Assembly (NCBI GenBank): GCA_030650845.1
Contig: JAUSDC010000032.1
Span: 1 to 51,335 of the forward strand
Direction: 5' to 3'
Length of the DNA: 51,335 bases
DNA from: Candidatus Methanoperedens sp.
GTDB lineage: Archaea; Halobacteriota; Methanosarcinia; Methanosarcinales; Methanoperedenaceae
Under the pieces are notes generated by a model. It made no database searches, had not been told where the DNA came from, and saw only the letters and a program-made list of their open reading frames with translations. The position numbers and the translations under genes are program-made. Of the stretch, positions 1 to 51,335 are shown one piece after another. Each line of letters opens with the position of its first letter. Position 1 is the first letter of the stretch.

Positions 1-86
1 AATTTGGCTGCAGCTTGTGGCCAAATTTCAGAGTCATCTACTTTAGCTCCCCTTGGCAATTTGGCTACAGCCTGTAGCCATATTGT
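1..86. repeat. Two 57-bp-spaced palindromic repeat units inside the DUF1016 gene
   Basis: Imperfect 27-bp palindromes lie at 1-27 and 58-84, with arms of the type AATTTGGCTACAG / CTGTAGCCAAATT. Their spacing is 57 bp, which is 19 codons, so they encode related peptides on the minus strand (IWLQAVAKL and IWPQAAAK). More units may lie beyond the window edge. Confidence 0.7.
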
Positions 87-389
87 GGGATCTGAATAAG
101 AAAGGAATAACTGTTTTGCACTTCGTAGATTTCTCGGCGAAAAGCCGGTCGTGCCCGGAAATGCGTGTTGCAGATCCGCTGCGACCATTTCGACTACTGA
201 TTCACCCCAGCCAAGTGCTTGCTGCTTTTCCACAATTCCATGCCCAATGTCCCAGTAAAGCATGATCAGGTCGCAGTTCATAGCCCGCGCCGCCGAAATG
301 CGTGCGGAAACCACGCGAGCCTTCAGGTTCTCGATGAACTGACGATATTCCGGCGAGGTCAGCATGGCCGAGTCAGTAGGGTTTTTCAT
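1..389 (-). CDS. DUF1016 (YhcG-type) PDDEXK nuclease-family protein, N-terminal part, cut by window edge
   Basis: This is the N-terminal 129 codons of a protein that runs off the left edge. The translation matches the DUF1016 N-terminal domain: a stretch reading LIMLYWDIGHGI, then QALGWGESVVEMVAADL, then FPGTTGFSPRNL. In this family a PDDEXK nuclease domain follows this region; it would lie outside the window. The start ATG (387-389) overlaps the hsdM stop TGA (386-388) as ATGA, so the two genes are translationally coupled. DUF1016 genes often sit inside type I restriction loci, and hsdS would be expected further left. The last visible codons contain two in-frame 57-bp repeat units, each centred on an imperfect palindrome. 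The function of the protein in the locus is not known to me. Confidence 0.8.
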   Translation of the reverse strand, partial: MKNPTDSAMLTSPEYRQFIENLKARVVSARISAARAMNCDLIMLYWDIGHGIVEKQQALGWGESVVEMVAADLQHAFPGTTGFSPRNLRSAKQLFLSYSDPTIWLQAVAKLPRGAKVDDSEIWPQAAAK

Positions 390-2368
390 TTAGCCAGCCC
401 CTCCAGCATCTTCTCTGCCTCTTTCTCCAATCGCCAGAATTCTTCCAATAATTCCTTCGCTGGCGTCGGCGGATGATAGCGATAAAAGTATTTGTTCGGC
501 AGGATTTCGTATCCAAGCTGCGGGCTGTCTTCCCAATGGATGATGGGCTTTGCGATCTCCCGTTTCAGGAACGCCTCGATGTCTTCGCCGTGAGGAATGT
601 ATTCATCGTCCTGCACGTAGTGCCGGTGCGTCCACTCAATGGAGAGGATTTCTGGTCGATCGCCCAGAGCCGCTTTGAGCTTCTTCACGGCGCTGTCCAC
701 TGGTTTGAGGATGAACTCCACGGTCTTCTCTTTGTTATCTGTTTTCAAGCGCACACAGAAGGTGAGGTCGCTGTCATGGAACGCCTGCTCCTTTGCAAGG
801 TTGGCAGCGGTGAAAGTCTTCTCGTAGGGTTCGGTGATGATGACTGGCTGGTCGTTCTCGTCGGTCTGCCAAAAAACAACTTTGACCTTATGATAGGCAA
901 AATCGGTGGTGTGGAACAGTTTCACCTGCTCGTCTGCAAAACCATTTGCCCAGCCTTCGTGGTAGCGCTGTTCGATCCATTGCCGGTGGGCGTCGGTCAT
1001 CCGGTTACGCTTATTACCAAAAGACTTCGGCTCTTTCTCGAACTGCGCTCGGGCGTCGATCAGCATCACCCTGCCGCGATGGTCGACAGGCTTCTCATTT
1101 CGCAGCAGCCAGATGTAGGTGAAGATGCCGGTGTTATAGAAAAGCTGGTCAGGCAGCATGACAATGGCATCAAGCCAGTCGTTCTCCAGTATCCAGCGGC
1201 GGATCTCGCTTTCACCTGAGCCGCAATCACCGTTGGACAGGGGCGAACCGTTGAAAATAATAGCGATGCGGCTGCCCCCGTCTTCAGGCTGGATCATCTT
1301 CGCCAGCATAGTTTGCAGGAACAGCAGCGCGCCGTCGTTGGAACGCGGCATGCCTGCCCGATAGCGTGTCGTCTCAAGCTTGCGCGCTTCTGCCTCATAG
1401 CCATCCTTGCCGCCCCATGTGACGCCAAAGGGCGGATTGCTAAGCATGCGGTTAAAGCGGTATTTCGTCTCAGGGAACTGGTCTCCCGGTTCTTTGCTGT
1501 GCGGGTCGTGAGGAATGAGCGAGTTGCCAAGCAGTACCGTCGCCTGTTTGTCATTCTTGATCAGGAAGTCAGCCTTGCAGATGGCGTAGTTCGTCGGCGA
1601 TAGTTCCTGGCAGTGAAGGGTCAGGAACTTCTCAACACGCTCTCTTTCCTCTGGCGTAGCGGCGCGGTCGAGCATGTGTTCTTTAGCAATGGATACCATT
1701 CCGCCTGTGCCGCCTGCGGTGTCATAGATGGAGAAATGCCTGTCAGGGATCGGTATCTCAAGCAGTTCGACCATGAGACGGATGACCTCGCGCGGAGTGA
1801 AATGTTCTCCCGCCTCCTCGCCGCTTTGTTCTGAAAAGCGCCGCAGCAGTTCCTCGTAAATGTAGCTCATCTCAAGACCTGAGAGCTTGTCCGGGCCAAG
1901 CTCCATTTCCTTGTATTGATTCAGGATCGGAGCGAGCCGGTTGTTCTTCACCATCAGGCCGATGGTGGCACGGTAATTGAAGTGTTCGATGATATCGTCA
2001 ATGTTATTGGAAAAGCCGTTGATATAGGCGCGAAAGTTATCCTCCAGGAGCATGTGGTCTTCGTCATAGACCTTTCGCAGCGTCCAGTCGGTCTTGTTCG
2101 AGAACGGCGCCTGCTGGGGATTAAGTTCGAGTTCTTTGACAAGCTTTGTAAGCTCCTTCTCAGTTATATTGGGCCGCTTAGCCAGCACTTCAGCGCTCTT
2201 TGCCTCGCGCCATGCGAGCAATACGCACTCCAGCCGCCGGATAACGATGATGGGCAGGATGACGCTCTGGTATTCGTAAGCCTTGAACTTGCCTCGCAGT
2301 CGTTCTGCGGATTTCCAGATATCAGTTGCGAGATTGTCGAGTTTTGGTTTGTTAAGTGAGAGTGCCAT
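386..2368 (-). CDS. hsdM: Type I restriction-modification DNA methyltransferase subunit (HsdM)
   Basis: This is the 660-residue modification subunit of a type I restriction system, which methylates adenine at N6 within the target chosen by HsdS. The N-terminal helical HsdM domain (about residues 10-150) is followed by the N6-MTase domain. That domain has a motif I variant, DTAGGTGG, at 216-223 (the usual form is DPACGTGG) and catalytic NPPF at 311-314. The phrase GEHFTPREVIRLMVELL before motif I is typical of the family. I place the start at 2368 because the sequence matches the family from MALSLNKP onward and AAAGGAT lies upstream; the open frame to 2503 is an unsupported extension. The gene is clearly richer in G+C than the DNA at 2.4-4.6 kb, consistent with transfer. 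No hsdR is visible. Confidence 0.93.
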   Translation of the reverse strand: MALSLNKPKLDNLATDIWKSAERLRGKFKAYEYQSVILPIIVIRRLECVLLAWREAKSAEVLAKRPNITEKELTKLVKELELNPQQAPFSNKTDWTLRKVYDEDHMLLEDNFRAYINGFSNNIDDIIEHFNYRATIGLMVKNNRLAPILNQYKEMELGPDKLSGLEMSYIYEELLRRFSEQSGEEAGEHFTPREVIRLMVELLEIPIPDRHFSIYDTAGGTGGMVSIAKEHMLDRAATPEERERVEKFLTLHCQELSPTNYAICKADFLIKNDKQATVLLGNSLIPHDPHSKEPGDQFPETKYRFNRMLSNPPFGVTWGGKDGYEAEARKLETTRYRAGMPRSNDGALLFLQTMLAKMIQPEDGGSRIAIIFNGSPLSNGDCGSGESEIRRWILENDWLDAIVMLPDQLFYNTGIFTYIWLLRNEKPVDHRGRVMLIDARAQFEKEPKSFGNKRNRMTDAHRQWIEQRYHEGWANGFADEQVKLFHTTDFAYHKVKVVFWQTDENDQPVIITEPYEKTFTAANLAKEQAFHDSDLTFCVRLKTDNKEKTVEFILKPVDSAVKKLKAALGDRPEILSIEWTHRHYVQDDEYIPHGEDIEAFLKREIAKPIIHWEDSPQLGYEILPNKYFYRYHPPTPAKELLEEFWRLEKEAEKMLEGLAK

Positions 2369-3027
2369 TTTATTTTCAATATCCTTTTTTTGATTTAACG
2401 TTATTATAATTATGAAACCAAGCATATACCGTTTGTAATGAATCAAAAAGCTTTTCATAATTTCTGCCTGCGCGAGGATATAGTATCCGTGGAAATCCGC
2501 CAAATCCGCGCAATCCGCGTTCTACGTCGTGGTAATTCTGCGTTGTGCACCTCGAAAAAAGCCAACACAACAGGACACACACGAACAAAATCCTCCCCCC
2601 ACAAAAATGCAAACCCCAGCCCCCCGAATGCTTTAATTTTGATGTGAAGCGGTTGCATGGGGGCATATCGGCGCCAGGGATTAATATTTAAAGAGTGATA
2701 AATATGCGGCGCCTTTGATACATGAAAAAAATATTGAGAGAAATAAATATTTTAGTGTCAAGTGGCAGGTTGGGGAGTGGGGGTTAGTGTGTTAAAAAAG
2801 TTACACCTGCCACCTACACAGTTCCAATAAACCAGAATATAATATTTAAGATTTACGATATTATTCTGGGTTATTTCTGAGATTGACCTTGCACATTATA
2901 CGATGTTAATATGTGAGTAAAAAAAATATGAACAGCTTCCTCTCATGAGTTTGGGTAATGTTTGGGAAAATAGTTTTAAATATGAAAACTGTGAAACCCT
3001 TGCAGAAAAGAGAGAAAAATAGGTGGG
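2369..3027. other. AT-rich intergenic stretch with gene remnant and inverted repeats
   Basis: I see no convincing gene in this 659-bp stretch. It holds a degenerate segment near 2490-2525 with repeated AATCCGC words, the first 85-bp gene-tail repeat (2628-2712), an inverted repeat GTGGCAGGT/ACCTGCCAC (2762-2770 with 2805-2813), and an imperfect hairpin near 2832-2870 (CCAGAATA...TATTCTGG). The word GGTTGGGGAGTGG occurs near 2769 and again near 3026. It reads like a recombination-worn boundary between the restriction locus and the small-gene patch. Confidence 0.6.
2628..2712 (+). repeat. 85-bp direct repeat, copy 1 (duplicated 3' end of a lost gene)
   Basis: This segment matches 4630-4714 over 85 bp with 4 mismatches. 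In frame it encodes a 20-residue tail beginning CFNFDVKRLHGG and ending APGINI, with stop TAA at 2689-2691. The two mismatches that fall inside the coding part (ATA/ATT and CCA/CCG) are both synonymous. Upstream of 2628 the similarity ends, so only the gene tail is present here. Confidence 0.85.
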
Positions 3028-3234
3028 TTGGGGAGTGGTGGTATCTTCCCTGCAAGGTCAAAATCCTATTTTCTTTACATAATATATAGACTTTTTGGAC
3101 TTTTAAAAATGAATCAGAATAAAAGTCTGTCTCACAGTTTTATGTCATGGATTAACCAACTTTTTTTAACAAGGGAAACTTTAAGTATACTCTCTTTCAT
3201 AATGTTAATAGTCACAGGGGGTGACAGAAAAACG

Positions 3235-3351
3235 ACTGAACAAGTTGAATGTAAAGAAGCAGGAATAGAGTGTCCTTTCATGCTTCGCACCGAGAGTGAT
3301 GATGAGCTTGTCTACTTTACTAAACAGCATGTGAAGAAGGAAAAATATTAG
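3235..3351 (+). CDS. Small DUF1059-like protein (start uncertain)
   Basis: The frame is open from 3028 to 3351, but only the last ~37 residues resemble a known family. The pattern VECKEAGIECPF, then acidic residues, then a closing HVKKEKY fits the short DUF1059 domain (Cys...GxxCxF...E..H). The function of DUF1059 is unknown. No good start with a ribosome-binding site is visible next to the domain. In-frame ATGs exist upstream, near 3109, 3142 and 3202, and the residues between them and the domain look hydrophobic and unlike the family. The coordinates given cover the recognisable part. It is followed after 9 bp by the CMD-family gene, so they probably share a transcript. Confidence 0.5.
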   Translation, partial: TEQVECKEAGIECPFMLRTESDDELVYFTKQHVKKEKY

Positions 3352-3360
3352 GAGTGCACA

Positions 3361-3750
3361 ATGAACTATGAAGATACAATAAAAGATATAGAAAAGACAT
3401 TGGGAATAGTACCAGGCTTTATGAAAGCATTACCCAAGAATGTTCTTGTACAGGAATGGCCTCTTTTCAAAACATATAACTTTGAAAAGACAGAAATACC
3501 GGCCAAATATAGAGAACTTATGGGCTTGGCAGTAGCGGCTAACATAAAATGTCCTTACTGTATAATCTTCCATAAGGGCGCAGCAGAAATGAATGGCGCA
3601 ACAAAAGAAGAACTGGCGGAAACGGCATTTCTCGCAAGTTACACAGCAAGATGGAGTACTCTAATTCACGCTCAGAATTATGATTTAGAGACTTTCAAGA
3701 AAGAGTTCGAACAGATAGGAAAGCATCTGCAAAAGATGATGAAAAAATAA
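3361..3750 (+). CDS. Carboxymuconolactone decarboxylase/AhpD-like protein
   Basis: This 129-residue protein belongs to the CMD/AhpD alpha-helical family. The redox motif is clear: C64-P-Y-C67, followed by H71, in the context MGLAVAANIKCPYCIIFHKG. Members with this CxxCxxxH arrangement are usually thiol-based peroxidases or disulfide reductases rather than true decarboxylases. GGAGTG sits just before the ATG. It lies in a run of four small same-strand genes (DUF1059-like, this one, DUF4242-like, PAS), suggesting a small redox or stress unit. The substrate cannot be read from the sequence. Confidence 0.88.
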   Translation: MNYEDTIKDIEKTLGIVPGFMKALPKNVLVQEWPLFKTYNFEKTEIPAKYRELMGLAVAANIKCPYCIIFHKGAAEMNGATKEELAETAFLASYTARWSTLIHAQNYDLETFKKEFEQIGKHLQKMMKK

Positions 3751-3769
3751 ATGTAAAGAGGTGAAATCA

Positions 3770-4006
3770 ATGCCAAGATTTATAGACCAACATCCAATGA
3801 AACCGTTCAAAGCTGAACAGCTTAAAGGACTGCAAAAGATGAAAGCTGATGAGTTCGGGGTAACACACCATGAAATTATTTTCAGTGAAAAAGAGAATAA
3901 AATCTGGTGCGTAATAGACGCTCCGAATAAAGAAGCTGTCAAAAAGCACCACGAGAAAGCAAATGTTAAAACGGACTTCATTTACGAGGTTGAAACAACT
4001 ACATAA
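3770..4006 (+). CDS. DUF4242-family small protein
   Basis: The 78-residue product starts MPRFIDQHPM and continues with DEFGVTHHEI, DAPNKEAVKKHHEKA and an EVETTT end. This is the pattern of the DUF4242 (SCO4226-like) ferredoxin-fold family, some of whose members bind nickel. The start is set at ATG 3770, because AAAGAGGTG (3755-3763) is a good ribosome-binding site for it; the in-frame GTG at 3761 is part of that site. It lies 19 bp after the CMD gene and is probably co-transcribed with it. The histidines at HH and HHEK could bind metal, which is inference. Confidence 0.8.
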   Translation: MPRFIDQHPMKPFKAEQLKGLQKMKADEFGVTHHEIIFSEKENKIWCVIDAPNKEAVKKHHEKANVKTDFIYEVETTT

Positions 4007-4121
4007 ATAAACATAAGATAAAATATGTTTCAATGTTTCTTCGTAAACAGTGGGAAAGATTATTTTTTTCTTTCTCTTTCAAAATAAAAGAATGGAAAAT
4101 AGAAATTAAAAGGTGATAATA

Positions 4122-4514
4122 TTGGCAAAAGAAAATGTAAATCCGCATGAAGAGATAATGAATGGAGTTCAAGAACAACTGAAAGAAGTCCTGGATGAGT
4201 CGAAGCAAGCTATCTATGTATATCTTGATGACCACCATATTACATACAATCAACAGTTTGCTTCGCTATTAGGATACAAATCTATTGAGGAATTGTCAAA
4301 AGTAAAAGAACCTTTTGTCGATGCTTTCGTTACGGAGAAGACTCAGGAAACTCTGATACATGCTTACAAGCACGCAATGGAAGATAAAATTCCATCAGAC
4401 ATCGAAATCTTCATGAAGAGGAAAACAGGAGAACCCGTAAAAGTTAAGGTAATAATGGTACCCATTGCTTATAATGGAGAACTACTCGCTCTACATTTTG
4501 TAAAGAAAATCTAA
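4122..4514 (+). CDS. Stand-alone PAS-domain protein
   Basis: The product, about 130 residues, is essentially one PAS domain: a helical lead, then AIYVYLDDHHITYNQQFA, LLGYKSIEEL, and the closing strands VKVKVIMVPIAYNGE and LLALHFVKKI. No output domain is attached, so it is a sensor or ligand-binding module that must act through a partner. I prefer the TTG at 4122 (AKENVNPHEE) because AGGTGAT at 4111-4117 lies at normal distance. The in-frame GTG at 4113 overlaps that site. It closes the small-gene patch, about 115 bp after DUF4242. Confidence 0.8.
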   Translation: MAKENVNPHEEIMNGVQEQLKEVLDESKQAIYVYLDDHHITYNQQFASLLGYKSIEELSKVKEPFVDAFVTEKTQETLIHAYKHAMEDKIPSDIEIFMKRKTGEPVKVKVIMVPIAYNGELLALHFVKKI

Positions 4515-4546
4515 TTGACACGGGACAATTCAACCAGGACGATTAA

Positions 4547-4693
4547 TATTTTTATGTGCATTGGGTGCCGGCTCAAACACAGGCGAACTGGAAGGGGCTC
4601 TGGTATGATGCGGTGTTCCGGTTACCTGTATGCTTTAATTTTGATGTGAAGCGGTTGCATGGGGGCATTTCGGCGCCGGGGATTAATATTTAA
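4547..4693 (+). pseudogene. C-terminal remnant of an unrecognised gene
   Basis: After an in-frame stop at 4544-4546, the frame is open and reads as a natural protein end: VHWVPAQTQANWKGLWYDAV followed by the tail shared with copy 1, ending APGINI and TAA at 4691-4693. There is no convincing start, and the frame is too short for a whole domain. The last 20 codons are duplicated at 2629-2691 with only synonymous changes. I do not recognise the parent protein. Confidence 0.55.
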
Positions 4694-4714
4694 AGAGTAA
4701 TAAATATGAGGCGC
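4630..4714 (+). repeat. 85-bp direct repeat, copy 2
   Basis: This is the second copy of the repeat at 2628-2712, with 81 of 85 bases identical. The shared end contains TTAATATTTAAAG, which overlaps the stop codon of the remnant and resembles an archaeal TATA box. It lies about 80-90 bp upstream of the amidohydrolase start and could serve as its promoter. Confidence 0.85.
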
Positions 4715-4776
4715 AAATGATCTCCTCAGACACTCAGAACGAAAAGCGCAAATAGCATAAAGTCAAATCAGGTAGC

Positions 4777-5817
4777 ATGGAACAGACCCTGCAGGGTACC
4801 ATCATCTACGGAGACGAATTCGAACCTTTAGACGGCATAATCACCATAGAGGACGGTATTATAAAAGACATCGAAGAAAAAAAGATCAAGGCAGACACCA
4901 TAATCGCCCCCTGCTTCGTGAACGCCCACACACATATAGGCGACTCCGTGATAAAGGACCCACCTTACCTTCCCCTTGCTGAACTTGTTCAACCTCCGAA
5001 CGGGCTAAAGCACAGTATCCTTGCGCAGACATCAAGGGATGATCTTGTCGCATCCATGAAAGCCACTATCCATGACATGATAAGAACAGGCACCTGCGCC
5101 TTTATGGATTTTCGTGAGGGCGGATCGGCTGGTGTTAAGGCGCTAAACGATGCTTTATCCGGATCTCAAATCGAAGCAATGAGTTTTGGAAGGCCCGTGG
5201 ATAACGATATGAGTTATCTTGATCAATGCAACGGGACTGGCCTTAGCAGCACCAGCGACCTTGAGATCGATGTGATCCAGGAGATTGTCAGGCATACAAA
5301 AGGAAATGGAAAAAGAATTGCCATCCATGCCGGAGAAAGAGATATGTCTGATATTCTGCCTGCTATTGAGCTTGAACCCGATCATTTGATACATCTTACC
5401 CATGCAGGAAAAAAAGAGATAAAATTGATTGGAAGAGAGGGTATACCTGTCGTGGTCTGTCTGCGTTCGAATTTCCTTACACGGTCTGGGCTGCCACCCA
5501 TAAAAAAAATGATGGATGAAGGCATCGTTGTCGCAGCAGGGACAGACAACGTGATGCTAAATTCGGTCAATATGTTCTCTGAGATGGAATTCCTTGCAAA
5601 AACAGCTCTGTACGATGACAGACAAGTATTTAAACTGTGCACGCTAAATGGGGCAAAAGTAGCAGGTATAGATAAAGAACTGGGCTCCATAAAAACGGGG
5701 AAAAAGGCAAGACTGATGATTTTAAATAAAAAGTCAGACAATATGTATGGTATAAGAAATCCTTTAAGCAGCCTTGTGAGACGTGCAAGACCGGATGACA
5801 TTATCAGGATAATCTAA
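4777..5817 (+). CDS. Amidohydrolase-superfamily protein (cytosine deaminase/chlorohydrolase-like)
   Basis: This 346-residue metal-dependent hydrolase has the superfamily signatures. NAHTH gives metal ligands H51 and H53, HAGE lies at about 184, HLTHA at about 206-210, and GTDN has D257. A small N-terminal beta-sandwich (DGIITIEDGIIKDIEE) and a C-terminal return to it (GSIKTGKKARLMILN) are as expected. The substrate could be a deaminated base, a guanidine or another cyclic amide; the sequence does not decide. UspA follows after 18 bp and a CBS protein after that, so a three-gene unit is likely. The upstream region holds the 85-bp repeat with a TATA-like element. Confidence 0.85.
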   Translation: MEQTLQGTIIYGDEFEPLDGIITIEDGIIKDIEEKKIKADTIIAPCFVNAHTHIGDSVIKDPPYLPLAELVQPPNGLKHSILAQTSRDDLVASMKATIHDMIRTGTCAFMDFREGGSAGVKALNDALSGSQIEAMSFGRPVDNDMSYLDQCNGTGLSSTSDLEIDVIQEIVRHTKGNGKRIAIHAGERDMSDILPAIELEPDHLIHLTHAGKKEIKLIGREGIPVVVCLRSNFLTRSGLPPIKKMMDEGIVVAAGTDNVMLNSVNMFSEMEFLAKTALYDDRQVFKLCTLNGAKVAGIDKELGSIKTGKKARLMILNKKSDNMYGIRNPLSSLVRRARPDDIIRII

Positions 5818-5835
5818 ATGAAAAGGAGATAATTT

Positions 5836-6282
5836 ATGGCAAGCAAATTTTATAAAAAAATACTGATTGCAACGGACGGGTCAGAATATACAAATAACTC
5901 GATAGATTATGGATTAGAGCTGGCAAAAAACACAGGTGCAAAAGTGCATGTCATATACGTGATCGATACGGCAGCATTTGCGTCGATACCCATGGATGCA
6001 GCATGGGAAAGTATGTATTCTCTTTTGAAACAGGAAGGAGATGAAGCAACCAAGCAGGTTGCAGACAAAGCTGATGCAGAAGGGCTGGAAGTTGAAAGAA
6101 ATACTGTTGAAGGGCATCCTGCAGAAGAAATAATAAAATATGCTGAAAAGAATTCCATAAGCCTTATAGTATTGGGAACGCTTGGAAAAAGCGGTCTTGA
6201 CAGATTCCTGCTTGGAAGCGTTGCCGAAAAAGTAGTTCGCACATCAAAAATACCAGTTCTTGTTGTGCGCGGGAAAAAATAA
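5836..6282 (+). CDS. Universal stress protein, UspA family
   Basis: The 148-residue protein has the UspA fold: KKILIATDGSEYTNNSIDYG at the N-terminus and the ATP-binding loop G-x2-G-x9-G-S (GTLGKSGLDRFLLGS) near residue 115, ending in VVRTSKIPVLVVRG. Presence of the loop suggests an ATP-binding type. A strong ribosome-binding site, AAAAGGAGAT, precedes the ATG. The gene lies between the amidohydrolase and the four-CBS gene with short spacers, so it probably belongs to the same transcript. The exact stress role cannot be assigned. Confidence 0.93.
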   Translation: MASKFYKKILIATDGSEYTNNSIDYGLELAKNTGAKVHVIYVIDTAAFASIPMDAAWESMYSLLKQEGDEATKQVADKADAEGLEVERNTVEGHPAEEIIKYAEKNSISLIVLGTLGKSGLDRFLLGSVAEKVVRTSKIPVLVVRGKK

Positions 6283-6296
6283 AAAGGAGACGAAAA

Positions 6297-7157
6297 ATGG
6301 TTGATTCGCCAGAAAACATCAATGTTGAAGATGTAATGATAAGAGAGGTCGCTTCCGCTGAATTGCCGGGCTCAAGGGATGAAGTGCTTGAAATATTAAA
6401 AACAAAGCATATCTCAGGAGTCCCCATAGTAAAAAATGGGGAACTGCTGGGGATCGTTACCAGGACAGATCTACTGAAGAATCCGGAAGAAGAGCAGATA
6501 GCGTTAATAATGACACGGAATCCCGTAACCATTTCGCCTGGTAGATCGATAGCTGAAGCAGCCAGAGTCATCCTGGAAAACAATATCAGGCGTCTTCCTG
6601 TTGTTGAGGATAGTAAGCTTTTAGGTATTTTGACTATAGCAGATATCGTGGGCGCAATAGCTAAGTTGAATCTTACAGCCCCCATAAGCGATTATGTGGG
6701 TAACCACGTGGTATCCGTCTGGAGCGAAACCCCAATTTCTATAGTGGGTGCTATTATGGAGCTGGCTGACGTAAAGGCTGTCCCCATACTCGATTCGAAC
6801 CTGGCTCTTGTGGGTGTAGCTTCGGATAAGGATCTAATCGGTGCAAGTATAATTGAGGATCGCACCGAGGTTTCCAATATGTCTTCTGGATCTGATGATG
6901 ATGCATGGACATGGGAATCCATGCGCGATACAATGAGCCTTTATTACAGCGTTGCCAAGATAAAGCTGCCAGGTTATCCCATAAAAGATATCATAAAGTT
7001 CAAGGGCGAACCCGAGACCGTTGTTTCAAGTTCCCAGGTCAGCGAAAGCGCCAAGAAAATGAGGCGCAAGAGATTAGACCAGATCCCCGTTATAACAAGT
7101 TCAAGGAAACTCCTTGGTCTTCTTCGTGACAAGGATCTGCTAAAAGCGATAATCTAA
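6297..7157 (+). CDS. Protein with four CBS domains
   Basis: The 286-residue protein is made of two Bateman pairs. CBS1 spans about residues 9-58 (VEDVMIREVASAEL), CBS2 about 66-120 (IMTRNPVTISPGRSI), CBS3 about 127-183 (VGNHVVSVWSETPI) and CBS4 about 228-286 (IIKFKGEPETVVSS). CBS pairs bind adenosyl ligands and control partner proteins. No catalytic or DNA-binding domain is attached, and the linker of about 40 residues between CBS3 and CBS4 is unassigned. The start follows AAAAGGAGA, 14 bp after uspA. The gene ends in a T-rich tract shared with convergent pyrE. Confidence 0.9.
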   Translation: MVDSPENINVEDVMIREVASAELPGSRDEVLEILKTKHISGVPIVKNGELLGIVTRTDLLKNPEEEQIALIMTRNPVTISPGRSIAEAARVILENNIRRLPVVEDSKLLGILTIADIVGAIAKLNLTAPISDYVGNHVVSVWSETPISIVGAIMELADVKAVPILDSNLALVGVASDKDLIGASIIEDRTEVSNMSSGSDDDAWTWESMRDTMSLYYSVAKIKLPGYPIKDIIKFKGEPETVVSSSQVSESAKKMRRKRLDQIPVITSSRKLLGLLRDKDLLKAII

Positions 7158-7178
7158 TTTTTTTTTTATTTTTTATGA
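7156..7178. terminator. T-rich transcription end between convergent genes
   Basis: A run of ten T, then A, then six T lies immediately after the CBS gene stop and before the pyrE stop. Oligo-T tracts terminate archaeal RNA polymerase, so this fits the plus-strand transcript. No stem-loop is needed or obvious. Confidence 0.6.
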
Positions 7179-7697
7179 TAGTTCTCTCATCCTTACAAGT
7201 GGTATGAGCTCAACATCTAAAGAGGCCAGAGATTTTAATGCCCCTTCTTCGCGGTCTACTACAGTAATAACGTGACGAATCATGAGTCCTTCATCTCTCA
7301 ATGTTTGTATGGCTTTTATCACAGACCCGCCCGTGGTGGTTACATCCTCAACAAGTACAACATCACTGCCAGTGATAACATCTCCAACTATCTGCCCTTT
7401 TGTTCCATATTCTTTTGCCTCTTTTCTTATCATCAATAGGGGCTTTCCGGTCTCCAGTGAGACCGAGACCGCAATCGGTACACCACCAAGGGCAACACCT
7501 CCAATGTAATCAGCATGGATGGAATTGAGTTTCATTATTTCTGAAATCCTGCAGGCTATCAATTTTAACAATACAGGATTTGTGCTGGCTTTTTTGATAT
7601 CGACGTAATACCTGCTTTTCCTTCCCGATGCGAGCGTGAAATCACCAAATTTTATGGCTCCGCATTCTTTCAGTGCATCTGCGAGGCTTTTCACCAT
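7173..7697 (-). CDS. pyrE: Orotate phosphoribosyltransferase
   Basis: PyrE transfers the phosphoribosyl group of PRPP to orotate, giving OMP in pyrimidine synthesis. The PRPP-binding motif VVLVEDVTTTGGS is at residues 113-125. The dimer loop RKEAKEYGTKGQ, with its catalytic lysines, precedes it. FTLASGRKSRYYVD near the N-terminus is also typical. Length (174 residues) is normal for archaeal enzymes. The start overlaps the end of carS by 7 bp (ATGGTGA), so the two are translationally coupled in an operon that begins with the dCMP deaminase gene. Confidence 0.95.
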   Translation of the reverse strand: MVKSLADALKECGAIKFGDFTLASGRKSRYYVDIKKASTNPVLLKLIACRISEIMKLNSIHADYIGGVALGGVPIAVSVSLETGKPLLMIRKEAKEYGTKGQIVGDVITGSDVVLVEDVTTTGGSVIKAIQTLRDEGLMIRHVITVVDREEGALKSLASLDVELIPLVRMRELS

Positions 7698-8266
7698 GGC
7701 TCCTTTTTCAATTTAATATTATATCCGAAAATATTGGTCAGGCGATGGAGTATTGGGGTGAGAACAAGAACTGTAACGATTATCCAGGGGGAGGAGATGA
7801 AATATCTGGTAAACCATACAGGGTCAAATATGTATGTAAGGACCCAGGCGCCTGCAACAAAATCGAGCTGATCTATGAGGGGAAGTTCTGCCCCGCGTAC
7901 GAAACCTATCCTCCTTTTAAAAAAACTTTTTACTATATCCCCGAGCAGAGCTCCGAACGAGAGGGTGATTATTGCAGTTATTGTCGGAACATACTGAATA
8001 ATTGTTGGTAAATACTGAATACTGAAAGTGGGTATAATAAAAATCTGTAGCAGACCTGCAGCGATCCCGCATGCTGTCCCTCCGACAAGTCCCCTCAGGG
8101 TCTTTCCTTCTCCAAGTACCCTTTTTCCGTCAGGTAATTTCATTCCAAGATCCATTGGTATTCCTCCCCCGAAAACCACTGCCATGGAATTAGCGATATA
8201 GGCGGGCAGCATCAACCAGATCGCCAGAACAACTGTCGCAAAAAAGTAAATTATGATCTCAAACAT
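7691..8266 (-). CDS. carS: CDP-archaeol synthase
   Basis: CarS activates the archaeal lipid core, forming CDP-2,3-di-O-geranylgeranyl-sn-glycerol from CTP before polar head groups are attached. The 191-residue membrane protein has about five hydrophobic segments. It carries the conserved core of this DUF46-type family: GGGIPMDLGMKLPDGKRVLG, GEGKTLRG, GALLGDIVKSFFKRRIG and PLIDQLDFVAGA. Its presence is a firm archaeal marker. It lies between the dCMP deaminase gene (5-bp gap) and pyrE (overlap). An inositol head-group synthase that would use its product is encoded at 17212. Confidence 0.94.
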   Translation of the reverse strand: MFEIIIYFFATVVLAIWLMLPAYIANSMAVVFGGGIPMDLGMKLPDGKRVLGEGKTLRGLVGGTACGIAAGLLQIFIIPTFSIQYLPTIIQYVPTITAIITLSFGALLGDIVKSFFKRRIGFVRGAELPLIDQLDFVAGAWVLTYIFDPVWFTRYFISSPWIIVTVLVLTPILHRLTNIFGYNIKLKKEPW

Positions 8267-8271
8267 GTTCC

Positions 8272-8724
8272 TCAGGGATTTTTCAATGTCATTTGTTCGA
8301 CCTCAACTAGCGCTTTCTCGAAAAATGTCAGGGCTTCTTTATCAGGATACAACGTCCCATAAACGACTTTTTTTACGTTCGCATTAATTAGCATTTTTGC
8401 ACATAATATGCATGGCTGGTGAGTACAATAAACTGTTGAATTCTCTATGCTCACACCGTGAATCGCAGCCTGGATTATGGCATTCTGCTCAGCATGGACG
8501 GCGCGGCACAGTTCATGTCTTGTTCCTGAAGCAATGTTGTTCTGCTGCCGTATGCAACCTATATCGAGGCAGTGTTCAAGGTTCCTTGGGGCACCGTTAT
8601 AACCTGTTGAAAGGATCCTCTTTTCCTTAACTATCACAGCTCCGACCTGATTGCGCAGGCATGTTGAGCGCTTTGCCACGATACCAGCAATTTCCATAAA
8701 ATATTCATCGAGTGTCGGTCGCAT
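8272..8724 (-). CDS. Deoxycytidylate (dCMP) deaminase
   Basis: This zinc enzyme converts dCMP to dUMP, the precursor for thymidylate. The 150-residue protein shows the cytidine/deoxycytidylate deaminase motif HAEQNAI (zinc ligand H77, catalytic E79) and PCILC (C105 and C108). The insert with further cysteines (HCLDIGC) is typical of dCMP rather than free cytidine deaminases. It is the first gene of the minus-strand group with carS and pyrE. An AT-rich promoter stretch (AATTATTTATC on the minus strand) lies about 20-35 bp before its start. Confidence 0.88.
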   Translation of the reverse strand: MRPTLDEYFMEIAGIVAKRSTCLRNQVGAVIVKEKRILSTGYNGAPRNLEHCLDIGCIRQQNNIASGTRHELCRAVHAEQNAIIQAAIHGVSIENSTVYCTHQPCILCAKMLINANVKKVVYGTLYPDKEALTFFEKALVEVEQMTLKNP

Positions 8725-8836
8725 TTACCATTGAATAAGCAGCAAATGATAAATAATTACCGAAACATGAATAGCAAAAGGTAAATATGTTGGATTATAA
8801 TTTAAGCGAGTTCCGAATTATTAGAAGGAGATTGTC

Positions 8837-9838
8837 ATGACACTGAATATTGAAAAAATCATTGAATCTTATGTTAAAAACATTACTTTAAAACAAATGA
8901 TCATCGTTCCTGCGATATTTCTGTTGTTATCGTTTTTTATCCTTGGTTATACAACCTATAGGACAAGTGTGCTTGTAGAGCCGGGGATGGAGAAGGACTG
9001 TAATACAAAAGTACTTTGGGGCTATTGTATAGGCTCACCAGTGGAACTGGGAGTGGAATTCAAAGGTGGAACTGCGATCATTTTTGATAGCCCAAAAACT
9101 CCTGATGAACTGAAAGCTGAATTCCATGGTTATCCAGTGACCCAGGCAAGGGAATACGGAGGACAGGACCGCAAAATGGTGCAGTTCGGTACAATGACCG
9201 AATCAGTTCACGAAGAACTTACAAATAAAGTAAATTCAGAATATACCAATGTTGAGATAAGACAAATGGGCGAAGTTGTCAGCAAACCCCTTCAGGAACA
9301 GGCGGTTCGTGCAATTATTTTATCTTTTTTGGGAATGGCGATCGTAGTATATATAATATTCAGGACATTCGTTCCCTCCATGGCTGTAGTGATTTCGGCT
9401 TTTGCTGATATCGCTTTCGCAGCTGCTATGATGAACGTGTTCGGAGTAGTCCTGTCTCTGGGCACAGTGGCTGGTTTGCTTATGCTTATAGGATATTCAG
9501 TGGATACTGACATCCTGCTGACAACACGGCTTCTTAAGCGCAAGGGAGAGCTTAACGAAAAAATAATAGGAGCTATGAAAACAGGATTGACAATGACAAT
9601 GACCACGCTTGCTGCCCTTGTTGCATTGTATTTAGTATCTTCTGGTTCTTATATTATATCTTCATTTACCCGGATCGATATTATCAGGGACATTTCAATG
9701 GTGCTTATTTTCGGTCTGATCGCAGATATCGTGAACACGTGGACTACTAATCTTGGCATCCTTAAGTGGTACATGGAGAAAGGTAAGATAAAGGAGAAAA
9801 CGATTGAAAAACCCAAAAATAGGAGGCAAACAGCATGA
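8837..9838 (+). CDS. secF: Protein-export membrane protein SecF
   Basis: SecF pairs with SecD to support protein export through the Sec translocon. The 333-residue protein has one N-terminal membrane helix (about 18-40), an extracytoplasmic domain of about 110 residues that includes VELGVEFKGGTAI, and five further helices. The family phrase GYSVDTDILLTTRLL lies in the conserved RND-like core. A strong ribosome-binding site (AGAAGGAGA) precedes the ATG. Its stop overlaps the secD start (ATGA), and secF before secD is the usual archaeal order. Confidence 0.95.
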   Translation: MTLNIEKIIESYVKNITLKQMIIVPAIFLLLSFFILGYTTYRTSVLVEPGMEKDCNTKVLWGYCIGSPVELGVEFKGGTAIIFDSPKTPDELKAEFHGYPVTQAREYGGQDRKMVQFGTMTESVHEELTNKVNSEYTNVEIRQMGEVVSKPLQEQAVRAIILSFLGMAIVVYIIFRTFVPSMAVVISAFADIAFAAAMMNVFGVVLSLGTVAGLLMLIGYSVDTDILLTTRLLKRKGELNEKIIGAMKTGLTMTMTTLAALVALYLVSSGSYIISSFTRIDIIRDISMVLIFGLIADIVNTWTTNLGILKWYMEKGKIKEKTIEKPKNRRQTA

Positions 9839-11535
9839 ACGACCAGGAGCCTTTTTACAAGAACGCACGGGTAATATTGCTCATAGCAGTGATCCTTGGT
9901 TCGCTTGTAGCCATAATGCCCTCATATTCTAATGGAGAATTCCATACAAATCTTAAGTATGGTCTTGACCTTGAAGGCGGTTCTTGGCTGCAGTTACAGC
10001 TTCAGGGGGTTGTAGCGCAGGTGGATGCTGATGAAGGAAAGATAATACAGGCAGATTTCGGAAGACTGCTCAATGACCCTGCAATCAGGATCGATGAAGT
10101 GGCATTGGAATCTGCTACATTCACTACGTCAAAAGATATAGATAAGAAGACAATAGATGCTTTGGGGTACGGCGCTTCCACGGTTACAAAAGTTGCTGAA
10201 GGAGGAAACAGGATAACGCTGCCAACGAACAAAGTATATTTTATAAAGAAATATCTTGAGAACAGCCTGAATGCAGAGGTAGTTCCTATTACTGGCAATG
10301 TCATCATGTTAGAAATAAGAAAAGCTGTGACTCAAGAGGAATTGGAAAATACCTTAAAACTGGTGGATGGAAAAGTAATCAAATTTAAGGACGGTGTCCG
10401 CCCAGAAACGGCTGATTTAACGAAAAAAATCCTTGAAGATAAACTGAACACCGCCGGGTTCAAAGAAATCCCTATAAGATTAGTGGGAGATAATTTTGGG
10501 ACAAATTATATTATGGTAGATCTGGCCGGCATGGACATGACAACGGCACGAAATATCGCTGCAAAACCCGGAAAATTCGAGATAAGGATACAGGTGCAGG
10601 GAAATGAGACCGTGCATGTCCTCTATGGAACAGAGATCCGAAAAGTAGACCCTATCCAGAAGGAGTCCGTGAGAGTTGCTGGAGCTACGGAAAAAGCTGA
10701 TACATGGGGTGTGCCTTTTGAACTCAGCGATGAAGGAGCGCAGGCTCTGCGTGATGCTGCTATACAGTATGGCGCGGTCACAAACCCTGAGGCTCATTTC
10801 CTGAGTATGTATCTTGATGATAAACTTGTGTTCGATGCAGCTCTTGCTCGTGAACTTGCAAAGAATATCAAGACCTTACCCGTGAAGACCCTTGTTGCGA
10901 ACACGGGTCAGGGGGCTGAAGGAGAGAAAAAGGCAAGAGAACTTCAGATACATTTAAGCGCCGGGGCATTACCTGTTAATGTGGAAGTAGTAGGTTCAGG
11001 GCAGGTTTCTGCGGATCTTGGAGAGAAGTTCAAAGAACAGGTAGTTATCGCTGGAATTATTGCCCTTGCCACAGTAGCATTTGTAATCTATTTCAGGTAC
11101 AGGCAGCCCAATATCATAATCCCGATGCTCGCCACTTCATTCAGCGAAGTCATTATTATTCTTGGATTCACCGCCATAGTAGGTTTCCAGCTCGATCTGC
11201 CAACGATCACTGGTATCATTGCTGTCATAGGCACAGGGGTTGACCATCTGATCATAATAACAGACGAGGTTCTTGCAGGAGGCGCAATGCCACCAGATAA
11301 GGTGTACAAGTCCAGGCTGACAAAAGCATTCGCTATTATTATGGCAGCTGCTGCCACTGTGGTTATAGCCATGTCTCCTCTATTGATCATGGGCTTTGGC
11401 GCTCTGAAGGGATTTGCTGTGATAACCATAATCGGTGTGCTTATCGGTGTTGGTATAGCAAGACCAGCTTATGCCGTGATCATTCAGGGTTTGCTTGTTG
11501 AGACGTCTGATAAAAAATTCGCTGATGAGGATTAA
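9835..11535 (+). CDS. secD: Protein-export membrane protein SecD
   Basis: SecD is the larger partner of SecF. The 566-residue protein starts with one membrane helix (about 12-30) followed by KYGLDLEGGSWLQLQL, the classic SecD entry motif. A long external region follows to about residue 395, then five helices. The phrase GIIAVIGTGVDHLIIITDE matches the conserved membrane core. Length and order are normal for archaea. Translation is probably coupled to secF through the ATGA overlap. The tRNA-Thr promoter begins just after its stop. Confidence 0.95.
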   Translation: MNDQEPFYKNARVILLIAVILGSLVAIMPSYSNGEFHTNLKYGLDLEGGSWLQLQLQGVVAQVDADEGKIIQADFGRLLNDPAIRIDEVALESATFTTSKDIDKKTIDALGYGASTVTKVAEGGNRITLPTNKVYFIKKYLENSLNAEVVPITGNVIMLEIRKAVTQEELENTLKLVDGKVIKFKDGVRPETADLTKKILEDKLNTAGFKEIPIRLVGDNFGTNYIMVDLAGMDMTTARNIAAKPGKFEIRIQVQGNETVHVLYGTEIRKVDPIQKESVRVAGATEKADTWGVPFELSDEGAQALRDAAIQYGAVTNPEAHFLSMYLDDKLVFDAALARELAKNIKTLPVKTLVANTGQGAEGEKKARELQIHLSAGALPVNVEVVGSGQVSADLGEKFKEQVVIAGIIALATVAFVIYFRYRQPNIIIPMLATSFSEVIIILGFTAIVGFQLDLPTITGIIAVIGTGVDHLIIITDEVLAGGAMPPDKVYKSRLTKAFAIIMAAAATVVIAMSPLLIMGFGALKGFAVITIIGVLIGVGIARPAYAVIIQGLLVETSDKKFADED

Positions 11536-11544
11536 CTACCGAAG

Positions 11545-11554
11545 CTTATAAATT
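11545..11554 (+). promoter_or_regulatory. TATA box of the tRNA-Thr gene
   Basis: CTTATAAATT lies about 36-44 bp before the first base of the tRNA, directly after the secD stop, and is preceded by purine-rich CGAAG. This is the normal archaeal BRE/TATA position for a tRNA transcript with a short leader. Confidence 0.7.
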
Positions 11555-11588
11555 TTAGTTGATCCTTAAAGGCGAAAGCCTTTATTTT

Positions 11589-11662
11589 GCCTCGGTGGCT
11601 CAGCTTGGCAGAGCGAGAGATTTGTAATCTCTAGGTCGAGGGTTCAAATCCCTCCCGGGGCT
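11589..11662 (+). tRNA. tRNA-Thr (anticodon TGT)
   Basis: The 74-nt sequence folds as a cloverleaf. The acceptor stem is GCCTCGG with CCGGGGC (11655-11661), including one U-G pair. The anticodon stem GAGAG/CTCTC holds the loop TTTGTAA, giving anticodon TGT. The T arm is GAGGG-TTCAAAT-CCCTC (11638-11654). The discriminator base is T, and CCA is not encoded in full, so it is added by the CCA enzyme, a gene for which is present at 22791. There is no intron. Confidence 0.96.
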
Positions 11663-11708
11663 TCCTGCTTTTATGACAGATCCGATTACTTTGGTAAATA
11701 ATGGATTA

Positions 11709-13202
11709 CTACCACTTGGGATCGTTGGGGACGAAATTGAATTTGACTTCGCTCCCACTGTTTGCCTTCAGATGGAACTCTCCACTTTTCGCATAGGGGT
11801 ACAGCCACCAGAAATACCCTGTATCAGGAGGATTCAGACCAACATGTGGGTAGTAAGGTTTGAGCACTATCGGTATAACAAGGGAACTGCCAGGCGCTGA
11901 GCAAGGCAGCGATACTCCTGTCGGCTCGAATACCCTGTATACACCACCTGCTTTCAGGTCAAGTGTTGTTATATCTTTTAGCAGATACGATGGATGATAT
12001 GGTTTATAACCCGGGAAATCGCCAGCCATCGTTGCATAAGACTCAACATATACGCCCCCTCCATTGCATTCACCCGGTTTGTCATTCTTACTGCGCGTAA
12101 CTTTTAATGTCACAACAGACGGCTGGGGACCATCGGGCTGCACAGACACTCCATCAGGCAGCCAGTCAATTGAAGTCGCATAGGATTTCTGAGTATCTTT
12201 AAGTCCTTTCTTTATTCCTTTCTTGATCTCTTCTTTTGGATCAATACCTGCAGCCTTTGCTGCATCGAGCGCTTCCACAGGGATCTGGGAATTAGCCACT
12301 GCCTGCTCTGCCAGGTAGTCAAGTCCCTGTTCTTCCAGTTCGGCAAAGTTCGGGATGTTGGGTGGAACTCCCATGGAAGCAAGAGCTACATCCATTCCCA
12401 TGCCAAGATCTGTTTCAAGGCAGCTCTGGTCACATACAGAATTAACTCCAGGAATGACAGCAAGACCTTCTGCAACAAATCCTACAGCACTGCTTTTGGC
12501 TGAATTATAAACTTTGGATATCCAGTTAACGGCGTCTTCAAAAAAACCAGCAATATCTTCAATACATGCTGTTGGATCGCTCCAGCCGCAACCATCCGGA
12601 GGATCGGGCTGGCAAATAATATCGCCTTTAAAGTAATTATGATTCATCAAATTTGAAGAAGTATGAGCTGGATCTCCGGTAGCATGATAGTGGTTTGATG
12701 CCAGAGGACCCGTACTATCCTCAGTAACTATGAAACAGCTCTCGCTTTTCTTCGGGCGCATAAGACCATGATAAGACATGACCTCCACATCCCAGTTCGC
12801 ATAGGGCTTTCCTGGTGGAGGTGAAGGCAATTTTATGTCAATGCCGCCTGATGAATCCTCCTTAGACCAGTGGATGATAACTGAGTTGGATGGATTTCCT
12901 GCAGGTTTTCCGTCCTTATCAAGTGGTATGGCGCGGAAATAGAACGTCGAAGGCAGTACAATATTTCCTTTTGCTTTGACATAATTTCCCAGGGATGTCG
13001 TGGAAGGAAGTGTGATTGATGTAATTTGTGCCATTTCGGTGGATTTCTGTCCCCCTCCAATATTTAGCAGGTTGCCAACAAATTGCATTGTATTCTGGGC
13101 TGAATCGCCTATGCCTGAGAACAATGATTTTATAGAGTCACCCATTTTTACCCAGGTGTTCTGGGTCCCCTGTGATGGCGGCAGCAGATTTGATATGTCC
13201 AT
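11709..13202 (-). CDS. Large protein of unknown function, 5' end possibly truncated
   Basis: I do not recognise this 497-residue protein. It has no signal peptide or membrane helix at the annotated ATG. Visible parts are an N-terminal region with SIKSLFSGIGD; a beta-rich stretch with FYFRAIPLDKDGKPAGNPS; a Cys-containing centre (PPDGCGWSDPTACIEDIAGF); a helical block with MGVPPNIPNFAELEEQGLDY at about 278-300; and a Pro/Tyr-rich C-terminal half. The frame stays open for about 38 codons upstream of the only ATG. That stretch reads like protein (for example ASWNITNNCAGSC), but has no ATG, GTG or TTG. The gene may have lost its 5' end, or the start is unusual. It stands alone between tRNA-Thr and a flavodoxin gene. 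Confidence 0.7.
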   Translation of the reverse strand: MDISNLLPPSQGTQNTWVKMGDSIKSLFSGIGDSAQNTMQFVGNLLNIGGGQKSTEMAQITSITLPSTTSLGNYVKAKGNIVLPSTFYFRAIPLDKDGKPAGNPSNSVIIHWSKEDSSGGIDIKLPSPPPGKPYANWDVEVMSYHGLMRPKKSESCFIVTEDSTGPLASNHYHATGDPAHTSSNLMNHNYFKGDIICQPDPPDGCGWSDPTACIEDIAGFFEDAVNWISKVYNSAKSSAVGFVAEGLAVIPGVNSVCDQSCLETDLGMGMDVALASMGVPPNIPNFAELEEQGLDYLAEQAVANSQIPVEALDAAKAAGIDPKEEIKKGIKKGLKDTQKSYATSIDWLPDGVSVQPDGPQPSVVTLKVTRSKNDKPGECNGGGVYVESYATMAGDFPGYKPYHPSYLLKDITTLDLKAGGVYRVFEPTGVSLPCSAPGSSLVIPIVLKPYYPHVGLNPPDTGYFWWLYPYAKSGEFHLKANSGSEVKFNFVPNDPKW

Positions 13203-13370
13203 AGTGAATGCACAGCTTCCAGCGCAGTTATTTGTAATATTCCAGCTTGCCAGAAGCCCAGGAGGAGAAAATGTATCCGAGTTTAGATTATCATTACCTT
13301 TTCGTTTATAGACTTTTCGTTATTCGGGAAAAAGTAGAAATAGCATGAAAAATGATTAAAAACTGGGAGC

Positions 13371-13820
13371 ATGCCAAAACTTGTAATAATCTTTGGAACT
13401 GGATCGCATAATACTGAGCGAATGGCAAAAGCCATACAGGAGGGAGCAACTGCTGAAGGCATGGATACCCTTTTGAAAAATGTTAATGACGCTCTTGTGA
13501 CCGATCTGGCAGATGCGGACGCAGTGGCGATCGGTTCACCAAATTACAACCATGCCATGATGCCCACGGTCAGGAAATTCTTAAATGACATTGCCAGCAT
13601 TGACCTGTCTGGTAAAGTTGGTCTTTCTTTCGGTTCATACGGGTGGAGCTTTGAAGCTACGGATGAGATACATAAAATATTGACTTCTTATGGCATTGAG
13701 ATGATAGAGGATTTACTTATTAAGAGAATGCCGGGAGAGGAAGAACTTGAAATGTGCAGAAGGGTCGGATCATTGTTAGCATGTAAAATAATTAAAAAGG
13801 AGGTGTTATGTGCAGTGTAG
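13371..13820 (+). CDS. Flavodoxin-like protein
   Basis: This 149-residue protein has the flavodoxin fold and resembles the FMN domain of A-type flavoproteins. The phosphate-binding loop is FGTGSHNTERMAKAI near the N-terminus, a second loop is GSPNYNHAMMP, and GSYGWSFEATDEI is the third FMN-contact region. It would carry electrons. The ATG follows GGGAG. The gene overlaps by 13 bp with a small zinc-ribbon gene in another frame, and the pair is probably a two-gene unit. No flavodiiron (metallo-beta-lactamase) domain is attached. Confidence 0.88.
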   Translation: MPKLVIIFGTGSHNTERMAKAIQEGATAEGMDTLLKNVNDALVTDLADADAVAIGSPNYNHAMMPTVRKFLNDIASIDLSGKVGLSFGSYGWSFEATDEIHKILTSYGIEMIEDLLIKRMPGEEELEMCRRVGSLLACKIIKKEVLCAV

Positions 13821-13966
13821 GTGATTCGTTCGGCGTGGAACTGAGTGAAGGGATTGACATGCATGAATTTTCCTGTAATTCCTGCAGTAAAAAATTCAAA
13901 GGCATAGGCACAAACGTGCGCTGTCCTAAATGCCACTCGACAGAAGTGAAATGCCTGGATAAATAA
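13808..13966 (+). CDS. Small zinc-ribbon protein
   Basis: This 52-residue product has two CxxC knuckles, C-N-S-C near residue 23 and C-P-K-C near residue 39. They are separated by KKFKGIGTNVR, as in a zinc ribbon or rubredoxin-like metal site. The ribosome-binding site AGGAGGTG (13799-13806) is the strongest in this area and lies inside the flavodoxin gene. Overlap with the flavodoxin gene suggests coupled expression, possibly a redox pair, though zinc rather than iron cannot be excluded or proven. Confidence 0.8.
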   Translation: MCSVGDSFGVELSEGIDMHEFSCNSCSKKFKGIGTNVRCPKCHSTEVKCLDK

Positions 13967-13986
13967 ATAACCAGATTATTTTTATA

Positions 13987-14337
13987 TTATGTCTTCAATT
14001 TTTCGCTTGTCTTGATGTCGTCAAGCACCTGTCCTATCAGATTCTTTGCGTTTTCAAGGTGCCTTGTACCGCTGCCTGCAAGCTGATTGAAGTTATCCTG
14101 GATGAGCAGTTCATTCTCCTGGATCATATAAATGTAATAAACAAGTATGCTCCAGTAGATCGACAATCCTAAAAATCCGGCTATCCCTATTACAGCAAGC
14201 TGAGGATATACCTTAGCTACAGTGAGGCCTAGCGGATCCAGTTTATCGATAGAAACAAAATAGTTGTATAAAATTATCAAGCCAAAGATGATCGGCACAA
14301 TACCGATCAAAATAACGTTTGTTTTACTGAGCCTCAT
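13987..14337 (-). CDS. Small membrane protein, two predicted helices
   Basis: The 116-residue protein has two hydrophobic segments, at about 8-28 (VILIGIVPIIFGLIILYNYF) and about 46-70 (AVIGIAGFLGLSIYWSILVY). A charged cytoplasmic-type C-terminal helix (NLIGQVLDDIKTSEKLKT) follows. I recognise no family. It lies after hemA on the same strand with a 56-bp gap, so it may be co-transcribed, but a role in heme synthesis is not supported by any motif. Confidence 0.65.
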   Translation of the reverse strand: MRLSKTNVILIGIVPIIFGLIILYNYFVSIDKLDPLGLTVAKVYPQLAVIGIAGFLGLSIYWSILVYYIYMIQENELLIQDNFNQLAGSGTRHLENAKNLIGQVLDDIKTSEKLKT

Positions 14338-14393
14338 TCGAACACCATTATATAATATGCAAAATCTCTATATAAACCTGTCCCTCTAGCCTT

Positions 14394-15659
14394 CTATTCT
14401 ATCGTTTTTTTTTCTTTTGCGCCATTCAATTTGAACAGGTCAGATGCCGCATCAAGAAATCTTTCATCATCGTGCTCTGCCGCATTTCGAAGGATCTTGG
14501 TGGGTTCAGCGAGTATCTGATTGGCAAAAGAATGCGTCATATCATCAAGCACAGTGCGCTCGATATCACCGATCGTATGCCTTGATTTTAGCTTGTTTAT
14601 AGCTTCTTCACACTCTTTTCCCCTAATTACTTCGATCCTTGAATAAAGGGCTGAGATTATCCTGTCAGCCTGCTGGCGCTTATACTGCTTTCTGAGCAAA
14701 TCAAGTTCTTCATCTATAAGTATTTCAGCCTTCTTTGCTTCTTCTTTTCTCTTATTCAGGTTTGAATCACTTATGCTTTTCAGGTTATCGATATTAAAGA
14801 GTTTTACCTCAGGTATTTCCTCAACCCTGCTCTCGATATTCCTGGGGTTTCCTATGTCAATGAGCATAATTTCTTTTTTGCGCGCATCCATTACTCGTGA
14901 CATCAATTCATGTGTCAGGACAAAATGCGGAGCTGAGGTGGCACTTATTACTACATCGGACCTGGGTATGAATTTTTCAATTGCTTCATATTTTACTGCC
15001 CTGCCTCTTAACTCGCATGCAAGGGTCTCTGCCTTATCAAATGTCCTGTTCGCCACATAGATCACTTTGATGTTCTTATTGGCAAGGGCTTTTGCAACAA
15101 GTGTTCCCATCTCTCCTGCGCCTATTACCATTACCGTCTTTTCATTCAATCCTCCGAGAGTTTCTTCTGCAAGTTCCACTGCAGCAGAACCTATTGAAAC
15201 TGAGCCTTTATTTATACCAGTTTCATTCCTTATGCGCTTACCTACCTGAATTGCTTTATTGAAAGCTGTATCCAGCACCTTTCCAGTTGTGTTGGCTTTC
15301 TTTGCAAGCGCATACAGTTCTTTGACCTGACCGAGTATCTGGTCTTCCCCAACGATCATGGATTCAAGGCCGCTGGAAAGGCGCAAAAGGTGTCGTAGCG
15401 ACTCTTCATGGTCAAGAAAATCCACTATCCTCGATGACACTTTCATGTGTTTTGCGAAATCAAAAAGCACTTTGCTGCCTTTGGGCGAGACAACATACAC
15501 TTCAACGCGATTGCACGTTTTGAGAACTGCACATTCTTCAACAAGATCGTGCGCCTTAAGACGCACAAGCAACTGGTCGATACCGCCGTGCCAGGCGCCC
15601 TCCATCTCTTCGATACTTGCTTTGGAATGCGTGATAAGCATGCTGGATATTTCAGTCAT
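14394..15659 (-). CDS. hemA: Glutamyl-tRNA reductase
   Basis: HemA reduces glutamyl-tRNA(Glu) with NADPH to glutamate-1-semialdehyde, the first committed step of tetrapyrrole synthesis. The 421-residue length is normal. The catalytic Cys49 is in CAVLKTCNRVEVY. SGLESMIVGEDQILGQVKEL is a family signature. The NADPH site VMVIGAGEMGTLVAKAL lies at about 180, and the C-terminal helical dimerisation domain follows. It is the last gene of the ahbB-sirC-hemA run, 17 bp after sirC. The next enzyme, HemL, is encoded at 44087; hemB is not in the window. Confidence 0.96.
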   Translation of the reverse strand: MTEISSMLITHSKASIEEMEGAWHGGIDQLLVRLKAHDLVEECAVLKTCNRVEVYVVSPKGSKVLFDFAKHMKVSSRIVDFLDHEESLRHLLRLSSGLESMIVGEDQILGQVKELYALAKKANTTGKVLDTAFNKAIQVGKRIRNETGINKGSVSIGSAAVELAEETLGGLNEKTVMVIGAGEMGTLVAKALANKNIKVIYVANRTFDKAETLACELRGRAVKYEAIEKFIPRSDVVISATSAPHFVLTHELMSRVMDARKKEIMLIDIGNPRNIESRVEEIPEVKLFNIDNLKSISDSNLNKRKEEAKKAEILIDEELDLLRKQYKRQQADRIISALYSRIEVIRGKECEEAINKLKSRHTIGDIERTVLDDMTHSFANQILAEPTKILRNAAEHDDERFLDAASDLFKLNGAKEKKTIE

Positions 15660-15676
15660 AACGTTTTCCTGTCTTT

Positions 15677-16321
15677 TTATTCCTTTCTTTCTATATGTTC
15701 TGAAGCTACATTAAATGCTTTTTCATAAGACTCACAAAACGCCACCCAAACATCATCATCATTAATGATATTCCAGAGTATTTCACTGCGTTTTTTCTGG
15801 TCTTTTACCTGCGATTTCAATAACTCTCTAATTTCGTTCTGGAGCCTTGCCATTTGCTCGAACTCTGGTGTAATAACTTCCTCAAGCTTTTTTCTTATAT
15901 ATTTTGAAAGTGCAGGGCTGTCCCCCAGAGTAGATATCCCTATAACAATATCTCCCCGCCTGATGACAGATGGGACGATGATATCCCCCATATCATCAAC
16001 ACGATTGACGAGTTTTCCGCTTTTTTCTGCAATTGAATCGATCTTTTCGTTGAAAAACGTGTCGCTGGTGGCCGGGATCACAATAAAGGCATTTTTCATG
16101 TGTTTGCTGATCTCATTATCAGTGAGGTCTTTAACTTTAAAAATCTTTATTTTCTTCTCTTCAAAAAGTTTCTCAAGTGCAGGAGTGAAATCCCTGCTGA
16201 TAACAGTAACATCTGCGAAATCCGAAAACAGCGTCGCTTTCCTTTCCCCAACCGCACCTGCGCCAAATATCACCACTTCCTTTCCTGCCAGGTCAAGCAT
16301 CAGAGGAAGAAATTTCTTCAT
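15677..16321 (-). CDS. Precorrin-2 dehydrogenase / sirohydrochlorin ferrochelatase-type protein
   Basis: This 214-residue protein matches the N-terminal part of siroheme synthase (Met8/SirC type). It oxidises precorrin-2 to sirohydrochlorin with NAD and may insert iron. LMLDLAGKEVVIFGAGAVGE starts the Rossmann fold, VTVISRDFTPALEKLF follows, and SPALSKYIRKKLEE is the conserved region of the dimerisation domain. Its start overlaps the end of ahbB (ATGA), and hemA follows. Its substrate is made by CobA (46284). Whether iron insertion is done by this protein or a separate CbiX-type chelatase cannot be decided. Confidence 0.92.
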   Translation of the reverse strand: MKKFLPLMLDLAGKEVVIFGAGAVGERKATLFSDFADVTVISRDFTPALEKLFEEKKIKIFKVKDLTDNEISKHMKNAFIVIPATSDTFFNEKIDSIAEKSGKLVNRVDDMGDIIVPSVIRRGDIVIGISTLGDSPALSKYIRKKLEEVITPEFEQMARLQNEIRELLKSQVKDQKKRSEILWNIINDDDVWVAFCESYEKAFNVASEHIERKE

Positions 16322-16776
16322 AACCTTACACCGGTCTTCTTGAACTCCTTTTCACTGAACAGAATGCTGTAATCCCCTATACCCGTAGCAATGGAGATCT
16401 CCTTTGCAACCTTTTCGCATTCATCCCGTGAATAAGCATGTACCATAGTAAAAAGGTTATATTTCCATCCCGGATAACGCGGGCGTTCATAGCAGTGCGT
16501 AACTTCAGCAAAACCTGCCATGATCGCGCCGACCTCTTCAACGTTTTCATCCGGGACGTTCCATGTGCACATTGCATTTGCTGTTATTCCTATTGCTCTG
16601 TGGCCGATAGACGCGCCAAATCGGCGGATAGCGCCTTCTTTTATCATTGAAGCAAGCCTTTCCATGACCTCTTTTTCTGATATTCCAAGCTTAATCGCTA
16701 TTTTTTTGAACGGTTCAGAAGTTATTGAGATCCCGTCCTGAGCGGATTTTAATATTCCTATATCAATTTTATCCAT
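16318..16776 (-). CDS. ahbB: Siroheme decarboxylase subunit AhbB
   Basis: AhbA and AhbB together remove two carboxyl groups from siroheme in the alternative heme pathway. The 152-residue protein has an Lrp/AsnC-like helix-turn-helix (about 5-60, with EKEVMERLASMIKEGAIRRF) followed by the ferredoxin-like domain. The phrase VTHCYERPRYPGWKYNLFTM is characteristic of Ahb/NirDLGH proteins and holds histidine and arginine residues of the active site. It is the first gene of ahbB-sirC-hemA. The partner AhbA is encoded 10 kb away (26367), beside ahbD. Confidence 0.93.
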   Translation of the reverse strand: MDKIDIGILKSAQDGISITSEPFKKIAIKLGISEKEVMERLASMIKEGAIRRFGASIGHRAIGITANAMCTWNVPDENVEEVGAIMAGFAEVTHCYERPRYPGWKYNLFTMVHAYSRDECEKVAKEISIATGIGDYSILFSEKEFKKTGVRL

Positions 16777-16824
16777 GGGTATCAGAAATGTTTATTACTT
16801 TGATGTGCATAATCGTATATTAGT

Positions 16825-17169
16825 ATGGTAGATTTTAAAAACGTTTTAGAAGTTGTCAATGATGGTTTATTGTTACCAATAGTTATAATTACATTTATAT
16901 TATTAATATATATGGTTTTTTACCTTCGACGAATGGATGCAGATATAATCAGGTCAAAGATCTTTTTGCGATATTCAGATTTCAAAAATGCGTCTTTATT
17001 ACTTGCCACATTTGCCTTCGGGCTTGTAATTCACGTGGCACTTATTTTCACTACCCAATTATACTTCATTGATGATTCTCTGATAAAAGATATTCAAAAA
17101 TTTTTTGGATTGGCCCTGTCAATGACCATGTTAACTTTCGTATATTTTCTCTATAGAAGCATAAAATAA
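16825..17169 (+). CDS. Small membrane protein, three predicted helices
   Basis: The 114-residue protein has hydrophobic segments at about 14-34 (LLLPIVIITFILLIYMVFYL), 57-77 (SLLLATFAFGLVIHVALIFT) and 92-110. I recognise no family. The general plan (about 115-125 residues, three helices, charged loop after helix 1) resembles the protein at 38628, but I see no strong sequence identity. It diverges from ahbB across a 48-bp AT-rich gap. A TATA-like stretch (TTTATTACTT, about 16789-16798) would give a nearly leaderless transcript. Confidence 0.65.
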   Translation: MVDFKNVLEVVNDGLLLPIVIITFILLIYMVFYLRRMDADIIRSKIFLRYSDFKNASLLLATFAFGLVIHVALIFTTQLYFIDDSLIKDIQKFFGLALSMTMLTFVYFLYRSIK

Positions 17170-17211
17170 ATTGAAGCAATATTAATTATCTCATAAGGTA
17201 ATGGATAACCA

Positions 17212-17793
17212 ATGCTTGACAGGTTAAGACTAAATGTAAGGGAGGGACTATCTCCTGTTGCAAAAAAGATCGTGGGAGTGAATCCTAACACTCTGACTCT
17301 TCTTGGTCTTTTGATCAGCATTGCAGCAGCTATATTTTTTGCGAAGGGTGAAGTCCTTGCGGCAGGTTCACTTCTCCTCATTAGTGGTTTCTTTGATGTT
17401 CTTGACGGGGCTGTTGCTCGCGAGAACGGCAGAACCACCCGCTTTGGGGGTTTTCTTGATTCAGTATGCGATAGGTTCGCGGACGCTGCGATCTTGATCG
17501 GAGCGATGTATGGAGGGCTGACCTCATTTCCACTGTTTCCAGGTTGGTTTCCCGGTTGGTTCCTGGGTTCACTGGCAATAGTAGGTTCTTTCATGGTAAG
17601 CTACACAAGAGCGCGCGCAGAGGCTGCAGGAGCCGCTGCTGCTGTGGGTATTGGAGAAAGAGCGGTCAGGATGGTGATATTGATTCTGGGTGCATTCTTA
17701 AATCTGGTCAACTGGGCAGTTCTTTTGGTGATAGTCATTTCATTCATAACGGTAATTCAGAGGATAGTGTTTGTCAGAGGAACACTGAAATAA
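17212..17793 (+). CDS. CDP-alcohol phosphatidyltransferase, probably archaetidylinositol-phosphate synthase
   Basis: This 193-residue membrane enzyme has the complete family motif D-x2-D-G-x2-A-R-x8-G-x3-D-x3-D at residues 62-87 (DVLDGAVAREN, then FGGFLDSVCD). About five to six hydrophobic helices follow. The enzyme class swaps CMP on a CDP-lipid for an alcohol. The alcohol is inferred from context: inositol-phosphate synthase is the next gene (44-bp gap), so the product would be archaetidylinositol phosphate, made from CDP-archaeol and inositol 1-phosphate. The head-group assignment rests on this neighbourhood and on the motif spacing. Confidence 0.88.
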   Translation: MLDRLRLNVREGLSPVAKKIVGVNPNTLTLLGLLISIAAAIFFAKGEVLAAGSLLLISGFFDVLDGAVARENGRTTRFGGFLDSVCDRFADAAILIGAMYGGLTSFPLFPGWFPGWFLGSLAIVGSFMVSYTRARAEAAGAAAAVGIGERAVRMVILILGAFLNLVNWAVLLVIVISFITVIQRIVFVRGTLK

Positions 17794-17837
17794 CAACTTT
17801 TAAATCAAATAACCTTCATGATTGAAAGGGTATTAAA

Positions 17838-18902
17838 ATGGCAGGCATTCGAATAGCAATCGCAGGCACAGGTAATTGTGCGTCATCACTGGTTCAGGGA
17901 CTTGAGTACTACAGGACTGTAAAAGGTTCCGACGACCTTGTTCCGGGTCTTATGCATAATTCCCTTGGAGGCTATCTGATATCCGATATTGAACCAGTAG
18001 CTGCATTTGATGTTGATAAAAGAAAAGTCGGGAAAGACCTTTCAATGGCTCTATTTTCAGAGCCGAATTGCACAAAGAAATTTTCTGATATTCCGGAAAT
18101 TGGCGTTGAAGTGATGAAAGGACAAGTTCTTGATGGCGTTGCACCTCATATGAAAGATTATTTTCAGGTGGATAATGCCCAGAAACCCGTTGATGTTGCA
18201 TCAGTATTAAAGAAATCAAAAGCAGATATATTGATAAATTATCTGCCTGTTGGTTCTGAAGAAGCGGTCAAATGGTATGCATCCCAGGCTCTTGAGGCAG
18301 GATGTGGATTTATCAACTGCATCCCTGTATTCATAGCATCTGATGCGAAATGGGCTGATAAGTTCAAGAAAGCAAAGTTGCCCATTATCGGAGATGACAT
18401 TAAGAGCCTTGTGGGCGCCACGATAGTTCACCGCTCTCTCACCCAGATGATAATAGACAGGGGTGCAAGGATAGACAGTACGTATCAGTTGAACGTGGGT
18501 GGGAATACGGATTTCAGGAATATGACCGACCAGACAAGGCTCAAGTCCAAGAAAATATCAAAGACCGAATCCGTGTCATCGCAGATCCCTTACGACGCTT
18601 CTGTGTATGCAGGACCCAATGGCTGTATCGACAGTCTTAATGATAATAAAATATGCCATCTCAAGATCGATTTTAAGCTTTTTGGCAATGTTCCGGCTTA
18701 TATTGACCTCAAGCTCTCGGTGGAAGACAGCCCGAACAGCGCAGGCGTCGTGGTCGATGCCATACGCGTTGCAAAGATCGCTCTTGACAGGAAGATCGGT
18801 GGACCGATATATCCAGCTTCAGCATATTTCATGAAGCATCCTCCGCAGCAGATGCGGGAAGAAGAGGCGCGCCACCAGCTTGAAGAATTTATAAAATCTT
18901 AA
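17838..18902 (+). CDS. Inositol-3-phosphate (myo-inositol-1-phosphate) synthase
   Basis: This NAD-dependent enzyme cyclises glucose 6-phosphate to inositol phosphate. The 354-residue protein begins with IRIAIAGTGNCASSLVQGLE, the Rossmann loop of the archaeal/actinobacterial type. NYLPVGSEEAVKWYA, then CIPVFIASD, then IIGDDIKSLVGATIVHRSL are the conserved catalytic regions, with the lysines of the IGDDIKS segment. A TATA-like CTTTTAAATC (about 17798) precedes it. It supplies the head group for the transferase immediately upstream. Its stop overlaps the stop of the convergent TldE-like gene by 4 bp. Confidence 0.95.
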   Translation: MAGIRIAIAGTGNCASSLVQGLEYYRTVKGSDDLVPGLMHNSLGGYLISDIEPVAAFDVDKRKVGKDLSMALFSEPNCTKKFSDIPEIGVEVMKGQVLDGVAPHMKDYFQVDNAQKPVDVASVLKKSKADILINYLPVGSEEAVKWYASQALEAGCGFINCIPVFIASDAKWADKFKKAKLPIIGDDIKSLVGATIVHRSLTQMIIDRGARIDSTYQLNVGGNTDFRNMTDQTRLKSKKISKTESVSSQIPYDASVYAGPNGCIDSLNDNKICHLKIDFKLFGNVPAYIDLKLSVEDSPNSAGVVVDAIRVAKIALDRKIGGPIYPASAYFMKHPPQQMREEEARHQLEEFIKS

Positions 18903-20218
18903 CCAATAACTTTCATTTTCGACACCCTGATATTTGGTGTGATAATATTGCTCACCCTTCTAACCTCTGTTCCAGCGCCGTCAATATTTTTCAAGAGCTC
19001 AAAGATATTCCCTGAGATCATCATCGATTTTATAGGGGAACTGATCTCTCCGTCTTTAATTAAGAATGAATTCCGCGCTTCTACTGAAAAATCGCCTGAT
19101 ATGGGATTTGCAGTATGTGCCCCGATCACTGAATTAACGATCACTCCCTTATTTGTTTCACCAGTAATATCTGATCTCGGATAATCAACTATCAGGTTGC
19201 GGATACTGATCGAGGGTGTTGAGGTGAACGAACCGCGCACTGCGTTGCCGGTGCTTTCTCTTTTTTCCTTCCCTGCTGTATAGCAATCGTAAATAAAAGA
19301 CGTCAGTGTGCCATTTTTTACAAGTTCATTTTTCCTTGAAGGCGTACCTTCATCATCTGTTGATGCCGTCCCCATGCCCCCTGAAAGCGTGCCGTCATCT
19401 GTCAGTGACAGTTTTTCATTGGCTATTATGCTCCCCATTTTTCCAATAAGGGCTGACCTTCCCTTCTGTACATTATCTGAGTTCAGCGATGTCAGGAAAG
19501 TATTTTCAAGAATATCTGAAAAAGCCATGGGTTCAAGCAGCACAGGTATGTCACCTGTTTCGGCTCGCACCCCGTTCTGAGACCTGAATGCAAGCTGTGC
19601 CGCACTCTCCCCTATTTTATAAAAATCGACGTCAAGCATCCTTGAAGCGTCAAATTCCGACCCTGTGGACATTTCCGCACCTTTTGTGGCAGTATCTATG
19701 GAAGCATTGACAAAAGTATCTTCCTCTTCAACCTCCACTCCATTGGAGTTCAGAATAAGCGTTGTCGAGTTCAAGGCCATAAAATTCCCGGACGTTGGCG
19801 ATACAGAAGGCACGCTTTTTGCTCCTTCTATCATCTGTGCAGTATGCTCAATACATGATTCGATGTCGATATTCACAAGCCTTCTGTCCAGGACGTCCAT
19901 GACAACAGGACACTTTTTTTTCTGAGGAAGTCCTGACCATTCAGGATCTCCTTTCCTTACACGAGCGGATTTCACTGCAAGTATGCATGCCTCTTCTGCT
20001 CGCGATAAGTCATTTGTGCTTGAAAAGCCTACAGCTCCTTTCACGATAGCGCGTATACCAATTCCAGAGATGAGACTTTCTTTTGCAAGGTCGATCTCAT
20101 CTTTCTGCACATCGATCGATACAGACCTGCCTCGAATGCAATATATCTCAGTTTCATCAGCCCCAGCTTTCTTTGCGTATCCAAGGGATTTTCGTGCAAT
20201 CTCAAAAATGTCAGTCAT
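18899..20218 (-). CDS. TldD/PmbA-family protein, TldE (PmbA)-like
   Basis: The 439-residue protein has the TldD/PmbA fold: an N-terminal domain with ADETEIYCIRGRSVSIDVQ and a C-terminal domain with GNAVRGSFTSTPSISIRNL and SGDFSVEARNSFLIKDGEIS. TldD and TldE form a heterodimeric zinc protease that trims peptides. The catalytic HExxH-type motif of TldD is absent here, so this is the TldE (non-catalytic) type. No tldD neighbour is in the window. The gene diverges from a radical SAM gene across a 39-bp gap. Length is normal. Confidence 0.9.
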   Translation of the reverse strand: MTDIFEIARKSLGYAKKAGADETEIYCIRGRSVSIDVQKDEIDLAKESLISGIGIRAIVKGAVGFSSTNDLSRAEEACILAVKSARVRKGDPEWSGLPQKKKCPVVMDVLDRRLVNIDIESCIEHTAQMIEGAKSVPSVSPTSGNFMALNSTTLILNSNGVEVEEEDTFVNASIDTATKGAEMSTGSEFDASRMLDVDFYKIGESAAQLAFRSQNGVRAETGDIPVLLEPMAFSDILENTFLTSLNSDNVQKGRSALIGKMGSIIANEKLSLTDDGTLSGGMGTASTDDEGTPSRKNELVKNGTLTSFIYDCYTAGKEKRESTGNAVRGSFTSTPSISIRNLIVDYPRSDITGETNKGVIVNSVIGAHTANPISGDFSVEARNSFLIKDGEISSPIKSMMISGNIFELLKNIDGAGTEVRRVSNIITPNIRVSKMKVIG

Positions 20219-20257
20219 CGAAGGTTAATTAAAATTGAAGTTAGATAAAGATAACCT

Positions 20258-21910
20258 ATGCGCGTTCTTATATTAGATGGTTATGTTGATGAACCAGCAT
20301 GTCTGGGCGTCGCCCCTTATATCGCGCCGTATCCAAGGTATATTGCGGGCGCTCTGGTCGAAAAGGGCATACCAGAAGAGGATATTGCCTATCGCACGAT
20401 AGATCAGCTTCGAGCTGTCAAAGAGAAGCTTAATTACGATATTACGGTCGTCGTGGCTGGGATGACAGTGCCTGGAAAATACCTGCGTTCGACCCCTATT
20501 AGCCTGAATGAGCTCAGGGAGCTTTCACGCCTTGGTGGAACAAAGATACTGGGTGGGCCTGTAAGGCTTGGATTCGGGGAAGAAGGGGGCTCGTCAGCAA
20601 AAGAGCTTGCTTTAACTGGATTTTTGCTGGCAAAAAAAGATATAGAAGCTTTTGTTTTTGATGTTTTGGAGAAACTTTCTGACCCCAAAAGCGTAGTACA
20701 CAGGATGAGAACGACACAGGAGATAGCGCGATGGGGCAAGATGGGGGCGTTCATTATCAGGCAGCACCCTGATTTTCCTTATGTCATGTGCGAGCTTGAG
20801 ACTTACAGAGGCTGTCCGCGCCATTCTCACTGCTCGTTCTGCACAGAGCCGTTCTATGGTAAGCCTGATTTTCGTGAAATCAGGGATGTGGTAAATGAAG
20901 TGGCTGCGCTGTATCAACATGGCGCGCGATACTTCAGGCTCGGCAGGCAGCCAGATCTTTTCATGTACCGGGGTAAGGATGGCGTCCCTGACCATTATGC
21001 GATCGAAGAACTGTACCGGGGAATTCGAAATGCTGCACCTGATCTTAAAGTGCTGCACATGGACAATGCTAATCCTGTGACTTTTGCGCAGTTCCCTGAA
21101 GAATCACGAAGGATCGCAGAAATAATCGTAAAATACCACACATCAGGGGATGTGGCTGCACTTGGAATGGAGAGCGCTGACCCGGATGTTATCAGGGCGA
21201 ATGATCTAAAAGCTTCGCCAGAGGAGGTCTTCGAAGCCATAAAGCTCCTGAACGATGTTGGCTCTGCGCGGGGAAAGGGCGGTCTTCCTGAGCTTCTTCC
21301 TGGCATTAACTTTGTCCATGGTTTAATGGGAGAGACAAAAAAGACGTTCGAACTCAATTTTGAATTCATGAAGAAGGTGCTTGATACCGGTCTTATGGTG
21401 AGGCGGGTGAATATCAGGCAGGTGATGACCTTTGCAGGAACACCCATGCAGGGGCATGATGAGCTTGTGGCAAAGCACAAGGAGCTTTTCCTGCGATACA
21501 AGGAAAAGATGAGAAACGAGATAGACATGCCGATGCTGCGGCGCCTTTGTCCGGTCGGTACGATCATGAAAGATGTCCGCACTGAAATTTTCGATAAGAT
21601 CACCTTCGGAAGGCAGTTGGGCACATACCCTCTCCTTGTTGGCATCCCGGCGCAGGTTGAGTTGAACAGGTTCTATGATGTTATGGTCACTGACCACGGA
21701 TACAGGTCGATAACCGGGATACCTGTGCCCGTGGATATCAACAGGGCGCCTCTGAAGCTTTTAGAACAGATACCTGGTGTGGGGAAAAAACAGGCAGGGA
21801 AGATAGTGATGGGAAGACCATATAAAGATAAGGAGGATATTGCCAGGAGGGCGGGGATCAGGAGGGAATTACTGGCAGCAGATTTGTTCTCACACAGACC
21901 GGAAATTTAG
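20258..21910 (+). CDS. Radical SAM protein with C-terminal helix-hairpin-helix
   Basis: This 550-residue archaeal protein starts with a cobalamin-binding-like Rossmann region (about 1-125) that lacks an obvious B12 histidine motif. Next comes a radical SAM core whose cluster cysteines are C186, C192 and C195 (RGCPRHSHCSFC), a CX5CX2C spacing instead of the usual CX3CX2C. The C-terminus (about 495-540) contains LKLLEQIPGVGKKQAGKIV, a helix-hairpin-helix of nucleic-acid-binding type. Such a combination suggests a nucleic-acid-modifying enzyme, but the substrate is unknown to me. No ribosome-binding site precedes the ATG, and TTAATTAAAATTG about 25-35 bp upstream suggests a leaderless transcript. 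Confidence 0.85.
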   Translation: MRVLILDGYVDEPACLGVAPYIAPYPRYIAGALVEKGIPEEDIAYRTIDQLRAVKEKLNYDITVVVAGMTVPGKYLRSTPISLNELRELSRLGGTKILGGPVRLGFGEEGGSSAKELALTGFLLAKKDIEAFVFDVLEKLSDPKSVVHRMRTTQEIARWGKMGAFIIRQHPDFPYVMCELETYRGCPRHSHCSFCTEPFYGKPDFREIRDVVNEVAALYQHGARYFRLGRQPDLFMYRGKDGVPDHYAIEELYRGIRNAAPDLKVLHMDNANPVTFAQFPEESRRIAEIIVKYHTSGDVAALGMESADPDVIRANDLKASPEEVFEAIKLLNDVGSARGKGGLPELLPGINFVHGLMGETKKTFELNFEFMKKVLDTGLMVRRVNIRQVMTFAGTPMQGHDELVAKHKELFLRYKEKMRNEIDMPMLRRLCPVGTIMKDVRTEIFDKITFGRQLGTYPLLVGIPAQVELNRFYDVMVTDHGYRSITGIPVPVDINRAPLKLLEQIPGVGKKQAGKIVMGRPYKDKEDIARRAGIRRELLAADLFSHRPEI

Positions 21911-22071
21911 AAAAAGGAATACCGCGGATACTTTTCGGATTTATTCAGAGAGCGGACGCTGCTAATGGAAAACTCGACTTTTGTGATGAGCTTGAGGTTG
22001 CATGTGGGTCGGGATAGGTGCGGGATTTCATGGATAGATTTAATTAGCTTGAAATTAAGATAAAATGTTTA

Positions 22072-22317
22072 ATGCAAACAAATAGTAAACCTGAAATTTT
22101 TGAGCAAATAGTCAAGGTAATACAGTCTTTTCCATATCAGATGCAAGTAGAGGTGCTGGACTTTATTGGCTATCTAAAAAGTAAGGTAGCAACAGAACAG
22201 GAAAGAAGGGAAGATATGGAGTGGTCATATCTCTCTTTAACAAATGCTGTAAAGGATATAGATGATGAAAAGGAGGAAGGGTACAGTGAGGCTGATTTAA
22301 AAGAGAAATGGTTATGA
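22072..22317 (+). CDS. DUF2281-like antitoxin
   Basis: This 81-residue acidic protein precedes a PemK/MazF-type toxin and overlaps its start (ATGA). The N-terminal part, EIFEQIVKVIQSFPYQMQVE followed by VLDFIGYLKSK, matches the DUF2281 family, in which a short helical segment ending in a conserved DFxxYL precedes a variable tail. The tail (EEGYSEADLKEKWL) would wrap the toxin. No strong ribosome-binding site is visible, and an AT-rich promoter stretch (TAGATTTAATTA) lies about 40 bp upstream. Confidence 0.75.
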   Translation: MQTNSKPEIFEQIVKVIQSFPYQMQVEVLDFIGYLKSKVATEQERREDMEWSYLSLTNAVKDIDDEKEEGYSEADLKEKWL

Positions 22318-22667
22318 AAAAAGCAGGGCAAGTAGTTGTTATTAAATTCCCACAAACTGATTATCAGGGAAATAAGCTTCGTCCTGCACTTCTAATCGCA
22401 CCGTTGCCCGGCAAATATGGTGATTGGTTGGTATGCATGATATCATCACAAATACATCAAGCCATTAACAATTTTGATGAAGTTGTATACGAAGATTCAA
22501 TTGACTTTGTCCGCTCAGGATTAAAAAAAGCAAGTGCCATTCGTATTAGCAGATTGTCCATAGTTTCCGAGGACATACTTTTCGGAACCACAGGTGAAAT
22601 TTCCAATGAACGTTTACATCGCATCAAACAAAAACTCGCTAAATGGATTTCAGGAAATGTCCAATGA
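22314..22667 (+). CDS. MazF/PemK-type endoribonuclease toxin
   Basis: The product, about 117 residues, has the MazF/PemK fold: GQVVVIKFPQTDYQGNKLRP (the beta1-beta2 region with the conserved RPALLI), then MISSQ, and a closing helix with KLAKW. These toxins cut RNA in a sequence-dependent way. The ATG at 22314 overlaps the antitoxin stop (ATGA), which makes it preferable to the in-frame ATG at 22308. Order antitoxin-toxin and overlap are as expected for a type II module. Confidence 0.87.
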   Translation: MKKAGQVVVIKFPQTDYQGNKLRPALLIAPLPGKYGDWLVCMISSQIHQAINNFDEVVYEDSIDFVRSGLKKASAIRISRLSIVSEDILFGTTGEISNERLHRIKQKLAKWISGNVQ

Positions 22668-22790
22668 ATTTTAACGCAATCTAGAGGAAGTACCGCGAGC
22701 GCTTTTATATAAACCCATTATTTTAATAATTTAACCAAAAAACCAATGATGTACTAGTATTTATCTCATCAATCGGAGCACAAAACCAAA

Positions 22791-24143
22791 ATGAACGAGA
22801 TCGATATAATCCGCGCTTCAATCCTCTCACGCATCAAACCCACAGACCCGGAAAAGCAGAAGCTTTCGGCTCTTGCAGACAGCCTGATCGGCAGAATAAT
22901 TGCCCTAGGAAGAGCTGAAGGACTGGATATCAGCGCCATTCTCGTGGGCTCAACTGCGCGCTGTACATGGCTTTCAGGAGAGCATGACCTTGATATATTC
23001 ATAATGTTCCCTCCTGAAGTATCAAGAGAATATCTTGAGGAAAAAGGACTCTACGTTGCCCGAAAAATGGCAGAGCAAGCCCAGAGTTGTGAGGAAAGGT
23101 ACGCCGAGCACCCGTATATCAATGCTGTATTTGACGGCTGTGAGGTCGATCTTGTCCCTGCATTCGGTGTGGCAAGCGCTGCAGAGATAAAATCCGCAGT
23201 GGACAGGACTCCATTTCATAATAAATTCGTGCTTTCAAGGATACAGGGACTCGAGGATGAAGTGCTTCTGCTCAAACAATTCCTGAAAGGGTGCGGCGTC
23301 TATGGCTCAGAACTCAAGACACATGGTTTTTCAGGATATCTTGTGGAACTTCTGGTCATCTATTACGGTTCGTTCATGGGCGTGCTTGAAGCGGTGCAGG
23401 AATGGAAGCCTGGAATGATGATCGATATAGAAAAACACGCAAGCATTTCACACAATGACCCGCTTGTCATGGTTGATCCCACTGACCCGGCGCGCAACGT
23501 TGCTGCTGCGCTATCCCTTGATAATATGTGCATCTTCATCGACAGCGCCCGTGAGTTCCTGAAAAAACCCGATATTTCATTTTTTAGCCTGCGTGTTGTG
23601 GAGCCACTTCCTGACAGCGAATTTAAGAATATCATGTCAGAAAGAGGCACCTCTCTTATCGCTATTGAATTCACAGCTCCTGACGAAGTAGATGATGTGC
23701 TGTTCCCCCAGCTTCACAAGATGGAGGACTCAGTGCGCGAGATGCTTGAGAGATATGATTTTCGCGTGTACAACAGCGGGGTATGGGCTGGAAAAAAAGC
23801 GGTTCTCGTGTATGAACTTGAATCTGCCGGACTTCCAACTCTGAAAAAACACACAGGTCCGCAGGTATGGATGGAAGAACATGCCGCATCCTTTAAATCT
23901 AAATACACTGGCTCAAATGCGTTTTCCAATGTGTATATCAGGAATGGGAAGTATATGGTAGAGATACCTCGAAAATACATACATGCAAAAAAACTTTTGG
24001 AATCTGAACTTCCAAAATGCGGTCTTGGAAAGCATGTGGCTTTAAGTATTAAAAAAGTATATCATATACTGGAAAATGAACAGATACTGACGATCAAAGA
24101 AAATGATTTCAGAGAATTTCTCCATAGATTTTTCAAAAAATAA
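22791..24143 (+). CDS. cca: CCA-adding enzyme, archaeal class I
   Basis: This tRNA nucleotidyltransferase adds CCA to tRNA 3' ends, as needed for the tRNA-Thr gene in this window, which lacks encoded CCA. The 450-residue protein has the class I nucleotidyltransferase motif GSTARCTWLSGEHDLDIF at 53-70, with catalytic D66 and D68 and a third aspartate in CEVDLVP near 117. The central and tail domains (HKFVL-type region, ETHGFSGYLVELLV-like HGFSGYLVELL) are archaeal. A TATA box CTTTTATATAAA lies near 22701-22712, with a second AT-rich stretch nearer the start. The CcdA gene follows after 2 bp. Confidence 0.95.
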   Translation: MNEIDIIRASILSRIKPTDPEKQKLSALADSLIGRIIALGRAEGLDISAILVGSTARCTWLSGEHDLDIFIMFPPEVSREYLEEKGLYVARKMAEQAQSCEERYAEHPYINAVFDGCEVDLVPAFGVASAAEIKSAVDRTPFHNKFVLSRIQGLEDEVLLLKQFLKGCGVYGSELKTHGFSGYLVELLVIYYGSFMGVLEAVQEWKPGMMIDIEKHASISHNDPLVMVDPTDPARNVAAALSLDNMCIFIDSAREFLKKPDISFFSLRVVEPLPDSEFKNIMSERGTSLIAIEFTAPDEVDDVLFPQLHKMEDSVREMLERYDFRVYNSGVWAGKKAVLVYELESAGLPTLKKHTGPQVWMEEHAASFKSKYTGSNAFSNVYIRNGKYMVEIPRKYIHAKKLLESELPKCGLGKHVALSIKKVYHILENEQILTIKENDFREFLHRFFKK

Positions 24144-24145
24144 CC

Positions 24146-25645
24146 ATGAAAGGAACAGAATTTCTCACTGATAAAAGATATTTCAAATATGTTACTATTA
24201 TCCTGATCATTTCAATCCTTACCTTTTCTGGCTGTCTTGAAAGTTCCACTCCGAAAAACACACTTACCATATCCACTGAAAAGGAAGTCTATCACTCTAA
24301 TGAAACTCTAAACGTGCACATTGAATTCAATTCAACAAAAGAAGTTGAAGCAAATATCCTTGTTTCAGGAATAAATAATTTGTTCGGTCGCGCAATGCTT
24401 TCCGAAACAAGAGAAGCCATCCTGAAAAAAGGTGACAACTCATTTGATTTTGAGTTCACGACACCGTCATGCGAGGACTGTTCTGCAGTGGCTCCAGGAG
24501 CGCATTATATCAATGCCACCATCTCGATCGGCGATCAAAACTATGATAGTAACACAAAGATCACACTTGAGAGAGAAACAAATGTTTCCGAAGAACAGGC
24601 TATCAATACATCGGCAAAGGTCGAACAAACAGAACCGGTCAAAACTGAGAAAAATGGTGCAGTAACGGTTGAATACTTCTTTGATCCTGCATGCCAGAAA
24701 TGCGCAAAAGCAGCTCCAGTGATTGATAGCGTCGTAACATCCTACAGCGACAATGTGAGTTTTTCAAAATACAATATCCTTACTGATGGAGGGCTTGCTC
24801 TTGCAAGGAAATATCAGCTTCCTGGAGTTCCTTCAGTTGTCATAAATGAACAAAAGATCGTCTCATACGGCGATTATGAAGGAAATACCACACTGCTAGA
24901 GCAAATCCTGAGAGATTCCATCGAAAAAGCCTCAGTATCTACTTCGATCGCTCCAGTCCAGCAGAAAATAATTTTGTCTGTACCTTCTGTTTTCGTCGTT
25001 GGCTTCCTGGCAGGATTCAATCCATGCCTTCTTGCCATACTTGCATTCATCGCATCCGTTACCCTTGCGACCACAGGCAGGAGGCGCAATGTCCTTCTGA
25101 TAGTCCTCATGTTCAGCCTCGGGATATTCGTGACGTATCTGATCGTAGGGATAGGTCTTCTTAACATAATTGAACAGCTGCCTTCGCTTCAGGCATCCAT
25201 CAAGAATTTCCTTGTTGTTCTTATAGGGGTACTCGGGCTGTGGCACATTTATGATGCCTGGCATCTTCGGACAAACACAGAGTCCTCGTTCTATACCCCG
25301 AAATCCTTTATCCGCCTGACTGAGAGCGTGACAAAGAACGTGAGCCTTCCTGCTTCATTCTTCATGGGGGCTCTGTTCTCACTCATAAAAGCCCCATGCG
25401 TTGGCGCGGTTTATTTTGTGATACTCGATATGGTAAGAAGCGGAAATGGTGAAGGCTATCTGTATCTTGCAGCCTATAATTTTGGTGTAGTTCTTCCTGT
25501 GCTTGTCCTGGGATTTGCCATTGCATTCGGACTGAATCCTGAAAAAGTAGAAAAATTCAGGAAGGAGAAGAGGTCTGTTATGAGGCTTATTACTGGCGTG
25601 ACACTTCTTGCTATTGCTGTTCTTATGTATGCCGGGATAATTTAA
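24146..25645 (+). CDS. Lipoprotein-thioredoxin-CcdA fusion (membrane disulfide reductase)
   Basis: The 499-residue protein combines three parts. A lipoprotein signal ends at Cys30 (FSGC), followed by an external beta-rich domain containing an extra CxxC at 109-112 (SCEDC). A thioredoxin-like domain has C183-QK-C186 in DPACQKCAKAAP. A CcdA/DsbD-type membrane domain starts near 280 with the paired redox cysteines C294 (GFNPCLLA) and C418 (IKAPCVGA). Such proteins carry electrons from cytoplasmic thioredoxin outward, often to keep apocytochrome c cysteines reduced. It follows cca by 2 bp and faces a DsbA-like gene with a 4-bp stop overlap. Confidence 0.9.
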   Translation: MKGTEFLTDKRYFKYVTIILIISILTFSGCLESSTPKNTLTISTEKEVYHSNETLNVHIEFNSTKEVEANILVSGINNLFGRAMLSETREAILKKGDNSFDFEFTTPSCEDCSAVAPGAHYINATISIGDQNYDSNTKITLERETNVSEEQAINTSAKVEQTEPVKTEKNGAVTVEYFFDPACQKCAKAAPVIDSVVTSYSDNVSFSKYNILTDGGLALARKYQLPGVPSVVINEQKIVSYGDYEGNTTLLEQILRDSIEKASVSTSIAPVQQKIILSVPSVFVVGFLAGFNPCLLAILAFIASVTLATTGRRRNVLLIVLMFSLGIFVTYLIVGIGLLNIIEQLPSLQASIKNFLVVLIGVLGLWHIYDAWHLRTNTESSFYTPKSFIRLTESVTKNVSLPASFFMGALFSLIKAPCVGAVYFVILDMVRSGNGEGYLYLAAYNFGVVLPVLVLGFAIAFGLNPEKVEKFRKEKRSVMRLITGVTLLAIAVLMYAGII

Positions 25646-26319
25646 CTCAGGATCGATGAAATGGTTGCATTGATATCTGGAACTTTTACCTCTTTCCCAT
25701 TGATAAGGACGGTCGGGGTCCCCTGTATCTTGTACATCCCTGCATAAGCATTATTCTTAAGAGCTGCTTTTTCGGCATAACCACTATCAAGCTTCGAATT
25801 GAAATCAGGTCCCAGACCAATACTTGCTGCAACATCCTTCAAGACCAACATGCTTCCCATTACATCCCTATTACTCTCCCCAAATTTTGCAATGAACAAA
25901 GCATCACGCATCTCTTTACCTTTTCCCATCTCCTTTGCTATCAGGTAAGCTTCTATGCTCTTTATGGACTGTCCCCCGAATGAAATTGGGACGTAAATGA
26001 TCTCAACTCTATCACCATAATTCTTCAGGATCTGCGGCATTTCTTTATGCAGATCATTGCAATGAGAACAATCGAATTTCATAAATTCAACGATCCTTAC
26101 TTTCCCCGGATCTGACGGAGTTACATTAAGGGACGAAAATGCACCTGTGTTTTGTGCAGATGTTGGGCTCTCGAATGAATATGCATCCGTGAGGAAGTCA
26201 GTCGGCTGATTGAATGATATATATGCGGCTGCTGCAATGATCACAAGCAATGTAATCCCTGCATACATCATAGTTTTGTTCGATTTTTTTGGGGGTGGTA
26301 CGCGCTTCTTTTTTGCCAT
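25642..26319 (-). CDS. DsbA/thioredoxin-fold membrane-anchored oxidoreductase
   Basis: The 225-residue protein has a basic N-terminus, one membrane anchor (about 17-36, MMYAGITLLVIIAAAAYISF) and an external DsbA-type thioredoxin domain. The active site is C84-SH-C87 (FDCSHCNDLHKEM), a helical insert follows, and GTPTVLINGKEV supplies the cis-proline loop. It would oxidise or isomerise external disulfides. It is convergent with the CcdA fusion, so the two are separate transcripts with related chemistry. A multiheme cytochrome c gene at 43038 gives a plausible client, by inference. Confidence 0.9.
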   Translation of the reverse strand: MAKKKRVPPPKKSNKTMMYAGITLLVIIAAAAYISFNQPTDFLTDAYSFESPTSAQNTGAFSSLNVTPSDPGKVRIVEFMKFDCSHCNDLHKEMPQILKNYGDRVEIIYVPISFGGQSIKSIEAYLIAKEMGKGKEMRDALFIAKFGESNRDVMGSMLVLKDVAASIGLGPDFNSKLDSGYAEKAALKNNAYAGMYKIQGTPTVLINGKEVKVPDINATISSILS

Positions 26320-26366
26320 GGCTTCTGGTTATTGTAGATATGTGTTATAATTGTTTTGGTTTTGAG

Positions 26367-26846
26367 CTATTTTATATTGAACTTCACACCGATCTTGAAC
26401 AGCCTCTTTGTGGGCAGATTCATGACCTTGCACCCTGTTCTCTCTGCGATCTCACTCAATATCTCCTGCATCCTCTTTTCACTCTCAACAGAAAGGGTGA
26501 ACCAGATATTGAATTCTGCAGGTCGAAGATAGTTATGTGAAACTTCTTCATAACCATTAATTATTTGCGCTATTTCGTCCACCCTGTCTGCAGGCGCTTT
26601 CAATGCAACAAGGGTGCTTACCCCGCCTGTTTTTTTAGTGTTGATGATCGGGCCTATGCGCCTGATCGCTCCTTCTGCCTGAAGCCGCTTTATGCGTTTT
26701 ATTACCTCTTCCTCATTCAGTCCCATCATTTCACCTAGCTGCTGGAATGGTCTATGCACAAGCGGAAAGTCGATCTGGATGGCGTTCAATATCTTTTTAT
26801 CAGCCTCATCCAGTAATATCCTGCCTTTTGATGAATCCAAGTACAT
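26367..26846 (-). CDS. ahbA: Siroheme decarboxylase subunit AhbA
   Basis: AhbA is the partner of AhbB in converting siroheme to 12,18-didecarboxysiroheme. The 159-residue protein has an Lrp-like helix-turn-helix (LNEEEVIKRIKRLQAEGAIR at about 50-70) and the family's active-site phrase VSHNYLRPAEFNIWFTLSVE. I place the start at 26846 ([12 protein letters not shown]) because the longer frame overlaps ahbD in another frame. ahbD stop and ahbA start share one base (TGATG). ahbA and ahbD therefore form one coupled unit, apart from ahbB at 16318. Confidence 0.92.
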   Translation of the reverse strand: MYLDSSKGRILLDEADKKILNAIQIDFPLVHRPFQQLGEMMGLNEEEVIKRIKRLQAEGAIRRIGPIINTKKTGGVSTLVALKAPADRVDEIAQIINGYEEVSHNYLRPAEFNIWFTLSVESEKRMQEILSEIAERTGCKVMNLPTKRLFKIGVKFNIK

Positions 26847-27913
26847 CACACCTTTTTTGGAGGAATATACATACAATAAGGCTCTTCCTCCAGGTAATCC
26901 CCTGTGGATGCGTAGGCGCGCGCCCTGCATCCGCCGCATACTGCACGATATTCGCAGTCGCCACATTTGCCTTTCAGCATTCCAGGATCGCGAAGGTCAT
27001 TAAAGACCTTTGACTTTTCCCATATCATCTTAAATGGCTTCTGTCTAATGTTCCCAGCAAGTGCAGGAAGATACCCGCATGGATAGACATTCCCTGTGCT
27101 TGAAATAAAGCAGAATCCTGACCCGCCAAGACATCCTTTTGTCATGGCTTCAAGCCCGTGCGTTTCCCTTGTGATCTTTATTCCTTCTTCCTTAGCTCGC
27201 TGGCGCATTATCCTGAAATAGTGCGGGGCGCATGTGGCTTTTAACTGGATGGGTGATGTTCTGCTCTTGTCGTAAAACCAGTTGAGCACGCGTTCATATT
27301 CTTCAGGGGGTATTTCTTCAGATTCGATCTCTTCCCCCCTGCCTGTCGGGACAAGCAGGAAAATATGGAGCGCAGATGCTCCAAGTTCAAGAGCAAGGTC
27401 ATAAATGTTGGGTATCTGGGTAAGATTCCGTTTTGTGATAGTGGTATTTATCTGGAAACTTATACCTTCGTTTTTGAGCATGTTTATCCCGAGCATAGCT
27501 CCATCGAATGCGCCGGGCTCTCCTCTGAAAATATCATGTGTCTCTTTTGTTGAACCGTCGATGCTAATGCTTACACGCTGTATACCGACCTCTTTTAAAT
27601 GCCTGGCAATATCGGGTGTAAGAAGAGTCCCATTCGTGGCAAGCACAACTCGAAGACCATGACCTGAAGCATATTGAGCAATATCATACACATCTTTTCG
27701 CAGGAGGGGTTCGCCTCCGGTGAGAATGATGATGGGTTTATATTCGATCAATTCATCCACAAAATGCTTTGCTTCGGCTGTTGAGAGTTCATCAGGGGCA
27801 GGGTCTTTTATCGCAGAGGCTCTGCAGTGTATGCAGGCGAGGTTGCATGCATTGGTAAGTTCCCATGCGATAAGTCTGGGGGGTTTTATGCTGGTATTCT
27901 TCAATAGGATCAT
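26846..27913 (-). CDS. ahbD: Radical SAM heme b synthase AhbD
   Basis: AhbD converts the two propionates of iron-coproporphyrin III to vinyl groups, the last step of the siroheme-dependent heme pathway. The 355-residue protein has the radical SAM cysteines C23, C27 and C30 (CNLACIHC) and a C-terminal SPASM-like auxiliary cluster region ([18 protein letters not shown], then YCMY). The start directly at [18 protein letters not shown], without the longer N-terminal part of AhbC, favours AhbD; AhbC is the alternative. An 18-bp perfect palindrome overlaps the putative TATA box about 60 bp upstream (27964-27981). Confidence 0.88.
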
Positions 27914-27963
27914 GAATTGTCTTTACGGATAATAACCTTTACTCCATAAAATTAAAGATATAG

Positions 27964-27981
27964 TGTTGTTTATAAACAACA
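27964..27981. promoter_or_regulatory. 18-bp perfect palindrome over the ahbD promoter
   Basis: TGTTGTTTATAAACAACA is a perfect inverted repeat whose centre TTTATAAA is a good archaeal TATA box. It lies about 55 bp upstream of ahbD and about 65 bp upstream of the divergent ATPase gene. A dimeric repressor bound here would block TATA-binding protein, so it is a candidate operator for heme genes. No regulator gene is adjacent. Confidence 0.6.
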
Positions 27982-28011
27982 AAATCATCAAAATTTGTCG
28001 AGTATAAACGA

Positions 28012-28021
28012 TAAATATATA
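28012..28021 (+). promoter_or_regulatory. TATA box of the DUF4143 ATPase gene
   Basis: TAAATATATA lies about 26-35 bp before the ATG at 28047, and no ribosome-binding site is present in CACACTATATTTC. Together these suggest a leaderless transcript. Confidence 0.55.
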
Positions 28022-28046
28022 TCACTGCGCGCCCACACTATATTTC

Positions 28047-29369
28047 ATGGACACAAAAGCTAAACTAAAATATGTTTTTGTGGAATGGCAGGAACGCGAG
28101 CTGCCCGAATTCCATATGCGCCATAAAACACTACGCCTTGACAGCCCCCATGTTGCTGACATTCTCGGAGTAAGGCGCTGCGGCAAGACATATTTCATGT
28201 ATCAGCTTATATCATCACTGATCGAGTCAGGTATTCAAAAAACGAACATACTTTACATCAATCTGGATGATGACAGGCTTCTTCCTTTGAACGGCGATGA
28301 ACTACGATTGCTGATCGATACCTACAGAGAGTTCTATGAAATTTCCCCAAAACATAAATTATACCTGTTCCTTGACGAGATCCAGAACATACCGGATTGG
28401 GAAAAATGGGTTAAAAGTACGTATGATAGAGAACAGAAGATCAAGATCGTGATCAGTGGTTCGAATGCATCGCTCCTGTCAAGCGACCTTTCAACCCTCC
28501 TGACCGGAAGACATTTAACGTCCCGAATGTTCCCATTCAGTTTTGCCGAATTCCTGGAAGCGCATGAGGTTAAATTATATCTGAAAAATCTCCAATATTC
28601 AAAAAAGAATATCGAGATCAAAAAGCGATTCAATGAATATCTTGAAAACGGCGGTTTTCCGGAAGTCATATTCTATCCTTCAATAAAACATATGGAATTG
28701 CTGCAATCATATTTTGAAGATATAATCAATAAGGACATAATATCAAGGCATAATCTTCGCAGCGCTCAAACACTGAAGCAACTGAGCGTATACTGCATAG
28801 AGAATATCGCAAAAACATACACATTCAATTCATTGAAAAAAATATTTGCAAACTACATCCCTTTGAGCACAGATGTAATAATCAATTATCTGTCCTATCT
28901 TGAAAACGCATTTTTATTGTTCAGCGTAAAGCATTATGATTACTCTTTAAAGAAGCAGATAAATAAACCCAGGAAATTATATTGCATAGATACCGGAATG
29001 GTCAATGCGATCTCCTTCCGCTTTTCAAATAATACCGGGCAATTGTATGAAAATCTGGTGTTTCTGCAACTTTTGAGGTCAAACCGTGAAATGTATTACT
29101 GGCAGGATGATAAAGGTCTTGAAGTGGATTTTGTAATAAAGGAGGGTCTAAAAGCAGGCCGATTGATCCAGGTTTGTTCCGATATATCAGACGCTGTTAC
29201 TCGTGCAAGGGAGATCAACGGTCTTGTTTCAGGACTCAAACATTTTAATATTCCAGAAGGGACTATCATAACATCCGACCTGTTCGATGAGGAAAAAGTT
29301 GATGGAAAAAAGATACGATATGTGCCTCTCTGGTACTGGCTGCTTGAAACCGAAGAGCTTAGAAAATAA
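28047..29369 (+). CDS. AAA ATPase with DUF4143 domain
   Basis: This 440-residue protein belongs to the common archaeal/bacterial AAA_14-DUF4143 family. Walker A is GVRRCGKT at 41-48, Walker B is YLFLDEIQ near 106-113, and SGSNASLLSSDLSTLLTGR is the sensor and arginine region. The C-terminal DUF4143 part has YCIDTGMVNAI and YYWQDDKGLEVDFVI, a PDDEXK-like nuclease fold motif (E-V-D-F). The biological role of the family is poorly defined; many copies vary between strains. It is probably leaderless. Its end overlaps cbiB on the other strand by 11 bp. Confidence 0.9.
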   Translation: MDTKAKLKYVFVEWQERELPEFHMRHKTLRLDSPHVADILGVRRCGKTYFMYQLISSLIESGIQKTNILYINLDDDRLLPLNGDELRLLIDTYREFYEISPKHKLYLFLDEIQNIPDWEKWVKSTYDREQKIKIVISGSNASLLSSDLSTLLTGRHLTSRMFPFSFAEFLEAHEVKLYLKNLQYSKKNIEIKKRFNEYLENGGFPEVIFYPSIKHMELLQSYFEDIINKDIISRHNLRSAQTLKQLSVYCIENIAKTYTFNSLKKIFANYIPLSTDVIINYLSYLENAFLLFSVKHYDYSLKKQINKPRKLYCIDTGMVNAISFRFSNNTGQLYENLVFLQLLRSNREMYYWQDDKGLEVDFVIKEGLKAGRLIQVCSDISDAVTRAREINGLVSGLKHFNIPEGTIITSDLFDEEKVDGKKIRYVPLWYWLLETEELRK

Positions 29370-30279
29370 TTGGCACCTTCCCTATCAAAAATATCCCTGC
29401 GATCACAAGGAAAGATGAGAAACCCACGACACCTGCTGCCCTACTAATATGAAATGACTGCGGCTCACCATACTTTTCTCCAAGCACATGAAACCCCACT
29501 TTCTCAAGCTTTACTCCCAGCGCGCCCGCGACAGCTGACATAGACCACCCTGAATTTGGGGAAGCGGTTTTGCCATGGTCACTGATGCACGTCCTGATCG
29601 TCTCCCGAGGCTTCCCGAAGAAAATTGATGCCATGAAAATAAATAACAGCGATAGCCGCGCTGGCGCCCAGTTCGCAATGTCATCAAGTTTTGCTGATGC
29701 ATAACCCAGATCTTTGTAAGGCTCTTTCCTGTATCCAACCATTGAATCAAGAGTATTGATCATGCGATAAACAAGCGAACCCGGAAGGCCGAACAGGAGA
29801 AAATAGAACAGCGGCGCAAGGATGCCATCAACAAAGCTTTCAGCAAGCGATTCGATAACAGCTGAAGCTGACTGTGATTCGGTGAGTTTTGAAGTATCTC
29901 TTCCTACAAAGGTCTTGAGGTCACTTCTCACCTTCTCGATGTTCCCATCCTCAAGGTCTTTTCTGATCCTGAGCGCTGACACAGTTAGCATACGTATGGA
30001 AAACGTTGGTTTCAGGAAAAAAGCAGCTATTATCAGGTTGATCGGACCTTCTCCAAAGGATGTTATCGCCATTGCGGCAAGTAAAGCTGTCCCTGCGCAA
30101 AAAGCAGCCATGAAAAGCCCATAAGCCTTCCTATGCCGCTTCGGGGCCCGGCTGACAAAAAATTTTATAAGGTTTCCCATCCATATTACAGGATGCAGAA
30201 AGACGGGCGGCTCACCAATAATAATATCTAACAAAATGGCGAGGAACAGTACCTGGAGCCAGAAATCCAGTACTATCAT
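29359..30279 (-). CDS. cbiB: Adenosylcobinamide-phosphate synthase (CbiB/CobD type)
   Basis: CbiB attaches the aminopropanol (phosphate) arm to adenosylcobyric acid in cobamide synthesis. The 306-residue membrane protein shows LDIIIGEPPVFLHPVIWMG at the N-terminus, ESLAESFVDGILAPLFYF in the centre, and NSGWSMSAVAGALGVKL, all family signatures, with four to five hydrophobic segments. I use the ATG at 30279 because it overlaps the upstream cobD stop (ATGA); the open frame to 30306 lies inside cobD. The substrate arm is made by CobD, encoded just upstream. Confidence 0.93.
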   Translation of the reverse strand: MIVLDFWLQVLFLAILLDIIIGEPPVFLHPVIWMGNLIKFFVSRAPKRHRKAYGLFMAAFCAGTALLAAMAITSFGEGPINLIIAAFFLKPTFSIRMLTVSALRIRKDLEDGNIEKVRSDLKTFVGRDTSKLTESQSASAVIESLAESFVDGILAPLFYFLLFGLPGSLVYRMINTLDSMVGYRKEPYKDLGYASAKLDDIANWAPARLSLLFIFMASIFFGKPRETIRTCISDHGKTASPNSGWSMSAVAGALGVKLEKVGFHVLGEKYGEPQSFHISRAAGVVGFSSFLVIAGIFLIGKVPIIF

Positions 30280-31694
30280 ATAGTGGGCCCCATCACATGC
30301 ACCCACACATCCTTTATTTTCTTGTTTTTCATTAATCCAGCAAGAACTTTTTCTGCCTTTTTTTCTTCATGGATGAGCCTGCAATCGATGCAGCTCCACA
30401 CTGTGCCACCTGTGGATTTCGTTATTAACTTCCCGCCTGTCCCTGTATCTTCGCACGGGTAGAACGGGCAGAAACAAAAGGTGCAGTCCTGCCCTTCAAA
30501 GTGACATGGATAATATTCACAATCCACTCTGCTTCGTGCAGCTACGCCTTTAACAAGTGCCTGTCCGATTTCTTTTTCAGCAAGCTTTTTACCCCATTCA
30601 GATATCACATTGGAAAGCGCCTTTATCAACTTCCTGTTCTCCTGTCTTTTCCTGACAGCAACACGGATATGATCCACAAGACCAAAAGAAGTGCAGTCGC
30701 GGATAATTATCCCCTGCTTTAGCATCATTTCAGTAAGTTCAATTGAACCAATAAAGAAATCCCGGATATCCACAAGAATGAAATTCGTTTCGCTCGGACA
30801 GGGTTTGAGACCCCGTATCGCACCAAGACTTGAAGAAAGCCACTCCCTCTCCTTCTTTATCAAATTAAGCGACCCCTTAATGTAACCTTTTTGACCCTTT
30901 TGATCTTTAAGAAGATGTTCCCCGACCACAAGGGCAGCACAGTTGAGGCTCCATGGGATGCGGATGTTGTTCAAAATGCGTGCAAATTCACTTGAAGCAA
31001 CTGCAAAACCGATGCGCAGACCTGGAACAGCATATATCTTTGTGAGTGAGCGCAAAACGACAACGAAATCATTTGATGCTGCGAATTCAGCTATGCTCTC
31101 TTTCGGATCTGAAAGTTCAATGAAGGCTTCATCCACGAAAAGAAAAGTCTCTGAATCTTTACACTTTTGCGCAAGTTTTATGACTTCCTCCTTTTCTATT
31201 AATGAACCTGTCGGATTATTAGGGTTGCACAGAAAAACAGCTTTGCATCCTTCGGGTTCAATATTTGTAATGTCACTGTAATTCACTGAATCGATCTTTG
31301 CCCCGAACAGCCTGCACTGGAATTCATATTCACTGAAGGTTGGAAATGGTATTATGACCTTATCCCCGGGTTCAATAACAACTTCCACGAACAGGCGGAT
31401 CAATTCTGATGAGCCGTTACCTGGAACTATGTTTTCTGGTTTGACCCCAAGTGAAGGCGCAGCTGCTTTTCTAAAACCCGGATACCTGTTATCTGGATAA
31501 TTGCCAATGGATTTTAGGGCTGATCCCAGAGGTCTTGATAATTTCGGAGGACCCAGAGGGTTAAGGTTTACACTGAAATCTAACAGTTCAGCCAGGTTTT
31601 TCCCTGCTTCTTCTGCGCTCTGGGCGATCCGGGCGCCGTGAATGCATGGGATGAGTTCAACTGCTTGCTTTCTAATGCGATCAATTAATGGCAC
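30276..31694 (-). CDS. cobD: Threonine-phosphate decarboxylase CobD with Cys-rich C-terminal domain
   Basis: The N-terminal part (about 1-370) is a PLP aminotransferase-fold enzyme making aminopropanol phosphate for cobamides. FSVNLNPLGPP, NPNNPTG and the PLP lysine in SLTKIYAVPGLRIGF are visible. From about residue 390 a separate Cys-rich domain follows, with roughly eight cysteines in CEYYPCHFEGQDCTFCFC, YPCED and WSCIDC. Bifunctional kinase/decarboxylase activity has been reported for a Methanosarcina mazei CobD with a C-terminal extension, so this protein may also phosphorylate threonine. cbiB overlaps its stop. Length (472) is well above bacterial CobD. Confidence 0.9.
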   Translation of the reverse strand: MPLIDRIRKQAVELIPCIHGARIAQSAEEAGKNLAELLDFSVNLNPLGPPKLSRPLGSALKSIGNYPDNRYPGFRKAAAPSLGVKPENIVPGNGSSELIRLFVEVVIEPGDKVIIPFPTFSEYEFQCRLFGAKIDSVNYSDITNIEPEGCKAVFLCNPNNPTGSLIEKEEVIKLAQKCKDSETFLFVDEAFIELSDPKESIAEFAASNDFVVVLRSLTKIYAVPGLRIGFAVASSEFARILNNIRIPWSLNCAALVVGEHLLKDQKGQKGYIKGSLNLIKKEREWLSSSLGAIRGLKPCPSETNFILVDIRDFFIGSIELTEMMLKQGIIIRDCTSFGLVDHIRVAVRKRQENRKLIKALSNVISEWGKKLAEKEIGQALVKGVAARSRVDCEYYPCHFEGQDCTFCFCPFYPCEDTGTGGKLITKSTGGTVWSCIDCRLIHEEKKAEKVLAGLMKNKKIKDVWVHVMGPTI

Positions 31695-31754
31695 ATGCCC
31701 TTTTTTGTTTGAAGGTATTATAAAAGTGCTGGAAAATGGTTCGGATTTTCAGGT

Positions 31755-32711
31755 TTAGTTCATACCGAGACTTTTTTCAAAAAGTTTCCCGGCTATATGT
31801 TCAACAATATCTCTATTCTCAAGCCCCTTTATCCATCTCTCAGGAAAAGCATCGATGCCATGGCGCGCCCCGCACAGCGCACCTGTAATGCATGCAATGG
31901 AATCTGTATCTCCTCCCGCGTTAACTGCTTCAATTATAGCTTTTTCAGGTTCATCAAAATAACATGAAAAACAATAGAACGCAGAAGGGACGGTTTCATC
32001 AGCAAGATACGATGTTCCAAGTTTTTCGAACACCTTATCAGCATCTTCATCCCTCAAATCGAAAGCATACCCAATATTTTTCCCTATCCCCTCATCATAC
32101 TTTGATGCCCTTACGCAAATCTCTTTGATCATATCTGCCCTCTCCATCGCATCAAGTGCGCACCTTACTCCCACCGCGACACCCACCGCACCTGCGATCG
32201 CACCACTGCTATTATGTGTGGGAATGGACGACAGCGCCGCGTTTTCCTCGACTTCATCAAGATCGGTATAAAATAACCCGATGGGTGCAGCTCTCATTGA
32301 TGAACCGCATGAGGGTATGCTGCTTCCCGAATTTTTCCAGCTTATACCTGAATTCAATCGTGCAACTGCCACAGAGCTTGAAGGTCCGACAAGGGCTTTT
32401 CTTGCCGGGTCAGCCAGTGCATCAGCGCCCCACTGTGCCATTCTTTCTGCGAAGTCCCCTGCATCGAACCCATTGCACTCTATCAAAGACTCAGCCAGAA
32501 GGATCATCTGTTCGGTATCATCAGTATAATCGCCCGCGCGAAGTTTATCTCCGGGGCATCCCGTTGGAGCTTTGCCATAATCTTTAACATAACCATTGCT
32601 CAGAATGTCTTTCCTGCTCAGACCTTCGTTCTGCTTGCCAATGGCATCACCTATAGCTGCCCCCAGCATGCAGCCTGTATATTTGTCCCTAAGTTTCCCT
32701 GAATCAGTCAT
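31755..32711 (-). CDS. ADP-ribosylglycohydrolase-family protein
   Basis: The 318-residue protein has the dinuclear-magnesium motifs of the ADP-ribosylglycohydrolase (DraG-like) family. GCMLGAAIGDAIG is N-terminal, DYTDDTEQMILLAESL supplies the first metal ligands, and NAGGDTDSIACITGALCGAR the second set. These enzymes remove ADP-ribose from proteins, nucleic acids or small molecules; no nitrogenase gene is nearby to suggest a DraG role. It is a single gene upstream of cobD (60-bp gap) and could be co-transcribed. The substrate is unknown. Confidence 0.9.
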   Translation of the reverse strand: MTDSGKLRDKYTGCMLGAAIGDAIGKQNEGLSRKDILSNGYVKDYGKAPTGCPGDKLRAGDYTDDTEQMILLAESLIECNGFDAGDFAERMAQWGADALADPARKALVGPSSSVAVARLNSGISWKNSGSSIPSCGSSMRAAPIGLFYTDLDEVEENAALSSIPTHNSSGAIAGAVGVAVGVRCALDAMERADMIKEICVRASKYDEGIGKNIGYAFDLRDEDADKVFEKLGTSYLADETVPSAFYCFSCYFDEPEKAIIEAVNAGGDTDSIACITGALCGARHGIDAFPERWIKGLENRDIVEHIAGKLFEKSLGMN

Positions 32712-32769
32712 TAAAATAATTTATTAAAGTTAAGAACCTAGTGAAAACTGACAACATAACGGACGTTTT

Positions 32770-32840
32770 ACAACGAACTATTACTAACTCGAACGAACTC
32801 TGGCGGCATGAGTTCGTATCAGTTCGTACGAGTTCGTTGT
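32770..32840. repeat. Hairpin of AACGAACT units, copy A
   Basis: Two 31-bp arms (32770-32800 and 32810-32840) match at 25 positions as an inverted repeat around the 9-bp loop TGGCGGCAT. Each arm is itself about three repeats of a ~10-bp unit resembling (A)ACGAACT. It lies in the gap between ftr and the ADP-ribosylglycohydrolase gene, downstream of ftr. Related elements lie at 36895 and 42915. Confidence 0.8.
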
Positions 32841-32905
32841 TTATTACCGTGTTTTCATACCAGGGTGCAACGATATATTAAACGTTCAGTTTTCAACTAA
32901 CCAAT

Positions 32906-33802
32906 TCAGATCATGTCCTTAAGGTGGAACTTGAACGGACCAAGAGTGCCCCCGTAGTTCCCGGCACTTATCTTCTTAACTCCTGGGACGGTTACAGCCG
33001 CATGGATACCGGCTTTCATTGACCTGTTGATATCCTCAGCGCTAAGGCCATTGATCACTATCTCAAAAATAGCTTTAACGTCCGCAGGCACTAACGTATC
33101 CTTGATCTTTGCCTTGATGGAAGGACTGAATTTCTCATTGGTGGTGGCTTTCATGAACTTGGAGTAGTTTATAGAACCCACTTTGGAGCCGCTTGCAACG
33201 ATGCCGCCAGGGAATGGCGTAATTGTCCCATCCTCAAGAGCTATTGCATCAACTGCATTCTCAGCTGCTGCCAGAGCTGCCATCTGGTTCTCTGCCATAA
33301 TAAAAAAGTTGCCTCCTGCAATGCCATCCTGGGCACCGATGCTGTGCTCAGCCACGAAATCACCCTGCATCATTGGGGTCTTATACACTTTTCTGCCACC
33401 GATATTTGCCTCTGACTCAAATCCATCACCGAAGAATTTGAGCTTGAAACCTGTATCGAACTGCTTCTCTGCTTTTGGAAGCCCGTTCCACATAGCTGCT
33501 GTGGGCGCAGTCAGGACGCATTGACCCAATCGCTTGAGCAACTGCTCTTCAAGCGACTTATAACCGAATGTGCATATCTGAATGTAAGCACCCGGTCTTC
33601 CATCAGGTGTCTCATCTCCTGTGACCACTTTCTCAACGCCTGCCTCTGCAGGACACATGATGACTGATGTCCCAAACCCGGTTGCCTCTTGAGCTGCAAC
33701 AAGTGCCCACTTCTTTGTCGCGCCTGTGATCAATACTCTTGCTATCTTTATCGGAAATGCTTCCGCAAATGTATCTTCTATCTGTACTCCATTAAGTTCC
33801 AT
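32906..33802 (-). CDS. ftr: Formylmethanofuran:tetrahydromethanopterin formyltransferase
   Basis: Ftr moves the formyl group between methanofuran and tetrahydromethanopterin, the second step of CO2 reduction in methanogenesis and a late step of reverse methanogenesis. The 298-residue protein is full length and strongly conserved: GVQIEDTFAEAFPIKIARVL, EATGFGTSVIMCPAEAG, ETPDGRPGAYIQI and GQCVLTAPTAAMWNGLP. It is a core C1 marker and places the organism among methanogens or methane oxidisers. It is monocistronic, with a leader that can form a 10-bp stem (33817-33853). A hairpin repeat lies downstream. Confidence 0.96.
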   Translation of the reverse strand: MELNGVQIEDTFAEAFPIKIARVLITGATKKWALVAAQEATGFGTSVIMCPAEAGVEKVVTGDETPDGRPGAYIQICTFGYKSLEEQLLKRLGQCVLTAPTAAMWNGLPKAEKQFDTGFKLKFFGDGFESEANIGGRKVYKTPMMQGDFVAEHSIGAQDGIAGGNFFIMAENQMAALAAAENAVDAIALEDGTITPFPGGIVASGSKVGSINYSKFMKATTNEKFSPSIKAKIKDTLVPADVKAIFEIVINGLSAEDINRSMKAGIHAAVTVPGVKKISAGNYGGTLGPFKFHLKDMI

Positions 33803-33816
33803 TGTAATCCCTCACA

Positions 33817-33853
33817 TTGATGAACCATATAATATCCACAACAGGTTCAACAA
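33817..33853 (-). promoter_or_regulatory. Inverted repeat in the ftr leader
   Basis: TTGATGAACC (33817-33826) pairs with GGTTCAACAA (33844-33853), 9 of 10 positions. It lies about 15-50 bp before the ftr ATG, between the start and an AT-rich promoter stretch near 33880-33890. It could be a leader hairpin or an operator. Confidence 0.4.
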
Positions 33854-33936
33854 GCAGAATACGATTTTAGATTATTACTTAATATATGCTTCGAAATGTT
33901 TCGAGGCGGAAAAAAAGAATACGTTTTTTGTTTTAC

Positions 33937-34212
33937 TTATTTTATTATCTCGTTGCTGGTGCGATATGCAAGTTCCTGCATCCTTACAGATGTCCTCCCT
34001 GGTCCTGAGAACTCGTCGTGTGCCATTACCGTCGCGATCTCTTTACCCAGTACGAAGATAGCGTGTTTATGTTCAGCTTTGCTGCGATGCACATGTATGG
34101 GGCTTATCTGAAGGTTCTGGTACTGAGAAAATTCACCAGATCCATTTTCTTCAAAAAACTTTTTCATCTGCACCATCAGGGTGTGTAGCTGAATCAATTC
34201 TTCCTTGTGTAT
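33937..34212 (-). CDS. UPF0058-family protein with probable ATA start
   Basis: This small archaeal protein of unknown function matches UPF0058: HKEELIQLHTLMVQMKKFFE, then SPIHVHRSKAEHKHAIFVLG. Family members usually begin MxKEELIQLH, which would put the first residue at 34210-34212. The codon there is ATA. A perfect GGAGG (34220-34224) sits 7 nt before it. The next upstream alternative is a TTG at 34239 with no clear ribosome-binding site, which would add nine residues and place GGAGG inside the gene. I therefore favour initiation at ATA. The gene lies alone between ftr and a lipoprotein gene. Confidence 0.75.
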   Translation of the reverse strand: MHKEELIQLHTLMVQMKKFFEENGSGEFSQYQNLQISPIHVHRSKAEHKHAIFVLGKEIATVMAHDEFSGPGRTSVRMQELAYRTSNEIIK

Positions 34213-34378
34213 ATAACCGCCTCCTAACTTATTGCTCAATGTTCATTGCAATAATCGCAATGTAACCTTTGTCACGGTTATTCAATACTAAAACTGTTTT
34301 GCACGGAAGAGCCATTCCTATGTTTTAAACTTAAAGCTTTCGATTTAATCATAATGATTCTTCATGACTAATAAGCTT

Positions 34379-34873
34379 TCAAGATTTAACGATGATAGTC
34401 TGGGGCAATATTCTCCTGACCTCTTTGATGCGGAAGGTATAGGTACCAGGTTCTGTAAAAGTATAATTTATTACTTTATTATTCATAAGCCTGGCAGTTC
34501 CATTGGCCCAAAGCCCTTGATCGCTTATTATAGTTAGAATAGGTTTTGATTCAGTACCCATCCTATCCCACACAACATTATCCCCGGTGTATATGGTGAG
34601 AGTAAGATTCGTATATAATACTTCTTTATAAGTGGTCTCTATAACCCTCTTGAATCCATAAGATTCATCCACATAAGCCTTGTATTTTAATGGCATTCGG
34701 GGAGCAGGGGTTATCGTGGGTGTGCTCACAGCAATAGTCTCCTGAACAATCGCTGTTGGAGTTGCTGTTGGGGTTGCTGCAGACTTATCTTTTTTGTTCT
34801 CAACGCACCCGGATAAAAACGATGATATAACTATTACAATGAACACTATTTGAATAAATTTAATATGCTTCAT
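34379..34873 (-). CDS. Lipoprotein with cupredoxin-like domain lacking copper ligands
   Basis: The 164-residue protein has a lipoprotein signal (VFIVIVISSFLSGC) and a Thr/Pro-rich linker (ATPTATPTAIV), then a beta-rich domain. LTIYTGDNVVWDRMG and FTEPGTYTFRI are the strand pattern of cupredoxins. The usual His, Cys and Met ligands are absent, so copper binding is unlikely. I place the start at ATG 34873 with AAGGTGAGT upstream, because the longer frame (to 34927) adds a polar region before the signal. Function unknown; it is probably anchored outside the cell membrane. Confidence 0.75.
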   Translation of the reverse strand: MKHIKFIQIVFIVIVISSFLSGCVENKKDKSAATPTATPTAIVQETIAVSTPTITPAPRMPLKYKAYVDESYGFKRVIETTYKEVLYTNLTLTIYTGDNVVWDRMGTESKPILTIISDQGLWANGTARLMNNKVINYTFTEPGTYTFRIKEVRRILPQTIIVKS

Positions 34874-34984
34874 ACTCACCTTGTATTTATTGTGGCTATT
34901 GATTAATGAATCTATCGATATAAACAATGTGCGATTTAAAAGTATGGCTAAATGATTTATCTGAAAACATCATGATAAAAAGAT

Positions 34985-36934
34985 GTGCAAAAAGAGTTCA
35001 GAAAACTTGTTTCGAAGGATAAGGCGAAGAGGATCATCAATGACCTGGGTATCCGTGCTGGCATTTCTGAAATAAATATTCAGGATGTATCAGGACATAT
35101 ACTTGCAATGGATGTTTTCTCGCAGGTGGATGTTCCCCCTTTTGACAGGGCTGCAATGGATGGTTTTGCAGTTCGTGCAATTGATACTTTTAAAGCGCGC
35201 GAGGATATGCCTGTTGCCTTCAAACTTGTGGGTTCAATACTTCCTGGAGTAAATCCTGATATTCATATAGACTGTAGAGAAGCGGCTGAGATAGCCACCG
35301 GCGCCGTGATGCCCGCGGGTGCTGATTCGGTCGTGATGGTGGAATACACAAGATTGGATAAAGAGCTGCTTGTACTGCGTCCGGTTTCTATCAATGAAAA
35401 TGTGATGCATGCAGGGGCAGATATAATGGCTGGCGAGAGGCTGCTAAAGAAAGGAACATCTCTTGGGCCCAGAGAAATAGGACTGCTTGCTGCTGCAGGG
35501 AAGAAAACCGTGAAAGTAAATCGGCTTACAGTAGGCATAATCTCAACAGGGAACGAACTTGTTGAACCAGGAGTTCAACTCAAGCCTGGGCAGATATACG
35601 ATATCAACTCATATTCTATTGCCTCTGCTGTAAAAGAGTGTGGAGGAGAACCGGTTCACTTCGGTATAAAGATGGACGAAAGGAAAGTTATGGAAGAAGC
35701 ACTCATGAAAACGGCAGAACTGTGTGATATTATCCTGACATCCGGAAGTACATCGGCAGGAACGGGCGATATGATGTACAGGCTCATAGGCGAGAACGGC
35801 AACCTCCTTGCTCACGGGATAGACATAAAACCCGGGAAACCTGCTATTATAGGTAAGGTGTTCGGGAAACCTGTATTCGGTCTTCCAGGATACCCGACAT
35901 CTGCGCTTACAATTTATAATGAATTTATAGCTCCTGTTATCAGGAAAGCCTGTGGTATGAAGAAAGAACATCTCAAAATCCAGGCAACTCTGGCATCAAG
36001 GGTACGCACAGGGGGGCGAAGCCAGCTTGTTCCTGTGGGTATTGTCAGGGGCAGGGCTTACCCGGTCGATAAGGGGTCAGGCGCCATAACCACGTTATCC
36101 GAAGCAGATGGTTTTATCGAAATACCTTCAGAGGTTGAGATGATCGAAGCTGGAGAAGCGGTTGATGTAACTTTGTTCGGTGAAATAGAAACCCCTGAAC
36201 TGCTCTTTGTTGGCAGCCATTGCCTGGGGCTTGACATACTGGCTGATACCGCAGGTCTTAACATACGAGTTATCAATACCGGTTCATCCGGAGGATTAAG
36301 CGCCATCAGGAACGGCATAGCGGATATCGCAGGAACACATCTACTGGCTGATTCAGGAGAGTATAACCTGCCATTCCTTGCAAGTTTTGGCATCAGGAAT
36401 GCCGTGCTTGTCAAAGGTTACCTGAGAGAGCAGGGTCTGATCGTTAGAAAGGACAGCTGTATTAAAGAATTTGAGGATATTCTCGATGTAAGGATCATCA
36501 ACAGGAACACAGGTTCGGGAACACGGGTTCTTTTTGACATGAAACTTCGAGAGATAGCCGCGGAAAAAGGAGTGCAATTCGAAGAACTTACTGAAAATAT
36601 AAAAGGTTATGATACTGAGGCAAAAACACACAGCTCCGTTTCAGCTGCTGTAAAACTGGGGAAGGCTGACGCAGGGATAGGTATTCGTACTGTGGCAGAA
36701 TTGAACGGTCTTGAGTTCATCAAAATTGCGGATGAAGAATATGATTTTGTGATCCCTCTAGAACTTATGGAAAGCAGGGAGATAAGTATTTTACTGAAAG
36801 CGTTGCGTGGAAAAGAGTTTGCTCGAAAACTACCTCGCGGATATCGCACTTATGAGAGAACCGGAGAGATTATCAATAAACATAGTGAAGATAGCAACGA
36901 ACTAAACGAACTGAAACGAACTCCGGTGGCATGA
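34985..36934 (+). CDS. MoeA-type molybdopterin molybdenumtransferase fused to a periplasmic-binding-protein-like domain
   Basis: Residues 1 to about 405 are MoeA: DVPPFDRAAMDGFAVRA, EIATGAVMPAGADSVVMVEY, ISTGNELVEPG, SGSTSAGTGD and GLPGYPTSALTIYNEF. They insert molybdenum or tungsten into molybdopterin. Residues about 410-635 are a binding-protein-like (PBP_like) domain with FVGSHCLGLDILADTAG and NRNTGSGTRVLFD, which may sense metal oxyanion. This fusion is common in archaea. The start is GTG 34985. The last codons (NELNELKRTPVA) and the stop are supplied by a hairpin repeat (36895), so the C-terminus has been rewritten by the repeat. Molybdenum or tungsten is needed by formylmethanofuran dehydrogenase. 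Confidence 0.92.
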   Translation: MQKEFRKLVSKDKAKRIINDLGIRAGISEINIQDVSGHILAMDVFSQVDVPPFDRAAMDGFAVRAIDTFKAREDMPVAFKLVGSILPGVNPDIHIDCREAAEIATGAVMPAGADSVVMVEYTRLDKELLVLRPVSINENVMHAGADIMAGERLLKKGTSLGPREIGLLAAAGKKTVKVNRLTVGIISTGNELVEPGVQLKPGQIYDINSYSIASAVKECGGEPVHFGIKMDERKVMEEALMKTAELCDIILTSGSTSAGTGDMMYRLIGENGNLLAHGIDIKPGKPAIIGKVFGKPVFGLPGYPTSALTIYNEFIAPVIRKACGMKKEHLKIQATLASRVRTGGRSQLVPVGIVRGRAYPVDKGSGAITTLSEADGFIEIPSEVEMIEAGEAVDVTLFGEIETPELLFVGSHCLGLDILADTAGLNIRVINTGSSGGLSAIRNGIADIAGTHLLADSGEYNLPFLASFGIRNAVLVKGYLREQGLIVRKDSCIKEFEDILDVRIINRNTGSGTRVLFDMKLREIAAEKGVQFEELTENIKGYDTEAKTHSSVSAAVKLGKADAGIGIRTVAELNGLEFIKIADEEYDFVIPLELMESREISILLKALRGKEFARKLPRGYRTYERTGEIINKHSEDSNELNELKRTPVA

Positions 36935-36953
36935 GTTCGTACCAGTTCAATGT
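36895..36953. repeat. Hairpin of AACGAACT units, copy B, across the moeA-like stop codon
   Basis: The left arm (36895-36923) is three tandem units, CAACGAACTAAACGAACTG and so on. The loop CGGTGGCAT resembles that of copy A (TGGCGGCAT). The right arm starts GAGTTCGTACCAGTTC. The TGA stop of the moeA-like gene (36932-36934) sits at the loop/right-arm junction. The right arm is less complete than in copy A. Confidence 0.8.
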
Positions 36954-36995
36954 TAATTTTGCGCGTGCGAAAATCTGCGGTTATAATAAACCTTG

Positions 36996-37571
36996 TCAGG
37001 TATATCTTCCTCTGGATTCGATCTCACTGACCCTTTTGATAACTTCATCTGCTCCGGGTAATGTCCTTGAGTATCCTTTCTTAAAAGCTTCAATAAGCTC
37101 TTCATGCCCCTCATGCGTGCTTTCAAAGGTCTGGAAAAGCACATGAATATCCACGCCTCTTGCTTCAAGCGTACTATCGATATAAGCAAGCCCAAAGTCA
37201 ATAAGGAATAACTTCCCGTTCATGAAAATGATGTTGGATGTAGTAAGATCGCCATGCACAAGACCACCTGAGTGAAGTTTTCCGATAACTTCGCCTGCCT
37301 GCTCTGATAAGACTGGAGTTATAACGTTTTTCAGCGGGTCTCCATCTATATATTCCATCATTATCTCAAAACCTGTGACGTCCTTTATGATCGGGGTGGG
37401 TACACCGCATCTTCGCGCCTCACTTATCAGTCTTGCTTCAGTTCGTGTCCTCTCACGTCTTAAGGTATCATCGATCTCTTTTAGCCTGTACCTCTTACTA
37501 ACTCTTGTCTTGATTATAGTGGTCCCATCAAGTGCTATCACAGCCTCTGCACCGCTAGCTATCATCTCCAT
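36996..37571 (-). CDS. Kae1-associated protein kinase Bud32
   Basis: Bud32 is the small atypical kinase/ATPase of the KEOPS complex that makes t6A in tRNAs. The 191-residue protein has MIASGAEAVIALDGTTIIKTR (ATP loop and lysine), RTEARLISEARRCGVPTP, the catalytic HGDLTTSNIIF and the metal-binding IDFGLA. In many Methanosarcinales the gene is fused to kae1. Here it is separate and overlaps kae1 by 10 bp, with kae1 upstream. Length is normal for stand-alone Bud32. Confidence 0.94.
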   Translation of the reverse strand: MEMIASGAEAVIALDGTTIIKTRVSKRYRLKEIDDTLRRERTRTEARLISEARRCGVPTPIIKDVTGFEIMMEYIDGDPLKNVITPVLSEQAGEVIGKLHSGGLVHGDLTTSNIIFMNGKLFLIDFGLAYIDSTLEARGVDIHVLFQTFESTHEGHEELIEAFKKGYSRTLPGADEVIKRVSEIESRGRYT

Positions 37572-38530
37572 TTAACCACCACTTCGTCTGGTCTAAAATC
37601 AGGATCTACCCTGGACTCGAAAACGGGCGTCCTGTACCCTGCTTTAAACATCAAAAGCCCCAGGTACGCGATCATGGCTCCGTTGTCGCCCATGAACCGC
37701 TTCTCAGGCACATAGAACTCGATGCCTCTGTCCTCGCACATCATTCCCAGCATCTGTCGAAGCCTCATATTTGCACCAACCCCGCCAGCCAGGAGAACTT
37801 CCTTTTTTCCGGTATGCGCAACCGCCCTCTCTGTCACTTCCACAAGCATTGCAAATGCGGTTTCCTGGAATGAGTGACAAACATCGGGCAACGCGTGTTT
37901 CTTAGTTGCTTCCTGCGCTGCTGTCGAAAGACCTGAAAATGAGAAATCCATTCCCTTTACCGTATAGGGAAGAGGTATATATTGTGATGCCTGCTTTGCA
38001 AGCTCTTCAACCCTGGGACCCCCTGGATGTGGAAGGTTCACTGACCTTGCGAACTTATCCAGTGCATTTCCTATTCCAATATCAAGAGTCTCACCAAATA
38101 CTCGATAGTATCCTGCCCTGTATGCCATGACCTGCGAATTCGCCCCGCTTACGTACAGGGTGACAGGGTCTCGAGCCGGAGTCTTCCACCTCCCCACTTC
38201 GATATGAGCTATACAGTGGTTCACACCGATCAACGGGACATTGAGAGTCAACGACAGCGCTCTTGCGGCGGTCGCCACTGTGCGAAGACATGGTCCCAGA
38301 CCAGGGCCCTGTGAGAAAGCTACTGCATCAATGTTCCTCCCTCCTTTTTTAATTGTTTCCCTTACCACTTCGCCAATATGGCTGGCATGATGCTGGGCAG
38401 CCTCGCGCGGGTGGATGCCGCCTGATGCAGGTCTATAGGTGGCAGTAGTCTCGGCAATAACTTCATTTTCATCAACTATAGCTGCGCTGAGGTTCCATGC
38501 CGTGCCTTCAAGACCAAATATCATAGTCAT
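37562..38530 (-). CDS. tRNA threonylcarbamoyladenosine synthase subunit Kae1
   Basis: Kae1 transfers threonylcarbamoyl to A37 of tRNAs reading ANN codons. The 322-residue protein has the ASKHA fold signatures: FGLEGTAWNLSAAIVD, REAAQHHASHI, the metal-binding HCIAHIEVG, and LAGGVGANMRLRQML. It overlaps bud32, so the two KEOPS subunits are translated together. It diverges from a small membrane protein gene at 38628. Confidence 0.95.
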   Translation of the reverse strand: MTMIFGLEGTAWNLSAAIVDENEVIAETTATYRPASGGIHPREAAQHHASHIGEVVRETIKKGGRNIDAVAFSQGPGLGPCLRTVATAARALSLTLNVPLIGVNHCIAHIEVGRWKTPARDPVTLYVSGANSQVMAYRAGYYRVFGETLDIGIGNALDKFARSVNLPHPGGPRVEELAKQASQYIPLPYTVKGMDFSFSGLSTAAQEATKKHALPDVCHSFQETAFAMLVEVTERAVAHTGKKEVLLAGGVGANMRLRQMLGMMCEDRGIEFYVPEKRFMGDNGAMIAYLGLLMFKAGYRTPVFESRVDPDFRPDEVVVKWR

Positions 38531-38627
38531 TGTCAGGGCTCAGAACGGATTGAGCGCATTAATACTTTTGTTAATCAGGGATTATCATACATAATTATTA
38601 TAAATGAATAAAGCATAAGTCGCTATT

Positions 38628-39005
38628 ATGGACAGAATATTAGGAAGTATAATCGATGATTACACCCTGTTTAGAATTATCCAGGGAATTATTATAATAC
38701 TTATTCTTCTCGCTATTTATCTTGGTATTCAAATATTATTGACATGGAAATTTTTAAAAAAGGGAGAAGTTGGAAAGGATGAATTAATTTCCAATAAAAC
38801 AAGTTTTTACAGGATTGCCATTTTCATATTCGTTGCAGGATTTTTTATGCTTCTCCATGAATTTCTTGAAGGTTTAGAGGAAAATGCACCTGATTCCACA
38901 ACTTATGAATTTTTTGAACTCATGGCACTGCTGGGATTAGTTCTTTTTATGTATGAGTGGTACAGGATTTTAAGGAATTCAAAAAGAAAGCAGAAAGAAT
39001 CCTAA
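38628..39005 (+). CDS. Small membrane protein, three predicted helices
   Basis: The 125-residue protein has hydrophobic segments at about 18-38 (IIQGIIIILILLAIYLGIQI), 60-80 (IAIFIFVAGFFMLLHEFLEG) and 94-112, with basic ends (SKRKQKES). I recognise no family. It follows the divergent kae1 gene across about 97 AT-rich bases. Its architecture is like that of the protein at 16825, without clear identity. Confidence 0.62.
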   Translation: MDRILGSIIDDYTLFRIIQGIIIILILLAIYLGIQILLTWKFLKKGEVGKDELISNKTSFYRIAIFIFVAGFFMLLHEFLEGLEENAPDSTTYEFFELMALLGLVLFMYEWYRILRNSKRKQKES

Positions 39006-39178
39006 TAAGCACGATTTGAGGAAATGAACAGGGCGCTCAAAGCGAGGGCGGAAGGATATTGATGATAGAATGACTTATCGGGGAAACCTCAAATCCGTGC
39101 GTATCCGCGTAATAATATTTAACTCCCGCCCCGACAAACAATGAACTAAAAAAGTGGAACAAATAATAAGAGGAACAA

Positions 39179-39457
39179 ATGCCTAAAGACCTTGTATTCA
39201 TAACAGTAATAGGAAAAGACCAGAAAGGAATAATAGCCCGCATCTCAAACGCGGTATTCAAGCATAATATCAATATTGAAGACCTGAACCAGAAAGTCAT
39301 GGACGGTTATTTTGTGATGACCATGCTGGCTGATATGGCAGATTCCAGGGCATCAATAGGAGATATAAAAAAAGAGTTCGCAGAGATAGAAAAACAGATG
39401 GACTTAAAAATTCAGGTCCAGCATGAGAACATCTTCAAGGCGATGCACAGGGTGTAG
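39179..39457 (+). CDS. ACT-domain protein, UPF0237 type
   Basis: The 92-residue protein is a single ACT domain: DLVFITVIGKDQKGIIARIS, then HNINIEDLNQKVMDGYFVM. ACT domains bind amino acids and regulate partners. AAGAGGAACAA precedes the ATG. The UPF0210 gene begins 2 bp after its stop, an arrangement found across many bacteria and archaea, so the pair likely acts together. Confidence 0.92.
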   Translation: MPKDLVFITVIGKDQKGIIARISNAVFKHNINIEDLNQKVMDGYFVMTMLADMADSRASIGDIKKEFAEIEKQMDLKIQVQHENIFKAMHRV

Positions 39458-39459
39458 GC

Positions 39460-40815
39460 ATGGAATACTCACTCGATGAGGTCATGGAAACTGTCCGCAT
39501 GACACTTTATCATAATTTTGATATCAGGACAGTGACTCTGGGGATCAACCTGAAAGACTGCATCGATACTGACATTGAGATATTCAAGTCAAATGTGTAT
39601 GATAAGGTCACAGAATACGGGAAAAGGCTGGTTTATGAAGCAGGTAAGATCGAGGATAAATACGGTGTGCCGATAATAAATAAAAGAATTTCCGTGACAC
39701 CAGTATCACTGATAGTTGAATCCTGCAAAGAGGATGCTCCACTTGAAATAGCAAAGATCCTTGACAGGGCAGCCCGTGATGCCAATATTGATTTCATAGG
39801 CGGATACGGGGCTCTGGTGCAAAAAGGGATGACGCGGTCTGACTCAAGGCTCATAGACTCTCTGCCTGAGATGCTTTCAAGCACGGAACGGGTGTGCGCT
39901 TTCCTGAATGTCGGCTCGACTGTGTCAGGGATGAACATGGACGCTATAATAAAGCTGGGGAACATCCTGAAAGACATTGCCAGCAGGACAGACAACGGCA
40001 TCGGATGCACGAAATTTGCTGTATTTTCAAATGCCCCAGAGGATAATCCATTCATGGCAGGAGCTTTTCATGGCATTGGAGAACCGGACTTTTCACTGAA
40101 CATAGGGATCAGTGGACCCGGTGTCGTAAGAAGTGTCGTAGAGAAGAACAGAGAGTGCGACCTGACAGCGCTTTCAGAGGTCATAAAACGAACTGCTTTC
40201 AAGATCACAAGAGCTGGTGAGTTGATAGGAAGAGAGCTTGCTTCAAACATGGAGGTTCCTTTTGGAATCGTGGACATCTCGCTTGCCTCCACCAATAAAG
40301 TGGGCGATTCTGTGGCAGGGATAGTTGAAATGATGGGCATCGAACGTATCGGCGCACCTGGCAGCACAGCTGCGCTTGCTCTTCTCATTGACGCCGTAAA
40401 GAAAGGCGGAGCCATGGCATCAGGGAACGTGGGCGGATTAAGCGGCACGTTCATACCAGTGAGTGAGGATTCCGGGATGAACGAGGCAGTAAGATCAGGC
40501 GCCCTTTCGATCGAGAAACTCGAGGCTCTGACAGCGGTATGTTCTGTGGGACTTGATATGATCGCTATCCCGGGTGATACGCCTGCTGAGACCATTTCAG
40601 CCATCATTGCTGATGAACTTTCCATAGGTGTGGTGAATGGGAAGACAACTGGCGTGAGGCTTATCCCAGTGCCAGGAAAGATCGCGGGGGATTATGTCAA
40701 TTTCGGTGGACTGCTGGGTGAGACCTATGTAATGGACATAAGTAAGTTCAGTTCCCGCGACTTCATACTTCGGGGAGGCAGGATGCCTGCACCGATAACG
40801 AGCATGAGGAATTGA
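39460..40815 (+). CDS. UPF0210 (DUF711) protein
   Basis: The 451-residue protein is full length for UPF0210. It has MEYSLDEVMETVRMTLYHNF at the start, then RISVTPVSLIVESC, then SNAPEDNPFMAGAFHGIGEP. The fold is related to glycyl-radical/PFL-like barrels in databases, but the biochemical function is not known to me. Coupling with the ACT gene suggests amino-acid-linked control. It ends 2 bp before the stop of the convergent antiporter gene. Confidence 0.92.
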   Translation: MEYSLDEVMETVRMTLYHNFDIRTVTLGINLKDCIDTDIEIFKSNVYDKVTEYGKRLVYEAGKIEDKYGVPIINKRISVTPVSLIVESCKEDAPLEIAKILDRAARDANIDFIGGYGALVQKGMTRSDSRLIDSLPEMLSSTERVCAFLNVGSTVSGMNMDAIIKLGNILKDIASRTDNGIGCTKFAVFSNAPEDNPFMAGAFHGIGEPDFSLNIGISGPGVVRSVVEKNRECDLTALSEVIKRTAFKITRAGELIGRELASNMEVPFGIVDISLASTNKVGDSVAGIVEMMGIERIGAPGSTAALALLIDAVKKGGAMASGNVGGLSGTFIPVSEDSGMNEAVRSGALSIEKLEALTAVCSVGLDMIAIPGDTPAETISAIIADELSIGVVNGKTTGVRLIPVPGKIAGDYVNFGGLLGETYVMDISKFSSRDFILRGGRMPAPITSMRN

Positions 40816-40817
40816 GA

Positions 40818-42797
40818 TCAAATTAGGAGCGAAGATACTCCAGCAATACTTTCCCTATTTCCCATCAAGATTAAAATATCCTTCGCCATTAATTTAATAT
40901 CGCCGGAAGGATTTGTTATCGTTTCTTTTCCCCGCTGTACCGCCAGCACTGTAACGCCATACTTTCGCCTGAAACCCACTTCAACCAGTGTATTTCCTGC
41001 GATCTGTGAGCCGTCCATTATCCTGAATGTCTCTATCTCAATATCAGGTAGATGACGCTTTAGATCCGGGAATACATCATATTTTTCCTGACGGTTACGC
41101 AACATATCATAACCATCCTTCCTGACATCACCGATATGTCTTTCGATCTCATTGGCAGGGATAAAATAATGATGCAGCACTCGTGAGATTATCTCGATCG
41201 AGGTCTCGAACTCTTCAGGGATCACATCGTTCGCACCCAGGGAATACAGGGGATTTATTTCATTAGTGTAACGCGTCCTTGCAATGATATAAACGGACGG
41301 ATTCAGTCTTCTTGCAAGTTGTACTATCCTTCTTGTAGCCGAAGCATCTGAAATAGCGATAACCACCGAGCGGGCAGTCTTGATATTAATATGCGCAAGA
41401 ACTGACTCTTTGGTGGCATCGCCATAAATAATAGAGATGCCTCTTTTTTTTTCTACTCTCACGGTTTCAGGGTTCAATTCAAGCACTATAAAAGGAATAT
41501 TAGACTTAATGAGCACTTTTGAAACATTCTTTCCATTTAGACCAAAACCAACAACAATCACGTGATTCGTAATATTGGTTCTCTCAGTTTTTTCTTCATT
41601 AGACCGCCCTAACTTAATATTATGTGGTAAAGGCAATAGTTCAATATATTCTGAAATTTTCCCGCTTCCTTTTATCATGAATGGTGTTAACACCATTGTT
41701 ATTATAGCTGATGCAAGGAACACCTGGTATTGATAACTTGAAATAAGACCATTGATAAGTCCTTCTTTAGACAGTACAAAAGAGAACTCACCTATCTGGG
41801 CAAGTGAAATGCCAACAAGCGCGCCGATCCTTAAAGGATAGCCAACTATAACGGGAACAAACATCCCTGCTGTGAACTTGATCGCCAGTATCGCTGCAAC
41901 AGCTGCTAATATCATCCACGGGTCACGGAGCACGATACTGATATCAAGAAGCATCCCTATCGAAACAAAGAAAAGGATGCTGAATATGTCTTTAAGAGGA
42001 AGTATTTCACTAAAAGCCTGATGCCCGTACTCAGATTCTGAGATTATCAGTCCTGCAATAAAAGCACCCAGAGCAAGAGAAAGACCAACAAGTGACGTTA
42101 CATAAGCGGTGCCAAAACATATGAGAACGATGCTTATCAGGAACAGTTCCCTGCTGTGCGTCTGGACGACCCTGTTAAGCACAAAGGGAACTATTGAACG
42201 AGAGGCTATGATAACAAGTACCATGAACGCAAAAACCATGAAAACATTCAACAAGATCTCAGGTACTGAAAAGCTGGATGTTCCAACAAGCACAGGCATA
42301 AGAAGAACTATCACAACTACGCTTAAGTCCTGTAAGATCAGTATCACCGAAGTAAGTCTACCCTGAGGTGAATCCATTTCTCCGCGGTCAGAGAGCACTT
42401 TCATTACAATAACTGTACTGCTCATAGTAACAAGCAAACCTATGAACAGACTCTGCGGTATGGATCCTCCAAAGCCAATTGCTATCAATGCCACGATAGC
42501 AGTTGTCAAAATGATCTGCAGGAAACCAACCTGGAACATTTTCCGGTTCATTGCAATTAGCTCATTGAGAGAGAATTCCACTCCGATAAGGAATAATAAC
42601 AATATTACTCCGATCTCTGCCAGGATCTCGATCGAAGCAACATCTTTTGCAACGCCTAGAACAGAAGGACCAAGAAGCACGCCTGCTATCAAATAACCCA
42701 CGATAGGAGCTATGCGAAGATGATAAAAGAGAAAGGTTATCCCGATAGCAACGCCAAAAATAATTACAAAATCCCTCAGGAAACCAGTTTCTGCCAT
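40818..42797 (-). CDS. Kef-type (CPA2) cation/proton antiporter with RCK domains
   Basis: The 659-residue protein has about 12 membrane helices (1-385) with LIAGVLLGPSVLG and the conserved GVEFSLNEL and LSLALGAFIAGLIISES of the CPA2 family. A cytoplasmic RCK_N domain follows (HVIVVGFGLNGKNVSKVLI, then a GDATKESVL nucleotide site). An RCK_C (TrkA-C) domain is at about 575-655. It probably exchanges K+ or Na+ for protons under nucleotide control. It is a single gene. The ion is not decided by the sequence. Confidence 0.93.
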   Translation of the reverse strand: MAETGFLRDFVIIFGVAIGITFLFYHLRIAPIVGYLIAGVLLGPSVLGVAKDVASIEILAEIGVILLLFLIGVEFSLNELIAMNRKMFQVGFLQIILTTAIVALIAIGFGGSIPQSLFIGLLVTMSSTVIVMKVLSDRGEMDSPQGRLTSVILILQDLSVVVIVLLMPVLVGTSSFSVPEILLNVFMVFAFMVLVIIASRSIVPFVLNRVVQTHSRELFLISIVLICFGTAYVTSLVGLSLALGAFIAGLIISESEYGHQAFSEILPLKDIFSILFFVSIGMLLDISIVLRDPWMILAAVAAILAIKFTAGMFVPVIVGYPLRIGALVGISLAQIGEFSFVLSKEGLINGLISSYQYQVFLASAIITMVLTPFMIKGSGKISEYIELLPLPHNIKLGRSNEEKTERTNITNHVIVVGFGLNGKNVSKVLIKSNIPFIVLELNPETVRVEKKRGISIIYGDATKESVLAHINIKTARSVVIAISDASATRRIVQLARRLNPSVYIIARTRYTNEINPLYSLGANDVIPEEFETSIEIISRVLHHYFIPANEIERHIGDVRKDGYDMLRNRQEKYDVFPDLKRHLPDIEIETFRIMDGSQIAGNTLVEVGFRRKYGVTVLAVQRGKETITNPSGDIKLMAKDILILMGNRESIAGVSSLLI

Positions 42798-42914
42798 ATC
42801 GACTATACTAATTTGGTTTATTGATATAAATAATAACCACTCATATTTAAATTAAAATCCCATGGAGTCATTAAACCGTTGGATAATTTACCTGAAAATA
42901 TTTATAATACGTTA

Positions 42915-42986
42915 GCATCGAACTGGTACGAACTCGAAACGAACTCGGATTGTCTTGAGTTTGTTAAAGTTCGTTCAGTTCGTTGC
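42915..42986. repeat. Hairpin of AACGAACT units, copy C
   Basis: The left arm (GCATCGAACTGGTACGAACT and on, to 42946) holds three units. The loop is about GGATTGTCTT. The right arm (42957-42986) is GAGTTTGTTAAAGTTCGTTC and on. The element lies in the 240-bp gap between the antiporter and multiheme cytochrome genes, upstream of the antiporter gene and downstream of the cytochrome gene. Nothing else is evident in that gap. Confidence 0.8.
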
Positions 42987-43037
42987 CTGGTGATCTATTA
43001 CATCACTATCAAATTTTGATAGTTTTTTCCAACGGTA

Positions 43038-43970
43038 TCAATATTCTCTTCTTCTCACCATCATATATCCGGCGAACAGTATCCCAATAACCATTGCTGC
43101 AGTAAATCCCGGTATTTTAGGAGGTCCCGTGCTAACCGTTTCTGCTGTTGTCGCAGTCATTGCCGGGGTCTGTGCCTGGGTCTGGACCGGGGCTGGCTTT
43201 GTGCCTGAGAGCTTTGTTTCATCCGCATGGCACACTGCACACTTTAATCCGCTCGCTGATGTGAGCTTGCCGATCTTGCTAAAGGCATGAATATCATCTA
43301 TCTTATGGCACCTTATACACTGGGGTACTACTACCTTCCCTTTTTCTTCATGACATCCTTTGCAGTCCACCTTAGTGGAATGTATAACGTGAGCAACTTC
43401 AGCTCCAACTGCTTTAGATGTCCCCTTATGGCAGTTGTAACATGCTGTCTTATCATCCACAACACCGTGGATAGTCGCAATGCTCGACGCGGGATGGCAG
43501 TTCTGGCATATGAGTGTCATTTCCGGGGATTTGAGTGGTTTAACGATGTTTGGCGGAGTCTTATGGCATTTTATGCATGAAACATCTTTACCATGTACCT
43601 CAATAAGGTCAGTGTGACAGTGTGAGCAAATCGCATCGCTCATAATATTATTGTGTATCTGGGTTATGGTCTTATGACAATATGCGCATGTCTGAGTGGC
43701 GACCTTCCCGGCATGAACCTGATGGATAGGACCATCATGGCATTTTGTGCATACTGGGATAGATACTGAATCTTTATTCCCATGGCAATTCACACATTCC
43801 ACTGGCTTATTGGCATGTATGATGTGGGGGGTGCCTGCATGACATTTCTTGCAATCGACATCTTTGGCTGTAAGGGATGATGCCTGAAAATTTTCATCGG
43901 CTGCATTCGCTACCATCGTGGCAAATACTGCCATGATAATCAAAAGGATCAGGATTCTTAGTTTATTCAT
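43038..43970 (-). CDS. Multiheme c-type cytochrome, 11 CxxCH motifs, PGF-CTERM-like anchor
   Basis: The 310-residue protein has a signal peptide (ILILLIIMAVFATMVANA) and eleven CxxCH heme-binding motifs, from CKKCH to CAVCH. Many distal histidines follow a repeating HAN/HAG-type spacing. A Thr/Pro/Gln-rich linker leads to PPKIPGFTAAMVIGILFAGY and an Arg-rich end. This is the layout of a PGF-CTERM signal, cut and lipid-anchored by an archaeosortase. It would carry electrons outside the membrane, as needed for extracellular or membrane electron transfer. The start is set at ATG 43970, just before the signal. It diverges from the hemL-hemC-cobA operon. Confidence 0.93.
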   Translation of the reverse strand: MNKLRILILLIIMAVFATMVANAADENFQASSLTAKDVDCKKCHAGTPHIIHANKPVECVNCHGNKDSVSIPVCTKCHDGPIHQVHAGKVATQTCAYCHKTITQIHNNIMSDAICSHCHTDLIEVHGKDVSCIKCHKTPPNIVKPLKSPEMTLICQNCHPASSIATIHGVVDDKTACYNCHKGTSKAVGAEVAHVIHSTKVDCKGCHEEKGKVVVPQCIRCHKIDDIHAFSKIGKLTSASGLKCAVCHADETKLSGTKPAPVQTQAQTPAMTATTAETVSTGPPKIPGFTAAMVIGILFAGYMMVRRREY

Positions 43971-44086
43971 ACCATATACCCCGTTTTTATAACGGTAATA
44001 TTCAATACGGTATATTATTCTTTCGTTTTCATCCCGCATGGCAGAATCACAAATTATATTACTTCATCGTCTAATTTCAGTATCTA

Positions 44087-45352
44087 ATGAACACTGAAAG
44101 ATCAAAAAAATTATTCGAGGAAGCAAAGAAATTACTTCCAGGCGGCGTGAGCAGTCCGGTAAGAGCAATAAAACCGTATCCATTTTACACAAAAAAAGCC
44201 AATGGTTCAAAAATAACTGACATTGATGGCAATGAATACATTGACTACGTGATGGGATATGGACCTCTGCTCCTTGGTCACAACTATCCTGCAATCAAGG
44301 AAGCAGTAATAAAACAGCTTTCAGACGGCTGGTTATACGGAACTCCAACAGAACTTGAAGTGAAGCTTGCCAGGGAAATAATCGCACTGTATCCAAGTAT
44401 TGATATGACCCGATTTGTATCCACAGGAACAGAAGCCACAATGGGCGCGCTGCGTGCTGCAAGAGGATTCACCAGAAAGAACAAATTCATTAAGATCGAA
44501 GGCGGATTCCATGGCGCACATGATGCAGCTCTTGTGAAAGCAGGTTCTGGGGCGACGACACTTGGGACGCCAGATTCTGCTGGAGTACCCGCGGACTTCA
44601 CGAAGAATACACTTCAAGTGCCCTATAATGATATTGAGGCAATGACTGATGCCATAACAACATATAAAGAAGATGTTGCAGCGGTTATTATTGAACCGGT
44701 TCTTGGAAATATTGGACCCATTCTCCCAAAAAAAGGATACCTTGAAGATGTCAGAAAAGTGACAGAAGAAAATGAGGTTGTTCTCATCTTCGATGAGGTC
44801 ATTACAGGTTTCAGGCTTGCCATGGGCGGTGCGCAGGAGTATTACGGTATAACACCTGATATGACAACGCTGGGCAAGATCCTGGGTGGAGGATTCCACA
44901 TCGGAGTGATCGGCGGGAAACGCGAGATAATGGAGACCATCTCACCGGCAGGACCTGTATATCAGGCAGGCACCTTCAACGGCAGTCCGGTCTCGATGAC
45001 TGCAGGACTTGCCATGATCAGCGCGCTCAAGAAAGAAAAAGTCCATGAGATAGTTAACAGAAAAGGAGATGCTATGCGAAAAGCGCTTGGTGATGTTATC
45101 AGCGACATGAGGCTTGATTATAACGTGAGCGGCATTTCAAGCATGTTCAAAGTGTTCTTTGGCGATATGCCGTATAATTATCAGGATGCTCTGAAATGCG
45201 ATAAGGAAAAGTTCAATTCGTTCTTTAAGAAAATGCTTTCTGACGGCATCTTTTTGCCTCCATCGCAGTTTGAGACAAACTTCCTTTCACTTGCTCATTC
45301 ACAGGACGATATAAATAAAACAGTTGAAGCCTATCAAAGGAACCTGAAATGA
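44087..45352 (+). CDS. hemL: Glutamate-1-semialdehyde 2,1-aminomutase
   Basis: HemL converts glutamate-1-semialdehyde, the HemA product, to 5-aminolevulinate using PLP. The 421-residue protein is full length: [56 protein letters not shown], and the PLP lysine in [14 protein letters not shown]. It begins the hemL-hemC-cobA operon; hemC starts inside its stop (ATGA). An AT-rich promoter (AAATTATATTAC) lies about 25-35 bp before the ATG, and no ribosome-binding site is seen, so the message may be leaderless. Confidence 0.96.
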
Positions 45353-46284
45353 ACAACGTGCCTTTCAGGATAGGAACGCGAGGCAGCAAACTTGCACTTA
45401 CGCAGGCTAACCTTGTGAAAGAACTTCTTGCAAAAAATGGCATAAATGCTGAAATAATTATTATCAAAACAAGCGGCGATACTTTTACTGACAGACCTCT
45501 TCATGAAGTGCAGGGTTTTGGCGTATTCGTGCGTGAGATAGATGATTCGATGCTTGCAGGAAAAATCGATATCGCAGTCCATAGCATGAAGGATGTACCA
45601 ACTGAGCGCCCGCCTGAACTTACGATCGCAGCAGTGATGAAAAGGGATTCGCCATTTGATTATGTGCTAACGCGCGACAACATGAAACTGCGAGACTTAC
45701 CAGAGGGCTCAAACATTGGAACCACAAGCTTGAGGCGGCGTGCACAGCTATTGCGTTTTCGGTCAGATCTTCAAATAAAAGAACTGAGGGGCAACATTGA
45801 CACACGCCTTCGAAAACTCAAGGAAGGGCAGTACGACGGCATTTTCATGGCAGAGGCAGGGCTTGAGCGCATGAAATGGGACCTTCCAGGTGAGCGCCTT
45901 GATCCAGATGATTTTGTCCCATCAGCTAACCAGGGTACAGTGGTCATAGTCACAAAAAAGGATTCTGAAGCAGAGAAAGCTGTAAAAATCTTAGACGATG
46001 AACGAACACGTCTTGAGACCAGGATCGAAAGGACCATCATAGGGATCCTGGGGGGCGGATGCCTTGTGCCGATCGGGGCTTTTGCGCAGACAGAAGGCAG
46101 TGAGATACATATACGCACCGAGGTGCTTTCAGTGGATGGAAAACGCTGCGTAAAAATCGATGAATTTATAAACCCTGCGAAATATGAAACGGAATCAGAA
46201 CGTATCGGTAACGAGTTAAAAATGAAAGGCGGAGGAAGGCTTGTTGACGAGGCGGTAAAAATGTTCACAGCAAAGAGGAAATAA
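45349..46284 (+). CDS. hemC: Porphobilinogen deaminase (hydroxymethylbilane synthase)
   Basis: HemC joins four porphobilinogens into hydroxymethylbilane. The 311-residue protein has [20 protein letters not shown] at the start, [29 protein letters not shown] and [13 protein letters not shown]. The cofactor cysteine lies in [15 protein letters not shown]. It overlaps hemL and shares one base with cobA (TAATG), so all three are translationally coupled. Confidence 0.96.
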
Positions 46285-47024
46285 TGTCAGGTAAAGTATA
46301 TCTTGTGGGATCAGGTCCAGGCGACCCTGAACTGTTGACGATCAAAGCCAAGCGTCTTATCGAGAGCGCGCAGGTTATCCTGTTCGACCAGCTTCCTGGT
46401 AAGGCGATACTGGACATGCTTCCGAAATCCGCTGAACAGATCGATGTTGGGAAATATGCGGGGAACCATAAGCTTTCCCAGTGGCAGATTAACGAACTGC
46501 TTGTGAAAAGGGCAAAGGAAGGCAAGCTTGTTGTAAGGCTAAAGGGGGGCGATCCATACATGTTCGGTCGCGGGGGCGAAGAGGCACAGGTACTTGTAAA
46601 AGATGGAATTGAAGTAGAGGTGGTTCCAGGGATAACTTCGGCAATAGCAGTTCCAGCGTATGCAGGTATTCCAGTCACTCATCGCGATTATGCTTCAATG
46701 GTGACATTTATCACAGGTCATGAGGATCCTACAAAGGAAGAGACAGGTCTTGACTGGGAGCTTCTTGCGCGCTTTGAAGGCACGCTTGTTATCCTTATGG
46801 GCGTGAGCATGCTTGAGCGCAATGTGAAAGAGCTTACCAAGCATGGTAAATCCATAGATACCCCGGTTGCTGTGATCGAGCGCGGAACGCGTCCAGATCA
46901 AAGAGTGACTGTGGGGACACTTGCTGATATCGTTGGTCTTTGCAAAAAGCGAAAAGTAAGGGCGCCTGCGATCACGGTTATTGGGGATGTTGTAAAGCTG
47001 CACAGGGAACTGGGTAAAGACTGA
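46284..47024 (+). CDS. cobA: Uroporphyrinogen-III C-methyltransferase
   Basis: CobA methylates uroporphyrinogen III twice with SAM, giving precorrin-2, the branch point to siroheme, heme (via Ahb), F430 and cobamides. The 246-residue protein has VYLVGSGPGDPELLTIKAKR, VVRLKGGDPYMFGRGGEEA, PGITSAIAVPAYAGIPVTHR and GTLVILMGVSML. Length is that of a stand-alone SUMT with no HemD fusion. hemD often follows in related archaea, but here a short cysteine-rich gene on the other strand follows. The product is used by the dehydrogenase encoded at 15677. Confidence 0.96.
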   Translation: MSGKVYLVGSGPGDPELLTIKAKRLIESAQVILFDQLPGKAILDMLPKSAEQIDVGKYAGNHKLSQWQINELLVKRAKEGKLVVRLKGGDPYMFGRGGEEAQVLVKDGIEVEVVPGITSAIAVPAYAGIPVTHRDYASMVTFITGHEDPTKEETGLDWELLARFEGTLVILMGVSMLERNVKELTKHGKSIDTPVAVIERGTRPDQRVTVGTLADIVGLCKKRKVRAPAITVIGDVVKLHRELGKD

Positions 47025-47029
47025 GATAT

Positions 47030-47263
47030 TCAAATTTTATAGTGATTGTAGATTTCTTTTCTTACCGGGCAGTTGCATACATAAGAAAAACCAAAAGAGA
47101 TTCTATAATTGCATGATTCTTTACTGACACATTTAATAAAATGTATTTTATTTTCAATACAGAGTTCAACACCACAAAGAGTGGTTTCACCTGATAAACA
47201 GGAAAAGTTTTTCTTGCATTTGGTAGTCCCTTTTATGATATTGTCATCTACTATAATAGTCAT
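47030..47263 (-). CDS. Small cysteine-rich protein of unknown function
   Basis: The 77-residue protein has eight cysteines, at 16, 22, 30, 35, 45, 51, 63 and 65, among them KCKKNFSC, LCGVELC, ESCNYRISFGFSYVCNCPVR. The pattern suggests a metal or iron-sulfur site, or disulfides. I recognise no named family. The evenly spread aromatic and cysteine residues argue that it is a real gene, though the ribosome-binding site (AAAAG) is weak. It is convergent with cobA, 5 bp apart. Confidence 0.6.
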   Translation of the reverse strand: MTIIVDDNIIKGTTKCKKNFSCLSGETTLCGVELCIENKIHFIKCVSKESCNYRISFGFSYVCNCPVRKEIYNHYKI

Positions 47264-47484
47264 TCTTTTAAATTCCGTTTTTTAGAAATTTTTCATCTAA
47301 ACAATGTTCGATTATAAATGATTTTTCCCAAAATGTCGCTTTTGCGAAAAACGGAACCGCAGATGAAGGCGCCCAGAGTCGCGCCTCTAGAGGGCGCATC
47401 CACATATGCCCTTGCGAGGGCATATGTGTCTATGTATTGCGGCGGGCATGACGCCGTTTGCTTTTGGCTCAACTATTATATAAT
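47264..47484. other. Intergenic region with GC-rich hairpins
   Basis: No gene is visible. It holds a perfect 12-bp stem, CACATATGCCCT / AGGGCATATGTG with loop TGCG (47401-47428). Immediately before it is a near-palindrome GCGCCTCTAGAGGGCGC (about 47381-47397), and after it GGCG...CGCC (about 47441-47454). The flanks are AT-rich. It could be a structured RNA, a terminator cluster for neighbouring genes, or a remnant repeat element. Confidence 0.6.
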
Positions 47485-47679
47485 TTAAAGACTGTAAACT
47501 TTTCCACCTTCAGGTAATTCGATATTTATTCCTAAATCAGACATAAACCTCTTGAAAAGCTCAGGCCGATTGGTATGTATCGGGAATACTTTTTTGGGTT
47601 TGATCTCTTCAATAGCCCTTTTTAACTCATGCGGTGTTGCATGTCCAGATGCATGGGCCTGATAAAGCGGTATTCCCTT
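47485..47679 (-). pseudogene. C-terminal fragment of an MBL-fold (RNase J-like) hydrolase
   Basis: About 65 codons read GIPLYQAHASGHATPHELKR, then KKVFPIHTNRPELFKRF, then LPEGGKVYSL and stop. This is the C-terminal end of metallo-beta-lactamase-fold hydrolases of the beta-CASP kind, with the late HASGHA and PIHT metal/RNA motifs. The rest of the enzyme, several hundred residues, is missing: the homology stops where the plus-strand DUF6293-like frame begins. The 5' limit is approximate. Confidence 0.75.
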
Positions 47680-48044
47680 TCGACCATGAAAAAGTGGAAA
47701 TGGATTTTTATGATTTTGATGATACTTTCCAGAAGGTACATGAATTGATCAACAAAGAGCTCAAGAATGGCAACCCGGTTTACATCAATATTTCATCAGC
47801 TTCAAGAATAGTCCTTCCGGCGCTCGTCCTGGCAGCCATGCTCAACAGGGAAGATGGGGATATAAAACTATTTTATGTTGAGCCGGAAGGATATTATGAG
47901 GGACAGATGCTTGATAGAGTTTTCAAATGCCTTGACCCAGATGTCGATAAGGATGCTCTTTTTGAGGAACTCAAGGAACTTGCAGGCAAGATCAAAAATA
48001 GGGGGCTTGCATACAGGGAGCTTTATGGGAGGAAGAGAAGATAA
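47634..48044 (+). pseudogene. Fragment of a DUF6293 (HFX_2341-type) regulator
   Basis: The frame encodes YDFDDTFQKVHELINKELKN, then GNPVYINISSASRIVLPALV, then LFYVEPEGYYEGQML. This is the core of the DUF6293 CARF-like sensor domain, in which NISSxxR/K is the ligand loop. The N-terminal strand-helix unit and the C-terminal winged-helix domain expected in full-length proteins are absent. The first ~15 codons after GTG 47634 are the reverse of the MBL fragment. Homology begins near 47675. It is a broken gene, though a short product cannot be excluded. Confidence 0.6.
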
Positions 48045-48073
48045 TATATCCATAAACTAAATAGGTGTAATAT

Positions 48074-48286
48074 ATGAACACAATAGCAGAAGCAGAAACT
48101 CAGACACAAGTTTTTATTGAAACCCTGAGAAGAGTGGATATTGAAATTGAATCCGCGATAGAAACTCTGGAGATCATTAATGACAATGAAACATTGAGAG
48201 CAATAGAAGAAGGATTACAGGATATCAAGAATGGCAGGGTCATTAAATTTGAAGATTTCTTAAAAAAACATGGGTATGAAATATAA
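48074..48286 (+). CDS. Antitoxin of a RelE-type module
   Basis: The 70-residue acidic protein is mostly helical (FIETLRRVDIEIESAIETLE, then LRAIEEGLQDIKNGRVIKFE) and ends FLKKHGYEI. A conserved end of the form GRVIxFEDFLKKHGY is common in short RelB-like antitoxins next to RelE toxins. It has no DNA-binding domain that I can identify. The toxin gene starts inside its last codons. AGGTGTAATAT is the likely ribosome-binding region. Confidence 0.78.
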   Translation: MNTIAEAETQTQVFIETLRRVDIEIESAIETLEIINDNETLRAIEEGLQDIKNGRVIKFEDFLKKHGYEI

Positions 48287-48539
48287 TCTTTTATTAACAA
48301 ATAAGTTTGACAGGGAGTTCTCTCGACTTGAGAAAAAGTTGCAGGATAGAGTCGTAGACGGGCTAAAAGAAATAAAAGAGAATCCCTATGAAGGTAAGCC
48401 GCTAAAAGGCAAACTTAAAGAAATGATGTCATGGAGAGTAGGTAAATATCGGATATTATATCAAATACAGGGAGATAAACTTCTGATTATTGTAATAACT
48501 GTTGAGCACAGAAAGCATGTATATCATCGATCTTCATAG
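48276..48539 (+). CDS. RelE/ParE-family toxin
   Basis: The product, about 87 residues, has the RelE/ParE fold: FDREFSRLEKKLQDRVVDGL, ENPYEGKPLKGKLKEMMSWR, VGKYRILYQIQGDKLLIIV and HRKHVY. RelE toxins cut mRNA on the ribosome. The start is ATG 48270 or 48276, both overlapping the antitoxin gene; I use 48276 (MKYNLLLTNK) as the more usual start of the fold. The module is complete. Confidence 0.88.
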   Translation: MKYNLLLTNKFDREFSRLEKKLQDRVVDGLKEIKENPYEGKPLKGKLKEMMSWRVGKYRILYQIQGDKLLIIVITVEHRKHVYHRSS

Positions 48540-48818
48540 CATGACTTTCTACATTCCTGCAATGATTTGAGCTCTCTGCCTCCGCCTCCATGGCTGAAGG
48601 AATCGCTACCGAGCACCAGAGAGCACAGGGATGATAATCAGAGTTTAAGACAGGATTTACAGGAAATACTGACAAAAAGACCAGTTTATACAAAAATTAT
48701 AAGGAGAGTACAAATAAATATGGGAAGTAACATTAATGAGGTTGAGTCTTGCTGCCACCTTATGCCGATAGAAACACTCATATAATAATCCCGATCAACA
48801 TAATACGAGGTGAAAAAT
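48540..48818. other. Intergenic stretch, no supported gene
   Basis: This 279-bp gap holds no convincing gene. A 21-codon frame at 48721-48786 (MGSNINEVESC...) has a ribosome-binding-like AAGGAG about 15 bp before it, too far for confidence. The segment GAGCACCAGAGAGCACAG near 48615 is a short repeat-like low-information stretch. Confidence 0.45.
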
Positions 48819-49286
48819 ATGGAAAAAGTTAATGCCTCAAAATTCCAGGGTCTACTGGTCGGCCAGATCATCGCCTCTGCAGTCGGGGCTCTCCTTCTTG
48901 CAGTAAGTGACTTTGGAGGATACTATTACATGAATTATTATTCTGGAATCAGGGTCTGGGGATATATCTACCTGGGATCGGGGATCCTGGCATCCGTTTT
49001 GATTCTTGCAGGTATGGCTGGTCTTCTGGTTGCCCTCATGACTGCTGTAAATAGTCTCAAGGCAAAGGAAAATCTGACTGCCGATCTATTGAAGCAAAAT
49101 GCCCGCAGGTCTATTATTGCTGCAGGTTTTACAGCATCACTGGCCATACTGGGAGCAATGATCTTCGCAGTTACCTCAACGATTGATAAAACAGACTGGT
49201 GGTTGGATTCAGGCTTCTATGGGGCTTTCATAGGAGGTCTGTTAACGGTTTTTTTTGGCAGGATGATATTGTCAATTCGGAGTTGA
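48819..49286 (+). CDS. Membrane protein with four predicted helices
   Basis: The 155-residue protein has hydrophobic segments at about 10-31 (LLVGQIIASAVGALLLAVSD), 45-72 (YLGSGILASVLILAGMAGLL), 95-116 (SIIAAGFTASLAILGAMIFA) and 130-150. I recognise no family. The start is set at ATG 48819, because GAGGTGA (48807-48813) is well placed for it; the GTG at 48810 lies inside that site. Loops are short and there is no signal of enzymatic residues. Confidence 0.72.
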   Translation: MEKVNASKFQGLLVGQIIASAVGALLLAVSDFGGYYYMNYYSGIRVWGYIYLGSGILASVLILAGMAGLLVALMTAVNSLKAKENLTADLLKQNARRSIIAAGFTASLAILGAMIFAVTSTIDKTDWWLDSGFYGAFIGGLLTVFFGRMILSIRS

Positions 49287-49641
49287 CGTCGTTACAACAG
49301 ATGTATGAGTCGCTGTTGGCGTGGAGGTCGTAATGCCTTTGCCCTCAGTTGTAGAACATATCAACGTCTTTGTATCAGCGTTTATCCATGCAAAACCATT
49401 GATCTCAGGTTAAACTCCGCCATCGGCGGCGCCTCACCGGGGTCTGGGGTCGCACCCCAGCGCCGTTCAGATAATATTGGCCGAAAGTATACTCATCTGC
49501 GATTTTTTCATATCTGAAAAAGATAAATTTATCTCATTCCTTTCCATCCTGTAGATCCCGAAACCTTTATGCCCTAGTAAGTCTACATATCATATGTAAG
49601 AAAAACTTACACATGAAACAAATAATAAAAGGTGAAAATCT
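49287..49641. other. Intergenic region with hairpins and a possible Thr-rich gene remnant
   Basis: The minus strand from about 49412 to 49272 reads as a plausible protein end, EINGFAWINADTKTLICSTT, then TTSTPTATHTSVVTTSTPN and stop. It lacks a start and overlaps the membrane protein gene. Two GC-rich hairpins follow: CCGCC/GGCGG (49417-49429) and CTGGGGT-CGC-ACCCCAG (49444-49460), enclosed by GGCGC/GCGCC. Beyond 49500 lies the promoter of the PepSY gene with an inverted repeat at 49595-49611. Confidence 0.5.
49595..49611. promoter_or_regulatory. Inverted repeat TGTAAG-N5-CTTACA upstream of the PepSY gene
   Basis: TGTAAG and CTTACA are separated by AAAAA. The site lies about 30 bp before the PepSY start, downstream of a TATA-like CCTTTATGCC near 49565. 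A similar half-site, AGTAAG, lies near 49577. It may be bound by a winged-helix regulator such as the one encoded at 50586, which is inference. Confidence 0.45.
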
Positions 49642-50523
49642 ATGAACGTAAAAACGATAGCAATAGTAGCAGCAATTCTTGTCATAATTGGGGCAGGGAT
49701 CGCAATGGCAAGACCCAATTCTGAGAATAACTTCTGGAACAGCATGATGGGCGGCCTGAACAATGGAATAAATGGAATGATGGGCTCTGGTATGATGGGC
49801 ACAGGCAATGGCAACAGCGGCATGATGGGTTCTGGAATGATGCGCACAGGCGATGGCAATGGTGGCATGATGGGTTCCGGAATGATGGGAGCAGGTAATG
49901 GTAATGGTGGCATGATGGGCTCTGGTATGATGGGCGCAGGCAATGGCAACAGCGGCATGATGAGTTCCGGAATGATGGGAACTGGCAGCAGCTTTGAAGG
50001 ATGCGGCGGTTCTGGAACTGCTGGAGTTTTTAATGACGCAACTCCCATAACCATCGATCAGGCAGAGGCATCAATAAATACCTACCTGGAAAATACCGGC
50101 AAAACTGGCCTTGAGATCGCAGAAATCATCGAGTTCGACAACCACTTCTATGCAGGTATAAAAGAGAAAAGCACAGATAATTATGCGATCGAGCTCCTGG
50201 TCAACAGATACACAGGCTCAGTCTTCCCTGAAATGGGACCGAATATGATGTGGAACACAAAATACAGTCACATGAACTGGAACACGCAGGGAACTGATAC
50301 GGTGACAGAGGAACAGGCTATTGAGATTGCACAAAAATACCTTGATACTGCGGCGCAGCCAGGGACAGAAGTTGAAGGCGCAGATGCATTCTATGGCTAC
50401 TATACACTTGAAGTAATAAAAGATGGAAACGTATATGGAATGCTCAGCGTGAACGCGAACACTGGAGCTGTCTGGTACCATAACTGGCACGGGACTTTCA
50501 TAAGAATACTGGAAGTCGAATGA
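49642..50523 (+). CDS. Met-rich exported protein with two PepSY domains
   Basis: The 293-residue protein has a signal peptide (VKTIAIVAAILVIIGAGIAMA) followed by a Met/Gly-rich region of five near-tandem 15-residue units of the type GMMGSGMMGTGNGNS, then two PepSY-like domains. These are at about 132-195 (ITIDQAEASINTYLENTGKT) and 215-290 (TVTEEQAIEIAQKYLDTAAQ, then GYYTLEVIKDGNVYGMLSVN). PepSY domains often accompany redox or metal proteins. The paired methionines could bind Cu(I) or Ag(I), by analogy with Met-rich copper proteins. AAAAGGTGAAA precedes the ATG. A Cys lies in EGCGGSG. An ArsR-type operon follows. Confidence 0.85.
   Translation: MNVKTIAIVAAILVIIGAGIAMARPNSENNFWNSMMGGLNNGINGMMGSGMMGTGNGNSGMMGSGMMRTGDGNGGMMGSGMMGAGNGNGGMMGSGMMGAGNGNSGMMSSGMMGTGSSFEGCGGSGTAGVFNDATPITIDQAEASINTYLENTGKTGLEIAEIIEFDNHFYAGIKEKSTDNYAIELLVNRYTGSVFPEMGPNMMWNTKYSHMNWNTQGTDTVTEEQAIEIAQKYLDTAAQPGTEVEGADAFYGYYTLEVIKDGNVYGMLSVNANTGAVWYHNWHGTFIRILEVE
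49777..50001 (+). repeat. 45-bp tandem repeat in the PepSY gene
   Basis: Five units start at 49777, 49822, 49867, 49912 and 49957, each ATGATGGG(C/T)TC(T/C)GG and on. The first four are close copies and the fifth diverges halfway. The period is exactly 15 codons, so copy-number change would preserve the frame. Confidence 0.9.
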
Positions 50524-50585
50524 TCTTCCGGTTTGCTCCTTTTATTTTAAATACATTGTGCATCTTTTAGTTATCTGGTGAAACG

Positions 50586-50885
50586 GTGGACAAAGACTCA
50601 CTTGTACTGGTACTTGATGCTCTTGGCAACGAACACAGCCTCAAGGTAATGGCGATCCTTGCCAGTGGAGAATGTTTTGTATCAGAACTTGCAAAGATGG
50701 TCGGGATATCACGCCCCCTGCTGTACCTGCATCTTAAGAAACTTGAGAGTGCGGGTCTGGTGGAAAGTGAGATACGCCACTTTGAAGAGCCGCCATATAC
50801 TAAAAAATTTTATAAAGCAAAGAACTTTGAATTAAAACTATCATTGAATAGTATCAAGGAGATAGTAAAATTGGAGGAAAAATAA
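50586..50885 (+). CDS. ArsR-type winged-helix transcriptional regulator
   Basis: The 99-residue protein has a winged helix-turn-helix: LGNEHSLKVMAILASGECFV, SELAKMVGISRPLLYLHLKK, LESAGLVESEI and a wing with FEEPPYTKKFYKAKNFEL. Such one-domain archaeal regulators bind DNA as dimers. The start is GTG 50586. A TATA-like TTTTATTTTAAATAC lies about 30-45 bp upstream. The gene shares one base with the next (TAATG) and forms an operon with a small membrane protein and a disulfide oxidoreductase. No metal-binding CxC motif is visible, so the signal is unknown. Confidence 0.88.
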   Translation: MDKDSLVLVLDALGNEHSLKVMAILASGECFVSELAKMVGISRPLLYLHLKKLESAGLVESEIRHFEEPPYTKKFYKAKNFELKLSLNSIKEIVKLEEK

Positions 50886-51055
50886 TGAGTATGATGGATT
50901 TTATGAGTGCAGAGACATCATCGAATACCCTTGTGGTCGTAGTGATAATATTCGGTCTCATTTCAGTTTTTCTGGGCTACATGATGCTTACAGAACTCAA
51001 AGAAACAAGAAAAGCCATCGAGAGGATGGAAAAAGTCCTGAAGACCGTGGAGTAG
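50885..51055 (+). CDS. Small single-span membrane protein
   Basis: The 56-residue product has one hydrophobic segment (VVVVIIFGLISVFLGYMM at about 17-36) followed by a charged helix (LKETRKAIERMEKVLKTVE) that could form a coiled coil. The start ATG overlaps the regulator stop (TAATG). It is followed after 4 bp by the disulfide oxidoreductase gene. It is too small to assign a function. The position inside a tight operon supports that it is real. Confidence 0.72.
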   Translation: MSMMDFMSAETSSNTLVVVVIIFGLISVFLGYMMLTELKETRKAIERMEKVLKTVE

Positions 51056-51059
51056 AACA

Positions 51060-51335
51060 GTGATATCTGATCTGGAAAAAGACGTCATAAAGAAAAAATT
51101 TACAACTCTTGTGAACGATGTAGAGCTTTGTCAATTTCACCCAGGAGTATGAGTGCCAGTTCTGCAAAGAAGCACGGGATATTGTTCTTCAGCTGGGCGC
51201 CATGTCGCCCAAGATAAAGGCGAAAGTCTTTGATTTTGTCAATAATGGTGATGATGTAACGAAATTTAACATAAAAAAAATACCTGCGATAGCAATTATT
51301 GGAAAACAGGATTATGGCATAAGGTATTATGGTGT
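51060..51335 (+). pseudogene. Protein disulfide oxidoreductase (glutaredoxin-like), frameshifted and cut by window edge
   Basis: The first 24 codons from GTG 51060 (VISDLEKDVIKKKFTTLVND) and a second frame from about 51136 (FTQEYECQFCKEARDIVLQL, then VTKFNIKKIPAIAIIGK) together give the N-terminal thioredoxin fold of an archaeal Pdo-type protein, with active site CQFC and the cis-proline region IPAIAI. Removing one T from the run TTT at 51127-51129 restores one frame through DVELVNFTQEYEC. Either the gene is broken by a 1-bp insertion or the base is a sequence error. The second thioredoxin fold would lie beyond the window. Confidence 0.8.

Follow-up and report, generated by a model that had tools for sequence, protein, structure and literature searches.

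We consider it probable, if by no means certain, that the direct repeat at 2628-2712 and 4630-4714 of a 51,335-nucleotide contig of Candidatus Methanoperedens sp. (the whole of this stretch is referred to as the window) marks boundary (recombination) sites, which delimit gene cassettes in integron-like arrays on Methanoperedens chromosomes. Support for an integron-like reading comes from the restriction of the sites to one family, their co-orientation, the fixed orientation of each cassette family, the re-assortment of neighbors and the accessory nature of the cargo, whereas the lack of a PF00589 recombinase on array contigs and the diffuse exchange point count against it. Recombination within the conserved core of the site would excise and insert cassettes, or exchange them, and the catalyst would be a site-specific enzyme acting in trans, most likely a tyrosine recombinase, for which XerA is the candidate.

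The direct repeat and its surroundings in the window

The two copies lie on the same strand, 2002 bp apart from start to start, and match at 81 of 85 bp (95.3%, four differences), a similarity far above the chance level; the alignment can be extended to 97 bp at 91% identity. Each allows the reading ...FNFDVKRLHGGISAPGINI*, and within this frame they differ at two positions (ATA/ATT and CCA/CCG), both silent, just as a preliminary description had stated. That description went on to propose that both copies encode the same protein end, that this tail was under selection as protein, and that the 3' end of a gene had been duplicated by recombination at an attachment site with later loss of the parent gene. 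The open frame common to both copies stands and, with the two silent differences, speaks for this proposal, but two such differences are too few to provide evidence of selection, and the frame does not hold up as a real protein end. A 45-residue reading ending in GGISAPGINI is interrupted by an in-frame TGA in most relatives, the SAPGINI-stop is kept by only a few of 131 aligned copies, and across these copies the core segment is anywhere from 24 to 29 bp long, with multiples of three not maintained. The best-conserved stretch, CATATCGGCGCC(G)GGGATTAATATTTAAAGAGTGATAAATRTGCGGCGC, extends beyond the stop codon, and no full-length protein ending in the repeat's peptide was found in the relatives searched. 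The frame breaks and the out-of-frame core length led us to reject the tail peptide as a protein, and a duplicated gene end with a lost parent is barely credible. Judged by its sequence, the repeat is instead a member of a dispersed non-coding site family, with 16 DNA-level matches to copy 1 in the window's own genome (3.4 Mb, 258 contigs). What survives of the attachment-site proposal is that the repeats are boundary sites with re-assorted neighbors; no 3' end of a parent gene serves as the att site.

A sequence-only model (R1), built from 30 copies and searched with cmsearch, places site 1 at 2632-2719 on the plus strand (92.4 bits; core at about 2666-2716, ATCGGCGCCAGGGATTAATATTTAAAGAGTGATAAATATGCGGCGCCTTTG) and site 2, in the same orientation, at 4634-4721 (85.7 bits). 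Alignment and blast revealed a hairpin-forming left-end module, termed type A, immediately before site 2 (4576-4629, plus strand); this module is common to at least 11 other sites, and copy 1 lacks it. The insert bounded by the two co-oriented sites (2720-4575, plus strand) holds the four genes that the preliminary description had named, all on the plus strand. The first is an ORF with a C-terminal DUF1059-like domain (3028-3351; PF06348, E 5e-4, just under the cut-off), which probably starts at an uncertain point near 3229, and it is followed by a carboxymuconolactone decarboxylase-family (CMD) protein (3361-3750; PF02627, E 1e-14) with homologues 62-82% identical in 6 relatives. The DUF4242-like gene encodes a SCO4226-like (nickel-responsive, DUF4242-type) protein (3761-4006; PF14026, E 1e-13), and the last is a PAS-domain protein (4113-4514; PF13426, E 2e-7).

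Across site 1 lies neighboring cargo, the type I DNA methyltransferase gene hsdM (386-2380, minus strand; PF02384, E 7e-51; PADLOC MTase_I, E 8e-169), the far end of which lies beyond the contig start. By blastn, its leader (2349-2623, minus strand) shares 84-87% identity with the leader of a BRO gene (L044 6093-6358) and with that of a RhuM gene (L039 3714-3954), both of which also adjoin sites. The contig itself opens in a palindromic direct repeat of 27 bp, AATTTGGCTGCAGCTTGTGGCCAAATT, with copies at 1-27 and 58-84, where the assembly probably broke. A tRNA was the only Rfam match in the window.

On the other side, homology to relatives (blastn and tblastn) begins at the edge of the conserved chromosome (4736-5817, plus strand); for the closest relative, G016, 15 bp separate the end of site 2 from the start of homology at 4736. 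To the right of the edge lie an amidohydrolase gene (4777-5817), which 32 of the 33 relatives searched also carry, and then Usp, CBS and pyrE. Site 1 thus divides type I restriction-modification cargo from the four-gene block, and site 2 divides the block from the conserved chromosome. The block would represent a single cassette terminating an array, and the array would continue into the hsdM cassette. In the 20 relatives' loci compared, no site occurs at the corresponding position or next to the CMD gene, the block was not found elsewhere as a site-bounded unit, and the DUF1059, PAS and CMD genes occur together in G003 without sites. The composition of the block is not fixed, and we therefore infer its place in the mobile pool solely from its position. 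For the insertion that had been suggested, no clean empty site was seen at the one locus compared, upstream of the amidohydrolase gene, where G016 has no sites yet carries other DNA.

A site family confined to the Methanoperedenaceae

A census with R1 covered 34 Methanoperedenaceae genomes, of which 32 carry the site in up to 34 copies each, and 26 genomes belonging to other families in the order, where it was not found; every genome is assumed to be metagenome-assembled (a MAG). When 85,000 species genomes were searched for the exact core pattern, it occurred on 12 contigs, all of them labeled as Methanoperedens, Methanoperedenaceae or unassigned archaeal MAGs. The same pattern was found in no viral contig, and a viral origin was rejected on this basis. 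In genomes poor in sites, diverged sites still adjoin the same cargo genes.

The family is dispersed, multicopy and non-coding. In the window the site spans ~90 bp and has an AT-rich core flanked by GGCGCC, within which inverted arms (ATATTTA and TAAATRT) are separated by an 8-bp spacer. RNAalifold returned no consensus pairs in the core, and covariation was absent both in the palindrome pairs and in the consensus hairpin of type A; with no Rfam match to the site either, an RNA element was rejected. A promoter or terminator role is not favored, because cargo genes face either way relative to the site. Other palindromic repeats, of a TTAACCACAGAG...CTCTGTGGTT type and a AACACGGAT...ATCCG type, are nested around sites as exchangeable modules (for example at 2488-2528 of the window, at L089 12010-12090, and around 900 and 2240 of L037).

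The layout described below recalls an integron remnant, and we asked whether the sites could be attC sites of a canonical archaeal CALIN that has no linked IntI. Array layout, cargo and co-orientation agree with this, and archaeal CALINs are known (PMC9668308). The motif pair RYYYAAC...GTTRRRY, however, is present in 0 of 116 sites on either strand, and this result, together with the absence of a consensus fold or covariation, indicates that the sites are not canonical attC. There is likewise no PF00589 integrase on the array contigs of the 18 genomes searched, and we regard a canonical CALIN as very improbable.

Arrays, cargo and re-assortment of neighbors at the sites

Of 89 neighboring site pairs within 4 kb, 88 are co-oriented (82 of 83 in another count), with gaps of 81-2410 bp between neighboring sites (median, 817 bp). 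Arrays occur on many contigs, such as G005:C38 with 15 sites in a single orientation, and there are several array locations per genome. This co-orientation contrasts with the site orientation of Acinetobacter pdif modules. The only inverted pair among the 89 is in L040, and inside it lies an ORF (528-1859) that, judged by eye, resembles a group II intron reverse transcriptase.

Most of what lies between sites is small accessory cargo belonging to toxin-antitoxin, restriction-modification and other defense systems. Proteins found there in combination are MqsA with DUF4258, DUF433 with DUF5615, a retropepsin-like protein with DUF5678, AbiEi/AbiEii, DpnII with a D12 methylase, and a type I restriction-modification system in complete form. 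PIN toxins, HicB-like proteins, a BrnT-like toxin (below the cut-off), and Bro-N and RhuM proteins are also encoded between sites; a PbeC/DndD-like protein adjoins one array.

Several cassettes have features of their own. The commonest cassette gene is a weak match to a type II restriction enzyme (PADLOC REase_II), in every case divergent from a site and close to it, and often decayed (L089 11054-11812; L092 5028-5861 and 7854-8336; L103 3274-4026; L108 5801-6505; L170; L171). It may be a selfish or defense gene tied to the system. Truncated gene tails are repeated beside sites (L089 12408-12723, 14816-15030, 15901-16216 and 18632-18947; L091 9347-9643 and 10920-11153; L107 7749-8042), and they include a DGFYTIKPRTEYPVC...LRYRSTS tail that a single array carries in four copies and, in several genomes, the C-terminus of a D12 (Dam-type) methylase. 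The layout of short co-oriented cassettes is not followed in L104 (G022:C30, 6989-15020), where an entire type I restriction-modification operon sits between outward-pointing sites, minus on the left and plus on the right. A site pair with its flanks is duplicated ~1.3 kb apart in L037 (G000:C77, 733-975 and 2042-2310), which matches the trace expected from unequal recombination between sites.

To judge how the cassettes behave, we compared inserts and flanks between arrays. All 93 insert-insert homologies of at least 250 bp between different arrays have the same orientation to the site, so that although cargo genes may point in either direction, the direction is fixed per cassette family. Homology of the flanks at site pairs was one-sided in 152 cases and two-sided in 7, statistics that are complicated by long left-end modules common to several cassettes. 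Random positions in the same loci gave 37 one-sided versus 21 two-sided cases (five draws summed). As homologous positions rarely line up in such draws, this control is imperfect, and the evidence lies in the ratio rather than in the total. Within the site alignment, an excess of identity linked to the left neighbor reaches column ~44 and one linked to the right neighbor begins at column ~101, the core between them being linked to neither neighbor or only weakly. These column statistics bound the exchange point to the core and not to a base, with weak linkage across ~55 bp. HicAB lies behind a site in 8 genomes, and in 4 of these the shared sequence starts inside the core, after ATTTAATATTTAAA. 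The left and right column linkage and this start of HicAB homology are the trace expected from exchange within the core. As read from these alignments, left and right neighbors are re-assorted at sites in many Methanoperedens genomes; neither an excised circle nor a strain-level rearrangement was seen in the MAG data.

The main rival, and a serious one, is that the sites are dispersed intergenic repeats of a REP/BIME-like kind, with hypervariable islands shuffled by RadA homologous recombination and no dedicated recombinase. Homologous recombination between direct repeats would also give circles, duplications such as that of ~1.3 kb with a site pair in L037, and co-oriented survivors; the nested palindromic repeats, the lack of a linked recombinase and the diffuseness of the exchange points over the core fit it as well. 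Taken alone, however, it leaves unexplained the fixed orientation of cassette families to the site (93:0), the presence of an own site copy with nearly every insert and the bias toward toxin-antitoxin and defense genes. The uniform direction of the sites also argues against it, and sites of 75-90 bp at 70-90% identity are poor substrates. We hold it to be possible but unlikely.

A candidate recombinase and relation to known systems

No PF00589 tyrosine recombinase was found on array contigs in the 18 genomes searched, and a linked integrase was rejected accordingly. Elsewhere in these genomes, a XerA-like protein of ~280 residues is present as a single copy in 17 of 18, the exception being a genome that is 68% complete, and the proteins are 77-90% identical among the five compared. 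Of the tyrosine recombinases found, it alone occurs in nearly all genomes with arrays, and the array-bearing G010 (84% complete) has no intact tyrosine recombinase besides it. Another conserved integrase family was seen as well. Of 6 genomes searched, 4 lack serine recombinases, and Y1 transposases, which occur in 5 of 6, are absent from G015, a genome with arrays. The distribution of the genes suggests host XerA as the leading candidate enzyme, by elimination.

The Y1 transposases bear on a further alternative, in which the site is a non-autonomous MITE-like element, such as one of the IS200/IS605 or REP/RAYT type, and inserts beside itself in a single orientation. Multicopy, short and non-coding sites, the capacity of type A copies to form hairpins at either end and the wide occurrence of these transposases are compatible with such an element. 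The flanks, however, re-assort on both sides, unlike those of a simple insertion, the hairpins show no covariation, G015 has arrays without the transposase, and no pair of inserted and empty loci was found at the one locus compared. We think this explanation improbable. Like REP/BIME and MITE-type repeats, the sites are multicopy, intergenic and partly palindromic; unlike them, they form the boundaries of neighbor re-assortment and are nearly all co-oriented with adjacent copies.

The proposed cassette arrays have closer parallels. Archaeal integrons have already been described (PMC9668308), and as in sedentary chromosomal integrons and CALINs, the Methanoperedens arrays are long and co-oriented, with a short non-coding site and one or few accessory genes between sites, and carry many toxin-antitoxin cassettes shuffled between genomes (a mobility that we infer here). 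They differ in that the sites lack both the motif and the fold of attC, no IntI is linked to them and the genes face either way relative to the site, and also in their several array locations and, in this search, a distribution limited to one archaeal family. Acinetobacter pdif/dif modules (PMC6449649, PMC12907356) are similarly small toxin-antitoxin or resistance modules bounded by short sites, and their enzyme is supplied in trans by host XerCD (PMC6449649), of which XerA would by analogy be the candidate counterpart. Unlike pdif, the sites here are longer, are not recognizably dif (11-6-11) and stand in chromosomal arrays, not in plasmid modules. The archaeal XerA/dif system (PMC2958812) shares the single XerA and an AT-rich core with short inverted arms, here ATATTTA-(8)-TAAATRT, although the arm and spacer lengths differ from archaeal dif (11-6-11) and the copies are many.

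A text search of PMC9668308 gave no mention of Methanoperedens, and no published report of these arrays was found in a literature search that covered few subscription journals. We regard it as possible, though we stop short of calling it probable, that Methanoperedens has a cassette-shuffling system of its own, independent of integrons, in which a new site family stockpiles toxin-antitoxin and anti-phage genes and which is probably driven by XerA or an unrecognized recombinase. If this is true, a major group of methane-oxidizing archaea would possess an integron-like reservoir of defense genes built on an unrelated site, a second and convergent route to cassette stockpiling in Archaea. It would also explain part of the variation in gene content between Methanoperedens strains, and a single motif would provide a sequence handle for locating their defense islands.
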